A DNA stretch of 64,000 nucleotides from Streptomyces sp. NBC_01276 (lineage in GTDB: Bacteria; Actinomycetota; Actinomycetes; Streptomycetales; Streptomycetaceae), in the NCBI RefSeq assembly GCF_041435355.1, contig NZ_CP108442.1, positions 6,384,501 through 6,448,500 of the forward strand. The letters are read 5' to 3'. The notes beneath the pieces were generated by a model. It made no database searches. It was given only the letters and a program-made list of their open reading frames with translations, and was not told the origin of the DNA. The position numbers and the translations under genes were made by a program. The number at the start of each line of letters is the position of its first letter. Within the stretch, counting starts at the first letter, position 1. Positions 1 through 64,000 of this stretch are shown here, in pieces.

Positions 1-86
1 CGGACCTCGTGGCCCGCCTCCCGCAGCCGGGCGGCGAGCGGGGTGCCCAGGGTGCCGGTGCCGCCGGTGACGACGATGGTGCTCAT
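1..86 (-). CDS. NAD(P)-binding NmrA/SDR-type protein, N-terminal fragment
   Basis: Only the first 28 codons lie in the window; the gene continues beyond base 1. The translation begins MSTIVVTGGTGTLGTPLAAR. The glycine pattern TGGTGTLG is the dinucleotide-binding turn of atypical short-chain dehydrogenases and NmrA-like sugar-epimerase folds. The ATG (complement of 84-86) has no strong ribosome binding site in view. The function cannot be narrowed from a fragment; an NAD(P)H-binding reductase or regulator is the inference. It is transcribed in the same direction as the chitinase, 150 bases downstream of that gene's stop. Confidence 0.75.
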   Translation of the reverse strand, partial: MSTIVVTGGTGTLGTPLAARLREAGHEV

Positions 87-235
87 GGTGTGCGGGTCCT
101 TCCGTCGGGAGTGCTCTCCCCCAGGTGACAGTCCGGCCCGCCGGAACGTGACACCCCGCGCCGGGGAGGACGCCGGAACGTGCGAGGACCCGGTGGCCGC
201 CGGGCCACCGGGTCCTCACGTGTCACGCGGGGGGA

Positions 236-2605
236 TCAGCAGGCTCCCTGGTCCTTCCAGACGCCCCAGTCGCCGGTGGTGCCGGGCTCCTCGTTCTGCG
301 TCCACCACTGGGCCTTCCAGGTGTGGCCCTTGTGGGAGACGAGGCTGCCGCTGTTGTAGACCGTGCCCGCCACGTACGCAGGGCTCGCGCAGGTCCCGCC
401 CGGAGGAGTGGTCGGGGGAGTGGTCGGCGGCGTCGTCGGGGGAGTGGTCGGCGGGGTGGTGGGAGGCGTGGTCGGGGGCGTGGTGGTGCCCGGTTCCACG
501 ACCGTCGTGCCGCGCGCCAGGTCGCCGGCCAGGGCGTACGTGGTGCCGGAGATGTTCACCGTCCAGTTGGAGGGGGTGGATACCGGCAGGTAGTAGTTGA
601 ACGCCAGGTCGACCGAGGCGCCGGGGGCCAGCGTCTGCCAGGCCGGCAGCTTCAGGGAGACCCGCTGGAAGTCCCCCTTCAGGCCGCCGACGTTGCTTCC
701 GCTGTGACCGGTGGAGATCACCTTCGTGCCGAAGCCGGACTGGTCCGAGGCGTTGGCCGGGGCTGAGGTCCCGTAGTCGAACTGGAACTCCGTGCCGCCG
801 GGCAGCGTGCTCTTCGTGTTGTTGGTGATCTTGAGCTTCGGGGTGATCGGGTAGTTGGAGTCGCCCAGCTTGAACTCGGTGAACTCCGTCTTGATGTCGA
901 CCGCCTGCGCCGGCAGGGCGGCGCCCGCCTTCTTCGCGCCGTACGGGGTGGCCGCCTTGAACTTGTCGTACATCAGGGAGGTGAGGGTGTCGCCCATCTC
1001 GTACTGGCCCTTGGCCGCGTTGTAGGAGTAGTCGCCCGCGAGCTCCCACACCATCGTGCCGCCGATGCCCTTGTCCACCACGTAGTCGGCCTTGGCGGCG
1101 ACGGACTGCTCGTCCTCCGTCGACAGGAAGACCTTCTTCTGCGCGTTCCACAGCCACGGCGCCACCAGGGTGGAGTCGTACTTGCGGGCGTAGGTGCCGG
1201 TCAGCGTGGTGTTCGCGGGGAAGCCGTACTTCGTGACGTAGTCGCCTACGACGCCCTTCTCCAGGTTCTTCGCGTGCCACATCGGGTTGGAGCCCGCCGG
1301 GGACTCGACGCCGTTGGTGTCCAGGTCGTGCCAGAGGTTGTCGATGCCGACCGCGCCGTCACCGCACTTGGTCAGGCCCGCGCCGGCCGGGCAGGTGGTG
1401 GCCGGGGCCCTGCCCCACAGGCCGTCCGTGCCGCCCTGCACGTTCTTGAAGCCGCGGGTGTAGTACGGCAGGCCGATGTTGATCCGGCCCGACGGCATGG
1501 ACCCGCGGAAGTAGTGGTAGGCCCAGTCGGTGTTCAGGTAGCCGGTGCCGCCGTACTGGGAGGTGGAGTAGACGCTCGCGGCGGCCAGCTCGCCGTCCTT
1601 GCCGTCGTCGAAGAGCGAGGCGTTGGGGCCGACGTACTCGTTCCAGGCGCCGTGCAGGTCGTAGGACATGATGTTGACGTAGTCCAGGTACTGCTGCATC
1701 TGGAAGGTCTCCATGCCCCGCAGCAGGTAGCCGGAGGAGGGGGCGGCGACGGAGAGCAGGTAGTGCCTGCCGTCGGCGGCGCCCGCGCGGTCGAGCCTCT
1801 CGCGCAGCGACTTCATCAGGGCCGCGTAGCCCTTGACGAGACCGGCCCGGCGGGCGTTGGACAGCTGCCAGTCCAGCGGGTTGCCCGCGTCCTTCATGGT
1901 GGTGGGGTACTCGTAGTCGATGTCGACGCCGTTGAAACCGTACGTGCGGATGAACTCCACCGAGGAGTCCGCGAAGGTGTCGATGCCCGCCTGGTTGACG
2001 GAGCCGTCGGCGTTGGTGGCCATCGAGTAGAAGCCGCCCGAGGCGACGCGGTTGCCGTCGTCGCCGAAGTACCCGCCGGTCTCCGCCCAGCCGCCCACGG
2101 AGATGAGCGTCTTGACGTTCGGGTACTGCTTCTTGAATTTGTTCAGGAGGTTGAAGTGGCCCTTGTAGGGGAGGGCCGGGTCCATCTCCGCGCCGGCGAC
2201 GCCGGGCCAGGTCATCCCGGTGGCGGCGTTGTTCGCGTTGTCCGCGCCGACCGAGATCTTGTTGTCGGCCCCGACGTGGGCGAAGGCGTAGTTCAGGTGG
2301 GTGACCTTGGACCACGGGACGTTGCCGGCGAGGTAGGCGGGGGTGCCGTCCTTGCCCGTACGCCAGCCGGTGAAGTAGCCGATGACGCGGCGCTGGTGGT
2401 CGGCGCCCATCTTCTCGCGGCCTTCGGAGTCGTAGACCGAGCAGTACGGGACGTCCACGCCGGCGGTCTTGTAGAGACCGTCGGGGCGACAGCCCTCGTT
2501 GTCGGCGGCGTGGGAGACGCCCGTCGAGAGCCCGCCGACCAGCAGTCCGGCGATCGCGGCGCCGGATGCCAGGAGCAGGGCTCTCGTACGTGTGGGGGAC
2601 GGCAT
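236..2605 (-). CDS. secreted GH18 chitinase with C-terminal CBM5/12
   Basis: Endo-acting chitinase, predicted 789 aa and exported. The ATG at 2605 follows an AGGAGG site; an upstream in-frame start would add 29 residues ahead of the signal peptide. Residues 1-34 are a signal peptide ending near SHA-AD. The GH18 barrel runs roughly 70-560. Its catalytic motif reads NGVDIDYE (acid Glu about 232), with Asn in place of the usual first Asp of DxxDxDxE. A beta-rich domain follows (about 590-705), then a Thr-Pro-Pro repeat linker (about 705-738) and a 50-residue chitin-binding module rich in Trp ([15 protein letters not shown]). The family releases chito-oligosaccharides outside the cell. The promoter carries chitinase-type direct repeats. 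The gene is divergent from the riboflavin operon. Confidence 0.96.
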
Positions 2606-2727
2606 GGTGCCTCCTGGGGAGGGGAGGATGGCAGGACACAACGTGCGGCAACGAGCAGGAACGTGGCGCTGGTTGGCCCGTGACGTGCGCACGTCGGCAG
2701 GCCGGCTCCCCGGGGAAGATGAAGGGA

Positions 2728-2756
2728 ACGTTAAGAGGACTAGACCAACCCGTCAA
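2728..2756 (-). promoter_or_regulatory. probable chitinase promoter
   Basis: On the minus strand TTGACG (2751-2756) is separated by exactly 17 bases from TAACGT (2728-2733), a good match to a sigma-70/HrdB-type promoter. It lies about 120 bases upstream of the chitinase ATG. It overlaps one of the two 12-bp direct repeats and abuts the other, as in described Streptomyces chitinase promoters. The transcription start is inferred, not shown. Confidence 0.7.
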
Positions 2757-2769
2757 TAGGTCTGGACCA
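2736..2769 (-). promoter_or_regulatory. pair of 12-bp direct repeats (chitinase operator, DasR-like)
   Basis: Read on the minus strand the two copies are TGGTCCAGACCT (2758-2769) and TGGTCTAGTCCT (2736-2747), 22 bases apart, so on the same face of the helix. The first is identical to the direct repeat known from S. plicatus/S. lividans chitinase promoters. It also resembles the DasR responsive element, whose core is TGGTCTAGACCA. The inference is chitin or N-acetylglucosamine induction with glucose repression. Confidence 0.8.
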
Positions 2770-2910
2770 AAGCCGGGTGCGGGGGTGTCCACGGGTGCGG
2801 GTGGCGCGACTGCGCCGCTCAAGAACGGCTGGTTTGTGACCCAGGCCACAGCGCTTCACCCGCATGGCCCCCGATCCCCCGTGGCACACTGGCCGTAGTA
2901 CCAGTAGCAG

Positions 2911-3034
2911 CGCACTCCGGGGTCGGTGTAATTCCGAACCGGCGGTATAGTCCGCGACCCGTCCGCATCCAGCGGCCGGTTGACCAGGTGAAATTCCTGG
3001 ACCGACGGTTAAAGTCCGGATGGGAGGCAGTGCG
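2911..3034 (+). promoter_or_regulatory. FMN riboswitch (RFN element)
   Basis: The conserved RFN blocks occur in order: GGTCGGTGTAATTCCGAACC, GGCGGTATAGTCCGCGA, a variable arm, CCAGGTGAAATTCCTGG, then ACCGACGGTTAAAGTCCGGAT and GGGAGG. The closing stem pairs CGCAC (2911-2915) with GTGCG (3030-3034). The element binds FMN and lowers expression of the riboflavin genes that follow. About 170 bases lie between it and ribD (3035-3207). I could not see an unambiguous terminator with a U-run there, so translational control or a GC-rich terminator are both possible. Confidence 0.96.
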
Positions 3035-3207
3035 CGGCGGGCCAGTCACCGGTACGCCGCCGTCGGCGGTCCATCGGCGTTTCCCCAAGGGACACGTGTC
3101 AGACGGACCGTGTTCCCGGCCTCGGCGTTCCCGCGTGTGCTCACCCGCTTCATCTGTCGTATCCCGACAGGCCCCGGAGTCCGTGCCCGATGAGGCAGGA
3201 GGACCCG

Positions 3208-4329
3208 GTGGCGAACCACGCCGACGCGAACGCAGTACACGGCACCGACGTGCCCGCCATGAGGCGTGCCATCGAGCTCGCCGCCCGCGGCCTCGGCTCC
3301 ACCAGCCCCAACCCCGTCGTCGGCTGCGTGATCACCGACCCCTCCGGCGCCGTCGTGGGCGAGGGCTGGCACGAACGGGCAGGCGGCCCGCACGCCGAGG
3401 TCCACGCCCTGCGCCAGGCGGGCGCGGCGGCCCGCGGCGGCACCGCGTACGTCACCCTCGAACCCTGCAACCACACCGGCCGCACGGGCCCCTGCGCCCA
3501 GGCCCTGATCGAGGCCGGCGTCACCCGCGTGCTCTACGCCGTGGCCGACCCGAACCCGCAGGCCAGCGGCGGTGGCGCCACCCTGCGCGCGGCGGGGATC
3601 ACCGCCGAGGGCGGACTGCTCCGCGCGGAGGCCGAGGCGGGCAACGCCGCCTGGCTGACCTCCGTACGGCTCGGCCGCCCCCACGTCACCTGGAAGTACG
3701 CCGCCACCCTCGACGGCCGCAGCGCCGCCGCGGACGGCACCAGCCGGTGGATCACCTCCGCCGAGTCCCGGGCCGACGTCCACCGGCTGCGCGCCGAGTG
3801 CGACGCCGTCCTCGTCGGCGGCGGCACCCTGCGCGAGGACGACCCACACCTCGCCGTCCGCGGCGTCGTGGGCGCGACCCAGCCCCTGCGGATCGCCCTC
3901 GACACCCACGCCACCGTGCTGCCCACCGCCCGCATCCTCGACGACGCCGCACCCACCCTGATCGTCGTCGGCGAGGACGCCGACACCCGGCACCTGCCCG
4001 GTGTCGAGGTCCTGCGCATGCCGCTGCGCGACGGCCACATCGGCGTCCACGACCTGCTCGGCCGGCTCTACGCCCGCGGCGTGCGCTCCCTCTTCCTGGA
4101 AGGCGGACCCACCCTCGCGGGCACCTTCCTGCGGGCCGGAGCCGTCGACCGGGTGATCGGCTACCTCGCCCCGGCCCTCCTCGGCGCGGGCCCCGCCGCC
4201 CTCGCCGGCGCCGGCGTGGACACCATCTCCGACGCGGTGCGCCTCGACCTCACCGAGGCCGTCCGCGTCGGCCCCGATCTCCGCATCACCGCAGTCCCCA
4301 CCGTCCGCACGCCCCTCAAGGAGCACTGA
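3208..4329 (+). CDS. ribD: bifunctional pyrimidine deaminase/reductase RibD
   Basis: Catalyses deamination of the GTP-derived diaminopyrimidine and then reduction of its ribosyl side chain, steps two and three of riboflavin synthesis. The 373-aa protein has an N-terminal cytidine-deaminase-like domain with the zinc signature HAEVHALRQ (about 61-69) and [11 protein letters not shown] (about 86-96). A RibD C-terminal reductase domain follows, with [11 protein letters not shown] near the end. The GTG at 3208 is preferred because AGGAGGA lies five bases upstream; the in-frame ATG at 3190 would put that site inside the gene. It is the first gene of the riboswitch-led operon, and its stop is immediately followed by the ribE start. 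Confidence 0.95.
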
Positions 4330-4968
4330 GTGTTCACCGGAATCGTCGAAGAACTGGGCGAGGTCACCGCCGTCGAGCAGCTCGCCGAAGCCTCCCGCTT
4401 CCGCCTGCGCGGCCCCGTGGTGACCGAGGACGCCAAGCACGGCGACTCGATCGCCGTCAACGGCGTCTGCCTGACCGTCGTGGAGACCGCCGACGGCGAG
4501 TTCACCGCCGACGTCATGCAGGAGACCCTCGACCGCTCCAGCCTCGGTGCGCTGACCGCGGGCTCCCGGGTCAACCTGGAGCGCCCCATGGCCCTCGGCG
4601 GACGCCTCGGCGGCCACCTCGTCCAGGGCCACGTGGACGGCACCGGCGAGATCCTCTCCCGTACCCCTTCGGAGCACTGGGAGCTCGTCCGGATCGCGCT
4701 CCCGGAGAAGCTTTCAAGGTACGTCGTAGAGAAGGGCTCTATCACTGTGGACGGCGTCAGCCTCACCGTGGTCGAGGCCGCCGCCGACTCCTTCACCATC
4801 AGCCTCATCCCCACCACCCTCGCGCTGACCACCCTGGGCATCAAGCAGCCCGGTGAGCCGGTCAACCTCGAAGTCGACGTCCTCGCGAAGTACGTCGAGC
4901 GCCTCCTCGCGGCCGGCGTGGACCCCCTGGCAGCGACCCCCAACGACACGGAGGAAACGGACCGGTGA
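4330..4968 (+). CDS. ribE: riboflavin synthase (alpha subunit type)
   Basis: Last step of riboflavin synthesis: dismutation of two 6,7-dimethyl-8-ribityllumazine molecules. The 212-aa protein shows the internal duplication of the family. The first half starts [10 protein letters not shown] and carries GVCLTVVE; the second half carries GVSLTVVE. The start is GTG directly after the ribD stop with no gap, which implies translational coupling. Length matches the usual 200-220 aa. Trimer formation and cytosolic location are family knowledge. Confidence 0.96.
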
Positions 4969-5618
4969 GCGCCCTGACCTGGCTGAACTCCGAAGCCTTC
5001 ACCGCCTTCGGCCAGAAGATCATCTGGTCGGACGCGATCGGCAACACCATGGGCCTGGCCGCCCTCGCCCTCGGCTGGCGGCGTTCCATATGGACCTGGC
5101 CGACCCAGTTCCTCTCCGGCGCCATCCTCTTCGTCGCGTTCGCCGCCGGGCACCTCTCCGGCAACGCCGGCAAGCAGGTCGTCGTCATGGTGGTCGCCCT
5201 GTGGGGCTGGACGATGTGGAGCCGCGGCAAGCGGCAGGCCCAGGACGCCTCCCTGGCCGTCCGCTTCGCCACCTGGCGCGAGCGCGGCCTGCTCCTCGGC
5301 GCCGCCGCCGTCGGCACGCTGGCCGTCACCGGGCTGTTCACCCTCTACCCGTGGATGTCCTGGAACCCGCTGCCGGACGCCTACATCTTCGTCGGCACCA
5401 TCGTCGCCATGTACGCCCAGGCCAAGGGACTCGTCGAGTTCTGGTTCGCCTGGCTGCTCGTCGACGCGGTCGGCGTCCCCCTCGCCTTCACCAGCGGCTA
5501 CGCCTTCTCCGCCTTCGTCTACGTGATCTACGGAGCCCTCGTGCTCTGGGGCGCCTACGACTGGTACCAGCGCTCGCGCACCACCCCCGCCCCGGCCCTC
5601 GAAGGAGCAACGGCATGA
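4965..5618 (+). CDS. ribM: RibM/PnuC-family flavin transporter
   Basis: A 217-aa membrane protein of the PnuC (nicotinamide mononucleotide transporter) family with about seven hydrophobic segments. Aromatic- and glycine-rich stretches typical of PnuC include the [13 protein letters not shown] region and a late [16 protein letters not shown] helix. Its GTG overlaps the ribE stop by four bases and its own stop overlaps the ribAB start, so it is fully embedded in the riboflavin operon. That context and the FMN riboswitch argue for riboflavin uptake, as shown for RibM of Streptomyces davaonensis and Corynebacterium glutamicum, rather than nicotinamide mononucleotide uptake. Substrate is inferred. 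Confidence 0.88.
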
Positions 5619-6916
5619 CCCCCCTCAAGCCCGTGCCCGACGTCCCCGAATCCGGCCCGCAGGAGACCTTCCTCCTCGACCCCGTCGAGCAGGCCATCCG
5701 CGACATCGCCGCCGGCCGCCCCGTGGTCGTCGTCGACGACGAGGACCGCGAGAACGAGGGCGACCTCGTCATCGCCGCCGAGAAGGCCACCCCCGAGATC
5801 ATCGCGTTCATGATGAGCGAGTGCCGCGGCCTGATCTGCGCCCCCATGGAGGGCCCGGAGCTGGACCGCCTGGAACTCCCGCAGATGGTCCGGCACAACA
5901 CCGAGTCGATGCAGACGGCCTTCACCGTCTCCGTCGACGCGAGCGGCGCCCACGGCGTCACCACCGGCATCTCCGCCGCCGACCGCGCCACCACCCTGCG
6001 CCTGCTCGCCAACGGCACCTCCGAGGCCGCGGACTTCGTCCGCCCCGGCCACGTCTTCCCGCTGCGCGCCAAGCCCGGCGGCGTGCTGGTCCGCAACGGC
6101 CACACCGAGGCCGCCGTCGACCTCGCCCGCCTCGCGGGCCTGCGCCCGGCCGGCGCCATCGTGGAGATCGCCGGCGAGGACGGCGTCATGCTGCGCCTGC
6201 CCGAGCTGATCCCCTTCGCCCGCAAGCACGGCCTGACGATCATCTCCATCGAGGACCTGATCGCCTTCCGCCGCTCCGCCGAGCCGACCGTCCGGCGCGA
6301 GGCCGAGGTCAGCCTGCCGACCGCCGCCGGCGAGTTCACCGCGTACGGCTTCCGCTCCACCGTCGACGGCGTCGAGCACGTCGCCCTCGTCCACGGCGAG
6401 GTCGGCGACGGCGAGGACGTCCTGGTCCGGATGCACTCCGAATGCCTGACCGGCGACATCTTCCAGTCCCAGCGCTGCGACTGCGGCCCCCAGCTCCAGG
6501 CCGCCATGGCCCGCATCCAGGCCGAGGGCCGCGGGGTGGTCGTCTACCTGCGCGGCCACGAGGGCCGGGGCATCGGCCTGCTGTCCAAGCTGCGCGCCTA
6601 CGAGCTCCAGGAGCGCGGTCGCGACACGCTGGACGCCAACCTGGAACTCGGCCTCCCCGCCGACGCCCGCGACTACGGGGCCGGCGCCCAGATCCTCGCC
6701 GACCTCGGCGTGCGCAGCGTCCGGCTGCTGACCAACAACCCCGACAAGTCCGACGCGCTCGTCCGCCACGGCATCGCCGTCAGCGGCCGGGAGCAGATGC
6801 CCATCGAGGCCGGCGAGCACAACCTGCGCTACCTGCGCACCAAGCGCGACCGGATGGGCCACGACCTGCCCTGGCTGGAGGGGGCCGTCCCCACCTCCGC
6901 CTGCGGCAACCAGTGA
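5615..6916 (+). CDS. ribAB: bifunctional DHBP synthase / GTP cyclohydrolase II
   Basis: Supplies both starting branches of riboflavin synthesis: 3,4-dihydroxy-2-butanone 4-phosphate from ribulose 5-phosphate, and the diaminopyrimidine from GTP. The 433-aa protein has the RibB domain first, with [16 protein letters not shown] near residue 45 and the acidic metal site. From about residue 225 it has the RibA domain, with the zinc ligands in [17 protein letters not shown] and the [10 protein letters not shown] loop. The ATG overlaps the ribM stop by four bases and is preceded by GAAGGAG. Length fits the fused family. Confidence 0.96.
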
Positions 6917-6917
6917 C

Positions 6918-6943
6918 CCCGTCACACACACCCGTCACACACA
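6918..6943 (+). repeat. 13-bp tandem duplication between ribAB and ribH
   Basis: CCCGTCACACACA occurs twice in direct tandem, followed by a third partial copy CCCGTAC. It fills most of the 64-base gap and lies upstream of the ribH ribosome binding site GAGGAG. Probably a slippage duplication; no role is evident. Confidence 0.7.
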
Positions 6944-6980
6944 CCCGTACCACCACCACGAAGAACCGAGGAGCAGAGCT

Positions 6981-7466
6981 GTGAGCGGCAAGGGCGCACC
7001 CGAACTGAGCGTGAAGAACTGCGGAGACCTCCGGGTGGCCGTGATCGCGGCCCAGTGGCACGAGAAGGTCATGGACGGACTCGTCGACGGCGCCCTGCGG
7101 GCCCTGCACGAGCTGGGCATCGACGAGCCCACCCTGCTCCGCGTCCCCGGCAGCTTCGAGCTGCCGGTCGTGGCGAAGGTACTCGCCGGTCGCGGTTACG
7201 ATGCCATCGTCGCCCTCGGAGTGGTCATCCGCGGCGGCACCCCGCACTTCGACTACGTCTGCCAGGGCGTCACCCAAGGCCTGGTACAGGTGTCGATCGA
7301 CACCGGAGTCCCCGTTGGCTTCGGCGTCTTGACCTGCGACAACGATGAGCAGGCGCTGGACCGCGCCGGACTCGAAGGGTCGAACGAGGACAAGGGGCAC
7401 GAAGCGGTCACCGCCGCCGTCTCCACCGCCATGACCCTGCGGACCGTCAGCGAACCCTGGCGCTGA
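6981..7466 (+). CDS. ribH: 6,7-dimethyl-8-ribityllumazine synthase
   Basis: Condenses the RibA/RibD pyrimidine product with dihydroxybutanone phosphate to form lumazine, the substrate of RibE. The 161-aa protein has the family motifs [12 protein letters not shown] (about 52-63) and [17 protein letters not shown] with the catalytic His (about 82-98). It starts with GTG, with GAGGAG seven bases upstream. The family assembles into pentamers or 60-mer capsids in the cytosol. It is the last gene of the rib operon; hisE follows after 35 bases and may be co-transcribed. Confidence 0.96.
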
Positions 7467-7501
7467 GCGCCGGCGCGGGACCCCTTATTCTGAGGACCAT
7501 C

Positions 7502-7780
7502 ATGGCGAACAATCCCAAGACCTTCGAGGAGCTCTTCACCGAGCTCCAGCTCAAGGCCGCCAACGGCGACCCCAGCACCTCGCGCACCGCCGAGCTCGTC
7601 GGCAAGGGCGTCCATGCCATCGGCAAGAAGGTCGTCGAGGAGGCCGCCGAGGTCTGGATGGCCGCCGAGTACGAGGGCAAGGAAGCCGCCGCCGAAGAGA
7701 TCTCCCAGCTGCTGTACCACGTTCAGGTGATGATGGTGGCGCGCGGGATCTCCCTCGACGACGTCTACGCGCACCTCTAG
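7502..7780 (+). CDS. hisE: phosphoribosyl-ATP pyrophosphatase
   Basis: Second step of histidine synthesis, removal of pyrophosphate from phosphoribosyl-ATP. The 92-aa all-helical MazG-type protein has the signature [19 protein letters not shown] with the acidic Mg-binding residues, and ends in [20 protein letters not shown] precedes the ATG. It is a stand-alone HisE, not fused to HisI, and is paired with hisG. Those two genes sit apart from the rest of the his genes, as is usual in actinobacteria. Confidence 0.95.
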
Positions 7781-7862
7781 GCCGCAGCTCCTCGCCGCGG
7801 GTCCCGCGCCCGCACGCCCACGCACCCCTTTCGCATCCACGCCACGCACCCAAGGAAGCCCC

Positions 7863-8711
7863 ATGCTGCGCATCGCCGTCCCCAACAAGGGTTCACTCTC
7901 CGGACCGGCGTCGGCGATGCTCCATGAGGCCGGCTACCGCCAGCGCAAGGAGTCCAAGGAACTCGTCACGGTCGACCCCGACAACGAGGTCGAGTTCTTC
8001 TACCTCCGCCCGAAGGACATCGCGATCTACGTCGCGTCGGGCAAGCTCGACATCGGCATCACCGGCCGCGACCTGCTGCTCGACTCCGGGGCCAACGCCG
8101 AGGAGATCCTGCCGCTGAACTTCGGCCGGTCCACCTTCCGCTACGCCACCAAGCCCGGCACCGCCAAGGGCCCCGAGGACTTCGGCGGCATGACGATCGC
8201 CACCTCCTACGAGGGCATCGTCGCCAAGCACCTCGCCGACCAGGGCATCGACGCCTCCGTCGTCCACCTGGACGGCGCCGTCGAGACCGCCATCGAACTG
8301 GGCGTCGCGCAGGTCATCGCCGACGTCGTCGAGACCGGCACCAGCCTGCGCAACGCCGGCCTGGAGGTCATCGGCGAGCCGATCCTCAAGTCCGAGGCCA
8401 CCGTCATCCGCCGTACCGGCGCCGGCGTCGACGAGCCCAAGGTCGCGCAGTTCCTGCGCCGCCTCCAGGGCGTCCTCGTGGCCCGCAGCTACGTGATGAT
8501 GGACTACGACTGCCGCGCCGAGCACCTGGAGCGCGCCGTCGCCCTCACCCCGGGCCTGGAGTCGCCGACGATCTCCCCGCTCCACAACGAGGGCTGGGTC
8601 GCCGTCCGCGCCATGGTCCCCGCCAAGGAAGCCCAGCGGATCATGGACGACCTGTACGAGCTCGGCGCCCGTGCGATCCTCACCACCTCGATCCACGCCT
8701 GCCGGCTCTGA
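7863..8711 (+). CDS. hisG: ATP phosphoribosyltransferase (long form)
   Basis: First committed step of histidine synthesis, joining ATP and PRPP. The 282-aa length indicates the hexameric long form with a C-terminal histidine-binding regulatory domain. The N-terminus LRIAVPNKGSLSG is the expected ATP/PRPP-binding start. The LDIGITGRDLL stretch and the loop near GVAQVIADVVETGTSL are diagnostic. The final 75 residues form the feedback domain (LHNEGWVAVRAMV). It follows hisE by 82 bases; an AAGGAAG site precedes the ATG. Confidence 0.96.
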   Translation: MLRIAVPNKGSLSGPASAMLHEAGYRQRKESKELVTVDPDNEVEFFYLRPKDIAIYVASGKLDIGITGRDLLLDSGANAEEILPLNFGRSTFRYATKPGTAKGPEDFGGMTIATSYEGIVAKHLADQGIDASVVHLDGAVETAIELGVAQVIADVVETGTSLRNAGLEVIGEPILKSEATVIRRTGAGVDEPKVAQFLRRLQGVLVARSYVMMDYDCRAEHLERAVALTPGLESPTISPLHNEGWVAVRAMVPAKEAQRIMDDLYELGARAILTTSIHACRL

Positions 8712-8763
8712 CCCGTACGCCGTCCCGATCCGTACGCCCCCTCCAGAAGGCATCACCAGCGCC

Positions 8764-9228
8764 ATGAGCGAGTCCGCCGCCCCGTCCGCCCCACCCGCCC
8801 TGCCGGTCACCTTCCGGCCGACCCGCACCCGGGCGGTGCTGCTGGGCGTCGGGCTCGCCATGTTCGCCACGATCACCGCGATCGCGCTGCTCCTGGAGAG
8901 CCTCAGCCCCGGCGAACGGGTCAGCTTCATCGTCACCGCCGCACTGATGTCCTCCGTCCTCGTCCTGCTCAGCCGCCCCAAGGTGGTCGCGGACGAGACG
9001 GGCGTCACCGTGGTCAACCTGACCACCACCCGCCGCCTCGAATGGCCGCAGATCCTGCGGGTCAACCTCCGCCCCGGCGACCCCTGGGTGTTCCTGGACC
9101 TCAGCGACGGCACCAGCCTGCCCGTCCTCGGCATCCAGCCCGGCATCGCCAGGGCCCGCGCGATCGACGACGCCCGCGCCCTGCGCGCCCTCGCCGAGAC
9201 CAGGGGAAGCGGCGCCACCGGCAGCTGA
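8764..9228 (+). CDS. PH-domain membrane protein
   Basis: Predicted 154 aa. The ATG at 8764 is chosen over an in-frame start overlapping hisG because it gives the compact family form starting MSESAAPSAPP. Two hydrophobic segments follow (about 22-45 and 50-68). A C-terminal bacterial PH-like domain contains VTVVNLTTTRRLEW and DPWVFLDLSDGTSLPVLGIQ, the pattern of small actinobacterial PH proteins often found beside hisG. Role unknown; membrane anchoring is inferred. It is likely the last gene of the transcription unit. Confidence 0.8.
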   Translation: MSESAAPSAPPALPVTFRPTRTRAVLLGVGLAMFATITAIALLLESLSPGERVSFIVTAALMSSVLVLLSRPKVVADETGVTVVNLTTTRRLEWPQILRVNLRPGDPWVFLDLSDGTSLPVLGIQPGIARARAIDDARALRALAETRGSGATGS

Positions 9229-9428
9229 GCCCGCCCGGTCTCCTCGCTGCGTCCCATTGCGGCCGCGATCTCAATGACTAACCTGGTGGCGGGGCGCGCA
9301 CGTGCGCCCTCCCACCCGCCCCGGGACCCCGTGGCCCGTGGGCACCTTCGACCAGAGGAGTGACTCCCTCCAGCAATGGACGGATCGTCCGGTAGTACCC
9401 GCGCCGCCCTCCCCGCGGAGGCGGCGGC

Positions 9429-10790
9429 ATGACCATCCCGCTACTCCTGCTCGTGGCGGCCTTCGCCCTGATCCTCGCCAACGGTTTCTTCGTGGCGGCC
9501 GAGTTCGGCCTCGTCACGGTCGAGAGACCCGAGGCCGAACGCGCCGCGGCCGAAGGCGACCGCCGCGCCCGCACGGTCGTCGAAGCCCTCCGGGAGCTGT
9601 CCTTCCAGCTCTCCGGCACCCAGCTCGGCATCACCATCACCTCGCTCGTCGTCGGCATGCTCGCCGAACCGGCCCTCGCCGCACTCCTGTCGGGGCCGCT
9701 CGCCGCGACCGGCCTGCCCCGCGGAGCCGTCCCCGGCGCGGCCGTCGTCCTCGGCATGCTGCTCGCCTCCGCCGTCCAGATGGTCGTCGGCGAACTCGTC
9801 CCGAAGAACTGGGCGGTCTCCCGTCCGCTCCAGGTGGCCCGCGTCGTGGCCGGCCCCCAGCAGGTCTTCTCCCGGGCCTTCCGGCCCGTCATCGCCACCC
9901 TCAACGCCGTCGCGAACCGCCTCGTGCGGGCGCTCGGCGTCGAACCCGCCGAGGAGATGGCCTCCGCCCGCACCCCCGGCGAACTGGTCTCCCTGGTCCG
10001 CCATTCGGCCCAGGCCGGCGCCCTCGAACAGGACACCGCCGACCTCTTCGTACGGACCCTCTCGCTGGGCGAGCTCACCGCCCAGCACGTCATGACCCCC
10101 CGCGTGAAGGTCAGCGCCCTCCAGCACACGGCCACCGCGGCCGACGTCCTGAACCTGACCCGCGCCACCGGCCTGTCCCGCTTCCCGGTCTACCGCGAGC
10201 GGATCGACGAGATCACCGGCGTGGTCCACCTCAAGGACGCCCTCGCCGTGCCCGAGGCGGAACGCTCCCGCACCACCGTCAACCGCATCTGCGTCACCCC
10301 GCTGCTGGTGCCCGGCTCCCTGCCGGTGCAGCCCCTGCTGGAACGGTTGCGCAGCGAACAGCCCATGGCCGTGGTCGTCGACGAGTACGGCGGCACGGCC
10401 GGGGTGGTCACCCTGGAGGACATCGTGGAGGAACTCGTCGGCGAGGTCCGCGACGAGCACGACCTCGCCGAGGACGGCAGCCCCGAACTGGCCGCCGTGC
10501 CCGCCGAGGACGGCCGCCCCTCCTGGGAGGCCGACGGCAGCTGCCGCGTCCACACCCTGCGCCGCATAGGCCTGGAGGTCCCCGAGGGCCCCTACGAGAC
10601 CGTCGCCGGCCTCGTCGCCGACCTGCTGGGCCGGATCCCCGCCCCCGGTGACCGCGCGGAGCTGCCCGGCTGGAAGCTGTCCGTCCGCCAGGTCCGCCGC
10701 TACCGGGCCGAACGCGTCCGACTGGTGCGCACCGCCCCGCTCGGAGCCGTCCCGGCCCCGGCCGAACCGGAACCGGCGGGCCGCCGGTGA
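9429..10790 (+). CDS. CNNM/CorC-like transmembrane protein with CBS pair (1)
   Basis: A 453-aa protein of the HlyC/CorC or CNNM family, linked to Mg or other divalent cation transport. Residues 1-190 are the DUF21 membrane domain, beginning MTIPLLLLVAAFALILANGF and followed by FVAAEFGLVTVERP. A CBS pair covers about 210-335 (HVMTPRVKVSAL; VVDEYGGTAGVVTLEDIVEELVGE). A CorC/HlyC C-terminal domain covers about 350-430. The ATG overlaps the GGCGGCGGC stretch and has a weak ribosome binding site. It is coupled to the next gene by a 4-base overlap. The older name hemolysin is misleading for this family. Confidence 0.92.
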   Translation: MTIPLLLLVAAFALILANGFFVAAEFGLVTVERPEAERAAAEGDRRARTVVEALRELSFQLSGTQLGITITSLVVGMLAEPALAALLSGPLAATGLPRGAVPGAAVVLGMLLASAVQMVVGELVPKNWAVSRPLQVARVVAGPQQVFSRAFRPVIATLNAVANRLVRALGVEPAEEMASARTPGELVSLVRHSAQAGALEQDTADLFVRTLSLGELTAQHVMTPRVKVSALQHTATAADVLNLTRATGLSRFPVYRERIDEITGVVHLKDALAVPEAERSRTTVNRICVTPLLVPGSLPVQPLLERLRSEQPMAVVVDEYGGTAGVVTLEDIVEELVGEVRDEHDLAEDGSPELAAVPAEDGRPSWEADGSCRVHTLRRIGLEVPEGPYETVAGLVADLLGRIPAPGDRAELPGWKLSVRQVRRYRAERVRLVRTAPLGAVPAPAEPEPAGRR

Positions 10791-11830
10791 ACGCCCTCCA
10801 GCTCCTCTTCGCCCTGCTCCTCGTCCTGGCCAACGGCTTCTTCGTCGGCGCCGAGTTCGCGCTCGTCTCCGTACGCCGCAGCCAGATCGAGCCCCTGGCG
10901 GCCGGCTCCAAGCGGGCCCGCCAGGTGCTCCACGGCCTGGAGAACCTGCCGCGCATGATGGCCGCCGCCCAGTTCGGCATCACCATGTGCTCGCTCACCC
11001 TCGGCGCGGTCGCCGAGCCCACCGTGGCCCGGCTCCTGGAACCCCTCTTCGAGGCCGCCCACGTGCCGGTGGGCCTGGTCCACCCCCTCGGGTACGCCTT
11101 CGCCCTCGCCGCCGTGGTCTTCCTGCACCTGGTCATCGGCGAGATGGTCCCGAAGAACCTCGCCATGGCCGCCCCCGAGCGGACCGCCCTGTGGTTCAGC
11201 CCCGGCCTGGTCGCCTTCGCCCGCCTCTGCGGGCCGGTGACCAGCGCCCTGGGCGCCTGCGCCGCGCTCGTCCTGCGACTGTTCAAGGTCGAGCCGAAGG
11301 ACGAGGTCGAGGCCGTCTACACCAGCGCCCAGCTCGGCCGGCTCGTCGAGGACTCCCGGCAGGCCGGACTCCTCGAACCCGTCGAGCAGGAACGCCTGGA
11401 GGACGCCCTCGAACTGGGGAGCCGCCCGGTCACCGACGTCCTGCTGGCCCCCGGCCGGCTCGTCACCGTCGGCCCGGCCGTCACCCCGCGCCAGATCGAA
11501 CAGCTGACCGTGCGCACCGGCTACTCGCGCTTCCCGGTCCGCTCCGACACCGGTGCCTTCATGGGCTACCTCCACGTCAAGGACGTCCTCGACCTGGAGG
11601 ACCGCGAGCGGGCCGTCCCGCAGCGGGTGTGGCGCCGGATGACCGTCCTGTGCTCCACCCTCCCGCTGGACGACGCCCTCAGCGTCATGCGCCGCGACGC
11701 CACCCACCTGGCGCAGGTCGCCGACCCGGCCGGCCGGGTCCTGGGCCTGGTCGCCCTGGAGGACGTCCTGGAGATGCTGGTCGGCGAGGTCCGCGACCCC
11801 GCCCACCGCACCTACGCGCGCAGCGCCTAG
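10787..11830 (+). CDS. CNNM/CorC-like transmembrane protein with CBS pair (2)
   Basis: Paralogue of the preceding gene, 347 aa. It has the same DUF21 membrane start (LLLVLANGFFVGAEFALVSV) and a CBS pair at about 205-335, with a degenerate second CBS ending LVALEDVLEMLVGEVRDPAH. The CorC/HlyC C-terminal domain is missing, which explains the shorter length. The GTG overlaps the upstream stop (GTGA), so the two are translated together and may form a heteromeric transporter or regulator. Paired long and short copies are common in actinobacteria. Substrate not shown. Confidence 0.92.
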   Translation: MNALQLLFALLLVLANGFFVGAEFALVSVRRSQIEPLAAGSKRARQVLHGLENLPRMMAAAQFGITMCSLTLGAVAEPTVARLLEPLFEAAHVPVGLVHPLGYAFALAAVVFLHLVIGEMVPKNLAMAAPERTALWFSPGLVAFARLCGPVTSALGACAALVLRLFKVEPKDEVEAVYTSAQLGRLVEDSRQAGLLEPVEQERLEDALELGSRPVTDVLLAPGRLVTVGPAVTPRQIEQLTVRTGYSRFPVRSDTGAFMGYLHVKDVLDLEDRERAVPQRVWRRMTVLCSTLPLDDALSVMRRDATHLAQVADPAGRVLGLVALEDVLEMLVGEVRDPAHRTYARSA

Positions 11831-11871
11831 CGGGCCGCGCGCACCACCGTCCGGAGCACGGTCCGGGCCCC

Positions 11872-13830
11872 CTACACCGGGGGCTCGGACCGTCCCGGGC
11901 CGTCGGGGCCGCGCCCCGACAGGACCTCCCCGTACGCCTGCATCAGGTCGGCCAGCCGCAGCGTCGCCAGGTCGTCCCGCGAGGGCTCCCCGGAGAACCC
12001 CGCCAGCCGCAGGTCCCGGTACGCGCAGCTCTTCTCGTACAGCGTCCGCAGGAACCGCCCGTTGCCGAGCTCGTCGATCCAGCCCTGCTCCACCACGTGC
12101 CCGCTGACGCTGCGCAGCTCCTCCAGGGCCTCCTCGTCCCACCGGTCCCCGTTCGCGTCGGCCAGCACCCCGCCGATCGAGGTCAGTTCCGCGGGGCGGT
12201 AGCTCGGGAAGTCCACCCGGGTGGTGAACCGCGAGGACAGCCCCGGATTGGCGGCCAGCAGCCGGTCCATCCCCGCCGGGTAGCCGGCCAGGATCACCAC
12301 CAGGTGGTCCCGGTTGTCCTCGGCCCGCTTGAGCAGCACCTGGAGGGCCTCGTCCCCGTACGCGTCGCCCTTGCTGTAGCCCGAGTTGGACAGGCTGTAC
12401 GCCTCGTCCACGAACAGCACCCCGCCGATCGCCGAGTCGATCAGCTCGTTCGCCTTGACGGCGGTCTGCCCCAGGAACTCCCCGACCAGATCGGCCCGTT
12501 GCGCCTCCACCAGGTGGTCGCCGCCCAGCAGCCCGAGCGCGTAGAACACCCGGCCCAGGATCCGGGCCACCGTGGTCTTGCCGGTGCCCGAGGGGCCCGA
12601 GAAGACGAAGTGCCGCTTCGGCGGCTGTACCGGCAGCCCCTGGGCCGCCCGCAGCCGGGCCATGTGCAGCTGCGCCGACAGGGCCTTCACCTGCCGCTTC
12701 ACCGGCTCCAGGCCCACCATCCGCTCCAGCTCGGCCAGCGCCTCGGCCAGCGCCCGCGGGTCGGCGGGCCCGGTCGGCAGCCCCGACGGGACGCCCTGCG
12801 CGGGCAGGGACACCTTGTGCCGTACGCCGTCCGGCCGTCCCGAGCCCCCGCCGACCGGGCCGAACCGCTGGTCCACCGGCTCCCCGGGCGTCGGCGGATC
12901 CGGATCCACCTGCCCGTCCGCGGCGATGTCCTGCACGGGCCCGCCGCCCCCGCCGCCCAGCGCCACCGCCGTGTAGTCCCCGCCGAGGGAGGACAGCCCG
13001 TGCCCGGCGAAGCCCTCGGCGCTGTGCCCGCCGTAGCCGGCGTACCCGGCCATGTCGTCGGGGTCGCTGCTGTCCGCGATGGCCGTCAGCCGGGCCGCCG
13101 TGTCCATGAACGCCGGGTCCACCCGGTGCACCGCCCGGTACAGCGGCAGGGCCGCCGCGCTGCGCCCCGTCCCCTCGTGCGCCCGCGCCAGCCAGTACCG
13201 CAGCTCCTTGCGCTGCGGCTGCTCGCTGCGGCAGCGCATCAGCGCCGCCGAGAGCATCGGCTCCGCCTGCCCGTACATCTCCAGCCGGACCCGGGCCATC
13301 CCGCCGAAGAGCCCCGCCTCGATCCCCAGCAGCGGATCGTCCACCAGCGGCTCGGTCTGGCGTACGAGCTGGTCCCAGTCCTTGACCAGGTAGGCCCGGC
13401 AGGCGTGCAGGAACCGCACCTGCGGGTCGGTGTCCACCGGCGGCAGGGCGGCCAGCGCCTGGTCCAGCTCGGGGACGTGCCGACCGTCCAGCCAGTGCGA
13501 GGCGTGGGCCAGCAGCAGGTCCCGTCGGCTCTCCAGCACCGGCTGTACCCACCAGCCCAGCCAGTACCAGGAGTTGAGGGTCCGTCGGTGCCGGGCCCGC
13601 TGCTCGCCGAAGCGGTCGCGGTGGGCGTACATCCGCAATAACGCGTTGGTCGTGTCCACCCGCAGCGCGTGCAGGCCCAGCCAGGCGTCGGCCATGGCGG
13701 GATCGAGCCTGACGGCCGCCCGGAACTCCTCCTCGGCCTGCGGGTACGCGCCCATCGTGCAGGCGTCCACCCCGCGCAGCCAGGCGAGTTCGGCCGGGGC
13801 GTGTGCGCTGCCCGGCATGCCGAAGTCCAT
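11872..13830 (-). CDS. EccA/CbxX-type AAA+ ATPase with helical N-terminal region
   Basis: 652 aa from the ATG at 13830, which has GGGGGA just upstream; in-frame starts further up extend to 13941. The N-terminal 300 residues are helical and TPR-like (YPQAEEEFRAAVRLDP; LWLARAHEGTGR-type repeats). A Gly-rich linker follows. A CbxX/CfqX AAA+ domain has Walker A GPSGTGKTT (about 411-419), Walker B VLFVDEAYSL (about 470) and the sensor region SSRFTTRVDFPSY. This is the layout of EccA from type VII secretion and of SpoVK. No EccB/C/D or EsxA/B genes are in the window, so a role in secretion is unsupported. It is convergent with the CNNM pair. Confidence 0.88.
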   Translation of the reverse strand: MDFGMPGSAHAPAELAWLRGVDACTMGAYPQAEEEFRAAVRLDPAMADAWLGLHALRVDTTNALLRMYAHRDRFGEQRARHRRTLNSWYWLGWWVQPVLESRRDLLLAHASHWLDGRHVPELDQALAALPPVDTDPQVRFLHACRAYLVKDWDQLVRQTEPLVDDPLLGIEAGLFGGMARVRLEMYGQAEPMLSAALMRCRSEQPQRKELRYWLARAHEGTGRSAAALPLYRAVHRVDPAFMDTAARLTAIADSSDPDDMAGYAGYGGHSAEGFAGHGLSSLGGDYTAVALGGGGGGPVQDIAADGQVDPDPPTPGEPVDQRFGPVGGGSGRPDGVRHKVSLPAQGVPSGLPTGPADPRALAEALAELERMVGLEPVKRQVKALSAQLHMARLRAAQGLPVQPPKRHFVFSGPSGTGKTTVARILGRVFYALGLLGGDHLVEAQRADLVGEFLGQTAVKANELIDSAIGGVLFVDEAYSLSNSGYSKGDAYGDEALQVLLKRAEDNRDHLVVILAGYPAGMDRLLAANPGLSSRFTTRVDFPSYRPAELTSIGGVLADANGDRWDEEALEELRSVSGHVVEQGWIDELGNGRFLRTLYEKSCAYRDLRLAGFSGEPSRDDLATLRLADLMQAYGEVLSGRGPDGPGRSEPPV

Positions 13831-14063
13831 CACATCCCCCACAAGCCAGCCCCGTGGTGCGCGGAACACTCCGTGCCGCGCACGCAGAGGTGTCCACCCC
13901 GCCGATGAAATCAGGGCTGCATCGTACCCGCGGTGACGCACCTTACCCAGGGTGCGGGGGGCACGGGTCGTGGGTGGGCCCCCGGGGCGCGGGGTGACTC
14001 AGGGTGAAGGGGGGAGGGTGGAGCGGCGCGCTCCGGGCCCCTCCGGATCCGGAACGGGGCAGA

Positions 14064-14103
14064 GCGGAGCCCCCGATCACGGGGGAACAATCGGGGGCTC
14101 CGC
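14064..14103. terminator. 14-bp perfect inverted repeat, possible terminator
   Basis: Arms 14064-14077 and 14090-14103 are perfectly complementary (GCGGAGCCCCCGAT), with a 12-base loop. It lies between two minus-strand genes, downstream of the 14209-14844 kinase gene and about 230 bases upstream of the AAA ATPase. It probably ends transcription of the kinase gene. No U-run follows, as is usual in this GC range. Confidence 0.65.
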
Positions 14104-14208
14104 GTCCGCGGCGGCCTTCGCAGACCGCTCATTCAGAACGTAAGGCCGTTCGCGGGGCCCGGTCAAGCGGCTCGGAGCAGGCCCGCGCGGGCCGTTGTGC
14201 GAGAGCGC

Positions 14209-14844
14209 TCAGGCCTGGGGGAGTCCGTCACTTTCGGTGACGGACGTGCCAGTTCCGGAGGTCGCAGGGGCCCCGGAAGTCCACTCGTATCCCGTACCTC
14301 TCTGGTGTACCAGAGTGTCCGCGAAGGGGCGCGAAGGGTCGCCGGAGAAGTGCGCGAGCTCCGCGCGCTCCCACCCGTCCCAGAAGTCGGAGAGTTCGCG
14401 CCCGTCCCGCCGCCGGCCCCGGCCCCAGGACCGCTCCCGGGGCGTCTCCATCCACAGCAGCCGCGCCAGGTGCGGCCGCAGCGCCCGGCGTCCGGCCCCG
14501 ACGCCCTCGACGAGCAGCACGGGCGCCGGCTCCAGGACCCGCGGGGGCCCGAAGCGGCGCTCCACCCAGTCGTACGGGGTCCAGTGCGCGGCCCGGCCCT
14601 CGGCGAGCGGCTCCAGCACCTGGGAGCGCAGCCGCTCCGGCCAGCCGAACGGCTCCTCGTGGGTGGCCACGTCGTCCAGCCGCAGCACCGGCGCCCCGCC
14701 CAGGGCCCCCGCCAGGCGCCCGGCGAAGGTGCTCTTGCCGGAGCCGGCGTGTCCGTCGATCCCGATCAGCCGGACCGGTCCGAGGGAGGGGGGCAGGACG
14801 GCGAGCTCCCGCGCGAGCGATTCGAGTGACTGCTGTGGCTCCAC
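14209..14844 (-). CDS. uridine kinase-like P-loop protein
   Basis: Predicted 211 aa with a GTG start at 14844, chosen because homologous P-loop kinases begin about 20 residues before Walker A. The P-loop GIDGHAGSGKSTFAGRL lies near residues 23-39. The later LLVEGVGAGRRALRPHLARL and WMETPRERSWGR fit the uridine/phosphoribulokinase superfamily. Substrate unknown; cytosolic. The last codons overlap a 9-bp hairpin (14223-14231 with 14237-14245). Divergent from the C39-like protease gene, whose start is 125 bases away. Confidence 0.82.
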   Translation of the reverse strand: MEPQQSLESLARELAVLPPSLGPVRLIGIDGHAGSGKSTFAGRLAGALGGAPVLRLDDVATHEEPFGWPERLRSQVLEPLAEGRAAHWTPYDWVERRFGPPRVLEPAPVLLVEGVGAGRRALRPHLARLLWMETPRERSWGRGRRRDGRELSDFWDGWERAELAHFSGDPSRPFADTLVHQRGTGYEWTSGAPATSGTGTSVTESDGLPQA

Positions 14845-14969
14845 CCGGCCAGCGTACGGCCCGCCCCCGGTTCGCCCACGACACGGACCCGGGGCTTCGC
14901 CGCCGTACGGCCGGGAACTGGAAGGGTGGACGAGCCGACCCACCGTTCCGACCCCTGGGGGCCACGCAG

Positions 14970-16343
14970 ATGACCGCACCCACCCCGCGCCGGGCCCTCC
15001 TGGCCGTCGCCCTCGCCGCCGCCACGGCGGCCACCCTGCCCACGGGCCGCGCCGCCGCCGCGGACCCCCGCCCCGGAGCGGGTCCCCTCCACGGCGGCGG
15101 TGCTCCGGGCCGGCCGGTCGACAACCGGTTCTGGTACGCGTACGGGCACTGGCAGGCCGGCACCCACACGGGCACCACGGCCGTCCCGGGCACCCGCCCC
15201 GGCCTGGAGATCGCCGCCGCGGCGGGCCGCACCGAGTACACCGACCCCCACACGGGCCGCCGGGCCGACTGGGAGCACGCCACCTGGACCTCTCCGGTGC
15301 ACCGCTCCACCGTGCCCGCCACGGAGGTCATCGCCTCCTGGAACGCCCACACCCCGGCCGGCACCTGGATCCAGACCGAACTGCGCGGCACCTACACCGA
15401 CGGCACCGACACCCCCTGGTACGTGATGGGCCGCTGGGCCTCCGGAGACGGCGACATCCGCCGCACCTCCGTCGACGGCCAGACCGACGGCCGCAGCACC
15501 GTGTGGACCGACACCCTGGCCGTGGACCACCCCGGCACCGGACCGCGCATCGCCGCCTGGCAGCTGCGCGTCACCCTGTACCGCGAGCCGGGCGCGAGCC
15601 GGGGCCCCACGGTCCGGCTGGCCGGGGCCATGGCCTCGGACGTTCCCGACCGCTTCACTGTCCCCGCCTCCACCCCCTCGGGCACCGCCCACGAACTGGA
15701 GGTGCCGCGCTACTCGCAGGAGGTCCACGCGGGCCAGTACCCGGAGTACGACAACGGCGGCGAGGCCTGGTGCAGCCCCACGTCCTCGCAGATGACCGTG
15801 GAGTTCTGGGGCGGCAGACCCGGCGCGGCCTCCCTGTCCTGGGTCGATCCCGCGTACGCCGACCCCCAGGTCTGCCACGCCGCCCGCTCCACCTACGACG
15901 CCGCCTACAAGGGGTGCGGCAACTGGCCCTTCAACGCCGCCTACGCCGCCACCTACCCGGGCCTCGCCGGGGTGGTCACCCGGCTCGGCTCCCTGGCCGA
16001 CCTGGAGACCCTGGTCCGGGCCGGCATCCCGGTGATCACCTCGCAGTCCTTCCGCGCGGAGGAACTGACCGGCGCGGGCTACGGCACGGCCGGCCACCTC
16101 ATGACGGTGATCGGCTTCACCGCCGACGGGGACGTGATCGCCAACGACCCGAACTCGGCCGACAACGCCGCCGTCCGCCGGGTCTACCGCCGCCGCGAAT
16201 GGGAGACCATCTGGCTCCGCACCAAGCGTCACGACGCCGCGGGGAAGACCGTTTCCGGCAGCGGCGGCATCTGCTACCTCTACGGGCCGGCGGCGCCGGG
16301 CCGCGACCGGATCGCCGCTCTGAAGGCGGTGGGCGTGCTGTGA
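14970..16343 (+). CDS. secreted C39-family cysteine peptidase
   Basis: 457 aa. The N-terminus MTAPTPRRALLAVALAAATA is a signal peptide with twin arginines, so Tat or Sec export is possible. A beta-rich region of about 200 residues precedes the peptidase domain. That domain contains the catalytic Cys in GGEAWCSPTSSQM (about 267), the His in GHLMTVIGF (about 375) and the Asp/Asn in IANDPNS (about 391), in the papain-like order of Peptidase_C39_2. The ATG at 14970 is the only start that gives the signal peptide. Substrate unknown. No ABC exporter is fused or adjacent, unlike bacteriocin C39 proteins. Confidence 0.87.
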   Translation: MTAPTPRRALLAVALAAATAATLPTGRAAAADPRPGAGPLHGGGAPGRPVDNRFWYAYGHWQAGTHTGTTAVPGTRPGLEIAAAAGRTEYTDPHTGRRADWEHATWTSPVHRSTVPATEVIASWNAHTPAGTWIQTELRGTYTDGTDTPWYVMGRWASGDGDIRRTSVDGQTDGRSTVWTDTLAVDHPGTGPRIAAWQLRVTLYREPGASRGPTVRLAGAMASDVPDRFTVPASTPSGTAHELEVPRYSQEVHAGQYPEYDNGGEAWCSPTSSQMTVEFWGGRPGAASLSWVDPAYADPQVCHAARSTYDAAYKGCGNWPFNAAYAATYPGLAGVVTRLGSLADLETLVRAGIPVITSQSFRAEELTGAGYGTAGHLMTVIGFTADGDVIANDPNSADNAAVRRVYRRREWETIWLRTKRHDAAGKTVSGSGGICYLYGPAAPGRDRIAALKAVGVL

Positions 16344-16425
16344 AAATCCCGCCGCTCCGCAGGGCTTAACGGGTCGAATCTGGGCATAAGGGCCGTATAA
16401 GGCTTCTCATAGGAGGCAGCCCACC

Positions 16426-16857
16426 ATGACCACCCATTCGAGCATCGAACATCACCCGGACCTTGCCGAGATGCGGACTCGGTTCGAGCGGGTGACGAGC
16501 ACCCCCGCCGCGCAGGCCGTGGAGGCGCTGGCCCTGATCACGGGCCTGTACCTGGCGGCCTCGCCGTGGATCGCCGGGTTCAGCGTGCTGGGCCCGCTCG
16601 CCGTCAACAACCTGATAGCCGGTCTCGCCTTCTGCCTGTGCATGGGCGGGCTGGGATCGGCGTACGAGCGCACGCACGCGATGGCCTGGACGGCCGTGGC
16701 GATCGGCGCCTGGACGATCGTGGCCCCCTGGGTCATCGCCGGACCGATGAACGTCCACCGCAGCATCGTCAGCAACGTGATCACCGGCGCGATCGCGCTC
16801 TGCCTCGGTCTGGCCATGATGGCCATGGCCGGTGACCGGCGCACCCGCGACACCTGA
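16426..16857 (+). CDS. SPW-repeat membrane protein
   Basis: 143 aa, with a strong TAGGAGG-type site before the ATG. Four hydrophobic segments form two SPW units: ASPWIAGFSVLGPLAVNNLI (about 45-64) and VAPWVIAGPMNVHRSIVSNV (about 103-122). The S/A-P-W motif at a membrane edge defines the SPW family (PF03779). Function of the family is not established. It stands alone between the protease gene and a small membrane protein. Confidence 0.88.
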   Translation: MTTHSSIEHHPDLAEMRTRFERVTSTPAAQAVEALALITGLYLAASPWIAGFSVLGPLAVNNLIAGLAFCLCMGGLGSAYERTHAMAWTAVAIGAWTIVAPWVIAGPMNVHRSIVSNVITGAIALCLGLAMMAMAGDRRTRDT

Positions 16858-16996
16858 CCGCAGGCGCCCCGCGCGCCGCCGGGCCCCGGGACCGCTCCGC
16901 ACCGAGGAGGGTTCCGGGGCCCGGCGGTGTGACGCGCGCCACCGGTGACCCTCGTCATCTACCGCGAATGCCGCGAACGCTGGCACATTGGACGGC

Positions 16997-17155
16997 ATGA
17001 CCGCACACACCGCCGCCCTCTCCGCCCGCGCACGGGCCCGCAGCCTCGTCGGCACCGGGGGACCCGGGGAAGGCTCCTCCTGGCTGGAGCACGTGCTCGG
17101 CTGGATCCTCGTGGTCGTCGTGGCCATGCTCGTCACCCGCCTCGGCTGGTTCTGA
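16997..17155 (+). CDS. 52-aa single-pass membrane protein
   Basis: A short open frame beginning MTAHTAALSARARARSL and ending in one hydrophobic helix, WILVVVVAMLVTRLGWF, at the C-terminus. The N-terminal half is basic and Ala-rich, so an N-in, tail-anchored topology is likely. Third-position GC is high and the frame is uninterrupted. The sequence GCATTGGACGGC ahead of the ATG resembles the short leaders of this genus. No family is recognised. It lies between the SPW gene and the TetR gene. Confidence 0.6.
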   Translation: MTAHTAALSARARARSLVGTGGPGEGSSWLEHVLGWILVVVVAMLVTRLGWF

Positions 17156-17279
17156 CCGCCCGCACCGCCCGCGCCGCCCGCGCCACCCGCCCCGCCCGCC
17201 GCCGCCGTCCTCGGCGGCGGTCCGCCCCGGAAGCCCGCCGGGCGGCTCTGCCATACTGCGATCCTGTGGCAGTTCGAGG

Positions 17280-17993
17280 GTGGGGCCGGATTTGAACAAT
17301 AGTCAACAGCGTGGTGCCACCGGCCGTTCGCAGGTCCGCAGGGCCGAACTCATAGCGATCGGGCGGAAGTTGTTCGCCGACACCTCGTACGACGCCCTCT
17401 CCGTGGACGACATCGCCCAGCAGGCGGGCGTCGCCAAGGGGCTGATCTACTACTACTTCAAGAGCAAGCGCGGCTACTACCTCGCGATCGTCGAGGACTC
17501 GGTCGCCGAACTCGTCGCCCGCGCCACCGGCGAGCCGGACCTGCCGGGCGCCGAGCGGGTCCGCCGCACGATCGACGGCTACCTCCACTACGCCGAGCAC
17601 CACCACGCCGCCTACCGGACCATCGTCACCGGCGGGGTCGGTTCCGACGCCGAGGTGCTGGCCATCCGGGACGGGGTCCGCGAGGAGCTCGTGGCCGCGA
17701 TCGCCGAGGGCGCGTACGGGCGCAGCACGGTGCCGCCGCTCGCCCGCCTCGCCCTGGTCGGCTGGCTCTCCGGGGTGGAGGGCGCCACCCTCGACTGGAT
17801 CGGCTCCGCCGGCGCCGACGGGCGGCCCGAGCCGCCGGCGCTCGCCGCGCTGCTGGTGCGCCAGCTGCGCGCGACCCTGACGGTGATCGAGGAGTTCGTC
17901 CCGGAGTGCACCGCGCCTCCGGTGGCCTCCGACGGGCCCACGAGCCCGCCGGACGATCATCGCGATCGGGTACCGGTGACGGAAAGCGCCTGA
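17280..17993 (+). CDS. TetR-family transcriptional regulator
   Basis: 237 aa. The N-terminal HTH is clear: AIGRKLFADTSYDALSVDDIAQQAGVAKGLIYYYFKSK, split here only for reference, with the recognition helix in VAKGLIYYYF (about 53-62). The C-terminal ligand domain is helical and carries no diagnostic motif. The start is uncertain: GTG at 17280, or TTG at 17292, which gives MNNSQQRGATGRS. It precedes an acyl-CoA dehydrogenase gene by 145 bases in the same direction, so control of acyl-CoA metabolism is a reasonable inference. Confidence 0.9.
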   Translation: MGPDLNNSQQRGATGRSQVRRAELIAIGRKLFADTSYDALSVDDIAQQAGVAKGLIYYYFKSKRGYYLAIVEDSVAELVARATGEPDLPGAERVRRTIDGYLHYAEHHHAAYRTIVTGGVGSDAEVLAIRDGVREELVAAIAEGAYGRSTVPPLARLALVGWLSGVEGATLDWIGSAGADGRPEPPALAALLVRQLRATLTVIEEFVPECTAPPVASDGPTSPPDDHRDRVPVTESA

Positions 17994-18138
17994 TCGGGCA
18001 TACTCAACCCGCCGCAGCCTCTGATCGAGCCCTACCGTGATCCGGGAGGGCAGCATCGGCTGTGAGTACCGAGACCCGGCGGCGCGTCCCACACCTCACG
18101 CGTCGTCGCCGTGCCCGACGAGGGAGGAGAGCGCCGCC

Positions 18139-19311
18139 ATGACCGACCGCGCCCCGCAGCCGGTGGACCGTCAGCTGCCCACCGAGGAGTCCCGGGACCT
18201 CCTCATGCTCGTACGCGAGATCGCCCAGCGCGAGATCCGTCCCCGGGCCGCCGACGAGGAGGAGACCGGCCGGTTCCCCCGCGAGGTCTTCACCCTGCTG
18301 TCGGAGTCCGGCCTGCTGGGACTTCCCTACGCGGGAGAGTCCGGCGGCGGTGACCAGCCCTACGAGGTCTACCTCCAGGTTCTGGAGGAGCTCGCGGCCG
18401 CCCGCCTGACCGTCGGGCTCGGCGTCAGCGTGCACTCGCTGGCCTGCCACGGCCTGGCCGCGTACGGCACCAAGGAGCAGCAGGCCGCCCACCTGCCCGA
18501 CATGCTCGGCGGCGGGCTGCTCGGCGCGTACTGCCTGTCCGAGCCGGCGGCCGGCTCGGACGCCGCCTCGCTGACCACCAAGGCGGTCCGTGACGGCGAC
18601 GACTGGCTGATCACCGGCACCAAGGCCTGGATCACCCACGGCGGGGTCGCCGACTTCTACACCGTCCTCGCGCGCACCGGGGCCCCGGGCGCCAAGGGGA
18701 TCACCGCCTTCCTCGTCCCGGGCGACGCCCCGGGGCTGACGGCCGCGGTCCCCGAGAAGAAGATGGGCATGAAGGGCTCGCCCACCGCCCAGCTGCACTT
18801 CGACGGCGTGCGCGTCCCCGACACCCGGCGCATCGGCGAGGAGGGCCAGGGCTTCACCATCGCCCTCGCCGCCCTCGACGCCGGCCGGCTCGGGATCGCG
18901 GCCTGCGCGATAGGAGTGGCCCAGGCGGCCCTCGACGAGGCCCTCGCCTATGCCCTCGGCCGCAAGCAGTTCGGCCACCCGATCGCCGACTTCCAGGGCC
19001 TGCGCTTCATGCTGGCCGACATGGCCACCAAGATCGAGGCGGGCCGGGCGCTGTACCTCGCGGCGGCGCGGCTGCGGGACGCGGGCAAGCCGTTCTCCCG
19101 GCAGGCGGCGATGGCCAAGCTGTTCTGCACGGACGCGGCCATGGCCGTCACCACGGACGCGGTGCAGGTGCTCGGCGGATACGGCTACACGGCGGACTTC
19201 CCGGTGGAGCGTCTCATGCGCGAGGCGAAGGTGCTCCAGATCGTGGAGGGCACCAACCAGATCCAGCGCATGGTCATCGCCCGCCACCTGGCCGGCCCCG
19301 AGAGCCGTTGA
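18139..19311 (+). CDS. acyl-CoA dehydrogenase
   Basis: 390 aa, usual length for the family. The ATG at 18139 follows AGGGAGGAG; upstream in-frame codons are not needed. FAD-binding and substrate motifs appear in order: CLSEPAAGSDAASL (about 133-146), WITHGGVADFY, and the C-terminal LQIVEGTNQIQRMVIARHL, where the Glu of VEGTNQ is the catalytic base. Oxidises an acyl-CoA to the enoyl form with electron transfer flavoprotein as acceptor. Chain-length preference cannot be told; short or branched chains are plausible. The GNAT gene overlaps its stop. Confidence 0.94.
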   Translation: MTDRAPQPVDRQLPTEESRDLLMLVREIAQREIRPRAADEEETGRFPREVFTLLSESGLLGLPYAGESGGGDQPYEVYLQVLEELAAARLTVGLGVSVHSLACHGLAAYGTKEQQAAHLPDMLGGGLLGAYCLSEPAAGSDAASLTTKAVRDGDDWLITGTKAWITHGGVADFYTVLARTGAPGAKGITAFLVPGDAPGLTAAVPEKKMGMKGSPTAQLHFDGVRVPDTRRIGEEGQGFTIALAALDAGRLGIAACAIGVAQAALDEALAYALGRKQFGHPIADFQGLRFMLADMATKIEAGRALYLAAARLRDAGKPFSRQAAMAKLFCTDAAMAVTTDAVQVLGGYGYTADFPVERLMREAKVLQIVEGTNQIQRMVIARHLAGPESR

Positions 19312-19703
19312 ACGGCCCCGGCGTGGAGTTCCTCGTCCGCCCGGTCCTGACCGACGCCGAGCTGAACGGCCTGTTCGCCGACGCCTGGCCGGGACACCGG
19401 ACCGTGTCCTTCGCGCCGGTGCTGGAACGCAGCCTGGCCTGGGTCGCCGCCCGTGAGGACGGCCGCCTGGTCGGCTACGTCAACGTCGCCTGGGACGGAG
19501 GCGTGCACGCCTTCGTCCTCGACACCACGGTGCACCCGGACCTGCGGCGGTCCGGGCTCGGGGTCCGGCTGGTGCGGGCGGCCGCCGACGCGGCGCGGGA
19601 GCGCGGCGCGCAGTGGCTGCACGTCGACTACGAACCGCACCTCGAACCCTTCTACGCGGCCTGCGGCTTCCGCCCGACCGCGGCGGGGCTGCTGGCGCTC
19701 TGA
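19308..19703 (+). CDS. GNAT N-acetyltransferase
   Basis: 131 aa starting from TTG in a TTGA overlap with the acyl-CoA dehydrogenase stop; a GTG at 19323 (VEFLVRP) is an alternative. The acetyl-CoA-binding motif A is LDTTVHPDLRRSGLGVRLVRAA (about 65-85, given here without its flanks), and motif B includes YEPHLEPFYAACGF. Acceptor substrate unknown. Translational coupling suggests co-expression with the dehydrogenase. Confidence 0.88.
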   Translation: MNGPGVEFLVRPVLTDAELNGLFADAWPGHRTVSFAPVLERSLAWVAAREDGRLVGYVNVAWDGGVHAFVLDTTVHPDLRRSGLGVRLVRAAADAARERGAQWLHVDYEPHLEPFYAACGFRPTAAGLLAL

Positions 19704-19709
19704 GCCCGC

Positions 19710-20003
19710 TCAGGGGCTGCCGTAGAGGGGGCCGTTCGGCCAGATGGGGGAGGAGGCGATCCGGGACCACTCCGGATCGCGCCGCCCCGGCAGCGTCCGG
19801 CCGTCGGCGGCCCAGCGCGCGAGCAGGGCGCCGTAGATCGGCGGGTCGGGATGCCGCTGCCGCGGGGGCTGCTGCCGCTCCGTCGTCCGCTCGGAGGGCC
19901 GACCAGCCGGCCGGTCGAACTGCTGAACCGATTCTTCGGCGCCGGAGGGAGCGGGGCGCCGCCGGCGCCCCACTCTCGACGCGGGCGTCTCCACAGTGGT
20001 CAT
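19710..20003 (-). CDS. small basic/proline-rich protein, hypothetical
   Basis: 97-aa frame on the minus strand starting MTTVETPASRVGRRRRP and ending in DPEWSRIASSPIWPNGPLYGSP. The N-terminal half is Arg/Pro-rich and probably disordered; the C-terminal half contains RWAADGRTLPGRRD. It ends six bases from the GNAT stop and is divergent from the lipoprotein gene at 20115, so it fits the gap without overlap. No family is recognised. The reading frame could be chance, given the GC content. Confidence 0.5.
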   Translation of the reverse strand: MTTVETPASRVGRRRRPAPSGAEESVQQFDRPAGRPSERTTERQQPPRQRHPDPPIYGALLARWAADGRTLPGRRDPEWSRIASSPIWPNGPLYGSP

Positions 20004-20114
20004 GCACGGCCAACGCGGGACCGGGAGCGCGAGTAACCCTCTCCCGCCCGCGCCCATCCGTTCGACCCTTCCCACGGCCTGCGGGATCCCGCGCGTGTCG
20101 GAGAGCATGTCCTG

Positions 20115-20768
20115 ATGCGTACACAACACGTCGTACCCGTCGCCCTGGCCGCCACCGCGCTCCTCGCCGTCACCGGCTGTCAGGGCGCGGAGCCCGCCGT
20201 GGTGGGGCCCGTGGCCACCGGCTCCGTCACGGGCCGGCCCGTCACCCCGCCCGCCACGGCCGGTGCTTCCGCTCCCGCTGCCGCCCCCGCGAAGGCGGGC
20301 GCCCTGCCCGATTTCGTGGGCAAGGGCCTCCAGGCCGCCCAGGACGAGGCGCAGGCGGCCGGCTTCCTCCACCTGACCTCGCACGACAGCCTCGGCCGAC
20401 AGCGGTCCCAGGTCTTCGACCGAGACTGGAAGGTCTGCTTCCAGACTCCCGCCCCGGGCCCCGCGGCCGCCGATGCCAGGGTCGACTTCGGCGCGGTGCA
20501 GCTGGAGGACAGCTGCCCGGCCTCGGACACCGGCCCCGAGCCGGAGGTCAGCGGCGCGATGCCGGAGTTCGCCGGCAAGTCCGTCAAGGCCGTCCGCGCC
20601 GCCCTGCCGTCCGGCACGAGCCTCACGGTCAAGGACGGCAGGGAGGGCAGGATGGTCCTCCAGGAGTCGAACTGGCAGGTGTGCGCCCAGCTCCCGAAGG
20701 CCGGCACCCCGCTGAACGGCCGGCCGGTGGAGCTGATCGTGGTGAAGTTCGGCGAGACCTGCCTCTGA
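20115..20768 (+). CDS. PASTA-domain lipoprotein
   Basis: 217 aa with a lipoprotein signal: LLAVTGC places the lipidated Cys at about residue 20. After a Pro/Ala-rich spacer come two PASTA-like units, LPDFVGKGLQAAQDEAQAAGF (about 65-85) and MPEFAGKSVKAVRAALPSG (about 153-171). Each unit ends in a Cys-containing strand: WKVCFQTPAPG with LEDSCP, and WQVCAQLPKAG with GETCL. Two disulfides are therefore likely. PASTA domains usually bind peptidoglycan fragments or beta-lactams, so cell-surface attachment is inferred. Confidence 0.83.
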   Translation: MRTQHVVPVALAATALLAVTGCQGAEPAVVGPVATGSVTGRPVTPPATAGASAPAAAPAKAGALPDFVGKGLQAAQDEAQAAGFLHLTSHDSLGRQRSQVFDRDWKVCFQTPAPGPAAADARVDFGAVQLEDSCPASDTGPEPEVSGAMPEFAGKSVKAVRAALPSGTSLTVKDGREGRMVLQESNWQVCAQLPKAGTPLNGRPVELIVVKFGETCL

Positions 20769-20769
20769 T

Positions 20770-20804
20770 CCCCTGCCCCCTGCCCCCTGCCCCCTGCCCC
20801 CTGC
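20770..20804. repeat. 7-bp tandem repeat, five units
   Basis: Five perfect head-to-tail copies of CCCCTGC follow the stop of the PASTA lipoprotein gene, then degrade into a C-rich tract up to about 20825. It is non-coding. Copy number is likely to vary among strains through slippage. Confidence 0.85.
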
Positions 20805-20985
20805 CCCCCGCCCCTGCCCCCCCGGCCCCGGGGCGGGGGTGGAGCCGGCCGCGCCCCGGGGCCCGTGGCGTGGCCCGGCGTGCCGGACTGTCAGGATGTG
20901 CCACAACCCTGGTCGCACAGCTGGTTTCTGACGTACCGTCATATTCGCTCAGCCGCCGCCCACCCCTGTGCCCAGGAGGTTTGCC

Positions 20986-22122
20986 GTGCCCGCGGACCGC
21001 CCCGTCCCCCTCGACGAATACCCCATCCACCAGGCCCCCCTGTCGATGAAGCACCTCGTCACCGGCGACCGCAACGCCTACGACCGCTGCATCTTCCACG
21101 TCTTCGACCACGCCGGCCGCGCCGTCCTCATCCTCGGCCTCGGCGTCTACCCCAACACCGGGGTCATCGACGCCTACGCCACCCTCCGCCTCGGCGGCGA
21201 ACTCCTCGCCGTACGCGCCTCCGACGCCCTCACCGACGACCGGATGAACCTCTCCGTCGGACCTCTGTCGATCACCGTCGACGCCCCCCTCCGCCGGCTC
21301 ACCCTGCGCTGCGACCCCGACCCCGAAGACCCCCACGGGCTCTCGTACGACCTCACCTGGACCGCGGCCTTCCCCGCCGTCTGGGAACCCCACCACATCC
21401 AGCGCCGAGGCGACCGCCTCATGCTGGAGGGCCGCCGCTTCGTCCAGGCCGGCCAGGTCACCGGCACCCTCCGCGCCAGGGGGGAGGAGTTCACCCTCAC
21501 CCCCGGCGAATGGACCGGAACCCGCGACCGCAGCTGGGGCGTGCGCCCCATCCCCGGCGAGGACGGCGGCCGGGCCGCCGAGGAACACCGCCCCGAGGGC
21601 TTCCACTGGCTCTGGATCCCCGTCCGCTTCGAGGACCGCTTCCTCATGGTCATCGCCCAGGAGGACGCCGACGGCCACCGCACCCTGAACGAGGCCGTCC
21701 AGGTCTTCCCCGAGGACAGCGGCCGCCACGACGTCCAGCTCGGCTGGCCCCACACGGAGATCCGCTACCGGCCCGGCACCCGCCACCCCCAGAGCGCGGT
21801 CGTCCACCTCACCGACCCCTCCCGCAAGCCCCTGGAACTCGGCGTCGAGATCCTCGCCTCGTCCCCGCTCGCCGTCGGCGCCGGCTACCCGCCCGCCGCC
21901 GACTGGCAGCACGGCAGCTGGCAGGGCCGCGGCTGGACCGACCGCCGCGTCTACGACCTCACCGACCCCGCCGCCCACCCCATGGCCGCCTTCGGGGTCA
22001 CCGACCACGCGGCCCGCTTCACCCTGGAGGGCCGCACCGGATTCGGCATCTTCGAACACGGCAGCTTCGGCCGCCACGACCCCAGCGGCTTCGCCGACTA
22101 CTCCTCCGTCGCCCCGCACTGA
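20986..22122 (+). CDS. AttH/lipocalin-like hydratase-fold protein
   Basis: 378 aa. The GTG at 20986 has AGGAGG seven bases upstream (20974-20979) and gives MPADRPVPLDEYPIHQAP. The protein is beta-rich with many Trp and Arg residues (RDRSWGVRPIPG; FHWLWIPVRFEDRF), without signal peptide or membrane segment. This resembles large AttH-like proteins found with fatty acid or steroid genes. No catalytic motif can be named. The phosphotransferase-like gene starts 12 bases after its stop, and the two likely form one operon acting on the same small molecule or lipid. Confidence 0.7.
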   Translation: MPADRPVPLDEYPIHQAPLSMKHLVTGDRNAYDRCIFHVFDHAGRAVLILGLGVYPNTGVIDAYATLRLGGELLAVRASDALTDDRMNLSVGPLSITVDAPLRRLTLRCDPDPEDPHGLSYDLTWTAAFPAVWEPHHIQRRGDRLMLEGRRFVQAGQVTGTLRARGEEFTLTPGEWTGTRDRSWGVRPIPGEDGGRAAEEHRPEGFHWLWIPVRFEDRFLMVIAQEDADGHRTLNEAVQVFPEDSGRHDVQLGWPHTEIRYRPGTRHPQSAVVHLTDPSRKPLELGVEILASSPLAVGAGYPPAADWQHGSWQGRGWTDRRVYDLTDPAAHPMAAFGVTDHAARFTLEGRTGFGIFEHGSFGRHDPSGFADYSSVAPH

Positions 22123-22134
22123 AGGAGCCCGCCC

Positions 22135-23226
22135 ATGGCCACGGCACCACGCCCGCGCACCTCCACCCGCGAACCCGCGGAACTCGGCCGCCGCCTCGCG
22201 TCCTGGCTCGACCGCCACCTGCCCGGAGCGGAGGTGGCCCACGCCTCCGTCCCCGCCTCCAACGGCATGTCCAGCGAGACCCTGCTCTTCGACATCGAGC
22301 ACCCGGACGCGCCCGTCCGCGGCTGTGCCCTGCGGCTGGCCGCGGACCCCGCCGCCTACACCGTCTTCCCCTCCTACGACATGCCGCGCCAGCACTGCGT
22401 CATGAGCCTGGTCGCCGCGCACACCGACCTGCCCGTACCGCGCGTGCTGTGGCTGGAGGAGGACCCGGCCCCGCTCGGGGCACCGTTCTTCGTCATGGCC
22501 CGCGCCGAGGGGCGCGTACCGCCCGACGTCATGCCCTACACCTACGAGGGGAGCTGGCTGCACGCCGCCACCGACGCCGAACGCGCCGCCCTCCAGGACG
22601 CCAGCGTCTCCCTGCTGGCCCGGCTCCACGACCAGTTCCCCGCCGAGGAGGCGGAGTTCCTGCTCCCGGCCGGCGAGGGCAGCCCGCTGCGCCGCCACGT
22701 CGACGCCCAGCGCGCCTATTACGCCTGGGTCGTGTCCGGACTGTCCCGTTCACCCCTGCTGGAACGCGCCTTCGACCGGCTGGAGGAACTCTGGCCGGCC
22801 GACGAGGGCGAACCCGTCCTGAACTGGGGCGACGCCCGCATCGGCAACGTCGTCTACGACGGCTTCGAGCCGGTCGCGGTCCTCGACTGGGAAATGGCCG
22901 CCTACGCCCCCCGCGAGGTCGACCTGGGCTGGACCGTCTACCTGCACCGCTTCTTCCAGGACCTGACCGTCGGCTTCGGCCAGAGCGGACTGCCGGACTT
23001 CCTGCGCCGCGAAGACCTGGAACGCCGGTACGCGGAACTCACCGGGCACACCCCGCTGGACATGGAGTTCCACACCCTCTACGCCGCCCTGCGGCACGGG
23101 ATCGTCATGCTGCGCATCGCCTACCGGCAGGCGCACTTCGGGGAGGTCGAGGTCCCCGCCGATCCGGACGGCCTGATCCTGCACCACGGCAGCCTCGCCG
23201 CCATGGTGCAGGGCACCTACTGGTAG
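22135..23226 (+). CDS. aminoglycoside phosphotransferase-like kinase (ACAD10/11 type)
   Basis: 363 aa of the APH/choline kinase fold. The catalytic region NWGDARIGNVVYDGF (about 223-237) provides the HxD-equivalent Asp (here W-G-D) and Asn. VAVLDWEMAAYAPREVDLGW (about 242-261) supplies the metal-binding D-W-E. In place of the usual H-G-D the sequence has W-G-D, as in the subgroup associated with acyl-CoA dehydrogenases. GGAGCCC precedes the ATG. Phosphorylation of a hydroxyacyl-CoA or similar alcohol is inferred; drug resistance is unlikely. Confidence 0.83.
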   Translation: MATAPRPRTSTREPAELGRRLASWLDRHLPGAEVAHASVPASNGMSSETLLFDIEHPDAPVRGCALRLAADPAAYTVFPSYDMPRQHCVMSLVAAHTDLPVPRVLWLEEDPAPLGAPFFVMARAEGRVPPDVMPYTYEGSWLHAATDAERAALQDASVSLLARLHDQFPAEEAEFLLPAGEGSPLRRHVDAQRAYYAWVVSGLSRSPLLERAFDRLEELWPADEGEPVLNWGDARIGNVVYDGFEPVAVLDWEMAAYAPREVDLGWTVYLHRFFQDLTVGFGQSGLPDFLRREDLERRYAELTGHTPLDMEFHTLYAALRHGIVMLRIAYRQAHFGEVEVPADPDGLILHHGSLAAMVQGTYW

Positions 23227-23234
23227 CCGGTGTC

Positions 23235-23675
23235 TCAGGCGGCCTGCGCGTGCTGGCGCATCTGCGGCAGCGGGGCCGCCACCGCCCGGACGGGACGCGA
23301 GCCCGGACCGCCGACGTGCGAGAAGGGCTGCGTCCGCCAGTCGAGACCCTGGGGCAGGTCGAAGTGGACCACTTCGAGCTCCGTCCCCTCGGGCTGGAGC
23401 ACGCCCACCGTCGGCAGCGCGTCCGCGACCGGCCGGCCGGTGCCGGCGCACACCGTGAGCCCGAACGGGTTCCACGGGCTCAGGCACAGCGCGTGCTGCG
23501 GCAGGTGCTCCTCGTCCGCGACGAGTGCGATCGACTGCCCGCAGTCGGGGCAGATCGCGTGGTGGATCTCGAACCCCTCCGCTTCGTCGAGGTACTCCTC
23601 GTCGTCCGCGTACGCGGTCTCGATCAGTTCCAGGGGCTCCGGTTCGGTGCGACCGGCGCGCTTGGTGTTCAGCAT
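23235..23675 (-). CDS. hypothetical protein with Cys pairs
   Basis: 146 aa from an ATG with AAGGGGGAG upstream. The N-terminus is acidic (ADDEEYLDEAEGFEIHHAIC). CPDCGQ (about 44-49) and later single Cys residues in HALCLSPW and TVCAGTG could bind zinc; the arrangement is not a standard finger. The C-terminal part is Gln/Arg-rich. It is convergent with the phosphotransferase-like gene, eight bases away, and divergent from the Lrp regulator. No family is recognised; presence of a good ribosome binding site and codon use support a real gene. Confidence 0.72.
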   Translation of the reverse strand: MLNTKRAGRTEPEPLELIETAYADDEEYLDEAEGFEIHHAICPDCGQSIALVADEEHLPQHALCLSPWNPFGLTVCAGTGRPVADALPTVGVLQPEGTELEVVHFDLPQGLDWRTQPFSHVGGPGSRPVRAVAAPLPQMRQHAQAA

Positions 23676-23895
23676 GGATGTACTCCCCCTTGGGTGGGCC
23701 GGGCGGGCAGGTTCTTCGGCCACGGCCACACCAAGCACTTCCCGCCGCGCGGCACGAGTAACCACGACGGCCCGCCGTACGCCCGTCCACCCCTGTGGCT
23801 TTGGTCACATGCCCGGTGCAGGTGCCGGTTCTGCGGGCACTTCGGCGTGGACACCGCTGTGCCTGGAGCGGCTCTGGGCAATAGGTTGAGCGGCT

Positions 23896-24345
23896 ATGAG
23901 CGCAATGGAGGAGCTGGACCGCCAGATCGTGGATCTGCTGGTGCGGGACGGGCGGATGAGCTACACGGACCTGGGCAAGGCCACGGGACTGTCCACATCG
24001 GCCGTCCACCAGCGGGTACGCCGCCTGGAGCAGCGCGGAGTGATCCGCGGCTACGCGGCCGTGGTCGACCCCGAGGCCGTCGGGCTGCCCCTGACCGCCT
24101 TCATCTCGGTCAAGCCGTTCGACCCCAGCGCCCCCGACGACATCGCCGAGCGGCTGGCCGGGGTACCCGAGATCGAGGCCTGCCACAGCGTCGCCGGAGA
24201 CGAGAACTACATCCTGAAGGTACGGGTGGCCACGCCCCTCGAACTGGAGGACCTGCTGGGCCGCCTGCGCGCCCTGGCCCACGTCTCGACCCGCACGACC
24301 GTGGTCCTCTCCACCCCCTACGAGGCGCGCCCTCCGCGCATCTGA
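23896..24345 (+). CDS. Lrp/AsnC-family regulator
   Basis: 149 aa. An N-terminal winged helix (LDRQIVDLLVRDGRMSYTDL, then TGLSTSAVHQRVRRLEQRGV) covers about 7-55, and a RAM effector domain covers about 65-140 (AFISVKPF; EACHSVAGDENYILKVRV). The family binds amino acids and forms octameric DNA-wrapping assemblies. It could control the divergent Cys-pair protein (220-base shared upstream region) or itself. The inducer cannot be told. Confidence 0.92.
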   Translation: MSAMEELDRQIVDLLVRDGRMSYTDLGKATGLSTSAVHQRVRRLEQRGVIRGYAAVVDPEAVGLPLTAFISVKPFDPSAPDDIAERLAGVPEIEACHSVAGDENYILKVRVATPLELEDLLGRLRALAHVSTRTTVVLSTPYEARPPRI

Positions 24346-24461
24346 CCTCCTGACGCGCCGCTCGCGCGGCTCGGCCGCGGGCCGGCCTCCCCGGCTTCAC
24401 GCCGCTGCGCCGGACTCCGTCCGGCGGCTTCCCGGAGCGTCCGGCGGCGTGGGGAGCGGCG

Positions 24462-24494
24462 CCCGCGGCCGACCCGCGGCCGACCCGCGGCCGA
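24462..24494. repeat. 11-bp tandem repeat, three units
   Basis: Three perfect copies of CCCGCGGCCGA plus a partial fourth lie between the Lrp gene and the amidohydrolase gene. The 11-base period is close to one helical turn, and each unit contains the palindrome CCGCGG. It sits 45 to 75 bases upstream of the amidohydrolase ATG, so a regulatory effect is possible but unshown. Confidence 0.8.
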
Positions 24495-24537
24495 CCCGCG
24501 TCCGGGCGCGGCGGCCGCAGGGGCGAGACTAGGGCCC

Positions 24538-26178
24538 ATGACCGACCGCACCGCCCGCTCCGCCGACGCCGCCGGAGCCCCCGAGGCCGCCCCCGCCCGT
24601 ACCGTCCTGCTGCGCGGGGGAGAGGTGCACAGCCCCGCCGACCCCTTCGCCACCGCGATGGTCGTCGAACGCGGGCACGTCGCCTGGGTCGGCTCCGAAG
24701 GGGCCGCCGACGCCTTCGCCCGGGGCGTGGACGAGGTCGTCGACCTGGACGGGGCCCTCGTCACCCCGGCCTTCACCGACGCCCACGTCCACACCACCTC
24801 CGCCGGCCTCGCCCTCACCGGCCTGGACCTGACCGGTGCCCGCACCCTGTCCGAGGCGCTGGGGCTGGTCCGCGCGTACGCCGCCCGGCGTCCCGCCGAC
24901 CGGGTGCTCCTGGGCCACGGCTGGGACGCGGCCCGCTGGCCCGAGCGGCGGGCCCCGCGCCGGGCCGAACTGGACGAGGCCGCCGGGGGGCGGCCGCTCT
25001 ACCTCAGCCGCGTCGACGTCCACTCCGCCGTGGTCACCACCGCCCTCCTGGACCTCGTCCCCGCCGTCCGCGCGCGCGGCGACGAGCCGCTCACCCGGGA
25101 CGACCACCACGCCGTGCGGCGGGCCGCCTTCGACGCCGTCACCCCCGCCCAGCGCGCCGAGGCCCAGCGGGCCGCACTGGACCGGGCCGCCTCCCTCGGC
25201 ATCGGCTCCGTGCACGAGTGCGGCGGGCCGGACATCTCCTCCGCCGAGGACTTCACCGCCCTGCTCGACCTGGCCGGGCAGCGCCCCGGACCGCGCGTCT
25301 TCGGCTACTGGGCGGACCGGGACCTCGGCCTGGCCCGGGAACTCGGCGCGGTCGGCGCCGCGGGCGACCTCTTCGTGGACGGCGCGCTCGGCTCGCACAC
25401 CGCCTGCCTGCACGCCCCGTACGCCGACGCGGCCCACACCGGGACCGAGTACCTGGACGCGCGGGCCGTCGCCGAGCACGTGGCCGGCTGCACCGAGGCG
25501 GGGCTCCAGGCCGGGTTCCACGCCATCGGGGACGCCGCCGTCTCCGCCGTCGTCGAAGGGGTCCGGGCCGCCGCCGGGAAGGTCGGCCTCGAACGGGTCA
25601 GGGCCGCCCGGCACCGCGTCGAGCACGCCGAGATGATGACCCCGGACACCATCGCCGCCTTCGCGGAGCTGGGTCTGACCGCCTCCGTGCAGCCCGCCTT
25701 CGACGCCGCCTGGGGCGGGGACGAGGGCATGTACGCGGACCGCCTCGGCGTCGAGCGCGCCCGCACCCTCAACCCGTACGCCGCCATGCTCAAGGCCGGG
25801 GTCGCGCTGGCCTTCGGCTCCGACGCGCCCGTCACCCCGCTCGACCCCTGGGGCACCGTCCGCGCGGCAGCCTTCCACCGCACCCCCGGGCACCGGATCT
25901 CCGTACGGGCGGCCTTCGCCGCCCACACCAGGGGCGGCTGGCGGGCCCTGGGCCGGGACGACGCGGGCACCCTCGTGCCCGGCGCCCCCGCCGACTACGC
26001 CGTCTGGCAGACCGGGGAACTCGTGGTCCAGGCCCCCGACGACCGGGTCGCCCGCTGGTCCACCGACCCGCGCTCCGGCACGCCCGGACTGCCCGATCTG
26101 AGCCCCGGCCGCGAGCTGCCGGTGTGCCTGGCGACGGTGGTCGGCGGCCGGGAGGTATTCGTACGGCCACAGGGGTGA
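24538..26178 (+). CDS. YtcJ-like metal-dependent amidohydrolase
   Basis: 546 aa of the amidohydrolase superfamily, YtcJ subgroup. The metal-binding motif DAHVHTTSAG lies near residues 80-89. Further ligands are in FHAIGDAAVSAV (about 327-338) and HRVEHAEMM (about 360-368). The late Asp is in FGSDAPVTPLDPW (about 424-436). No signal peptide is seen; it is cytosolic. Family members hydrolyse amides, N-formyl groups or exocyclic amines; the substrate here is unknown. It stands alone. Confidence 0.87.
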   Translation: MTDRTARSADAAGAPEAAPARTVLLRGGEVHSPADPFATAMVVERGHVAWVGSEGAADAFARGVDEVVDLDGALVTPAFTDAHVHTTSAGLALTGLDLTGARTLSEALGLVRAYAARRPADRVLLGHGWDAARWPERRAPRRAELDEAAGGRPLYLSRVDVHSAVVTTALLDLVPAVRARGDEPLTRDDHHAVRRAAFDAVTPAQRAEAQRAALDRAASLGIGSVHECGGPDISSAEDFTALLDLAGQRPGPRVFGYWADRDLGLARELGAVGAAGDLFVDGALGSHTACLHAPYADAAHTGTEYLDARAVAEHVAGCTEAGLQAGFHAIGDAAVSAVVEGVRAAAGKVGLERVRAARHRVEHAEMMTPDTIAAFAELGLTASVQPAFDAAWGGDEGMYADRLGVERARTLNPYAAMLKAGVALAFGSDAPVTPLDPWGTVRAAAFHRTPGHRISVRAAFAAHTRGGWRALGRDDAGTLVPGAPADYAVWQTGELVVQAPDDRVARWSTDPRSGTPGLPDLSPGRELPVCLATVVGGREVFVRPQG

Positions 26179-26529
26179 TCCCCCCGGCCTCGGCTCGGTA
26201 CGGGCGGCCGGACCCGGATAGGTTCGGCCGGGTCCACCACAGGACGTCCGGGCCGGCCGGATCCGGCTCACCGCACCCGCGCCTCGGGGGCGAGGGAAGG
26301 TTTCCCCGGGATGGGGGGCCGGACGGCGGTCCCGTACTCCGCCGGAGCTCGGGAGAGGGTGGTCCCGGATCGGGGCCCGGCTGTCCAGTAGACAACGGTC
26401 ACGGCGGCCCGCAGCCAGCGGGAGCCGGTCCGGCCCGAAGGACCGCCGGCCCCGATCGCTGTTCTAAAATCGTCCTGCTGTGACGGGACGGACGAGGCCG
26501 ACCGGTCGAGGAACACGCAAGGGGACCCA
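26179..26529. other. 350-base intergenic region upstream of ppm1
   Basis: No gene is supported here. It is rich in GC palindromes such as GGCCGGATCCGG near 26253. The only AT-rich patch is TTCTAAAAT at 26462-26470, whose TAAAAT could serve as a -10 for ppm1, though no good -35 is placed 16-19 bases upstream. GGGGAC precedes the ppm1 GTG. Confidence 0.5.
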
Positions 26530-27312
26530 GTGAGCGACGGCGGACAGCGGACCTACGGACCGCTCGGCACCACGCTGGTGATCATTCCGACGTACAACGA
26601 GGCCGAGAACATCGGCCTGATCGTCGGCCGGGTGCGCGCCGCCGTGCCCGGGGCCCACATCCTCGTCGCCGACGACAACAGCCCCGACGGCACGGGCAAG
26701 CTCGCCGACGAGCTGGCCGCCGCCGACGACCACGTGCACGTCATGCACCGCAAGGGCAAGGAGGGCCTCGGCGCCGCCTACCTCGCGGGCTTCGCCTGGG
26801 GCCTGGAGCACGGCTACGGGGTCCTCGTCGAGATGGACGCCGACGGCTCGCACCGGCCCGAGGAACTGCCCCGCCTGCTCACCGCCCTGACCGGCGCCGA
26901 CCTCGTGCTCGGCTCCCGCTGGGTGCCGGGCGGCCGGGTCGTGAACTGGCCCAAGAGCCGCGAGTTCCTCTCGCGCGGCGGCTCCACCTACTCCCGCCTG
27001 ATGCTGGGCGTTCCGATCCGCGACGTCACCGGCGGCTACCGCGCCTTCCGCCGCGAGACCCTGGAGGGCCTGGGCCTGGACGAGGTGGCCTCGGCCGGGT
27101 ACTGCTTCCAGGTCGACCTGGCCCGCCGGGCCGTCCGCAAGGGCTTCCGCGTGGTGGAGGTGCCCATCACCTTCGTGGAGCGCGAGCTCGGCGACAGCAA
27201 GATGAGCAAGGACATCGTGGTCGAGGCTCTGTGGCGGGTCACCCAGTGGGGCGTCCGGGAACGCGCCGCCAGGCTCACCGGCAAGCGCCCCGTCCGGCCC
27301 GCCGGGCGCTGA
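26530..27312 (+). CDS. ppm1: polyprenol-phosphate mannose synthase
   Basis: GT2 glycosyltransferase of 260 aa that makes polyprenol-phosphate-mannose from GDP-mannose, the donor for periplasmic protein O-mannosylation. The N-terminus has the GT2 fold: [19 protein letters not shown], then [12 protein letters not shown], and the metal-binding [14 protein letters not shown] (about 97-110). [20 protein letters not shown] near the C-terminus is typical of DPM1-like enzymes. It is the Streptomyces Ppm1 type without a fused Lnt domain. The start is GTG with GGGGAC upstream. The fxsA gene follows in the same direction after 130 bases. Confidence 0.93.
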
Positions 27313-27375
27313 CCGGCCGGGCACCGAACCGCCGGGCAGGCCGCCGGGCACCGACCCGCCGGGCACCCCGGGACC
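27311..27375. repeat. degenerate 14-17 bp direct repeats
   Basis: Four imperfect copies of GCCGGGCACCGA-type units follow the ppm1 stop (CCGCCGGGCA recurs three times). They occupy half of the ppm1-fxsA gap. They continue the GCCGGGCG found in the last ppm1 codons and may have arisen by slippage. Confidence 0.6.
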
Positions 27376-27441
27376 CCCTAGGGGATGTCCGGTACCTCCG
27401 ACTGAGGCCGCTTTTAACCCGGACCGGGCACACTGGACGGT

Positions 27442-28044
27442 ATGACGACCGGCACTGGTTCTTTGAGGACCGGCACATCTACGGCCCCCCGACGGCGCTC
27501 ACCCGCCCGTACCTTCGTTCCCCTGGCGGTAGCCGCCTGGCTCATCCTGGAGATCTGGCTGCTCGGCCTGGTCGCGGGAGCGGCCGGCGGGGTGACCGTC
27601 GCCGCGTTGCTCGCGGGCGGGCTGGTGCTCGGCGTGGTGGTCATCAAGCGCGCCGGGCGGCGGGCCTTCAAGAACCTCACCGAGACCTTCCAGCAGGCCC
27701 AGGCGCAGGCGATGGCCGGCGAGGTACCGACCCCGCAGACGCCCAAGGGCTCGGGCAACGGCCTGATGATGCTGGCCGGGCTGCTCCTGATCGTGCCCGG
27801 CCTGCTCTCCGACGTGGCCGGCCTGCTCCTGCTGCTGCCGCCCGTACGCACCTTCGTGGCCCGCAGGGCCGGGCGCAGCCTGGAGCGCAGGATGGCCGCG
27901 GCCACCCCCGGCGGCTTCGGCGACGCCTTCACGCAGGCCCGGATCCACTACCCCGACGGCAAGGTCGTCCAGGGCGAGGTCATCCGGGAGGACCGGCCCT
28001 CGGGCGGCCCGGACACCGACCGGCGACCGCCGCTCACCCCGTGA
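27442..28044 (+). CDS. fxsA: FxsA-family membrane protein
   Basis: 200 aa. Cytosolic basic N-terminus, then two membrane segments (about 26-44 and 46-68). An amphipathic stretch with Gln-rich FQQAQAQAMAG follows, then a third and fourth segment around LMMLAGLLLIVPGLLSDVAG (about 110-129), the FxsA signature. The E. coli member relieves phage T7 exclusion by F plasmid when overproduced; the native role is unknown. Strong terminator-like sequence follows at 28055. Confidence 0.9.
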   Translation: MTTGTGSLRTGTSTAPRRRSPARTFVPLAVAAWLILEIWLLGLVAGAAGGVTVAALLAGGLVLGVVVIKRAGRRAFKNLTETFQQAQAQAMAGEVPTPQTPKGSGNGLMMLAGLLLIVPGLLSDVAGLLLLLPPVRTFVARRAGRSLERRMAAATPGGFGDAFTQARIHYPDGKVVQGEVIREDRPSGGPDTDRRPPLTP

Positions 28045-28054
28045 CGGGAGTGAC

Positions 28055-28126
28055 CTGGAACACGCAATAAGCCGAGGGGCCCCGCCACTGATGTGGCGGG
28101 GCCCCTCGGCTTATTGCGTGTTCCAG
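28055..28126. terminator. 34-bp perfect inverted repeat between convergent genes
   Basis: Arms 28055-28088 and 28093-28126 are perfectly complementary over 34 bases with the 4-base loop TGAT. The stem starts with AT-rich ends (GCAATAAGCC / GGCTTATTGC) and has a GC core (GGGGCCCCGCCAC). It lies between the convergent fxsA and rbpA stops, 10 and 7 bases away. It will act as a bidirectional terminator, and transcripts from either side end in the same hairpin. Confidence 0.92.
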
Positions 28127-28133
28127 TCCCCGG

Positions 28134-28508
28134 CTAGGCGGACTTGCGGCTGTCCCGCGGATGCACGGCAATGTTCATGGCGCCGGAACGCAGGACCGCC
28201 AGCCTTTCGGCCAGCACTTCCTCCAGCTCCTCGCGGGTGCGTCGCTCCATGAGCATGTCCCAGTGCGTTCGCGCAGGCTTGCCCTTCTTCTCTTCGGGCC
28301 CGTCCCCGTCCACCAGGAGTGCCATGGCGCCGCACGCCTTGCACTCCCACTCCGGCGGAATTTCTGCCTCTACCGAGAACGGCATCTCAAATCGATGTCC
28401 GTTCTGGCATGCGTACTCCACCGCCTGGCGCGGGGCCAGATCGATGCCGCGGTCCGTCTCGTAGCTGGTAACCACGAGCCGCGTACCGCGGAGAGCTCGC
28501 TCACTCAT
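28134..28508 (-). CDS. rbpA: RNA polymerase-binding protein RbpA
   Basis: Essential-type actinobacterial factor that binds RNA polymerase and group 1/2 sigma factors and stabilises the open complex. 124 aa. Zinc ligands match those described for S. coelicolor RbpA: C34, H38, C56 and C59 (CQNGH and CKAC). The basic linker is followed by the sigma-interaction helices MERRTREELEEVLAERLAVL near the C-terminus. The ATG at 28508 is in good context. A sigma-R-type promoter is found 60-90 bases upstream, consistent with induction by disulfide stress. Confidence 0.97.
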   Translation of the reverse strand: MSERALRGTRLVVTSYETDRGIDLAPRQAVEYACQNGHRFEMPFSVEAEIPPEWECKACGAMALLVDGDGPEEKKGKPARTHWDMLMERRTREELEEVLAERLAVLRSGAMNIAVHPRDSRKSA

Positions 28509-28569
28509 GAATCGTGCCTCCCGGGCTTGTCGCCCACAGGACAGGTGTCGCTGTCGTCGTCATCCGGTC

Positions 28570-28596
28570 AACGTCCGGTCGGCGGTATAGATTCCC
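28570..28596 (-). promoter_or_regulatory. sigma-R promoter of rbpA
   Basis: On the minus strand GGGAAT (28591-28596) is followed by 18 bases and then GTT (28570-28572). This is an exact match to the sigma-R consensus GGAAT-N18-GTT of thiol-oxidative stress genes in Streptomyces. rbpA is a known sigma-R target in S. coelicolor. The implied 5' leader is about 55 bases. Confidence 0.9.
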
Positions 28597-28659
28597 GCTC
28601 CGGGTCATGCGTCGCCCGTCGTGCCGCCCCTTGTTGTACCCACCAATGCCCGTTTTGTC

Positions 28660-28677
28660 ACATCTGGCAGCAGATGT
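28660..28677. repeat. 7-bp inverted repeat upstream of rbpA
   Basis: ACATCTG-GCAG-CAGATGT forms a short perfect hairpin or operator about 65 bases upstream of the sigma-R -35 element. It is within the 320-base gap between rbpA and the MFS gene, which holds no supported gene. Nearby (28767-28787) AATTCGTTCG occurs twice with an 11-base period. A regulatory role is only a possibility. Confidence 0.5.
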
Positions 28678-28800
28678 CACCCAACGTCCACGCTTTGCGC
28701 GTGCGCAGTAACGGTCCGCCTGGCAGGCCAAAGGCGTACACTACCGGCCCTTTGCTTCAACGTCGAAATTCGTTCGGAATTCGTTCGTGGGTCCGGGGCC

Positions 28801-28826
28801 CTCCGGGGCCGGATCCGGCCCCGGAG
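28801..28826 (-). terminator. 26-bp palindrome after the MFS gene
   Basis: The sequence is its own reverse complement over 26 bases (arm CTCCGGGGCCGGA), starting six bases beyond the MFS stop. This position and strength indicate a Rho-independent-like terminator for the minus-strand MFS transcript, separating it from rbpA. Confidence 0.75.
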
Positions 28827-28831
28827 CGCGC

Positions 28832-30202
28832 TCAGACGCGCAGGGGAACAGGATTCCCCGCCGCCTCCACCGCGCGCCGCACCGGCACCCGCGCGAGCAG
28901 CACGAAACCCAGTGCGAAGAAGACCGCCAACGAGATGATCGCGTCCCGGTAGCTGCCGGTGAGCTGGTACGTCAGGCCGAAGACCAGGGGTCCCACCCAG
29001 CTCAGCCCGCGGTCGCTCATCTCGTAGGCGGAGAAGTACTCGGCCTCCTTGCCCGCCGGCACCAGGTGCGAGAACAGGGAGCGCGACAGCGCCTGACTGC
29101 CGCCCAGCACCAGCCCGATCATCGCGGCGAGGGCGAAGAACCACACCGGCGTCCGGGCCGGCAGGAAGTATCCCGCCGCGAGCGTGAGGGCCCAGGCGGC
29201 CAGCGAGCCGAGGATCGTCCGCTTCGCCCCGTACGAGACGGCCAGCCGGCCCATCGCCAGCGCGCCGGCCACCGCCAGCACCTGGACCAGCAGCACCGCC
29301 ACGATCAGCGTGGACTGCTCCAGCTCCAGCTCCTCCGAGCCGTACACCGACGCCTGGGAGATCACGGTCTGCACGCCGTCGTTGTAGATCAGGTACGCCA
29401 GCAGGAAGGACAGCGTCAGCGGATAGCGCCGCATGTCCTTCAAGGTCGTCACCAGCTGCCTCCACCCGCTGACGGCCGGACCCGCGCCCGTCTCCCGCAC
29501 CACCGTCCGGTCCCGGAGCCGGCGCAGCGGGATCACCGTGAAGGCGCCCCACCACAGCCCCGCGGACGCCAGGCAGATCCGGACGGCCGTGCCCTCGGAG
29601 AGCCCGAAGGAGTCGTGGCCCTGGAACAGCACCAGGTTCAGCACCAGCACCAGCGCGCCCGAGGTGTAGCCGAAGGCCCAGCCGCGCGAGGAGACGGTGT
29701 CCCGCTCGTCCGGGGTGGAGATCTGCGGCAGATAGGCGTTGTAGAGCACCATCGACAGCGAGAGCGAGGCGTTCGCCACGACCAGCAGCAGCCCGCCCAG
29801 CAGGTAGCGGTCGCCGCCGAGGAAGAACATCCCGGCCGTCGCCGTGGCCCCCGTGTACGCGGCCGCCGCCAGCAGCGGCTTCTTGCGGCCCGTCCGGTCC
29901 GCCACGGCCCCGACGAGCGGCATGATCAGCACCGCCACGATCACCGAGGCCGACACGGCGTAGGCGAAGTAGGCCCCGGCCCGGACCGGGATCCCCAGTG
30001 GGTGGACGTAGCCCTCGGCGTCCGCCGCGGCCTTGGCCACGGCGGTCAGGTACGGACCGAGGAACACCGTGAGCACGCTCGTCGAGTACACCGAGCAGGC
30101 GAAGTCGTAGAAGTACCAGCCGTGCTGTTCCCGCCGGCGCGCGGCGGCGGCTCTGCCGTCGTCCTCGCCGGATTCCGCTTGCGTTTCCGTCCGCTCGGTC
30201 AT
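28832..30202 (-). CDS. Atg22/UMF1-type MFS transporter
   Basis: 456 aa with about 12 membrane helices. The ATG at 30202 (MTERTETQAE) is preferred; another in-frame ATG exists at 30244. The first helix begins WYFYDFACSVYSTSVLTVFL, typical of the UMF1/Atg22 group. The cytosolic loop VADRTGRKKP is the MFS motif A, and VSSRGWAFGYTSG is also group-specific. Substrate unknown; amino acid efflux is known for yeast Atg22. The glycerophosphodiesterase gene ends 66 bases upstream in the same direction. Confidence 0.88.
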   Translation of the reverse strand: MTERTETQAESGEDDGRAAAARRREQHGWYFYDFACSVYSTSVLTVFLGPYLTAVAKAAADAEGYVHPLGIPVRAGAYFAYAVSASVIVAVLIMPLVGAVADRTGRKKPLLAAAAYTGATATAGMFFLGGDRYLLGGLLLVVANASLSLSMVLYNAYLPQISTPDERDTVSSRGWAFGYTSGALVLVLNLVLFQGHDSFGLSEGTAVRICLASAGLWWGAFTVIPLRRLRDRTVVRETGAGPAVSGWRQLVTTLKDMRRYPLTLSFLLAYLIYNDGVQTVISQASVYGSEELELEQSTLIVAVLLVQVLAVAGALAMGRLAVSYGAKRTILGSLAAWALTLAAGYFLPARTPVWFFALAAMIGLVLGGSQALSRSLFSHLVPAGKEAEYFSAYEMSDRGLSWVGPLVFGLTYQLTGSYRDAIISLAVFFALGFVLLARVPVRRAVEAAGNPVPLRV

Positions 30203-30268
30203 GAGCGCCCCCTCGCTGGTCCCCGTACGCGTCGGCCGCCGCACCGTACGCGGCGGCCCGCGGGCCCG

Positions 30269-31039
30269 TCAGGCCCAGGCCCCGCGCCGGTCCAGCACCG
30301 TCCGCAAGATGTCGATCCGGTCGGTCATGATGCCATCGACACCCAGGTCCAGCAGAGACTCCATGCGTTCCGGTTCGTTCACGGTCCAGACGTGCACCTG
30401 GAGTCCCCGTTCGTGCGCGGTCCGTACGAAGCGCCGGTCGACCACCCGGATGCCCGCCTGCGTCTCGGGCACCTGCGCCGCCACCGCGCCCACGCGCAGC
30501 GCCGCCGGGATCGCGAACGAGCGCAGCCGCAGCCCCACCACCCCGCGCACCCCGTACGAGGTGGCGAGCCGCGGACCGGCGATCCTCTGTGCCCGGGCCA
30601 CGCGGCTCTCCGAGAAGGACCCCACGCACACCCGGTCCCAGACGCCGGCCCGCGCGACCAGGTTCACCAGCGGGTGCAGGGCCGACTCGTCCTTGACGTC
30701 CACGTTCCAGCGGGCCTCGGGGAACTCCTCCAGCAGCTCCTCGAACAGCGGCAGCGGCTCGGTCCCCGCCACCCGCACCTCGCGCACCCGGCTCCAGGGC
30801 AGCTCGCGGATCCGGCCCTGCCCGTCGGTGACCCGGTCCAGGGTCGCGTCGTGGAAGGCCACGAGCTTCCCGTCCGCCGTCGCGTGCACGTCGGTCTCGA
30901 AGTACCGGTACCCGGCGGCGGCCGCCCGGCGGAAGGCGGCGGCGGTGTTCTCCAGCCCGTCCGCCGCCCCGCCGCGGTGGGCGAAGGGAATCGGAGCGGG
31001 GTGGTCCAGATACGGATGGCGCAGGCGTACGTGAGTCAC
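30269..31039 (-). CDS. glycerophosphodiester phosphodiesterase
   Basis: 256 aa, cytosolic, releasing glycerol 3-phosphate from deacylated phospholipids. The catalytic block is AHRGGAADGLENTAAAF (about 20-36), then ETDVHATADGKLVAFHD (about 47-63) with the metal ligands Glu, Asp and the second His. The C-terminal motif VHVWTVNEPERM is family-typical. GTG at 31039 is the likely start (VTHVRLRHPYLDHPAP). It is divergent from the MocR-type gene across 206 bases. Confidence 0.92.
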   Translation of the reverse strand: MTHVRLRHPYLDHPAPIPFAHRGGAADGLENTAAAFRRAAAAGYRYFETDVHATADGKLVAFHDATLDRVTDGQGRIRELPWSRVREVRVAGTEPLPLFEELLEEFPEARWNVDVKDESALHPLVNLVARAGVWDRVCVGSFSESRVARAQRIAGPRLATSYGVRGVVGLRLRSFAIPAALRVGAVAAQVPETQAGIRVVDRRFVRTAHERGLQVHVWTVNEPERMESLLDLGVDGIMTDRIDILRTVLDRRGAWA

Positions 31040-31159
31040 GGGGCGCAGTATGCCCGCTGTGCTCCCCGGGACGGCAGCGGACGCGTGGCCACGGGGTGAA
31101 CGGGGCCGCCCCGGGCAGCCGCTCCCGCCCACCCCCTCTGGCCCGGACGGCCCCCGACA

Positions 31160-31200
31160 TGACAGTCTGGGGCCGCGGAACCAATCCAATACCGGCCCCG
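31160..31200. promoter_or_regulatory. candidate MocR operator/promoter region
   Basis: In the 206-base divergent region between the phosphodiesterase and MocR genes, GGGGCCG and CGGCCCC flank an AT-richer core containing CCAATCCAATACC. MocR proteins often bind such spaced repeats at their own promoters. The call rests on position and pattern only. Confidence 0.35.
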
Positions 31201-31245
31201 GACCCCGCCCGCCGAGGCCAATTCGATGAAGGTGGACCGGACGCC

Positions 31246-32748
31246 ATGGCTCAGTGGACCTCAGCGGTCGGTGCCGCACAGCTCGCCCGCCTCATCACCT
31301 CGCAGCAGGACCGCCCCGGCCCGCCCGGTACCCGCAAGTCACCCGCCTACCGCACCCTGGCCGACGGCATCCGGCTGCTCGTCCTCGAAGGCCGCGTCCC
31401 CGTGGCCGCCCGGCTGCCCGCCGAGCGCGAACTGGCCGTCGCCCTCTCCCTCAGCCGCACCACCGTCGCCGCCGCCTACGAGGCCCTGCGCGGGGAGGGC
31501 TTCCTGGAATCCCGCCGGGGCGCCGGAAGCTGGACCTCCGTACCGGCCGGGAACCCGCTCCCCGCCCGGGGCCTGGAACCGCTCCCGCCCGAATCCCTCG
31601 GCTCGATGATCGACCTCGGCTGCGCGGCCCTCCCGGCCCCCGAGCCCTGGCTCACCAAGGCCGTCCAGGGCGCCCTGGAGGAACTCCCGCCCTACGCGCA
31701 CACCCACGGCGACTACCCGGCCGGACTGCCCGCGCTGCGCCGGATGCTCGCCGACCGCTACACCGAACGCGGCATCCCGACCATGCCCGAGCAGATCATG
31801 GTCACCACCGGAGCGATGGGCGCCATCGACGCCATCTGCAGCCTCTTCGCGGGCCGGGGCGAGCGGATCGCCGTCGAATCCCCCTCCTACGCCAACATCC
31901 TCCAGCTCATGCGCGCCGCCGGGGTGCGCCTGGTGCCCGTGGCCATGGCGGACGGCCTCAGCGGCTGGGACATGGACGTCTGGCGGCAGGTGCTGCGCGA
32001 CGCCGCGCCGCGCCTGGCCTACGTCGTCGCCGACTTCCACAACCCCACCGGCGCGCTGGCCTCCGAGGACCAGCGCCGGGCCATGGTCGAGGCCGCCCGT
32101 TCCGCCGGCACCGTGCTCATCGCCGACGAGACGATGGCGGAACTCCGGCTGGACGCGGACCTGGAGATGCCGCGCCCGGTCTGCTCCTTCGACCCCGCCG
32201 GCTCCACCGTGATCACCGTCGGCTCCGCCAGCAAGGCCTTCTGGGCCGGCATGCGGATCGGCTGGGTCCGCGCGGCCCCGGACGTGATCCGCAGCCTCGT
32301 CGCCGCGCGCGCCTACGCCGACCTCGGCACGCCGGTGCTGGAGCAGCTCGCCGTGAACTGGCTGATGCGGACCGGCGGCTGGGAGGAGGCCGTCGGGATC
32401 CGCCGGGAGCAGGCCCGGGACAACCGGGACGCGCTCGTGGCCGCGGTCCGCCGGGAGCTGCCGGAGTGGGAGTTCGAGGTACCGCGCGGCGGCCTGACCC
32501 TGTGGGCCCGTGCGGGCGGCCTGTCCGGCTCCCGGCTGGCCGAGGTGGGGGAGCGGGTGGGGGTCCGCGTCCCCTCCGGTCCCCGGTTCGGGGTGGACGG
32601 GGCCTTCGAGGGATACGTACGGCTGCCGTTCACCGTGGGCGGCCCGGTGGCCGAGGAGGCCGCCGCCCGGCTCGCCGCGGCCGCCCGGCTGGTCGGCACC
32701 GGAGCGGGCGGCAGCGGCGCGGAGCCCCCGCGCACGTTCGTCGCGTAG
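31246..32748 (+). CDS. MocR-family GntR/aminotransferase regulator
   Basis: 500 aa fusion of a GntR winged helix (about 30-100: LPAERELAVALSLSRTTVAA, then YEALRGEGFLESRRGAGSW) and a fold-type I aminotransferase domain. PLP-binding features include the Lys in GSASKAFWAGMRIGW (Lys about 330), plus DFHNPTGAL and DETMAEL. These proteins use PLP or an external aldimine as effector. No pdx or GABA genes are adjacent, so the target is unknown. The ATG at 31246 has GGTGGAC upstream, a weak site; the frame is open further upstream. Confidence 0.9.
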   Translation: MAQWTSAVGAAQLARLITSQQDRPGPPGTRKSPAYRTLADGIRLLVLEGRVPVAARLPAERELAVALSLSRTTVAAAYEALRGEGFLESRRGAGSWTSVPAGNPLPARGLEPLPPESLGSMIDLGCAALPAPEPWLTKAVQGALEELPPYAHTHGDYPAGLPALRRMLADRYTERGIPTMPEQIMVTTGAMGAIDAICSLFAGRGERIAVESPSYANILQLMRAAGVRLVPVAMADGLSGWDMDVWRQVLRDAAPRLAYVVADFHNPTGALASEDQRRAMVEAARSAGTVLIADETMAELRLDADLEMPRPVCSFDPAGSTVITVGSASKAFWAGMRIGWVRAAPDVIRSLVAARAYADLGTPVLEQLAVNWLMRTGGWEEAVGIRREQARDNRDALVAAVRRELPEWEFEVPRGGLTLWARAGGLSGSRLAEVGERVGVRVPSGPRFGVDGAFEGYVRLPFTVGGPVAEEAAARLAAAARLVGTGAGGSGAEPPRTFVA

Positions 32749-32766
32749 GGGCCGGGGCGGGGCGGC

Positions 32767-34407
32767 CTACGGGGCCTCCGCCGCCACCTCGGGGATCTCC
32801 GAGGCGTCGACCGGCGGACCCGGCGACTGCGCGGGGGGCTGGAGCCGGAGCGCCTTGGATGGGGTCGTGTGGCCCTCCCCGCCGCCCGCACCCGGCGCCT
32901 GCCGCTCGGGGAGCAGCTCCATGACCGCCTGACGGTGGCCCGGGTGCGTGCCGTCGTCGTACGGGTCGGGCGTCGCCGGCACCTGGAGCCGGTGCACCGG
33001 CCCCGTACCGAGCCGGGCGTACCCGCGGCCCGGCGGCGGCTGCGCCGGCGGGGTGGTGTGCGGGGGCAGCCCGAGGACGTCGGTGATCTGCTGGACGGAG
33101 GCGGGCCCGAGGACCACACGGGCCCGGGTGTGCTGCCAGACGGCGTCGTTCAGCAGCTCCAGGTGGTCGAACTGCTCGGCCACCACCACGGTGACGTGCG
33201 CGGCGCGCCCGTGCCGCAGCGGCACCTGGAGCTGCGCCAGGGGGTCGGGGCGGCCCTCGGCGGCCGCGAGGTGTCCGAGCACGCTGGGCCGGTCCAGCAG
33301 GATCCACAGCGGGCGCCGGGTGTCCTCGGGGGCGGGCCGGCCCGCCTCGTGGGCCCGGTGGGTGGCGATCAGGCGGCGTTCGGTCTCGTGCGCGGCCCAC
33401 TCGACGGTGGCCAGCGCCCCGCTCGGCCCGTACTCGACGGCCAGTACGCCCGCGCGGCCGGACAGGCAGGAGTACTCGCCGCTGCCGCCGCCCTCCACGA
33501 TCATGACGTCGCCGCCGTGGCGCAGGGCCTGGAGGGCGATCGAGCGCAGCAGGCTGGAGGTGCCGCTGCCGGGCTGGCCGACGGCCAGCAGGTGCGGCTC
33601 GGCGGAGCGGGGGCCGGTGCGCCAGACCACGGGCGGCTCGTCGCGGGGGTCGTCGTCGTCCTCGACCACGGGCAGGGTGCGCCGGACCCCCGCCGGGTCG
33701 GTGAAGCCGAGGACGGTCTCGCCCGGGGAGGTCACGAAGGGCTGGGCCGCGATACCGGTGGGCAGCGCGGCCAGTACGCGCAGATCGAGCTGGTTGCCCT
33801 CCTCGTCCCAGTCGAAGCGGTACTCCCGCCCGCGCCCGGACTTGGCGTGCAGCAGGGCCTCGATCCGGGCCCGTGAGGCGGCCTCGCCGTCGGTGAAGTA
33901 GGCGGGGTAGCGGATGCGGAGCCGGGTGACCCGGCCGGCCTCGTCGAAGGCGTACCCGCTGAAGGCCTCGTCCCAGCTCCCGCCGTGGGTGAAGAGCGGA
34001 CTCGGGTCCTCGGGGATGGAGAAGTACGGCACGAGGGCCTCGTAGAGGGATCCGAGCCGTTCGGTCTCGGCGTCACTGGGCCCGGTCTTCACCGGGGTGC
34101 GGTCGCGTCCCTGCCAGGCCGCCGCCGCCATGAGGGAGATCAGGGCGGCGAGGGGGCCGTAGGGGAGGAGCGCGACCACGAGGACGCAGGCGGCTCCCAG
34201 GAAGAGCGCGGGACCACGCTTGTCCTTGGGGGTCGCGGTCCACTTCCGCCGCCCGGCCGCGGCCAGGATGCGCAGACCGCGCCCGATGGTGAGGAGCGGA
34301 TGGAGGACGTCCGTGGCGCTGTCGGCGGCCGTGCGAGCGAAGTCGCGGCCCCGGGCGAGCGACGCGGTGCCGCTGCTGATGATTCGGGGGAGTGGGCGCC
34401 GTGCCAC
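32767..34407 (-). CDS. sffA: SffA, SpoIIIE/FtsK-like sporulation ATPase
   Basis: 546 aa. Residues 1-60 are basic, followed by two membrane helices (about 66-100: GPALFLGAACVLVVALLPYG, then PLAALISLMAAAAW). The cytosolic FtsK-like ATPase domain follows. Its P-loop reads GQPGSGTSSLLRS (about 277-289): the Lys expected before Ser is Thr. Walker B is RPLWILLDRP. The C-terminal 60 residues are Pro-rich. In S. coelicolor SffA is brought to sporulation septa by SmeA and assists chromosome segregation. smeA lies 50 bases upstream in the same direction, matching that operon, so the identity is by context plus domain. Confidence 0.86.
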   Translation of the reverse strand: MARRPLPRIISSGTASLARGRDFARTAADSATDVLHPLLTIGRGLRILAAAGRRKWTATPKDKRGPALFLGAACVLVVALLPYGPLAALISLMAAAAWQGRDRTPVKTGPSDAETERLGSLYEALVPYFSIPEDPSPLFTHGGSWDEAFSGYAFDEAGRVTRLRIRYPAYFTDGEAASRARIEALLHAKSGRGREYRFDWDEEGNQLDLRVLAALPTGIAAQPFVTSPGETVLGFTDPAGVRRTLPVVEDDDDPRDEPPVVWRTGPRSAEPHLLAVGQPGSGTSSLLRSIALQALRHGGDVMIVEGGGSGEYSCLSGRAGVLAVEYGPSGALATVEWAAHETERRLIATHRAHEAGRPAPEDTRRPLWILLDRPSVLGHLAAAEGRPDPLAQLQVPLRHGRAAHVTVVVAEQFDHLELLNDAVWQHTRARVVLGPASVQQITDVLGLPPHTTPPAQPPPGRGYARLGTGPVHRLQVPATPDPYDDGTHPGHRQAVMELLPERQAPGAGGGEGHTTPSKALRLQPPAQSPGPPVDASEIPEVAAEAP

Positions 34408-34457
34408 GGTCGTCTCCTGGAGTTGTGGTGGTGCGGGACGGTGCGGGTCGGGGCGGT

Positions 34458-34652
34458 CTAGAGCTTGATCCCGCCGAGCAGGCTCGCGAGGCTCGCCGTG
34501 CTCGCCGTGATGCTGGGGGCGATGGCGGAGCCGGCGAGGAAGAAGCCGAAGAGGGCGCAGACGAAGGCGTGCGTCAGCTTCATCCCGTCCTTCTTGAAGA
34601 AGAGGAAGCAGATGATGCCGAGCAGGACGACACCTGAGATGGACAGGACCAT
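34458..34652 (-). CDS. smeA: SmeA, small sporulation membrane protein
   Basis: 64 aa with two hydrophobic segments, MVLSISGVVLLGIICFLFF (1-19) and HAFVCALFGFFLAGSAIA (about 27-44), joined by the charged loop KKDGMKL. A Ser/Thr/Leu tail follows. Size and the following SpoIIIE/FtsK-like gene fit SmeA of S. coelicolor, which localises SffA to septa. GGAGAACG precedes the ATG. In S. coelicolor the operon is developmentally controlled; no clear WhiA site (GACAC) was found in the 330 bases upstream. Confidence 0.87.
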   Translation of the reverse strand: MVLSISGVVLLGIICFLFFKKDGMKLTHAFVCALFGFFLAGSAIAPSITASTASLASLLGGIKL

Positions 34653-34981
34653 GAGACGTTCTCCTGGTGGGTGGGGACGGTCACCATCAGTTCTTCCAGG
34701 CTCACAGGAAGTATCAATGCGACAAAAGGTGCATACGGGTGAATCTTTTGCTTTTTCACCGGCCCGGCCCACCCCGACTGGCGCGTCCGCCGCGCAGGGT
34801 GTGCGCACGCCGCCGACCGGCATCCTTGCCTCGGACCGGCCCCCTCATGTCCCTCACCGGGCGCTACCCTGACGATTCACCCGTACGGACGCAGTGCCGT
34901 GCACCCCACGGCCCGCCCGGCCTGGGGAAACTCTTGCCGAAGCGGCGAGCGACGAGTAGCGAGTGAAAGGCGGCACGAGTG
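34653..34981. other. divergent intergenic region smeA/ankyrin gene
   Basis: About 330 bases without a supported gene. An unusually AT-rich stretch at 34705-34758 contains GGTGAATC...TTTTTCACC, an imperfect inverted repeat around TTTTGC. This is the likely smeA promoter zone. GAGTGAAAGG precedes the ankyrin start. I could not assign -10/-35 boxes with confidence. Confidence 0.5.
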
Positions 34982-35449
34982 ATGAGCAGCACCGACGAGA
35001 ACGCGGCCAATGCGGCCAATGCGGCCAACGCGGACGGCGCGGCGCAGGCGGCCGACGCGGCCGGCGTTCCCGACGCGGACGTCATCGAGCTGGCCACCAA
35101 GATCTTCGACCTCGCCCGCCAGGGCGAGACCGGGACGCTGACCGCCTACCTCGACGCCGGGGTGCCCGCGAACCTCACCAACGACCGCGGGGACACCCTC
35201 GTGATGCTCGCCGCCTACCACGGCCACGCCGACGCCGTCACGGTCCTGCTGGCCCGCGGCGCCGAGGCCGACCGCGCCAACGACCGCGGCCAGACCCCGC
35301 TCGCCGGAGCGGTCTTCAAGGGCGAGGAGGCGGTCATCCGCGCGCTGCTCGCCGGCGGGGCCGACCCGAACGCCGGAACCCCCTCCGCCGTGGACACCGC
35401 CCGCATGTTCGCCAAGGCCGACCTGCTGGAACTCTTCGGAGCGCGGTAA
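34982..35449 (+). CDS. ankyrin-repeat protein
   Basis: 155 aa. After an Asn/Ala-rich N-terminus (NAANAANADGAAQAAD), three to four ankyrin units are visible: ARQGETGTLTAYLDAGVPA, RGDTLVMLAAYHGHADAVTV, RGQTPLAGAVFKGEEAVIRA, and a capping unit ending DLLELFGAR. A GTG lies directly before the ATG and could be the start. No signal or membrane segment. Ankyrin units bind proteins; partner unknown. Divergent from smeA. Confidence 0.88.
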   Translation: MSSTDENAANAANAANADGAAQAADAAGVPDADVIELATKIFDLARQGETGTLTAYLDAGVPANLTNDRGDTLVMLAAYHGHADAVTVLLARGAEADRANDRGQTPLAGAVFKGEEAVIRALLAGGADPNAGTPSAVDTARMFAKADLLELFGAR

Positions 35450-35682
35450 TCCGGTTTTTTCCCGGGCCGGGCCCGGCCAGGACCGGGCCGAGACCTCACG
35501 GCTTGGTCACGGCGGCCTTAAATGTGGTCGCGGCACACAAACCGCCTGGGTCATCATGGCGTCGGATTCGATTCGCGGACATGACGGACGGGCAGGAGCG
35601 GGCTGGACACGACGGGTGTCCACACCCACCCCTGCCGCACCGGCCGCCAGGGCCGCGAAGCACCGACGAGAGTGAGAAGGCA

Positions 35683-35745
35683 ATGGTCTACATCGAGCGG
35701 AACATGACGGCGGACGTCCTCACATGCTGTTACGCGGCTCTGTGA
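35683..35745 (+). CDS. 20-aa putative leader peptide
   Basis: ATG at 35683 preceded by GAGAAGG encodes MVYIERNMTADVLTCCYAAL and stops at 35745, 46 bases before the HEAT-like gene. The peptide has two adjacent Cys. The ribosome binding site is at least as good as that of the downstream gene. It may be a regulatory leader ORF or chance; the region between 35450 and 35791 otherwise shows only a GC-rich post-ankyrin stretch. Confidence 0.4.
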   Translation: MVYIERNMTADVLTCCYAAL

Positions 35746-35791
35746 ATCCCGATTCCCGGTTGCGTCCCCAGCTTGATTTGAGGCCATTCCC

Positions 35792-37189
35792 ATGTTCGAA
35801 CCAGTCATAGCGCCAAGCGGCACCCTGCTCGGTCTCCTCCAGCGGGGCCGCGGCGACGGCACGCTGCACGCGCTCGCGGCGCCCCGGTCCGAGGCCCTCG
35901 CGGCCCTGGACCAGTGCGTGCTCCGCGACCCGCGCCAGGACTGGCAGGTCGAGAACCGCTCCCTGTACTACGCCCGCCTGTACCTGGACCTCGACGGCCC
36001 CCTCGGCGCGATCGAGGCCCACCTCTTCAGCCCCGACGACCTCGTCGACGAAGAGGACCACCGCACCGGCCTCGCCCTGTCCGTCCTCGGCCACCTGGCC
36101 TCGTACGGCCGCGACGACGCGATCGCGCTGCTGCGCCGCTACGCCGCCTCCGGCGCCAACTGGGCGTGGGCCCTGGACGAGCTCGCCCTGCGCGACGACG
36201 ACGAGGGGCTGCGCTCCCTCGCCGACCCCGTCCTCGCCCGGTTCCCCTCCACCCCCGAGGGCGAAGCCCGGCTCGCAGTCGCCGTCCGCGACGCCTACGA
36301 GCCCCGCCCGTGGTGCCTGTGGGAGGAGTCCCCGCTGTACGGGGAGCGCCTGCGCGCCGCCCGCCAGCAGGGCTCCTTCGACCGCTGGCAGCGCCAGCTG
36401 ACCCCGAGCGGGCCCCGCCCCGGCTGGGGCGTACAGGCCGTCTTCGACTGGGCCGCCGACGGCTTGCGCCGCGGTACCCCGTTGCACGTGCCCGCCGCGC
36501 GCTGCCTCGCCGCCGTGGCCGCGCCCGAGGACCGCCCCGCCATCCTCGCGGCCGCCGCCGGAGCCGACGGCGAGGCCGCCCGCGCCACCGCCCTGCACCA
36601 CCTGGTCCTCGCCGAACCGGAGAACCCGGCCGTCCTGGACCTCATCGAAGCCGCGGGGGACGAGCCCGCCGTGGCCGCCTACGAGCGCATGTGCGGCCCC
36701 GGCGCCCTCGACCGGGCCCGGCTCTGGGTCCACCGCCCCGACGCCCTCGGAGCGGCCGCCGCGGCCCTCCTGGCCGCCCGCGGCGGAGCCGACGACGCCG
36801 GTCTCGTCCTCGGAGCCCTGCGCTCGACCGTGCGGGGCTCGGGCCCCGACACCGTCCGGTTGTTCGCCCTCGTCGACGGCGCGGGCCGGCTCTCCATCGG
36901 CTGCGCGGCTCCGGTACTGCGGCACGTCTACCGCGAGACGGCCTCCTCCCACCTGCGCGGGCGCGCCGCCCGCGCCCTGGCCAGCACGGACCCGACCTTC
37001 GCGGCCGGCTTCGCGGTCGAGTGCCTCTGGGACTGCGAGGAGACCACCCGCGAGGTGGCCGCCCGCCACGCGGAGACGGCCGACGCCCGCGTCGCCCCCC
37101 GCCTGCGCCGCCTCGCGGCGGACCCGGCGGAGGAAGAGGACGTCCAGTCGGCGGTCCGCAGCCGCATCGCCCCGGAGTCGGCGGTGTAG
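35792..37189 (+). CDS. HEAT-like repeat protein
   Basis: 465 aa, almost entirely paired helices of 30-40 residues rich in Ala, Leu and Arg, consistent with HEAT/PBS-lyase-like solenoids (ATALHHLVLAEPENPAVLDL; LRGRAARALASTDPTFAAGF). No catalytic motif, signal or membrane segment. The start MFEPVIAPSGTLLGLLQRGR has a weak AG-rich leader. Probably a scaffold or adaptor; the family is common in Streptomyces and uncharacterised. Confidence 0.8.
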   Translation: MFEPVIAPSGTLLGLLQRGRGDGTLHALAAPRSEALAALDQCVLRDPRQDWQVENRSLYYARLYLDLDGPLGAIEAHLFSPDDLVDEEDHRTGLALSVLGHLASYGRDDAIALLRRYAASGANWAWALDELALRDDDEGLRSLADPVLARFPSTPEGEARLAVAVRDAYEPRPWCLWEESPLYGERLRAARQQGSFDRWQRQLTPSGPRPGWGVQAVFDWAADGLRRGTPLHVPAARCLAAVAAPEDRPAILAAAAGADGEAARATALHHLVLAEPENPAVLDLIEAAGDEPAVAAYERMCGPGALDRARLWVHRPDALGAAAAALLAARGGADDAGLVLGALRSTVRGSGPDTVRLFALVDGAGRLSIGCAAPVLRHVYRETASSHLRGRAARALASTDPTFAAGFAVECLWDCEETTREVAARHAETADARVAPRLRRLAADPAEEEDVQSAVRSRIAPESAV

Positions 37190-37324
37190 GGGCTGGCCGG
37201 GGAGTGGGCCTGGGTGGGTGGGGGCTTTGCAGACGGGTGGGGTCGGGGGTGGGCGGTGCACCCCCGGTCCGGGTCTGGGGAGGGCTGGGGGCTTCCCGCC
37301 AGTCCACTGTCCTTCCCCCGACAG

Positions 37325-37380
37325 GCGCGTCGGATCGCTACGCGCTTCGCTCGGCATGGCGGCTGCGATCCGTCTGGGGC
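37325..37380 (+). repeat. 56-bp repeat, copy 1 (inverted partner at 38014)
   Basis: This segment matches the reverse complement of 38014-38069 at 51 of 56 bases. It begins GCGCGTCGGATCGC and ends CCGTCTGGGGC. Within it CGGATCGC (37331-37338) and GCGATCCG (37365-37372) can pair as a hairpin. The two copies flank the DUF2867 gene. Confidence 0.9.
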
Positions 37381-37461
37381 CGGACATGAGCGGCCCGACC
37401 GCGAATGGTCGCGAACAGGCCCGGGGTGGGCGGGTCGGGAGACGTGTGAGCCAATGGGCTC

Positions 37462-37962
37462 ATGACCAAGGCAGTTCGCAGGAATGCGGTACCCGTGGTG
37501 CAGGCGGCAGGCACGAGTCTCGGGGCGTACGACCATGTCGACGCGGTGGCCGTCGACCTTCCGCCGGGCACGAACGCCGAAGGCTTCGCCCGGTTGTTGC
37601 TGTCGAACCCTCCACGGTGGACGGGCCGGTTGATGGCCGTGCGCGACAAGCTGGTCGCCCCCTTCGGCCTGCGGGTACAGGAGCGGGCGGCACAGGACAC
37701 CCGCATCGAGCCGGGAGCCAGGAAGGGACCCTTCACGGTCCTGGAGGTTGGCGAGGACGAGATCCTCTGCGGGGACGACGACAAGCACCTGGCCTTCCGT
37801 GCCTCGTTCGCGGTGCGGCCCAGGCCCGATGGATCGGGCCTGGAAGGCGTCTGCACCACGGTCGTCCGTTTCAACAAGCCGGTCGGCCGCCTCTACTTCA
37901 GGCTCATCGAGCCCTTCCACCGCCTCATCGTCGCCTCCATGCTCGCCCGGACAGCTTCCTAG
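37462..37962 (+). CDS. DUF2867 protein
   Basis: 166 aa, matching the DUF2867 pattern by its ordered features: WTGRLMAVRDKLVAPFGL (about 54-71), a DKHLAFRASFAV core, and a C-terminal YFRLIEPFHRLIVASML. The family is often fused to NAD-binding domains but here stands alone. No catalytic residue is known. The gene lies between two inverted copies of a 56-bp repeat and is bracketed downstream by a palindromic element, so it may have been inserted. Start ATG with weak ribosome binding site (GTGAGCCAATGGGCTC palindrome just upstream). Confidence 0.83.
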   Translation: MTKAVRRNAVPVVQAAGTSLGAYDHVDAVAVDLPPGTNAEGFARLLLSNPPRWTGRLMAVRDKLVAPFGLRVQERAAQDTRIEPGARKGPFTVLEVGEDEILCGDDDKHLAFRASFAVRPRPDGSGLEGVCTTVVRFNKPVGRLYFRLIEPFHRLIVASMLARTAS

Positions 37963-38013
37963 CCGCTCGCCTGCCGAGGGCGCCCATCAGATCGTCCCTC
38001 CGTGCGGGTACCA

Positions 38014-38069
38014 GCCCCAGACGGGTCGCAGACGCCATGCCGTGCGAAGCGCGTAGCGATCTGACGCGT
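38014..38069 (-). repeat. 56-bp repeat, copy 2 (inverted)
   Basis: Inverted copy of 37325-37380, five mismatches in 56 bases. It starts 52 bases after the DUF2867 stop. The hairpin arms seen in copy 1 are less well preserved here. The sequence resembles dispersed intergenic repeats of Streptomyces with cores of the type GCGAAGCGCGTAGCGAT. Confidence 0.9.
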
Positions 38070-38226
38070 GTGGGGCCTGCCGGGCGCTCTGGTCGTCGTG
38101 TCGGGCGGTCTGGACGCCCCGGGCAAAGACCCATGGCCATTCGGGGCCCGAGTGCGGGACCGGGCGGAGATGGCTCGCGCATCTCTGGGATGCCCGCCCC
38201 CCGAAGATCTCCCCGTGGACCGTTCT

Positions 38227-38379
38227 TTTGGGGGTTTCCCGGCAGTCTTTGGCATTCCGTGGCGGGACGGGCTGTCAAGGGTGGCCGAAGGCCATCGCGA
38301 AGCGACGCGACCGAAGGGAGCGCCCTTGACAGCCCGGCCCGACGCGGAAGGACGATGAGACTGACGGGAAACCCCCAAA
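38227..38379. repeat. 153-bp nested palindromic element
   Basis: Outer arms TTTGGGGGTTTCCCG (38227-38241) and its complement (38365-38379) are perfect over 15 bases and continue inwards with one mismatch. Inner arms CGGGCTGTCAAGGG (38268-38281) and complement (38323-38336) are perfect over 14. The apex contains CGAAGCGACGCGACCGAAGG. No open frame is supported. The design resembles dispersed, non-autonomous palindromic repeats (MITE- or REP-like) of Streptomyces. Confidence 0.85.
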
Positions 38380-38449
38380 CCCTCCCTGATGCGGGCCGAG
38401 TCGAGTCCCGCCGCCCCCCGACCCCGCCCCACCCCGCTACGTTGGCCGG

Positions 38450-38986
38450 ATGTACGAGTTGAAGACCGAGCGTCTGGTGCTGCGTGGGTGGCGGGAGTCC
38501 GACATCGGGCCCTGGGCGGCGATGAACGCCGACCCGGAGGTCCGCAGGTACTTCTCCAGGGTGCTCACGCCCGAGGAGAGCGCGGCGTCCGCCGCCCGCT
38601 TCCAGGCGGCCCTGGAAGAGCGGGGCTGGGGCTGGTGGGCCGTCGAGGTCGTGGCCACCGGTGAGTTCATCGGACTCGCCGGGCTGGACCCCGTCGACGA
38701 GGGCATGCCCTTCACCGGGGTGGAGGCCGGCTGGCGGCTGGCCCGTTCCGCCTGGGGGCAGGGGTTCGCCACCGAAGCCGGCCTGGCCGCCGTGTCCTTC
38801 GGGCTGGACACCCTCGCCCTGCCGGAGGTCCTCGCGGTGACGGCGGCCACCAACCTCCCCTCGCAGGCGGTGATGCGGCGCATCGGGATGACGTACGACC
38901 CGGCCGGGGACTTCGACGACCCCGACGTCCCCGAGGGCCCGCTGCGCCGCAACGTGCTCTACCGGCTGGCCGGCGCCCCCCGGTAG
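38450..38986 (+). CDS. RimJ/RimL-type GNAT acetyltransferase
   Basis: 178 aa. Begins TERLVLRGWRESDIGPWAAMN, typical of the RimJ/RimL group. The acetyl-CoA site includes GVEAGWRLARSAWGQGFATEAG (about 83-104, cited in part), and AVTAATNLPSQAVMRRIGM completes motif B. Acceptor may be a protein N-terminus or a small molecule. It follows the palindromic element by 70 bases and ends four bases from the convergent pxpC stop. Confidence 0.92.
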   Translation: MYELKTERLVLRGWRESDIGPWAAMNADPEVRRYFSRVLTPEESAASAARFQAALEERGWGWWAVEVVATGEFIGLAGLDPVDEGMPFTGVEAGWRLARSAWGQGFATEAGLAAVSFGLDTLALPEVLAVTAATNLPSQAVMRRIGMTYDPAGDFDDPDVPEGPLRRNVLYRLAGAPR

Positions 38987-38990
38987 CCCC

Positions 38991-39875
38991 TCACCCCACC
39001 CCCACGAACCGCACCCCCACCCCCGGACGCGCCTGGGCCGCCGCGTCCAGGGCCGGGCCCTCCGGGACCACGCCGACCACCGGGTAGCCCCCGGTCACCG
39101 GGTGGTCGGCCAGGAACACCACCGGCAGGCCGTCCGGGGGCACCTGCACCGCGCCCAGCACCATCCCCTCGCTCGGCAGCTCCCCGCCCCGGGCGCGGGC
39201 GAGCGGCGGGCCCGCCTCGGTGCGCAGGCCGATGCGGTTGGACGCAGCCGACACCCGGTAGCGCGCGGTCAGCAGCCGGGCCAGCGAAGCCCCCGTGAAC
39301 CAGTCGGCGCGCGGCCCCGGACGCAGCGGGAGCACCAGCTCGCCCGGGACCCCCGGGGCCCCGGGGGCCGCCGGCACCCGCAGGGCGTCCGCCCCGGACA
39401 CCGGGCCGGGCCCCGGGGGTCCCACCGGCAGCACCGTCCCGGCCGCCAGTACCGGCGGGCCCAGCCCCGAGAGCAGGTCCGTCGCGCGGCTGCCCAGCAC
39501 CGGCGGGACGGCGAACCCGCCCCGTACCGCGACGTAGCCGCGCAGCCCGGACTCCGCCCGGCCCACGTCCAGCTCCGCCCCCGCCCGCAGCCGGACCGGC
39601 GCACCCCAGGCCGCCGGGCGCCCGCAGACCCGTACCGCGCAGGGAGCCCCGGTCACGGCCACCGTGACCGGGGACAGGGCGCGCAGCGTGACCCCGTCGA
39701 AGGTGGTCTCCAGCGTCGCGGCGCCGGCCGGGTTGCCCAGCAGCCGGTTGGCCAGGGCGTGCGCGGCGGTGTCCAGGGCGCCCGAGCGGGGTACGCCCAG
39801 GTGGGCGTACCCGGGGCGGCCCAGGTCCTGGAGGGTGGTCAGGGCGCCCGCCCGCAGCACCAGCAGTTCCGTCAT
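38991..39875 (-). CDS. pxpC: 5-oxoprolinase subunit PxpC
   Basis: 294 aa. One of three subunits of the ATP-dependent bacterial 5-oxoprolinase, which opens 5-oxoproline to glutamate. N-terminal LQDLGRPGYAHLGVPRSGALD (about 13-33) is the family signature of the KipA/PxpC type. The ATG overlaps the pxpB stop (ATGA), so synthesis is coupled. Older databases call this family biotin-dependent carboxyltransferase or allophanate hydrolase subunit 2. No signal or membrane segment. Confidence 0.92.
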   Translation of the reverse strand: MTELLVLRAGALTTLQDLGRPGYAHLGVPRSGALDTAAHALANRLLGNPAGAATLETTFDGVTLRALSPVTVAVTGAPCAVRVCGRPAAWGAPVRLRAGAELDVGRAESGLRGYVAVRGGFAVPPVLGSRATDLLSGLGPPVLAAGTVLPVGPPGPGPVSGADALRVPAAPGAPGVPGELVLPLRPGPRADWFTGASLARLLTARYRVSAASNRIGLRTEAGPPLARARGGELPSEGMVLGAVQVPPDGLPVVFLADHPVTGGYPVVGVVPEGPALDAAAQARPGVGVRFVGVG

Positions 39876-40489
39876 GCCCCCGCCTCCGTGAACCGCACCC
39901 GTACCCCGGGCGCGAACAGTGCCGCGGGCTCCCGCGCCGGGTCCCACAGCACCGCGTCGGTGGACCCGATCAGCTGCCAGCCGCCGGGGGAGGAGCGCGG
40001 GTAGACCCCCGCGTACTCCCCGGCCAGCGCCAGCGAACCCGCCGGGACGGCCGTACGGGGCGTGGCGCGCCGGGGCAGCCACAGCCGCTCCGGCAGCCCC
40101 GTCAGGTAGCCGAAGCCGGGCGCGAACCCGCAGAAGGCCACCCGGAAGACCGTGCCGCCGACCAGCCCCGCGACCTCGTCCCGCGCCACGCCCCAGGCCG
40201 CGGCCACCTCCGCGAGGTCCGGGCCGTCGTACCGTACGGGGACGGTGACCAGCGGCCCCTCGGTCTCCGCGAGCGGCGGCACCACCCAGTCCGCGATCCG
40301 GGCCGCCAGCGCGGCCGGCCGCCGTACGCCGTCCAGGAGCACGGTCCGGGCGGCGGGCACCACCTCCCGTACGCCGTCCAGCTCGCCCGCGTCCCGGCGG
40401 CGCAGCAGCTCGGCGTGGAGCGCGGCGACCTCGTCCGCCGAGTCCACCTCGACCAGCAGGGCCCGCGCCCCCACCACCAGGGCCCTCAC
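39872..40489 (-). CDS. pxpB: 5-oxoprolinase subunit PxpB
   Basis: 205 aa of the KipI/PxpB type. The signature CGFAPGFGYLTGLPERL (about 134-150) is followed by RTAVPAGSLALAGEYAGVYP, with SSPGGWQLIG near the end. GTG start overlaps the pxpA stop by four bases, and its stop overlaps the pxpC ATG. Works with PxpA and PxpC on 5-oxoproline; older name allophanate hydrolase subunit 1. In Bacillus the KipI homologue inhibits a sporulation kinase, a role not implied here. Confidence 0.92.
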   Translation of the reverse strand: MRALVVGARALLVEVDSADEVAALHAELLRRRDAGELDGVREVVPAARTVLLDGVRRPAALAARIADWVVPPLAETEGPLVTVPVRYDGPDLAEVAAAWGVARDEVAGLVGGTVFRVAFCGFAPGFGYLTGLPERLWLPRRATPRTAVPAGSLALAGEYAGVYPRSSPGGWQLIGSTDAVLWDPAREPAALFAPGVRVRFTEAGA

Positions 40490-41274
40490 GCGAAGGCCTC
40501 CACCCGCACCCCGGCCGCGCCCAGCGCGTCCCGGACCCGCCGGGCCAGCTCCGCCGCCCCCGGGGTGTCCCCGTGCACGCACAGCGAGCGGGCGGCCACG
40601 GCGATCCGGCTCCCGTCGGCGGCGGTCACGGAGCCCTCGGCGGCCATCCCCACGGCCCGCGCGACCACCGCGTCCGGGTCGTGGACCACCGCCCCCGGCT
40701 CGCCGCGCGGGACCAGCGTCCCGCCGGTCGTGTACGCCCGGTCGGCGAAGGCCTCCGGTACGGGCTCCAGCCCGGCCTCCCCGGCGGCGGCGAGGAGCAG
40801 CGACCCCGGCAGGCCCAGCACCGGCAGCCCGGCCTCCCCGGCGGCGAGCCGGACCCCGGCGACGACCGCGCCCGCCTGGGCCGCGTCGTGCACGGTCCGG
40901 TTGTAGAGGGCGCCGTGCGGTTTCACGTACGACACCCGGGACCCGGCGGCGCGGGCGAACACCTCCAGGGCCCCGATCTGGTAGGCGACCTCGTCCGCCA
41001 GCTCCCCGGGCGGCACGTCCATCGAACGCCGTCCGAAGCCCGCCAGGTCGCGGTACGAGACCTGCGCGCCGATGCGTACGCCGCGTTCGGCGGCCAGCTC
41101 GCAGACCCGGCGCATGATCGAGGGATCGCCGGCGTGGAAGCCGCAGGCCACGTTGGCGCTCGTGACCACGGACAGCAGGGCCGCGTCGTCGGTCAGCGTC
41201 CACCGTCCGAAGCCCTCGCCCAGGTCGGCGTTGAGGTCGATCGGGGCCGCGGGAGATGTGATCATGGAAGCCAT
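40486..41274 (-). CDS. pxpA: 5-oxoprolinase subunit PxpA
   Basis: 262 aa of the LamB/YcsF family. DLNADLGEGFGRWTLTDDAA at the N-terminus and ANVACGFHAGDPSIM (about 40-54) carry the conserved acidic and His residues; YVKPHGALYN follows near residue 98. Two ATGs (41274 and 41265) are possible; neither has a strong site. First gene of pxpABC, the order in most bacteria. Recycles 5-oxoproline formed from glutamine or glutathione-like compounds. Confidence 0.93.
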   Translation of the reverse strand: MASMITSPAAPIDLNADLGEGFGRWTLTDDAALLSVVTSANVACGFHAGDPSIMRRVCELAAERGVRIGAQVSYRDLAGFGRRSMDVPPGELADEVAYQIGALEVFARAAGSRVSYVKPHGALYNRTVHDAAQAGAVVAGVRLAAGEAGLPVLGLPGSLLLAAAGEAGLEPVPEAFADRAYTTGGTLVPRGEPGAVVHDPDAVVARAVGMAAEGSVTAADGSRIAVAARSLCVHGDTPGAAELARRVRDALGAAGVRVEAFA

Positions 41275-41382
41275 GCGGCGAGCGTAGAACAGGGCACGCG
41301 CGCCCCTCCACGACCGCGGGGACGATCCGGCCGAACCATGCCGTTTGGGATGTTGTCCGTGACACCGCCTAGTCTTTCCGTC

Positions 41383-42888
41383 GTGACTCTCCCTGCTCCG
41401 GCGAAGACCCTCGCCTCCCCGGCGCCGGGCCCCGCCGCCGACGAGGGCCTGGCCCGTCGGCTGCGCGCCCTCGCCTGCACCGCCCCGCTGCACGACCTCG
41501 ACGTCCGCAAGGCCAATCTGGCCGGCGAGTACGGGGTCTACGCCATGGCGGAGGTGGCGCTGTCGGCGATCGACCTGGTCACGCTCAACATGGACTTCGA
41601 CACCGGGGCCGACCACGAGCAGATAGTGGCCCGCCTGCTGCCGCGCGTCGCGGCCCAGGCCCCGGCGCGCCCGGCGGCCGAGCACGAGCGCGTCGCGCGC
41701 TGGGTGCTGGAGAACCTGATCAACGTGGGCAGCGTGGACCGCGGCTTCCGCGCGATCTACGGCACCTTCGGCCCGGACGGCGTGTACGTCCGGCGCGACT
41801 ACGACTTCAAGCTGATCGAGGAGGTCCCGGGCTACGGGGGCGCGGTGTACCTGCGCACCACCGACGAGGCGGTCAACGTCCTCGTCGGTGCGCTCGACAC
41901 GGACGTCACCAGCGCGCAGATCGCCGCCGAGGTCAAACTGGAGGTGCTGATCAGCCGCGGCCGGCTCGCGGACGCGCAGCTCGCCGCCGAGCAGGCCCGC
42001 TACCGCACCGTCCAGTACGCCGAGACGCTGCGCCGCACCCTCGACGCGACGCGGCGCAACGTCCGCGCCGTGGACTGGCTCCAGGCCGTCCCGGACATGA
42101 TCGCCGAGGCCCTCGACCACGTCGCCGACCGCTACCGGCACGAGAACGCGATCCTCACCAACATCCGCAAGGCGCGCGACGAGGCGGAGGACCCCGACAA
42201 CAAGCGGCGCGCGGCCGAGCTCGTCGACATCGTCAAGGACTGCATCCGCCGGCACACGCAGCTCCAGTCCCGGCTGCTCGACGCGGGCCCGCTCTTCCGC
42301 GCCGAACAGGACCGCCAGGCCTTCGCCGCGCCCGCCCCGCGCTCCGGCATCGACCTCTACGGCCAGCTCGTGGCCCCCCTGCTGCCGCTGCCGCTGGAGC
42401 GGGCCACCCGGGTCACCGACGCCTTCTTCGCCGCGGGCACCGGGCTGCGCACCCCCGTCTCGGTCCGGGTCGCCGACCTGGTGGAGATCCTGCTGACCCC
42501 GCCCGTGGAGCGGGAGCACCTCGGCGTGGAGATGCCGGAGCCCGACCTGATCGCCACCCCCGACGACAGCCGCTTCAGCGAGGAGCAGCTCGCGCGCGCG
42601 ACCCGGCTCCTGGACCTCCCGCACGACGCCCCACGCCGGCTGTCCGGACTGCTCGCCGAGGCCCGGCGCGACGACCCGGACCTGCCCTACCTGGTGGCGC
42701 TGCTGGCCGTCCACGCCGCGAGCCCGGCGGTGGGCACGGCGTACCGCCAGGGCGAGGAGCGGATGCTGTTCGCGGTGGACGACGGCACCGAGCTCGACGA
42801 CCCGGAGTTCGGCGGTGCGGACCTCATCGTCGGCACGGCCCTCCTGGACGCCGCCGGCATGGCGGCCGACCGCGCGGAGGCGTCATGA
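41383..42888 (+). CDS. kleisin-like subunit, JetA/MksF-type (SMC-like complex)
   Basis: 501 aa from the GTG at 41383; earlier in-frame ATGs (41338, 41350) exist. TAGTCT seven bases before the GTG could be a -10 for a leaderless transcript. The N-terminal half looks like a winged-helix dimer region (LAGEYGVYAMAEVALSAIDL; GPDGVYVRRDYDFKLIEEV). A long helical middle follows (LEVLISRGRLADAQLAAEQA; LRRTLDATRRNVRAVDWL), then a C-terminal region with a short winged-helix-like end. This is the order of MukF, MksF and JetA. Assignment is by architecture and by the SMC-like gene downstream, not by a decisive motif. Divergent from pxpA. Confidence 0.65.
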   Translation: MTLPAPAKTLASPAPGPAADEGLARRLRALACTAPLHDLDVRKANLAGEYGVYAMAEVALSAIDLVTLNMDFDTGADHEQIVARLLPRVAAQAPARPAAEHERVARWVLENLINVGSVDRGFRAIYGTFGPDGVYVRRDYDFKLIEEVPGYGGAVYLRTTDEAVNVLVGALDTDVTSAQIAAEVKLEVLISRGRLADAQLAAEQARYRTVQYAETLRRTLDATRRNVRAVDWLQAVPDMIAEALDHVADRYRHENAILTNIRKARDEAEDPDNKRRAAELVDIVKDCIRRHTQLQSRLLDAGPLFRAEQDRQAFAAPAPRSGIDLYGQLVAPLLPLPLERATRVTDAFFAAGTGLRTPVSVRVADLVEILLTPPVEREHLGVEMPEPDLIATPDDSRFSEEQLARATRLLDLPHDAPRRLSGLLAEARRDDPDLPYLVALLAVHAASPAVGTAYRQGEERMLFAVDDGTELDDPEFGGADLIVGTALLDAAGMAADRAEAS

Positions 42889-43172
42889 CACCGCCGCCTC
42901 CGGCCGAGGTCCCGGATCGGCGCCGGTTCCAGGCCGACGCGCCCGGCGGGCGCCCGGCGGCGGGCGGACGTGTCGTCGGCGTCGGCGTCGGTCCGGCCCG
43001 GGGGCGGACGCCGGCCGACCGGGCGAGGCCTCCGGCCCGCGCCCACCGCGGGAGCGGGCCGCGCCCGCCGGCCTCCGCCGCCCACACCGCCCGTCACCGC
43101 ACCACCGCAGAACCCGTACACCGCACCACCGCAGAACCCGTACACCGCACCGCCGAGGAGACCCACCCGTGA
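42885..43172 (+). CDS. possible 95-aa linker ORF between the kleisin-like and JetB-like genes
   Basis: The frame begins ATGA on the upstream stop and ends TGA within the GTGA start of the downstream gene, so both ends overlap by four bases as in coupled operons. The product is Arg/Pro-rich (MTPPPPAEVPDRRRFQADAP) and without recognised domains. The end includes a 24-bp tandem repeat. The fit may be chance, because the same interval read in the frame of the upstream gene gives QNPYTAPPQNPYTAPP, a typical Pro-rich tail. A frameshift could therefore be involved. Confidence 0.35.
   Translation: MTPPPPAEVPDRRRFQADAPGGRPAAGGRVVGVGVGPARGRTPADRARPPARAHRGSGPRPPASAAHTARHRTTAEPVHRTTAEPVHRTAEETHP
43096..43150 (+). 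repeat. 24-bp tandem repeat, two units and a partial third
   Basis: Two perfect units of 24 bases (43096-43119 and 43120-43143, starting ACCGCACCACCG and ending AACCCGTAC) are followed by seven matching bases. It lies just upstream of the JetB-like GTG. In the frame of the kleisin-like gene each unit encodes the octapeptide QNPYTAPP. Confidence 0.9.
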
Positions 43173-44092
43173 GCGACCACCACGCCGAGCGCCCCGCGTG
43201 GAGCGAGCCGCAGACCGCATGGAGCGAGCCCGAGGCCTCGTCGGCTTCGGTCGCGCCCGCCCCCGGAGGGTCCGTCACGCCGGCCGACGCCGCCGACGCC
43301 GCCCGCCTCGTCGCCTTCGGACTCCAGCCCCGGCTGCTGCCCGCCCGCGACGCGGAGTACGCCGAGCTGCTGCGCCGCTACCGCGAGGAGCCCGCCTTCG
43401 GGCGGCTCGCCGACGCCGTCGCCACCGGCCTCGGCCTCGTCGTCCTGGAGGTGTCGCCCCGGGCCGGGATGGCCGTCGCGGCCGCCGAGGACTCCGTCTT
43501 CGCCGTCCGCATGGGCGACTACGCCCGCCGCACCGCCGCGGACGGCGGCGACCGCTTCCTGCACGGCCTCGCCCACCTCGCCGTCGCCGCCCTCGCCTTC
43601 CCCCGTCCCGAGGACCTCGCCGACAACGGCTACATCGGCCGCATCACCGTCAACGGCGTCGACGCCTTCGTCCGCCAGACCTGCCGCCGCCTGGAGGAGC
43701 GCGCCGAGGAGCTCGGCGAGAACACCGACCCGGCCTCCGACGCCCCCGGCCTGGAGGCCGCCTGGCGGGTCTACGCCCGCCGCAGCGCCACCGGAGCCAC
43801 CAAGGACGCCCGCCGCCTGGCCGGCTCCACCACCGGCATCGTCGGCAAGGCCGCCGCCTTCCTCACCGAGTCCGGGTTCCTCCAGCGCACCGGCGACGAG
43901 GCGGGCGGCACCTACCGCACCACCCCCCGCTACCAGCTCCAGGTCCGCGACATGGCGGGCAGCGCGGCCATGGCCGAACTCCTGGAACTCGGCGTGGTCC
44001 CCGTCAGCGACGGCTCCGCCACCCTCCTGCCGCCGCCCGAGGGCGACGACCTGGAGCTGGCCGCCGACGCGGGCCTGCCCTTCCACGCCTGA
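43169..44092 (+). CDS. JetB/MksE-like accessory subunit
   Basis: 307 aa; GTG with GAGGAG eight bases upstream. The first 45 residues are low-complexity (AWSEPQTAWSEPEAS). The rest contains two probable winged-helix units: LRRYREEPAFGRLADAVATG, then LGLVVLEVSPRAGMAVAA, and later TGIVGKAAAFLTESGFLQRT with YRTTPRYQLQVRDM. MukE, MksE and JetB have this size and double winged-helix arrangement and bind the kleisin. No enzyme motif. The SMC-like gene follows after 67 bases. Confidence 0.65.
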   Translation: MSDHHAERPAWSEPQTAWSEPEASSASVAPAPGGSVTPADAADAARLVAFGLQPRLLPARDAEYAELLRRYREEPAFGRLADAVATGLGLVVLEVSPRAGMAVAAAEDSVFAVRMGDYARRTAADGGDRFLHGLAHLAVAALAFPRPEDLADNGYIGRITVNGVDAFVRQTCRRLEERAEELGENTDPASDAPGLEAAWRVYARRSATGATKDARRLAGSTTGIVGKAAAFLTESGFLQRTGDEAGGTYRTTPRYQLQVRDMAGSAAMAELLELGVVPVSDGSATLLPPPEGDDLELAADAGLPFHA

Positions 44093-44159
44093 GCCCGCAC
44101 CCGATCCCGTACGCCCCCCCACGCACACGACCCACGACAGAGCACGAGAGTCCGCCGCC

Positions 44160-47100
44160 ATGTACGAGCTGTCCCGGATCCGCCTCTACTCCATCGGGCC
44201 CGCCGGCGCACGCTACGCCGACACCGTGCTCGACCTGCGGGGAGTCGGTGAGCCGGTGCCCCACCCGGCGCCCGCCCAGGCGGAGTTCTTCGAGGAGGAG
44301 CCCACCGGGCCGCCGCGCCGCCCCGCGCCCGCCGGCGTGCTCTTCCTGGAGAACGGCGGCGGCAAGTCCGTCCTGCTCAAGCTGATCTTCTCGGTGATGC
44401 TCCCCGGCCACCGCAACACCCTCGGCGGCGCCAGCTCCGGCGTGCTGCGCAAGTTCCTGCTCGCCGACGACTGCGGACACGTGGCCCTGGAGTGGCAGCA
44501 CACCCAGACCGGCGAGTGCGTGGTCGTCGGCAAGGTCAGCGAATGGCGCGGCCGGCAGGTCTCCAACGACCCCCGCAAGTTCGCCGAGGCCTGGTACTCC
44601 TTCCGCCCCGGTCCGGGTCTGAGCCTGGACAACCTCCCCGTCGCCGAGGCCACCGCAGTACGCCCGCCCGTCGAGGGAGCCTCCGGCGCCCAGGGCCGGC
44701 GCCGCACGATGAAGGGCTTCCGCGACGCCCTCACCGAGGCCGGGAAGGCGTACCCGCACCTGGAGGTGTACTTCGAGGAGATCCACGACCGCTGGAACGA
44801 GCACCTCACCGAACTCGGCCTCGACCCCGAACTCTTCCGCTACCAGCGCGAGATGAACGCCGACGAGGGCGAGGCCGCGGGCCTGTTCGCGGTCAAGAAG
44901 GACTCCGACTTCACCGACCTGCTGCTGCGCGCCGTCACCGACACCCGCGACACCGACGGCCTCGCCGACCTGGTCCACGGCTTCGGCAACAAGCTGGGCC
45001 GCCGCGCCGAGCTGATGGCCGAACGCGACTTCACCGCGGGCTCGGTGGACCTCCTCACCCGCATCGTCGAGGCCGCCGAGACCCGCTCCCGGCTGCGCGA
45101 CGTCCACGCCGGCGCCGAACGCCGTACGCGCACCCTCGCCCGGCGGCTGTCCGCCCGCGCCGGAGCGGAACGCGGCCGCGCGGCCGACCTCGCCCAGCGG
45201 GTCACCGGCGCCGCCCACGAGGTCACCGCCGCGGAGGCGCAGCGCACCCGCAGCGCCGCGGTCTCCGCCGAACTCGCCTACCGCCACGCCTCGCTGGCCC
45301 TGACCGTGGCCGACAAGGCCGCCGCCGCCCAGCGCCGCGAGCTCCTCGAAGCCCGCACCCTGCACTCCGCCTGGCAGGCCGCCGAGACCGTGCTGCGCCA
45401 CCGCGCCGCCGCCGACCGCTCCGCCCGGGTCGCCGCCGCGATCCTGGAGGCCGAGCGGGACGCCGCCCCGGCCCTGGCCGCGCGCGCCACGGCCGCCGCC
45501 GAGCTGGTACGGGCCCTGCACACCGCCGCCGAGCAGGGCGAGCGGGCCGCGAACGAGGAGGAGGAGCGCTCCGCCGGGCTCCAGGACATCGGCGAGACCG
45601 CCCACCGCGACGCCACCTCCGCCGCCACCGCCGCCCAGCGCGCCCGCAGCGAGGCCGAACACCTGCGCACCCGCCTCGCCGAGGTCGCGCAGGAGACCGC
45701 CGAGGCCGTGAAGGCCGGCTGGCTCGACGACACCGCGCCCGACGCCGACCCGGCCCGCGCCGCGCTCGCCGCCAGCGACGCCGAGAAGGCCGCCGTCGCC
45801 GCCTGGGAGGAGTCCCGCGACGCCGCCCGTGCCGCCAGCGACGCCGCCCGCGAGGCCACCGCCGCCGAATCCCGCGCCGAGCTCACCGCAGCCCGCGCCG
45901 CCGACGCCGCGGAGGTCGCCGAAGCCGCCCACGCGGCCGAGGAACGCGCGGCCGCCTCGCTGGCCGCCGCGCCCCGCCTGGCGGAGCTGCTGGGCCTCCC
46001 GTCGGCCCCCGACACCTTCCTCCCGCGCCCGCGCGGGGGCGCGCAGCCCGGCTCCGCGGGCCCCGGCGCACCGGCCGGGGCGGCCACCGCGGCCGGCGCC
46101 GGCCAGACCGCCGGCGCGGACGCCGCGAGCCCGGGCACCGTGGTGGTCACGGACCGGTCGGGCCCCGCCTCCGCCTCCGGATCCTCCACCGCCGCAGCAG
46201 GCCTCACCGTCGCCGACCTCGACCGGGGCTCCGACGAGCTGGTCCGGCTGCTCGCCGACACCGTCGGCTCCGCCGAACGCCAGCTGTTCGAGCTGCGCAC
46301 CGCCGCCGCCGACGACGCCCGCATCCTCGGCGCCCTCGGCGACGGCGGCCTGCTGCCGCCCGGCCCCGACGTCCTCGCCACCGTCGAGTACCTCGGCGAA
46401 CACGGCATCCCGGCCCTACCCGGCTGGCGCTACCTCGCCCAGTCCGTGGACCCGGCCGACCACGCCGCCGTCCTCGCCGCCCGCCCCGAACTCGTCGACG
46501 GCGTCGTGATCACCGACCCCGACACCCACAGCCGTGCCCGCGAGGTCCTCTCCGCCGCCGCGCTGCTGCCCCGCTCCACCGTCGCCGTCGGCACCGCCGC
46601 CGCGCTGCTGGCCCCCGTGCCGCCGGCCGGGGACCCCGGCGCCGACTCGGGGGTGTTCCTCGTCCCGCCGAACCCGGCCATGCACGACGAGCACGCCGCC
46701 GACGAGGAGCGCCAGGCGCTCCGCGCCCGCGCCACGGCCCGCGACACCGAGATCCGGGACCTCGCCGCCCGCCTCTCCGGCGACCGCGAGCTCGCCGCCC
46801 GGCTCGCCTCCTGGCGCACCGGCTGCCCGCCCGGCCGCCTGGACCGGCTCGCCGAACACGCCGCCGCCGCCCGGACCTTCGCCGAGGAGGCCGACGCCGA
46901 GCTCGCGGAGGCCCGTACGGTACGCGCCGAGGCCGACGAGGCCGCCGCCGACGCGGCCCGGGTCCGCGACGAGCGCCAGGACACCGCCCAGCGCGCCCGA
47001 CGTGCCGCCGACGCCCTCTCCGGCCTGGCCCACCGACTGCGCGAGCGCTCCGGCTGGCAGACGAAGGCCCGCGAACTCGCCGAGGAGGCCGCCGAGTCGG

Positions 47101-48929
47101 AGGCCCGCGCCGAGGCCTGCCTGGACCGGGCCCGCGCCGCGGACGAGGACCGCCGGGCCGCCCAGCGCGCCGCCGACGACGCCCGCCGCACCGCCCGCGC
47201 CCTGCGCGCCGAACGCGCCGAGATCGCCGGGGCCCCCGACCAGCTGCCCGCCGAGGACGCCCCGCGCGCCCCGCTCCCCGACCTGCGCGAGGCCTACCGG
47301 GCCGCCTCCCGGCTCTACGAGAAGGTCGGCGTCGGCGCCGACCTGCGCGCCGAACAGGCCCGCGCCGAGAGCGACGAGAGCGCCGCCCTCGCCGAACTCG
47401 ACCGCCTCACCAACAAGGTCCGCACCCGCGCCGCCCAGCTCCTCGAAGGCACCGACGGCGCCGACGGCCCCTCCCGGCAGGCCGCGGCGGCCCGCGCCGA
47501 ATCCCTCGTACAGATGCTGGAATCCCGGGCGTCCACCGCGAGCGAGCAGCTCGGCCGGCTGCGCGGCGAGGCCGAACGGCACGCCCCGGCCGACGGCGGG
47601 GCCCACACCGAACTCCCCGAGGAGCTGGTCCCGGCCGACGTGGAACAGGCCCAGGGCCTGCTGCGCACCGCCACCGCCCAGCTCGCCGCGCACTCCGCCG
47701 CCGTGGAGAGCGCCCGCGCCGCCCACGCCGACCTGCTGCGCGCCCACCGCGCGGCCGAGGACGGCGCCGGGGGCTTCGACGAGACCGCGGCCCTCCTGCG
47801 GGACCTGCTGCGCGACCACAGCCACCCGGAGGACGAGCAGGAGCCGGTGCCGCACCCGGGCAGCCTGGAGGAGGCCCGGCAGTCCGCCGCCGACGCCCGC
47901 CGCTCCCTGCGCGGCTGCGCGGCCGACCTCTCGGCCGCCGAGTCCGCGGTGCGCGAGGCGAGCGACGTGCTGGTCCGGCACGCCAACGCCACCCGCTACG
48001 AGCAGGTGCGCACCCCCGCCCGCCAGCAGATCCGCGAACTGCCCGCCTCCGCCCTGCCCGAGCACGCCGCCGCCTGGGCCGCGGCCTTCGCGCCCCGGCT
48101 GCGCGTCCTGACCGACGAGCTCGCCCAGCTGGAGCGCAACCGCGACAGCATCGTCGACCGGCTCCGCGGCCTCGTCGAATCGGCCCTGGCCACCCTGCGG
48201 TCCGCGCAGCGCCTCTCCCAGCTGCCGGAGGGCCTGGGGGAGTGGTCGGGCCAGGAGTTCCTGCGGATCCGCTTCGAGGAGCCCGACCAGGCCACGCTCA
48301 CCGAGCGGCTGGGCGAGGTCATCGACGAGGCCACCCGCGCCGCCGTCAAGAAGAACAGCACCGCCTCCTTCGGCGAGGGCGACCGCCGCGACGGCATGTC
48401 CCTGCTGCTGCGCGGCGTCCAGGCGGCCCTCGAACCCAAGGGCATCGCCGTGGAGATCCTCAAGCCGGACGCGGTGCTGCGCGCCGAGCGGGTCCCGGTC
48501 GGCCAGATGGGCGACGTCTTCTCCGGCGGCCAGCTGCTGACCGCCGCCATCGCGCTGTACTGCACCATGGCGGCGCTGCGCAGCAACGACCGCGGCCGCG
48601 ACAAGCACCGCCACGCGGGCACGCTGTTCCTGGACAACCCGATCGGGCGCGCGAACGCGACCTACCTCCTGGAACTCCAGCGGGCCGTCTCCGACGCGCT
48701 CGGCGTCCAGCTGCTCTACACGACGGGCCTCTTCGACACCACGGCCCTCGCCGAGTTCCCGCTGGTCATCCGGCTGCGCAACGACGCCGACCTGCGGGCG
48801 GGCCTGAAGTACATCAGCGTCGAGGAGCACCTGCGGCCCGGCCTGCCGCAGCGGTCCCCGGACGGCGAGACCATCCACGGCGAGATCACCGCGACCCGCA
48901 TGTTCCGCCGCTCGACCGCCGGTTCCTGA
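44160..48929 (+). CDS. SMC/MukB/JetC-like coiled-coil ATPase
   Basis: 1589 aa. Walker A lies at the N-terminus, FLENGGGKSVLLKLIF (about 63-78, Lys69), lacking the first Gly of GxxGxGKS. Two long Ala/Arg/Glu-rich coiled-coil stretches flank a central insert (about 620-700, Gly/Ala-rich, then a probable hinge around GIPALPGWRYLAQSVDPADHA). The C-terminal head has the ABC signature VFSGGQLLTAAIALYCTMA (about 1451-1469) and Walker B GTLFLDNPIGRAN (about 1486-1498), with Asn where the catalytic Glu is expected. The tail NPIGRANATYLLELQRAV is conserved-looking. Acts with the two upstream gene products as a DNA-loading complex by inference. No JetD-like nuclease gene is adjacent. Confidence 0.8.
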   Translation: MYELSRIRLYSIGPAGARYADTVLDLRGVGEPVPHPAPAQAEFFEEEPTGPPRRPAPAGVLFLENGGGKSVLLKLIFSVMLPGHRNTLGGASSGVLRKFLLADDCGHVALEWQHTQTGECVVVGKVSEWRGRQVSNDPRKFAEAWYSFRPGPGLSLDNLPVAEATAVRPPVEGASGAQGRRRTMKGFRDALTEAGKAYPHLEVYFEEIHDRWNEHLTELGLDPELFRYQREMNADEGEAAGLFAVKKDSDFTDLLLRAVTDTRDTDGLADLVHGFGNKLGRRAELMAERDFTAGSVDLLTRIVEAAETRSRLRDVHAGAERRTRTLARRLSARAGAERGRAADLAQRVTGAAHEVTAAEAQRTRSAAVSAELAYRHASLALTVADKAAAAQRRELLEARTLHSAWQAAETVLRHRAAADRSARVAAAILEAERDAAPALAARATAAAELVRALHTAAEQGERAANEEEERSAGLQDIGETAHRDATSAATAAQRARSEAEHLRTRLAEVAQETAEAVKAGWLDDTAPDADPARAALAASDAEKAAVAAWEESRDAARAASDAAREATAAESRAELTAARAADAAEVAEAAHAAEERAAASLAAAPRLAELLGLPSAPDTFLPRPRGGAQPGSAGPGAPAGAATAAGAGQTAGADAASPGTVVVTDRSGPASASGSSTAAAGLTVADLDRGSDELVRLLADTVGSAERQLFELRTAAADDARILGALGDGGLLPPGPDVLATVEYLGEHGIPALPGWRYLAQSVDPADHAAVLAARPELVDGVVITDPDTHSRAREVLSAAALLPRSTVAVGTAAALLAPVPPAGDPGADSGVFLVPPNPAMHDEHAADEERQALRARATARDTEIRDLAARLSGDRELAARLASWRTGCPPGRLDRLAEHAAAARTFAEEADAELAEARTVRAEADEAAADAARVRDERQDTAQRARRAADALSGLAHRLRERSGWQTKARELAEEAAESEARAEACLDRARAADEDRRAAQRAADDARRTARALRAERAEIAGAPDQLPAEDAPRAPLPDLREAYRAASRLYEKVGVGADLRAEQARAESDESAALAELDRLTNKVRTRAAQLLEGTDGADGPSRQAAAARAESLVQMLESRASTASEQLGRLRGEAERHAPADGGAHTELPEELVPADVEQAQGLLRTATAQLAAHSAAVESARAAHADLLRAHRAAEDGAGGFDETAALLRDLLRDHSHPEDEQEPVPHPGSLEEARQSAADARRSLRGCAADLSAAESAVREASDVLVRHANATRYEQVRTPARQQIRELPASALPEHAAAWAAAFAPRLRVLTDELAQLERNRDSIVDRLRGLVESALATLRSAQRLSQLPEGLGEWSGQEFLRIRFEEPDQATLTERLGEVIDEATRAAVKKNSTASFGEGDRRDGMSLLLRGVQAALEPKGIAVEILKPDAVLRAERVPVGQMGDVFSGGQLLTAAIALYCTMAALRSNDRGRDKHRHAGTLFLDNPIGRANATYLLELQRAVSDALGVQLLYTTGLFDTTALAEFPLVIRLRNDADLRAGLKYISVEEHLRPGLPQRSPDGETIHGEITATRMFRRSTAGS

Positions 48930-49013
48930 GAGGCCGCCGCTTTCCGAGAGGCCGTCGGTTCCCGCGCGGCCGCTGCTTCCCGCGCGGCCGCCGGACGGTC
49001 GGCCCGGCCCCGC

Positions 49014-49040
49014 CCGGCCCGCCCCCCGGCGGCGGGCCGG
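49014..49040. terminator. 10-bp hairpin between convergent genes
   Basis: CCGGCCCGCC (49014-49023) pairs with GGCGGGCCGG (49031-49040) across a 7-base loop. It lies between the ends of the SMC-like gene and the minus-strand membrane protein gene. The preceding 48930-49000 carries four degenerate 18-base repeats containing CGCGCGGCCGC. Confidence 0.65.
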
Positions 49041-49058
49041 TGGGCGCGCCCGCCGTGG

Positions 49059-49457
49059 CTACCGGGGCCGGGGGGCCGCCCCGCGCGGGTCGCCCACGCC
49101 CCGGCCGGGGAGTCCCGGTGCCCGCGTCCGCTCCCGGGCCGCGCTGCTCGGCTCGGACACCACGCCGCCGCGCTGGTTCCACATCTGCCGGGTGATCCAC
49201 ACGTCCAGCACCGCCCAGGTGGCCACGACCGTCCCGGCTATCCCGCAGATCACCATCGGGAAGGCCAGCCAGGAGCCCGTCACCGCGAGGAAGAAGGTGA
49301 TCGTGGCCTCGGTCAGGGTCACCGCCACGATCAGCAGCGCCCGCACCGCGGACGCCCGTACCGGGTCCGGCATGCGGCGCCGGCGGGCCGGCTCCTCCAC
49401 CCACAGCCCCCGCCCCGGCATCCGCGCCGCCGCGCCGTCCTCTTCGTACATCCTCAT
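49059..49457 (-). CDS. small membrane protein near the conservon
   Basis: 132 aa from MRMYEEDGAAARMPGRGLWV (ATG at 49457); an inner ATG two codons later is possible, and the frame is open upstream to 49688 but that part looks non-coding. Two membrane helices are visible: RALLIVAVTLTEATITFFLA (about 40-59) and WLAFPMVICGIAGTVVATWA (about 63-82). A charged C-terminus follows (RQMWNQRGG, then Arg/Pro-rich). Function unknown. Divergent from cvnA over 376 bases. Confidence 0.75.
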   Translation of the reverse strand: MRMYEEDGAAARMPGRGLWVEEPARRRRMPDPVRASAVRALLIVAVTLTEATITFFLAVTGSWLAFPMVICGIAGTVVATWAVLDVWITRQMWNQRGGVVSEPSSAARERTRAPGLPGRGVGDPRGAAPRPR

Positions 49458-49731
49458 GGTCCGCTCACTTCCCGCCCCGCGGCCGCCCATGCCCGCCGTG
49501 CCCGTCCGCGCCCTCGTCCTGTCAGACGTGCGGGACCGCCCGGAGATTCCCGGAACCCGGACGTCCGCACTCTCCACAATGATCGCGGAAGGAAGAATTC
49601 CAGCCATCCATCCGATTGCGGGAACCGAGGCCCCAGCGAGTGTCATCTGCCACATATCGGGCCGGACTTGACCGGAAGTATCGGACAACTCGTGATCATC
49701 GTCCAGGGGTCAGACCGAAAACGTCCGGACA

Positions 49732-49745
49732 CGCCTTCGAAGGCG
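49732..49745. promoter_or_regulatory. 14-bp palindrome upstream of cvnA
   Basis: CGCCTTCGAAGGCG is a perfect palindrome about 90 bases before the cvnA ATG. TAGGCT at about 49760-49765 could be a -10. The rest of the 49458-49833 gap is relatively AT-rich for this genome and shows no other gene. Operator function is a guess from position. Confidence 0.45.
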
Positions 49746-49833
49746 CGCCCCGGCAGTAGTAGGCTCACGCCGTTTAAATGACGGAACACCGACCTCCGGC
49801 AAGGGGGTTGAGCTGGGGGAGGCTGGGGAGGCC

Positions 49834-52770
49834 ATGCGCTTTCGCGGGAAGTCCATCCGCCGGAAGATCGTGGCGTTGCTCTTGGTGCCGCTCGTCTCCC
49901 TGACCGCCCTGTGGGGCTTCTCCACGGTCATCACCGGCCGGGAGGCGATCCAGCTCCTCGACGTCGCGTACGTCATCGACAAGGTCGGCTACCCGATCGA
50001 GGACGTCGTCCGCGTCATCCAGAAGGAACGCCGCCAGACCCTGGTCGTGATCGGCGACCCCACCGCCGCCGCCGCGACCGCCGAACTCACCAAGAGCCGC
50101 GCCGCCACCGACGCCATGGTCCGCGAGATCACCGCGAGCGCCCGCGACCCCAAGGTCGCCGACGAGCTCACCCCGCAGGCCCGCGCCCGGCTGCGCTCCA
50201 TCCTCGACGCCTTCCACGGCATCGCCGCGCTGCGCAGCTCCGTCGACCGCAGCTCCCTCGCCCCCGGCCAGGCCCTGGAGCTCTACAGCCGGCTGGTCGA
50301 CCCCTGCTACGAGTTCCTGATGAACCTCCACGCCCTGGAGAACGTCGAGATGGACAAGCAGGGCCGCGCCCTCGTCGGCATCACGCGCGCCCGCGAGACC
50401 CTCGCGCGCGAGGACGCGGTGATCGCCGCGTCCCTCGCCGCCCGCAACGTCAGCGCAACCGACGTCCGGCACGTCTCCGACCTCGCCGCCAACCGCGGCC
50501 TGCTCTACGAGTTCAACCTCGCGATCCTCCCGGCCGAGGACCGCGTGCTCTTCGAGCGCTACTGGAAGGGCCCGGAGACCAAGGCCCTGCGCGACGCGGA
50601 GGAACGGTTCATCGCCACCGGCGCCGGCAAGAACCCCCGCGCCGTCACCGCCGCCCAGTGGGACGAGGCCGCGGGCAAGGTCCTCGACGACCTCGCCACC
50701 ATGGGCACCGCCGCGGGCGACCGCTACCAGAAGCGCGTCAAGCCGGTCGCGATCGAAGTCCTCGTCCAGGCCGCCGTCGCGGGCGTCCTCGGCTTCATCG
50801 CCCTCGCCGTCTCCGTCGTCCTGTCCGTCCGCATCGGCCGCGACCTCATCCGCGACCTCTCGCAGCTGCGCAAGGACGCCCACGAGGCCTCCGGCGTCCG
50901 GCTTCCCAGCGTGATGCGCCGCCTCGCCGCCGGCGAGACCGTCGACGTGGAAACCGAGGCGCCCCGCCTCGAATTCGAGAAGGACGAGGTCGGCCAGGTC
51001 GGCCTGGCCCTCAACAGCCTCCAGCGCGCCGCCGTCGAGGCGGCCGTCAAGCAGGCCGAGCTGCGCCGCGGCGTTTCCGAGGTGTTCGTGAACCTCGCCC
51101 GCCGCAACCAGGTGCTCCTGCACCGCCAGCTGACCCTCCTCGACACCATGGAACGGCGCACCGAGGACACCGAGGAACTCGCCGACCTCTTCCGCCTCGA
51201 CCACATGACCACCCGCATGCGACGCCACGCCGAAGGCCTGGTGATCCTCTCCGGCGCCGCCCCCTCCCGCCAGTGGCGCAAGCCCGTCCAGCTGATGGAC
51301 GTCGTACGGGCCGCCGTCGCCGAGGTGGAGGACTACGAACGCATCGAGGTCCGCCGACTGCCGCGCCTGGGCATCGAGGGCCCCGCCGTCGCGGACGTCA
51401 CCCACCTGATCGCCGAACTCCTGGAGAACGCCACGGTGTTCTCGCCCCCGCACACGGCGGTCCAGGTCCACGGCGAGCGGGTCGCGAACGGCTTCACCCT
51501 GGAGATCCACGACCGCGGCCTCGGCATGAACCCCGAGGCGCTCCTGGACGCGAACCTCCGGCTCGCGGAGACCCCCGAGTTCGAGCTGTCCGACACCGAC
51601 CGCCTCGGCCTCTTCGTCGTCAGCCGCCTCGCCCGCCGCCACGCCGTCAAGGTCGTCCTCCAGACCAGCCCCTACGGAGGCACCACCGCGGTGGTCTTCC
51701 TGCCCGCCGAGCTCCTCACCGAGGCCCCGGACACCAACGGCACCGGCATCCGCCTCGACGGCGTCAAGGGCGCCAAGGCCGCCCCGGGCCTCCTGAGCGG
51801 CCAGGGCGCCAAGGGAGTCAAGGCCGCCCCCGCCCCCAAGCCGTCCGACCGGCCGGTGCACGCCGCCGTCGAGCGCGCGTCCGCGCCGGGCCGCCCGCTG
51901 CCCGCCGGCGTGCTCAACGGACCGGTCGAACTGGAGGCGCCGCTCGGGGCGCTCGGCCTCGACGGGCCGGACGGCCTCGACGAGCTCACCCCCGGCATCC
52001 CGGGCCTCACCGGTGTCGGCGGGCGCCCGCCCATGGCCTCCCTCGACGACGAGACCCCGCCCGGCGGCATCTCGCGCACCGCCCTGCTGGGGCTGCGCGC
52101 CGCGGACCGCCCCCACAGCGACCGGCACCCCGAACGCGGCGCCTGGAAGGGCGACCGGATCGGCGACCGCGGCGCGGACCGCCACCGGGACCGGAGCCGG
52201 GACACCGAGGCGGAGTCCGGCCGCACCCGCACCCGTGCCACCGGACGCGAACGGGAGCCGCTGCCCCCCACGGGCCCGGTCCGCCTGGAGCGCCCCCACC
52301 AGGAACCGGTGCGTCCGGACGGCCCCCGTACGGGCGCGGCGGTCCCGCTGCCCCGGCGGCACCCCACCCCGACCCTGGTCGCGGAGCACGGCCGCCGCGT
52401 CGAGCCCCGCCCGGCGACCGCCGGTTCCCGGCCCCCGGCCACGGCCGGCCCGCCGTCCGGTGCCGACGAGGGCGCGCAGCCGCGTACGTCCCCGTCGGCG
52501 CCCGCGTCCGGCCCCGGCGGGCTGCCCCGCCGGGTGCGCCAGGCGAACCTCGCACCCCAGCTCAAGAACGGCCCGGCCCCCGCCGAGGCCGGGACCGACG
52601 CCGACCCGGTGACCGACCGCGACGCGGAGGCCGTGCGCCGGCGCATGTCCGCCCTCCAGCGCGGCTGGACGGCGGGCCGCGAACAGTACGCACAGCAGCA
52701 GTCCGAGACCGAGGCCGGCACCCCCGCCGCCAGCGGTCCCGCGCACGAGAACGAAGGGGACGGTCGATGA
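49834..52770 (+). CDS. cvnA: CvnA-type conservon sensor histidine kinase
   Basis: 978 aa. Helix 1 is RRKIVALLLVPLVSLTALWG (about 10-29). An extracytoplasmic nitrate-sensor-like helical domain covers about 45-300, helix 2 is VLVQAAVAGVLGFIALAVSV (about 308-327), and a HAMP-like linker follows. The ATPase domain has N-box ELLENATVFSPP (about 528-539), G1 IHDRGLGMNPEAL and G2 LGLFVVSRLARRHAV. A clear phospho-acceptor H-box is not seen. The 300-residue C-terminal tail is Pro/Arg-rich and disordered. GGGGAGG lies before the ATG. In S. coelicolor conservon complexes resemble eukaryotic G-protein receptors. The stop overlaps cvnB. Confidence 0.93.
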   Translation: MRFRGKSIRRKIVALLLVPLVSLTALWGFSTVITGREAIQLLDVAYVIDKVGYPIEDVVRVIQKERRQTLVVIGDPTAAAATAELTKSRAATDAMVREITASARDPKVADELTPQARARLRSILDAFHGIAALRSSVDRSSLAPGQALELYSRLVDPCYEFLMNLHALENVEMDKQGRALVGITRARETLAREDAVIAASLAARNVSATDVRHVSDLAANRGLLYEFNLAILPAEDRVLFERYWKGPETKALRDAEERFIATGAGKNPRAVTAAQWDEAAGKVLDDLATMGTAAGDRYQKRVKPVAIEVLVQAAVAGVLGFIALAVSVVLSVRIGRDLIRDLSQLRKDAHEASGVRLPSVMRRLAAGETVDVETEAPRLEFEKDEVGQVGLALNSLQRAAVEAAVKQAELRRGVSEVFVNLARRNQVLLHRQLTLLDTMERRTEDTEELADLFRLDHMTTRMRRHAEGLVILSGAAPSRQWRKPVQLMDVVRAAVAEVEDYERIEVRRLPRLGIEGPAVADVTHLIAELLENATVFSPPHTAVQVHGERVANGFTLEIHDRGLGMNPEALLDANLRLAETPEFELSDTDRLGLFVVSRLARRHAVKVVLQTSPYGGTTAVVFLPAELLTEAPDTNGTGIRLDGVKGAKAAPGLLSGQGAKGVKAAPAPKPSDRPVHAAVERASAPGRPLPAGVLNGPVELEAPLGALGLDGPDGLDELTPGIPGLTGVGGRPPMASLDDETPPGGISRTALLGLRAADRPHSDRHPERGAWKGDRIGDRGADRHRDRSRDTEAESGRTRTRATGREREPLPPTGPVRLERPHQEPVRPDGPRTGAAVPLPRRHPTPTLVAEHGRRVEPRPATAGSRPPATAGPPSGADEGAQPRTSPSAPASGPGGLPRRVRQANLAPQLKNGPAPAEAGTDADPVTDRDAEAVRRRMSALQRGWTAGREQYAQQQSETEAGTPAASGPAHENEGDGR

Positions 52771-53204
52771 CCGCACCGCAGACCGGAAACGACACCCGGG
52801 GCCGCGGCTCCGGCCCGCTCAACTGGCTCCTCGACGAACTCGTCGACAAGGTCGGCAGCATCCGCAAGGCGGTCGTCCTCTCCGGCGACGGCCTGCCCAC
52901 CGGGAGCTCCAAGGACATCACCCGCGAGGACAGCGAACACCTGGCCGCCGTGGCCTCCGGCTTCCACAGCCTGGCCAAGGGCGTCGGCCGGCACTTCGAG
53001 TCCGGCCGGGTCCGCCAGACCGTGGTGGAGCTGGACGAGGCCTTCCTCTTCGTCATGGCGGCGGGCGACGGCAGCTGCCTGGCCGTCCTGTCCGACGCCG
53101 ACTCCGACGTCGGCCAGGTCGCGTACGAGATGACGCTGATGGTCAAGCGCGTCGGCGACCACCTGGCGACCGCCCCGCGCACCGGGCTGCCAGCCGGAGG
53201 GTGA
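52767..53204 (+). CDS. cvnB: CvnB roadblock/LC7 protein
   Basis: 145 aa. The roadblock/LC7 fold is indicated by LNWLLDELVDKVGSIRKAVV (about 18-37), LSGDGLPTGSS and FLFVMAAGDGSCLAVLSDAD. Roadblock proteins regulate small GTPases of the MglB type, which matches CvnD. ATG overlaps the cvnA stop (ATGA). Cytosolic, recruited to the membrane complex in the studied S. coelicolor conservon. Confidence 0.94.
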   Translation: MTAPQTGNDTRGRGSGPLNWLLDELVDKVGSIRKAVVLSGDGLPTGSSKDITREDSEHLAAVASGFHSLAKGVGRHFESGRVRQTVVELDEAFLFVMAAGDGSCLAVLSDADSDVGQVAYEMTLMVKRVGDHLATAPRTGLPAGG

Positions 53205-53214
53205 GTCGGACGGA

Positions 53215-53649
53215 ATGAGCGACCCAGGCCAGGACCGACCCGGCGATCCCCGGGGGACCCAGCCCGACACCGGCCACCCGCACTGGTTCGACGACGACGC
53301 GGGTCCCGTCGTACGCCCCTACGCCATGACGCGTGGCCGGACCAGCCACGCCGGGCAGCACCGCCTGGACCTGATCGCCCTCGTCGTCGCGGAAGCGGCG
53401 GCCGACGATCCGGTCTGGGACCTGACCCTGTCCCCGGAGCACGCCCACATCCTCGGGCTGTGCCGGGAACGCCCCCAGTCGGTGGCGGAACTCGCCGCGG
53501 ACCTGGACCTCGCCATCGGCGTGGTGCGGGTCCTGATCGGCGACCTCGTCCACGACGAACTGGTCCACGTGACCAGGCCGGTGCCCCCGGCCGAACTGCC
53601 TGATGAATCCATTCTGCGTGAGGTGATCGATGGCCTTCGGGCGCTCTAG
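53215..53649 (+). CDS. cvnC: CvnC, DUF742 protein
   Basis: 144 aa. DUF742 features: VVRPYAMTRGRTSHAGQHRL (about 32-51), LDLIALVVAEA, and the winged-helix-like SVAELAADLDLAIGVVRVLIGDL ending in LRALx (cited in part). The C-terminus RPVPPAELPDESILREVIDG is family-typical. Starts ten bases after cvnB; overlaps cvnD by 20 bases. Proposed adaptor between sensor and GTPase. Confidence 0.93.
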   Translation: MSDPGQDRPGDPRGTQPDTGHPHWFDDDAGPVVRPYAMTRGRTSHAGQHRLDLIALVVAEAAADDPVWDLTLSPEHAHILGLCRERPQSVAELAADLDLAIGVVRVLIGDLVHDELVHVTRPVPPAELPDESILREVIDGLRAL

Positions 53650-54256
53650 CCGCACCGGCGCGATGCATGCCGTGTCGCCGGTCGAGCCGCTGACCCTGAA
53701 GATCCTGGTCGCGGGCGGTTTCGGGGTGGGCAAGACCACCCTGGTCAGTGCTGTGAGCGAGATCCGTCCGCTGCGGACGGAGGAACGCCTGTCCGAACCG
53801 GGCGCCGCCGTCGACGACATCGACGGGGTGGAGGGGAAGAGCACCACCACCGTGGCCATGGACTTCGGCCGCATCACCCTGCGCGAGGACCTGGTGCTCT
53901 ACCTCTTCGGCACGCCGGGCCAGGACCGCTTCTGGTTCCTGTGGGACGAGCTGGCGCAGGGCTCCCTCGGCTCGGTGGTGCTGGCGGACACCCGCCGCCT
54001 CGCCGACTGCTTCGCCGCCATCGACTACTTCGAGCGGCGCGGGATCCCCTTCGTCGTCGCGGTCAACTGCTTCGACGGCGCCGAGCGCCATCCCGTCGTG
54101 ACCGTCCGCGAGGCGCTCGACCTCGATCCGGAGGTGCCGGTCCTGCTCTGCGACGCCAGGGACCGGGAATCGGTCAAGGACGTCCTCGTGGGCGTCGTCG
54201 AACACGCCATGTCCCTGGCCCGGTCCCGCCGCAGGAGCCTGAGCGCCGGGGCCTGA
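53630..54256 (+). CDS. cvnD: CvnD GTP-binding protein
   Basis: 208 aa small GTPase of the conservon. G1 is GGFGVGKTTLVSAV (about 28-41). G3 FGTPGQDRFWFLWDELAQG (about 93-111) has the PGQ needed for hydrolysis. G4 reads VNCFDG in place of NKxD, as is usual in the family. Basic C-terminus. The start lies within the cvnC end (20-base overlap), so translation is coupled. It is the last conservon gene; a hairpin follows. Confidence 0.95.
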   Translation: MAFGRSSRTGAMHAVSPVEPLTLKILVAGGFGVGKTTLVSAVSEIRPLRTEERLSEPGAAVDDIDGVEGKSTTTVAMDFGRITLREDLVLYLFGTPGQDRFWFLWDELAQGSLGSVVLADTRRLADCFAAIDYFERRGIPFVVAVNCFDGAERHPVVTVREALDLDPEVPVLLCDARDRESVKDVLVGVVEHAMSLARSRRRSLSAGA

Positions 54257-54330
54257 GGGTCCTGGGCCTGAGCGTCCCGGCTCGGGCTCGGGGCCCGAGC
54301 TCCCTCCGGACGCGTCCGCGCGTCATGGAG

Positions 54331-54366
54331 GCGGCCCGTACCCCCGCCGACTGGGGTACGGGCCGC
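54331..54366. terminator. 14-bp hairpin after the conservon
   Basis: GCGGCCCGTACCCC (54331-54344) pairs perfectly with its complement (54353-54366) across an 8-base loop. It sits between the convergent cvnD and thiolase-like genes and probably terminates both transcripts. Confidence 0.8.
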
Positions 54367-54490
54367 AGCTCTCATGGGGGGATCCGGGGATCCCGCTCGC
54401 GGCGCGGGACCGTGGACAGAGTGTGAACCCGCCGCCGGGGGCCGTCAAGCACCCCGACAACACACCCAGTTCACGGCCCCCGCCGCCCCC

Positions 54491-55726
54491 TCAGCGCACC
54501 GCCACGACGGCCGAGCCGTGGCCGAACAGCCCCTGGTTCGCGGTGATCCCGGCCCGCGCTCCCGGCACCTGCCGCGCCCCGGCCGTACCCCGCAGCTGCC
54601 ACGTGAGCTCGCACACCTGGGCGATGGCCTGCGCCGGCACCGCCTCCCCGAAGGAGGACAGCCCGCCGCTCGGGTTGACCGGCACCCGCCCGCCGAGCGC
54701 GGTCGCCCCCTCCCGCAGGAGCTTGACCGCTTCGCCCTCGCCGCACAGGCCGATGTCCTCGTACCAGTCCAGTTCGAGCGCGGTCGACAGGTCGTACACC
54801 TCGGCCAGCGACAGGTCGCCCGGCCCCAGCCCCGCCTCCTCGTAGGCGGCGCGCGCGATCGACGACCGGAAGGAGCCGGCGGCGGGCGCCACCGCCACCG
54901 CCGAGTCGGTCGCGATGTCCGGCAGGTCCAGCACGGTACGCGGATACGTGGGCGTCACCGTGGACACCGCCCGGATCCGCACCGGGTCCGCCGCCCCCCG
55001 CGCCCGCGCGAACTCCATGCTGCTCAGCACCAGGGCGGCGCCCCCGTCCGAGGTGGCGCAGATGTCCAGCAGCCGCAGCGGATCGGCCACCACCGCCGAG
55101 GCCGCCACCTCCTCGGCGGTCACCGCCTTGCGGTAGCGGGCGTTGGGGTTGAGCGCCCCCGCGGCCGCGTTCTTCACCTTGACCTGCGCGAAGTCCTCAC
55201 CGGTGTCCCCGTACAGGGCCATGCGGCGGCGGGCGTAGAGCGCGAAGTACGCCGGGTTCACGGCCCCCAGGACCCGGAACCGCAGCCAGTCCGGGTCGTC
55301 GGGCCGCTCGCCGCCGGCCGGGGCGAAGAAGCCCTTCGGGGCCGCGTCGGCGCCCACCACCAGCACCACGTCCGCCAGCCCCGCCAGGATCTGCGCCCGT
55401 GCCGCCCCGATGGCCTGGGCCCCCGAGGCGCAGGCCGCGTACACGCTGGTCACCCGGGCGCCCTGCCAGCCGAGGGCCCGCGCGAAGGTGGCCCCGGCGA
55501 CGTAGCCCGGGTAACCGGAGCGCACGGTGTCGGCCCCGACGACGGAATCGACGTCGGTCCACTCCAGCCCGGCGTCGGCGAGCGCGGTACGGGCGGCGGC
55601 CCGTCCGTACTCCACGAAGCCGCGCCCCCACTTGCCCCAGGGGTGCATGCCGGCCCCCAGGACGGCCACCTCGCCCCGCACCGGAGCCCCGCCCGGCCCG
55701 TCCGCGCCCGCCCGGTCCCCGCTCAC
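54491..55726 (-). CDS. thiolase-like lipid-transfer protein
   Basis: 411 aa of the SCP-x thiolase family. The active Cys is in VYAACASGAQAIG (about 96-108). NPSGGLSSFGEAVPAQ carries the conserved pair before the last His region, where FGHGSAVVAV ends the protein. The usual CxG of thiolases is replaced by NQGLFGHG, as in lipid-transfer thiolases that lack ordinary activity. GTG overlaps the OB-fold gene's stop. The pair is known from steroid side-chain and acyl-CoA degradation, where the DUF35 partner is required. Substrate here unknown. Confidence 0.9.
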   Translation of the reverse strand: MSGDRAGADGPGGAPVRGEVAVLGAGMHPWGKWGRGFVEYGRAAARTALADAGLEWTDVDSVVGADTVRSGYPGYVAGATFARALGWQGARVTSVYAACASGAQAIGAARAQILAGLADVVLVVGADAAPKGFFAPAGGERPDDPDWLRFRVLGAVNPAYFALYARRRMALYGDTGEDFAQVKVKNAAAGALNPNARYRKAVTAEEVAASAVVADPLRLLDICATSDGGAALVLSSMEFARARGAADPVRIRAVSTVTPTYPRTVLDLPDIATDSAVAVAPAAGSFRSSIARAAYEEAGLGPGDLSLAEVYDLSTALELDWYEDIGLCGEGEAVKLLREGATALGGRVPVNPSGGLSSFGEAVPAQAIAQVCELTWQLRGTAGARQVPGARAGITANQGLFGHGSAVVAVR

Positions 55727-56178
55727 GAGGCCCCTCCCACCGGCTTGAACTGCCAGGTCAGCCAGGTGGTCGCGGAGTCCTCGTGCAGGACGCCGCCCAC
55801 CACCTCGACCTCCATGCCGACCTCCAGGTCCGCCACCGTCACCCCGGGGGCTCCTTGTCCGAGCACGACCATCCCCTCGGCCTCCAGCTCCACCGCGACG
55901 AGGGTGTACGGCTCCCAGGGCACGGCCGGATCGGACACGTACGGTGCGGGCGGCCGGTAGCGGCCGTCGGTGTAGGACCAGACCCGGCCGCGCGGGGACA
56001 GCGGGACCTCGGCGAGCTCGCCCCCGCCGGGACAGTGCGGATTGCGGCAGTGGGCGTCCTCGCGCGGGAAGAACACCGCGGTGCAGGCGGAGCACCGGGT
56101 GCCGAGCAGGCGGAAGCCGCCCTCCGCGTCCGCCTCCGTGAACCACCCCTGCACGACGGGTGTGCGTGTGCGTTCCAA
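55723..56178 (-). CDS. Zn-ribbon/OB-fold (DUF35) protein, thiolase partner
   Basis: 151 aa. The rubredoxin-like zinc ribbon is CSAC...CRNPHC (about 30-49), and the OB fold follows (GRVWSYTDGRYRPPAPY; VAVELEAEGMVVLGQ). DUF35 proteins bind acyl-CoA and form complexes with lipid-transfer thiolases. The stop overlaps the thiolase GTG by four bases, so they are made together. A palindromic operator lies upstream. Confidence 0.92.
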   Translation of the reverse strand: MERTRTPVVQGWFTEADAEGGFRLLGTRCSACTAVFFPREDAHCRNPHCPGGGELAEVPLSPRGRVWSYTDGRYRPPAPYVSDPAVPWEPYTLVAVELEAEGMVVLGQGAPGVTVADLEVGMEVEVVGGVLHEDSATTWLTWQFKPVGGAS

Positions 56179-56194
56179 GACCCCTCCCGGACAG

Positions 56195-56215
56195 CGTCAT
56201 CTGACGAAGCGTCAG
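56195..56215. promoter_or_regulatory. overlapping CGTCA/TGACG palindromes, candidate TetR operator
   Basis: CGTCA-TC-TGACG (56195-56206) overlaps CTGACG-AAG-CGTCAG (56201-56215). The position, 17 to 37 bases upstream of the DUF35 ATG, suits repression of the thiolase operon by a TetR-type acyl-CoA sensor. No regulator gene is adjacent. Confidence 0.6.
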
Positions 56216-56241
56216 AAGTCTGCCACGGCGGGCGCCGGGGG

Positions 56242-56580
56242 TCACCGGTTCTCGGCGAGCCACTTCCGCGCGATCATGTCCAGCTCCGCGTCCCGCCCGG
56301 CCAGCATCATCCGGATCATCTGCGCGTCCCCCCGCAGTGACCAGGCCGGATGCCCGAAGGTGGCCGGGTTGTTCCCCTCGATCAGGAAGTGCGCGGGCCA
56401 CGCGGCCCCGTACCCGATCACGGGCAGTGCGGCCAGGTACCGCCGGCGCCCGCGCGCCACCCCGTACACGGTCAGCGCCAGCCCGGACAGCGTCCCGCAG
56501 AGGTGTACCCACCGCGTGGCGGCCCGGGAGTGCATGGCGACGTAGTACGGCCAGAATTCCTCGTACGATCCGAAGGTCAT
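56242..56580 (-). CDS. DUF962/Mpo1-like membrane protein
   Basis: 112 aa. The Mpo1 pattern HSRAATRWVHLCGTLSGLAL (about 17-36) and YGAAWPAHFLIEGNNPATFG (about 57-76) carries the His and Asn residues that in yeast Mpo1 support iron-dependent alpha-oxidation of fatty acids. Two membrane segments. The C-terminus ends in a charged helix. Function in Streptomyces untested. Confidence 0.88.
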   Translation of the reverse strand: MTFGSYEEFWPYYVAMHSRAATRWVHLCGTLSGLALTVYGVARGRRRYLAALPVIGYGAAWPAHFLIEGNNPATFGHPAWSLRGDAQMIRMMLAGRDAELDMIARKWLAENR

Positions 56581-56593
56581 ACGGGCACGCTAC

Positions 56594-57289
56594 TCAGGGC
56601 CGCCCGGCGGCGACAGACACCGGAACGTCGAATGCCGTGTCCGGGAAGACCTCGGGCCGCAGCGTGAAGTGCCACCACTCCTCGGGCAGGTTCACGAACC
56701 CCTGTGCCCCCAGCACCCGCTCCAGCAGCCGCCGGTTCGCCCGCGCCGCCGCCGTGACCTCCGGGGAGTCCGTGTGCGAGGCCGGACCGAAGAAGTCGAA
56801 GGACGTCCCCATGTCCACCTCCCGGCGGGCGGGCAGCGCGACCAGCGTCACGTCGACCGTACTCCCGCGGCTGTGCGCCGACTTCGCCGCGATGTACCCC
56901 TCCGGGATCAGCCGGCCCTTGTCCACCTCCGGGTAGTACTCCGCCTTCGCCGTCGGGTCGTCCGGCTCCCCGGCCCAGCGCACGAACCGGTCCACCGCCC
57001 GCTGCGGCCGGTAGCAGTCGTACACCTTCAACGCGTACCCGCCGCGCAGCAGTTCCCGCTGCGCCCGGCGCAGGGCCTCGGCGGCCGGCCGGGCCAGCAG
57101 GCACACCGGCTCCGCGTAACCGTCCACGACCGCACCCGTGAAGTTCCGCGGGCCCGCGTACCGCATGTCCTCGCCGATGCCCGGATCCACGTCCCGCAAC
57201 GCCACGAACCCCGCGAGCCGGCCCTCCGCGCCCGCGGGCACCGCCAGCCCGGCCAGCACCGCGGCGACCACCAGCATCCTCATGCCCAT
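56594..57289 (-). CDS. secreted VanX-like D-Ala-D-Ala dipeptidase
   Basis: 231 aa with ATG at 57289 (or 57283). A signal peptide of about 22 residues follows (MLVVAAVLAGLAVPAGA). The zinc site is SAHSRGSTVDVTLV (SxHxxGxxxD) and the catalytic EEWWHF near residue 190. The export signal argues for an extracytoplasmic D,D- or L,D-dipeptidase acting on wall peptides, rather than the cytosolic VanX of glycopeptide resistance. No vanH or vanA genes are adjacent. Divergent from the Nudix gene by 17 bases, so the promoters overlap. Confidence 0.9.
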   Translation of the reverse strand: MGMRMLVVAAVLAGLAVPAGAEGRLAGFVALRDVDPGIGEDMRYAGPRNFTGAVVDGYAEPVCLLARPAAEALRRAQRELLRGGYALKVYDCYRPQRAVDRFVRWAGEPDDPTAKAEYYPEVDKGRLIPEGYIAAKSAHSRGSTVDVTLVALPARREVDMGTSFDFFGPASHTDSPEVTAAARANRRLLERVLGAQGFVNLPEEWWHFTLRPEVFPDTAFDVPVSVAAGRP

Positions 57290-57306
57290 TGGAATACCAT
57301 CGCCGC

Positions 57307-57816
57307 ATGCCGGCACAGCTGAAGGACTCGCACTGCTCCACCTGCGGAGCCCTGTTCGACACCGCGTCCTGGCCCCGGACGTGCGCCGCCTGCGGCGCCG
57401 TCACCTACCGCAACCCGCTCCCGGTCGCGATCGCCCTGCTCCCCGTCGAGGACGCCTCCGGCACCGGCCTGGTGGTCATCACCCGCACCATCGAACCCGC
57501 CCTCGGCGGCGTCGCCCTGCCCGGCGGGTTCGTGGACTTCGGCGAGGACTGGCGGGAGGCGGTCGTCCGCGAACTCCGCGAGGAGACCGGCATCGAGGCC
57601 CCGGCCGGCGAGGTCGCCCTGGCCGACGTCCTCAGCTCCCCGGCCGGCCACCTGCTCGTCTTCGGCCTCCTGCCGCCCCGCCCGACGTCCGCCCTGCCGC
57701 CCTCGGCCGCCACCGACGAGACGACGGGCTGGCACGTCCTGCGCGCACCGGCCGAACTGGCCTTCCCGCTCCACACCCGGGCGGCGGCCGCCTGGTTCGC
57801 GGGTCAATACACCTAG
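57307..57816 (+). CDS. Nudix hydrolase with zinc ribbon
   Basis: 169 aa from the ATG at 57307. The zinc ribbon at the N-terminus is CSTCG and CAACG (about 10-34), as in NudC-like and ADP-ribose type enzymes. The Nudix box GGFVDFGEDWREAVVRELRE, ending ETGI, is complete (about 78-101). Cleaves a nucleoside diphosphate derivative; substrate unknown. The start codon gives the whole ribbon; an upstream in-frame ATG is six codons away and overlaps the promoter of the VanX-like gene. Confidence 0.9.
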   Translation: MPAQLKDSHCSTCGALFDTASWPRTCAACGAVTYRNPLPVAIALLPVEDASGTGLVVITRTIEPALGGVALPGGFVDFGEDWREAVVRELREETGIEAPAGEVALADVLSSPAGHLLVFGLLPPRPTSALPPSAATDETTGWHVLRAPAELAFPLHTRAAAAWFAGQYT

Positions 57817-57876
57817 GCCGCGTCGCGTCCGGCCGGCCACCGCATCCACCCGCCGCGCGGCCGGCGCGCAGGGGTC

Positions 57877-58440
57877 CTACACGGGCAGGTCCATCACCAG
57901 TGACGCCAGCGTCACCACGCCCACCACCGTGCAGGCGACGACCGCACCCCGCGCCCACAGCGCCCGCGCCGGAACGGGCCGCGCGCGCAGGTACGCCCCC
58001 GCCAGCAGCGGGAGCACCGCGCTCAGCGCCGTCCAGGCCCAGACGTGCCCGAAGCCCGGCAGGGCCTCCGGCCGGGTCCCGAGCCACCGGTGGACGAGCA
58101 GGGCGGGCGGCACCGACAGCGCGGCCACCAGGACCGCGACCGCGACCGGCTCCGGCCACGCGCTCAGCCGGGCCGTCCAACGGCCCAGCACCGCAAGGGG
58201 TTTGACGAACAGCAGCCCGTGCAGGAACCCCGCCGCGACGGCGGTCACCGCCGTCAGCCCGAGCTCCGCGAACGACCCGCCCGAGGGCTGCCCGGTGACC
58301 AGGAGCAGCGCCCACACCGTCACCAGCTGCCAGGCACCGACCACCTCCGCACCCGGCGCCAGGTCCCGTCTGCGCACCCCGCCCAGCAGGCGTCGGTTCG
58401 CTGCGCGGGGCCGCGTCGTGGTGCCGGCTAAGACCATCAC
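57877..58440 (-). CDS. membrane protein, unknown
   Basis: 187 aa with five to six hydrophobic segments and conserved-looking Trp/Pro at their ends: GAWQLVTVWALLLVTG, VTAVAAGFLHGLLFVKPLAV, VAVLVAALSVPPALLVHRWL, WAWTALSAVLPLLAGAYL, VVACTVVGVVTLASLVM. No transporter or enzyme motif. Two ATGs in tandem at the start (58440, 58437). A perfect 7-bp inverted repeat lies 60 to 75 bases upstream. Convergent with the Nudix gene. Confidence 0.72.
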   Translation of the reverse strand: MMVLAGTTTRPRAANRRLLGGVRRRDLAPGAEVVGAWQLVTVWALLLVTGQPSGGSFAELGLTAVTAVAAGFLHGLLFVKPLAVLGRWTARLSAWPEPVAVAVLVAALSVPPALLVHRWLGTRPEALPGFGHVWAWTALSAVLPLLAGAYLRARPVPARALWARGAVVACTVVGVVTLASLVMDLPV

Positions 58441-58501
58441 TGACTCCCTGTCCGATCGGGGCGGCAGGCCCGCCGCCGCCCCACAGGCTGTCCCGCCGGC
58501 C

Positions 58502-58516
58502 TATAGCGCCGCTATA
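58502..58516. promoter_or_regulatory. TATAGCG-C-CGCTATA palindrome
   Basis: Perfect 7-base arms around one base, AT-rich against a GC-rich background, upstream of the minus-strand membrane gene and 60 bases after the GH31 stop. Such TATAGC palindromes are seen at GntR- and PadR-type operators. The regulator is not in the neighbourhood. Confidence 0.55.
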
Positions 58517-58576
58517 CCGTTTCCGGCACCGCCCGCCCTACGGCCCGTCGCCCGCCCGCCGCCCGCCCGCCGCCCC

Positions 58577-60934
58577 TCACAGCCCCCGCAGCTCGACGCC
58601 GCGCACCGTCGCGCCCGCCTCGTCCTCCACCACCACCGCGTCCCCGGCCCACCGCACGGTGTACCGCTCGACCTCGCCCGCCTCGAACCCCGGGCCCGGG
58701 TCCCGGATGACCACCCCGCCGCCCGTCCGGCCCCGGGCCGGGGCCCACGCCTCCAGCCCCACCGTCCCGTCCCGGCGCCGTACCGGCAGCACCGCCCCCG
58801 CCCGCGCCAGCACCGGAGTCCGCCCCGGCGGGGCGTCCAGCAGCACCTGCGCGGGCCCCTCGTGCGCCGCCCCCGTGGCGGTGTCGTACCACCGCCCGCG
58901 CGGCAACCGCACCGCCCGCCGGTCCGCCCCGCACTCCAGGACCGGCGCGACCAGCAGCGCGTCCCCCAGCAGGAACGCGTCCTCGCAGTCCCGCAGCACC
59001 CGGTCCTCCGGGCACCCCCACCACAACGGCCGCACGTACGGGGCCCCGGTCCGCCGCGCCAGGTGGGCCAGCGTCACGAAGTACGGCCGCAGCCGCTCCC
59101 GCTCCGCCAGCACCTCCGCGGCCCGCTCCGCCACCTCCGGCCCGAACTCCCACGGCTCGCGCCGGCCCGCCCAGATCGCCGAGTGCGTCCGGAACAGCGG
59201 CAGGTACGCCCCCAGTTGCAGCCACCGCAGGTACAGCTCCGGTGACGGCGACCCCCCGAAGCCGCCCACGTCGGGCCCCGAATACGGCACCCCGCACAGC
59301 CCGAGGCCCAGCACCAGCGCCAGCGAGGCCCGCAGCCCGTCCCAGCCGGACTCCACGTCTCCGGACCACGTGCCCCCGTAGCGCTGCATCCCCGCCCACC
59401 CCGACCGGGAGAACAGGAACGGCCGTTCCGCCGGCCGCAGCCGCACCAGACCCTCCCACCCGGCCCGCGCCATCGACAGCCCGTACACGTTGTGCCCGGC
59501 CCGGTGGTCCCCGCCCGCCCCCTCCAGCACGTGCCGGGCCGACCGCGGCAGCGTCGCGTCCCCCCACGGCGCGAACGAGACCGGCTCGTTCATGTCGTGC
59601 CAGAACCCGGCGAAGCCCTGACCGAGCCGCTCCCCGTACAGCCCGCCCCACCACTCCCGCACCGCCGGATCCGTGAAGTCCGGATAGGCGCACTCGCCCG
59701 GCCAGACCTCCCCCCGCACCTCCCGCCCCCGCGCGTCCCGCACGAACGCCCCGTGGTCACCGACCGCCAGCCCCGCGGCGTGCACCGCGTCCCCCGCCTT
59801 CACCGCCGGATCCACGATCGACACCAGCCGCACCCCCCGCTCCGCCAGCTCCGCCGCCAGCCCCGGCAGGTCCGGGAACGCCTCCCGGTCCACCGTGAAC
59901 ACCCGGTGCGCGTCGTAGTGGTCGATGTCCAGGTGCACGGCCGACAGCGCCAGCCCCCGCTCCGCGTACCCGTCCACCACCCGCCGCACCTCCGCCGCGC
60001 TCCCGAACCCCCAGCGCGCGTGCTGGTACCCCAGGGCCCACTCGGGCGGCACAGCCGCCGCGCCCGTCAGGCCCGCCCACCCCTGGAGCACCCGCGCCGG
60101 TGTCCCCACCAGCACCCAGCACCGCGCCGGGCCGCCCTCCATGCGCAGCTCGCCGGCCCCCGGCCGGTCCGGGCCCGAACCGGCCCCCTCCTCACCGCCG
60201 CGCAGCGCCACCCGCCCGTCCCAGGTGTTGTCGTAGAACGCCAGGTGCGTCCCGGCGTCCGCGACCACCATCTGCACCGGCATCGTGATGTACAGCGGAT
60301 CGGTGTCCGGCCCGAACCCGCCCTTCGGGTCCGTGTTCCACAGCCGGTACTCCCCGTCCCGCAGCCGCGGCCCCCGCGCCCGCCCGCCCAGCCCGAAGAA
60401 CCGCGCGTCCGCCGGCACCTCCGCCCGCTGCAGCCACCGGGACCCGCCCTCGGCGGGGCCCGTCACCGGATCCCACCAGCGCGGCGGCAGCTCCCGCCGC
60501 AGCACCGCCCCGCCCGGGGTCCGCACCTCCACCGCCCCGTGCCGGGACACCGCCACCGTCACCCGCTCCGACACCACCCGCCAGCCGCCGCCCGTGTCCG
60601 GCTCCAGCACCGCCCGCGGATCGGGCTCCGGCCCGCCGCCCACCACGGCGTACGAGGGCGTCGGCTCCGCCCCGTCCCAGCCCCAGAACACGGCCCCGCC
60701 CACGGTCACCCGTACCAGCAGCTCGGAACGGGCGAACCGCAGCACGCCCCCGCCCGGCCGCGCCTGCGTCCCCGCCAGCAGTCCCGGCACCCGCGCCCGT
60801 TCCGCACCGCGGCGCGGGAGCCCCTCGACGTCCGCCCGCCGATGGCTCCAGGCCGAGCGCCAGGCCCGCCGCCCGCGCGACGTACCGATCTCTTTCACCG
60901 CACGCACCAGATCACGACCGTCCATGCCGCTCAC
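58577..60934 (-). CDS. GH31 alpha-glucosidase
   Basis: 785 aa, cytosolic, no signal peptide. N-terminal beta domain (about 50-280) with the GH31 aromatic-rich YRLWNTDPKGGFGPDTDPLY. The catalytic barrel contains the nucleophile Asp447 in FWHDMNEPVSF, and the acid/base Asp in the WSGDVESGWDGLRAS stretch (about 520-535). SGPDVGGFGGSPSPELYLRW and YLPLFRTHSA follow. Releases alpha-glucose or xylose from oligosaccharides; specificity is not determinable. Divergent from the acetoacetyl-CoA synthetase gene. Confidence 0.93.
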   Translation of the reverse strand: MSGMDGRDLVRAVKEIGTSRGRRAWRSAWSHRRADVEGLPRRGAERARVPGLLAGTQARPGGGVLRFARSELLVRVTVGGAVFWGWDGAEPTPSYAVVGGGPEPDPRAVLEPDTGGGWRVVSERVTVAVSRHGAVEVRTPGGAVLRRELPPRWWDPVTGPAEGGSRWLQRAEVPADARFFGLGGRARGPRLRDGEYRLWNTDPKGGFGPDTDPLYITMPVQMVVADAGTHLAFYDNTWDGRVALRGGEEGAGSGPDRPGAGELRMEGGPARCWVLVGTPARVLQGWAGLTGAAAVPPEWALGYQHARWGFGSAAEVRRVVDGYAERGLALSAVHLDIDHYDAHRVFTVDREAFPDLPGLAAELAERGVRLVSIVDPAVKAGDAVHAAGLAVGDHGAFVRDARGREVRGEVWPGECAYPDFTDPAVREWWGGLYGERLGQGFAGFWHDMNEPVSFAPWGDATLPRSARHVLEGAGGDHRAGHNVYGLSMARAGWEGLVRLRPAERPFLFSRSGWAGMQRYGGTWSGDVESGWDGLRASLALVLGLGLCGVPYSGPDVGGFGGSPSPELYLRWLQLGAYLPLFRTHSAIWAGRREPWEFGPEVAERAAEVLAERERLRPYFVTLAHLARRTGAPYVRPLWWGCPEDRVLRDCEDAFLLGDALLVAPVLECGADRRAVRLPRGRWYDTATGAAHEGPAQVLLDAPPGRTPVLARAGAVLPVRRRDGTVGLEAWAPARGRTGGGVVIRDPGPGFEAGEVERYTVRWAGDAVVVEDEAGATVRGVELRGL

Positions 60935-61136
60935 CCTGCCACCGGCCTCCCGGCCCGCGGGGTGCGTTCAGCTTCCGTTCACCCGGAAAACGATCACAGC
61001 CGACCGCCCGGGACAGCTCTGGTGCGGATGTCGATCACATGGCATGGTCCCTGTGAGCCGCCGCGCACACACCCACGCGGCGGTGGCACCGTACGCACAC
61101 GAAGCGCGATCCACAGACTCGACCGGGAGCCGACCC
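60935..61136. promoter_or_regulatory. divergent promoter region GH31/acetoacetyl-CoA synthetase
   Basis: About 200 bases without a gene. CGATCACA occurs twice in the same direction (60991-60998 and 61032-61039), 41 bases apart, which is four helical turns. TTCACCCGGAAAA lies between the GH31 start and the first copy. No -10/-35 is certain. Confidence 0.45.
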
Positions 61137-63113
61137 ATGACCTCAGCCACTCAGCCGGAACCCCTCTGGTCCCCGAGCCCCGACCGGATCGCCGCGGCCC
61201 GCGTCACCGCCTTCCAGGCCTGGGCCGCGGACCGCTTCGGCGCCCCCGCCGACGGCGGCTACCCGGCCCTGCAGCGCTGGTCCGTGGACGAGCTCGACAC
61301 CTTCTGGCAGGCCGTCGCCGAGTGGTTCGAGGTCCGCTTCACCACCCCCTACGAGTCCGTCCTCGCGGACCGCTCCATGCCCGGCGCCCGCTGGTTCACG
61401 GGATCCACCCTCAACTACGCCGAGCACGCCCTGCGCGCCGCCGAGGACCCGGCCCGCGCCGCGGACCCCGCCCTGCTCCACGTCGACGAGACCCACGAAC
61501 CCACGCCCGTCACCTGGGCGGAACTGCGCCGCCAGGTCGGCTCGCTCGCCGCCGAACTGCGCGCCCTCGGCGTCCGCCCCGGCGACCGGGTCAGCGGCTA
61601 CCTCCCCAACATCCCCGAGGCCGTCGTCGCCCTCCTCGCCACCGCCGCCGTCGGCGGCGTCTGGACCTCCTGCGCCCCCGACTTCGGCGCCCGCAGCGTC
61701 CTCGACCGCTTCGAGCAGGTCGAGCCGGTCGTCCTGTTCACCGTCGACGGCTACCGCTACGGCGGCAAGGAGCACGACCGCCGCGAGACCGTCGCCGAAC
61801 TGCGCGACGGGCTCCCCTCGCTGCGCGCCGTCGTCCACATCCCGCTGCTCGGCACCCCCGCCCCCGAGGGCACCCGCCCCTGGTCGGAGCTGACCTCCGC
61901 CGACACCGAGCCCGTCTTCGAGCCGGTCCCCTTCGACCACCCGCTGTGGATCCTCTACTCCTCCGGCACCACCGGCGCCCCCAAGGCGATCGTGCAGTCC
62001 CAGGGCGGCATCCTCCTGGAGCACCTCAAGCAGCTCGGCCTGCACTGCGACCTCGGCCCCGAGGACCGCTTCTTCTGGTTCACCTCCACCGGCTGGATGA
62101 TGTGGAACTTCCTCGTCTCCGGCCTGCTGACGGGCACCACCGTCGTCCTCTACGACGGCAGCCCCGGCTACCCCGACACCGGCGCCCAGTGGCGGATCGC
62201 CGAACGCACCGGAGCCACCCTCTACGGCACCTCCGCCGCCTACGTCATGGCCTGCCGCAAGGCCGAGGTCCACCCCTCCCGGGACTTCGACCTCTCCGCC
62301 GTGAAGTGCGTCGCCACCACCGGCTCCCCGCTCCCGCCCGACGGCTTCCGCTGGCTCCACGACGAAGTGGCCGAGGACCTCTGGATCGCCTCCGTCAGCG
62401 GCGGCACCGACGTGTGCAGCTGCTTCGCCGGCGCCGTCCCCACCCTCTCGGTCCACATCGGCGAACTCCAGGCGGCCTGCCTCGGTACGGACCTCCAGGC
62501 GTGGGACCCCGCGGGCAAGCCGCTCACCGGCGAGGTCGGCGAACTCGTCGTCACGGCCCCCATGCCGTCCATGCCGATCCACTTCTGGAACGACCCCGAC
62601 GGCAGCCGCTACCGCGACAGCTACTTCGAGATGTTCCCCGGCGCCTGGCGCCACGGGGACTGGATCACGATCACCGACCACGGCTCGGTGGTCATCCACG
62701 GCCGTTCCGACTCCACCCTCAACCGGCAGGGCGTCCGGATGGGCTCGGCCGACATCTACGAGGCCGTCGAACGCCTCCCCGAGATCAAGGAGTCCCTGGT
62801 CATCGGCCTGGAGGAGCCGAACGGCGGCTACTGGATGCCGCTCTTCGTCCACCTCGCCCCCGGCGCCGTCCTCGACGACGCGCTGCGCAAGAAGATCGCC
62901 GCCACCATCCGGGAGCAGCTCTCCCCGCGCCACGTCCCCGACGAGGTCATCGAGGTCCCGGCCGTCCCGCACACCCTGACCGGCAAGCGCATCGAGGTCC
63001 CCGTCAAGCGGCTCCTCCAGGGCACCCCCCTGGAGAAGGCAGTCAACCCGGGCTCGGTCGACAACCCGGACCTGCTCGCCTTCTACGAGGAGCTGGCCCG
63101 CACCCGGAAGTGA
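61137..63113 (+). CDS. acetoacetyl-CoA synthetase
   Basis: 658 aa, typical of acetoacetate-CoA ligases (ANL superfamily). Activates acetoacetate with ATP and CoA for entry into acetyl-CoA and polyketide precursor pools. N-terminal TRFGAP-type region and TGSTLNYAEHAL (about 84-95); the AMP-binding motif LYSSGTTGAPKAIVQSQGG begins at about residue 273. SGGTDVCSCFAG (about 421-432) is the substrate/AMP loop. The catalytic Lys is in GKRIEVPVKRLLQG near residue 620. The ATG at 61137 follows GGGAGCC. GTG- and ATG-type earlier starts lack a site. Confidence 0.94.
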   Translation: MTSATQPEPLWSPSPDRIAAARVTAFQAWAADRFGAPADGGYPALQRWSVDELDTFWQAVAEWFEVRFTTPYESVLADRSMPGARWFTGSTLNYAEHALRAAEDPARAADPALLHVDETHEPTPVTWAELRRQVGSLAAELRALGVRPGDRVSGYLPNIPEAVVALLATAAVGGVWTSCAPDFGARSVLDRFEQVEPVVLFTVDGYRYGGKEHDRRETVAELRDGLPSLRAVVHIPLLGTPAPEGTRPWSELTSADTEPVFEPVPFDHPLWILYSSGTTGAPKAIVQSQGGILLEHLKQLGLHCDLGPEDRFFWFTSTGWMMWNFLVSGLLTGTTVVLYDGSPGYPDTGAQWRIAERTGATLYGTSAAYVMACRKAEVHPSRDFDLSAVKCVATTGSPLPPDGFRWLHDEVAEDLWIASVSGGTDVCSCFAGAVPTLSVHIGELQAACLGTDLQAWDPAGKPLTGEVGELVVTAPMPSMPIHFWNDPDGSRYRDSYFEMFPGAWRHGDWITITDHGSVVIHGRSDSTLNRQGVRMGSADIYEAVERLPEIKESLVIGLEEPNGGYWMPLFVHLAPGAVLDDALRKKIAATIREQLSPRHVPDEVIEVPAVPHTLTGKRIEVPVKRLLQGTPLEKAVNPGSVDNPDLLAFYEELARTRK

Positions 63114-63171
63114 CTGTCAGTGCCCGCGATTACTCTGAGTGAGCAAGCTGTCGCACCACTCAGGGGGAACC

Positions 63172-64000
63172 ATGAAGGGCACACCGGACACCTCGCGCAC
63201 CACCCGTGACATCAACGGCACGCTGCGCCGCGAGGTCCCCAGCACCGTCGGCCTCCTCGCCGACCCCGGGGACTTCGCGGCCATGCGCGACTACCGCAGC
63301 TTCTGCTTCGACCACCACGACGCCTACGCCGACTACCTCCGCCACGTCGACGCCCTGCTCCGCACCCTCGCCGCCGAAGGCGTCCACACCACCGTCGCCC
63401 TCTTCGACCCCGAGGAGTACGCCGACTACTGCGCCGAACACGGCCTCGACCCGGACACCGCCGCGGCCCGCACCCGCTTCACCGCCGGACTGGGCGGCCC
63501 CGGAGGCCTGCCCTACACCGGCCAGCCCGTCGAGGAACTGGTCCCCCTCCTCGTCGACGCGTCCCTCCGGCAGGCGACCAGGGAGTACGCGGGCATGCTC
63601 CTCGCCCGCGCCGGAGAATGCGCCGACTGCGGCACCGACATCGGCCGCGCCTCCTTCGAACGGGCCACCGCAATCCTCCGGCGGCTCCTCGCCGTGGCCG
63701 GCCCCGGCCACCACCACCTCGTCTGCAGCGTCCCGGCCCCGGACGAACAGCTCCTCGCCGTCCTCCACGCCGAAGCACCCGACGACCCCTGCGGCCCACC
63801 CCGGATCGAAAGCCCGGAAGGCCTCGAATTCGTGACCGTCCTCGCCGCCGGCCTCGCCCTCGGCGCCTCCGGGGGACTGGTGCTCCGCAGCACCACCGAG
63901 GGCTTCCGCGACCGGGTCCACGGCTGGCGCCTCGACCGGGGCCGCCTGATCGCCCTCAACGCCGCCTCGGTCTTCGACGCCTACTGCACCGACGCCGACA
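63172..64000 (+). CDS. unrecognised protein, C-terminus beyond the window
   Basis: At least 276 aa; the frame is open to the last base. ATG follows AGGGGGAAC. Begins MKGTPDTSRTTRDINGTLRR. Rich in His, Tyr and Cys in the first half (FCFDHHDAYADYLRHVDALL; VALFDPEEYADYCAEHGLDP). CADCG near 155 is a lone pair. A hydrophobic stretch, VTVLAAGLALGASGGLVL, lies at about 222-239. No family recognised. Not clearly secreted. 58 bases after the acetoacetyl-CoA synthetase stop, so possibly in its transcript. Confidence 0.7.
   Translation, partial: MKGTPDTSRTTRDINGTLRREVPSTVGLLADPGDFAAMRDYRSFCFDHHDAYADYLRHVDALLRTLAAEGVHTTVALFDPEEYADYCAEHGLDPDTAAARTRFTAGLGGPGGLPYTGQPVEELVPLLVDASLRQATREYAGMLLARAGECADCGTDIGRASFERATAILRRLLAVAGPGHHHLVCSVPAPDEQLLAVLHAEAPDDPCGPPRIESPEGLEFVTVLAAGLALGASGGLVLRSTTEGFRDRVHGWRLDRGRLIALNAASVFDAYCTDAD

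Follow-up and report, generated by a model that had tools for sequence, protein, structure and literature searches.

A nuclease-less Wadjet type III operon in Streptomyces and its possible role as a second condensin

What would a Wadjet-type complex do in a genome that carries no Wadjet nuclease? The question was raised by three long co-directional open reading frames that fill positions 41383-48929 of the plus strand in the Streptomyces sp. NBC_01276 window, the stretch of 64,000 nucleotides analysed here. We designated these genes jetA, jetB and jetC (type III).

The three subunits and their genomic setting

The jetA gene (41383-42888, GTG start) codes for a predicted kleisin subunit of 501 aa, jetB (43169-44092, GTG start) for a predicted KITE/MukE-like double winged-helix subunit of 307 aa, and jetC (44160-48929, ATG start) for an SMC-type coiled-coil ATPase of 1589 aa. 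On one side, the divergent LamB/YcsF gene (5-oxoprolinase subunit A, Pfam PF03746; 40486-41253, minus strand) belongs to a flank of 5-oxoprolinase genes. On the other side, at 49834-54256 of the plus strand, Pfam families identified a NIT-HATPase kinase and Roadblock/LC7, DUF742 and ATP_bind_1 proteins; we take this cluster to be a conservon. Both flanks lie outside the system.

JetA matched the PADLOC model JetA3 (PDLC00567) with 620 bits (E 6.6e-187), and JetC matched JetC3 (PDLC00588) with 1397 bits. Judged by these matches, the family is Wadjet type III, which narrows the original prediction of a Jet/Mks/Muk-type trio. At E <= 1, none of the three proteins matched a Muk or SMC model in Pfam or NCBIfam, perhaps due to too low a sensitivity of the profiles, and the type III Jet models matched best. 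For JetC, none of the Pfam families was found at E <= 1, thus neither SMC_N nor SMC_hinge. A PDB sequence search with A, B and C gave no relevant match.

For JetB, searches of Pfam, NCBIfam and PADLOC gave no family at E <= 0.001, and PADLOC was equally without a match for the JetB proteins of the complete operons L112 and L113. Its identity to JetB encoded in complete jetABCD operons was 46% (L112), 50% (L174 and L176) and 54% (L188); it reached 58% for L175, where the contig begins inside the operon. When the AlphaFold2 model of JetB (pLDDT 77.8, pTM 0.71) was compared with the PDB by Foldseek, the best 15 rows were all MukE/MukBEF or JetABC entries, which supports a double winged-helix fold resembling MukE/JetB. 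For the JetA model (pLDDT 77.8, pTM 0.60) the best PDB matches were MukF-sized chains in MukBEF/MukEF entries, and a MukF-like fold is supported. These models agree with the kleisin-like and double winged-helix-like architectures that had been proposed for the 501-aa and 307-aa proteins.

Motif alignment located in JetC a Walker A motif ENGGGKS (from residue 64), an ABC signature FSGGQ (from about residue 1454) and a Walker B-like motif LFLDNP (from residue 1489). In the latter, asparagine replaces glutamate, a feature common to complete type III systems; given this replacement, hydrolysis may differ from that of canonical SMCs. A low-complexity stretch (about residues 615-700; 46002-46259, plus strand) precedes the putative hinge. 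Its length varied from 29 to 244 aa in 24 Streptomyces core JetC proteins, from 16 to 25 aa in eight JetC proteins of JetD-bearing operons, and from 17 to 101 aa in six Frankiaceae core JetC proteins.

Retention of jetABC and absence of JetD

Genome surveys with jetA and JetD models detected core jetA in 289 of 295 Streptomyces genomes (286 of the 288 of good quality) and in 198 of 200 Streptomycetaceae genomes, with all 17 of 17 genera represented. The trio is a fixed part of the genus, as originally suggested. In six genomes (G073, G101, G318, G502, G618 and G742) the jetA match contained one stop codon. All three genes were linked at 75 of 81 Streptomyces loci (the window plus 80 others), while the remaining six loci stop at a contig edge just past A; we thus found that the genes are not unlinked in most relatives. 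The upstream neighbours were kept in about 60 of 74 loci. The downstream kinase gene was detected in 51 of the 74, its expected place being inside the fetched stretch in 69.

Median dN/dS values against 74 relatives were 0.107 for jetA, 0.210 for jetB and 0.229 for jetC, i.e. jetABC is under purifying selection. A chance trio of open reading frames was rejected given these low values and the numbers of homologs, 1118 of 7991 scored candidates for A and 1404 of 7999 for B. The same values bear on a reading of the locus as what is left of a Wadjet island in decay. Although one of the four defining subunits is missing, this reading is contradicted by the median dN/dS of 0.11-0.23 over 74 loci and by the near-universal retention in Streptomyces and Streptomycetaceae, as well as by the length of the JetC frame, which lay between 1537 and 1747 aa at every one of the 69 loci measured. 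The JetC protein of L208 is shorter, with 1324 aa. We rejected decay as having almost no probability. The distribution in Frankiaceae is patchy, with the complex present in 19 of 35, as would suit an accessory role in that family. Some of the Frankiaceae copies may be broken, since JetC is split over two frames in L119 and is only 1187 aa long in L125.

A JetD gene next door in relatives was rejected as well. With a JetD HMM at a threshold of 30 bits, JetD was found at none of 81 Streptomyces core loci (75 reach jetC, and 70 extend 3 kb past it), at none of 11 loci from 10 other Streptomycetaceae genera (each with at least 3.6 kb past jetC), and at none of 19 Frankiaceae core loci (12 with at least 1.2 kb past jetC). 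As a positive control, the same HMM matched 23 of 24 JetD-bearing loci. A Pfam scan of the nine proteins flanking jetABC named no nuclease domain, in line with the early observation that no nuclease subunit adjoins the trio. There was also no conserved fourth gene in the Streptomyces flank survey, in the nine-protein scan or in gene maps of 18 other loci.

A search for JetD elsewhere in the genome had been suggested, and neither of two models, JetD3 (PDLC00594) and JetD_C (PF09983), found it in the NBC_01276 genome; both models do match in other genomes. The JetD3 search gave no match in its 14 control genomes either, and its positive control is the survey of 295 Streptomyces genomes. Since PF09983 misses the known type III JetD of G242, the absence of JetD rests mainly on PDLC00594.

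It could still be that the core, as an incomplete Wadjet, relies on the JetD of a second jetABCD locus. Among the 24 of 295 Streptomyces genomes with a strong JetD3 match (E < 1e-40), 22 had a second jetA match, so that core JetABC and JetD sometimes share a cell. On the other hand, 271 of the 295 genomes, that of NBC_01276 included, have no strong JetD3. Moreover, in 18 of the 20 JetD regions that were fetched from the 24 genomes the genes A, B, C and D stood together; thus, JetD comes with its own core. We consider borrowing improbable.

How often was JetD lost?

In a joint tree of A, B and the JetC head, the 22 nuclease-less rows made one clade (support 99/99) placed among complete Wadjets. 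These rows represented 11 of 81 Streptomyces loci and 11 of 19 Frankiaceae core loci; the tree also contained 12 JetD-bearing loci. It omitted L111 and L175, whose operons are cut by contig ends; L166 and L173, where JetC lies in two frames; the remnant L172; L196/L197; and L114 and L179-L185, which are distant.

An early A tree of 44 rows, made without L188, also required one change, with the nuclease-less clade supported at 99/97. Once the JetD-bearing L188 and L111 were present, the separate A and B trees placed JetD-bearing copies between both nuclease-less groups, which amounts to two changes, with weak support for this placement (87/76 and 83/53). The AU test on the A tree did not reject a single nuclease-less clade (p 0.28). 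These single-gene trees did not include L114 and L179-L185, which bear JetD but are distant, or L166, a near-duplicate. The joint tree favours a single loss of JetD, and the single-gene trees, in which the closest complete relatives are included, leave two losses possible. Probably, JetD was lost once, before the Streptomycetaceae and Frankiaceae copies split.

Proposed function and relation to known complexes

The place of the core genes among complete type III Wadjets could mean that the complex is still immune: loop extrusion would find circular plasmids, which would be silenced, compacted or sequestered without cutting, or be passed to an unrelated nuclease encoded elsewhere. Wadjets are anti-plasmid systems according to a review (PMC10586767), and the motor motifs of JetC are kept. 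However, the Streptomyces genes are nearly universal and have mostly the same neighbours, unlike the patchy JetD-bearing copies, and the nine flanking proteins offered no candidate nuclease domain. We regard an immune role as unlikely, yet the most serious of the alternatives.

The reading that we prefer, with a probability of roughly 0.6, is that jetABC encodes a loop extruder of Wadjet III origin, domesticated and free of a nuclease, that works on the DNA of the chromosome as a second condensin fixed in Streptomycetaceae. The locus would supply a complete DNA-translocating core of JetA kleisin, JetB KITE and JetC SMC ATPase. A type III Wadjet lineage would have lost the JetD nuclease, and the remaining core would then have become a fixed, housekeeping-like complex in Streptomycetaceae. 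By analogy with MukBEF/MksBEF, JetABC would most likely work as an ATP-driven dimeric loop extruder, and it may handle the cell's own DNA without cutting, beside Smc. We infer, then, that the three proteins form a complex, that it extrudes loops, and that the chromosome is its substrate.

Compared with type III Wadjet (JetABCD), the locus has the same JetA3 and JetC3 matches, the A-B-C gene order, the odd Walker B motif LDNP, a JetB 46-54% identical to that of complete operons and a predicted MukE/JetB-like fold. It differs in having no JetD (a Toprim nuclease), in being near-universal in the family rather than patchy, and in the longer, variable low-complexity stretch of the Streptomyces core JetC coil. 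MksBEF of Pseudomonas aeruginosa and MukBEF of E. coli likewise combine an SMC, a MukF-type kleisin and a MukE-type KITE with no nuclease, and the JetB and JetA models appear most like MukE and MukF. The order of the MksBEF/MukBEF genes, F-E-B, corresponds to A-B-C. In contrast to them, jetABC falls by sequence within the type III Jet lineage, and its loss of JetD would accordingly appear independent of that of MksBEF.

The available text on MksBEFG of Corynebacterium glutamicum (PMC10123090, PMC11898615) describes another actinobacterial Wadjet-type complex in an Smc-bearing bacterium; that complex, however, includes the MksG nuclease and is directed against plasmids. Smc-ScpAB of Streptomyces is of the same condensin class, and the NBC_01276 genome has one SMC_hinge match away from the locus (C1:2267169-2267354); JetC differs from it in the lack of Pfam matches and in its Jet-type partners.

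Two Hi-C papers of 2021 discuss Smc-ScpAB or SMC in the role of condensin, and the term MksB is absent from their accessible text (PMC8410768, PMC8410849); in that of a Streptomyces SMC paper (PMC13121528) it occurs solely in the reference list, within a cited title that calls MksB a mycobacterial condensin. The accessible part of a survey of actinobacterial defence (PMC10482375) gives Wadjet in 42% of Actinobacteria and more than 43% of the Streptomyces Lamassu and Wadjet systems in chromosome arms. In the open-access text covered, with subscription papers and preprints outside the scope, no description of a JetD-less Jet complex in Streptomyces was found.

The presence of a JetD-less motor, next to the usual SMC gene for chromosome folding, in nearly every Streptomyces genome examined suggests a defence machine turned into a second chromosome-handling complex. 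Section 7 of the review describes as 'tempting' the speculation that MukBEF and MksBEF arose from Wadjet (PMC10586767). We would put at about even odds the broader proposal that, across Streptomycetaceae, a nuclease-less Wadjet III motor was recruited as a second condensin to organise or segregate large, often linear, multi-copy chromosomes, independently repeating the transition from defence to chromosome proposed for MksBEF/MukBEF. Because both versions occur in the same genomes, the loss falls on one branch of the best-resolved tree, and the core has become fixed in a family amenable to genetics, the passage from defence to housekeeping can be tested directly. If the proposal is true, an SMC complex may have escaped notice in studies of chromosome folding in Streptomyces.

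Gene content, neighbourhood and selection

The genes jetA (41383-42888; 501 aa), jetB (43169-44092; 307 aa) and jetC (44160-48929; 1589 aa) are co-directional. PADLOC matched JetA to the JetA3 model (620 bits, E 6.6e-187) and JetC to JetC3 (1397 bits), while JetB had no match. JetB of both complete type III jetABCD operons tried (L112:10123-10920 and L113:7816-8631) was unmatched as well; complete systems may therefore be under-annotated. In a search with the three proteins, none had an assigned family in Pfam or NCBIfam. The jetA-jetB gap carries a 24-bp tandem repeat of 2.8 copies (43090-43155).

The locus is flanked by 5-oxoprolinase genes upstream and, downstream, by a conservon. Among the 74 loci compared, the two 5-oxoprolinase carboxyltransferase genes were detected in 60 and 59 loci (their expected places lay within the fetched stretch in 70 and 71) and the conservon kinase gene in 51 (69 with the place fetched). 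A 132-aa gene without a Pfam match, on the opposite strand between jetC and the conservon (49059-49457), was detected in 54 of 74 loci. Median dN/dS against the 74 loci was 0.107 for JetA, 0.210 for JetB and 0.229 for JetC. SMC_hinge had one match elsewhere in the genome, so JetABC would be its second SMC complex.

Distribution of the core lineage and absence of JetD

Core-lineage jetA was found in 289 of 295 Streptomyces genomes and in 286 of the 288 of good quality; both good-quality genomes lacking it are in more than 1000 contigs each. Across Streptomycetaceae it was present in 198/200 genomes and all 17 genera, one genus via a weak match only. A class-wide draw gave 44 of 296 genomes (28 Streptomyces, 15 Frankiaceae and one weak match). 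Within Frankiaceae, 19 of 35 genomes carried it; thus the complex is not fixed there.

We compared 81 Streptomyces loci: the window and 80 contigs, chosen as the top 80 among 562 confirmed. All three genes were present in 75, the remaining six stopping at a contig edge, and 70 of the 75 extended at least 3 kb past the jetC frame. An HMM made in this analysis from JetD proteins (cut-off 30 bits) detected JetD in 0/81 core loci. As a positive control, it recovered JetD in 23 of 24 JetD-bearing loci; the single miss, L111, is on a contig that stops inside jetC, and the remainder of a jetC, together with a JetD, lies at the end of another contig from the same genome (L187). In ten further genera of Streptomycetaceae, 11 loci were inspected: each carried A, B and C, continued for 3.6 kb or more past C and lacked JetD. 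No JetD was found at 19 Frankiaceae core loci, one per genome, seven of which are truncated inside the operon or directly behind it.

The window's own genome had no match to the JetD3 model PDLC00594; this search was positive in 0/14 of its control genomes, but the model does match in 40/295 Streptomyces genomes (24 at E < 1e-40, here strong JetD3). It had none to PF09983 either, a model that matches 6 of 12 genomes and C. glutamicum.

Complete systems and the history of the nuclease loss

Complete JetD-bearing systems are separate from the core nuclease-less copies. By our reading of the results table, 26 of 295 Streptomyces genomes had more than one jetA match, including 22 of the 24 with strong JetD3; G406, G415, G457 and G503 had two jetA matches and no strong JetD3. 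JetD regions were retrieved for 20 of these 24 genomes, and 18 held A, B, C and D together, JetC being split over two frames in two. Another region, L175, begins inside the operon. In the last of the 20, Streptomyces locus L172 (8511-10427), only a JetD frame and a jetC remnant were found, without A or B. In two Streptomyces genomes, JetD3 matches of opposite orientation lay close to each end of the chromosome, like terminal inverted repeats: G437:C1 (66624 and 8038764) and G379:C1 (15696 and 9222617, the second partial).

A joint tree (34 rows; 1375 columns taken from JetA, JetB and the JetC head), with rooting that depends on JetD-bearing outgroups, grouped the 22 nuclease-less rows together as a single clade (support 99/99). 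JetD-bearing L188 adjoined this clade (94/92), the remaining JetD-bearing rows falling outside. Single-gene trees with L188 and L111 required two changes, with weak support; the AU test on the A tree did not reject a single nuclease-less clade (p 0.28). A single loss of JetD is favoured, and two losses are possible.

The JetC motor and a putative role

JetC has a Walker A motif (ENGGGKS), a signature motif (FSGGQ) and, in the Walker B position, LFLDNP (48624-48647, from residue 1489). ABC and SMC ATPases are expected to have a catalytic Glu here (LDE), whereas type III JetC has LDNP: Asn replaced it in 10/10 proteins compared, with or without JetD (the window, L112, L113, L114, L115, L117, L118, L122, L123 and L127). 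Conservation of core JetC in 100-residue blocks was 96-98% over the first 300 residues and 91-96% from residue 1301 onward.

Ahead of the putative hinge, the coil contains a low-complexity stretch of 29-244 aa in 24 Streptomyces core proteins, 16-25 aa in eight JetD-bearing copies and 17-101 aa in six Frankiaceae core copies; given the Frankiaceae range, a long stretch is no marker of the whole nuclease-less clade. Since PMC12647877 ascribes obstacle bypass by Wadjet to the hinge and adjacent coils, and extrusion to the core, we might guess that this stretch matters for bypass.

Silencing of plasmids without cutting is a serious rival explanation for JetABC. Known analogues of the nuclease-less complex are MksBEF and MukBEF, for which descent from Wadjet is proposed in PMC10586767. 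Fixation, purifying selection, the kept motor and the lost cutter together point to JetABC as a putative housekeeping loop extruder.
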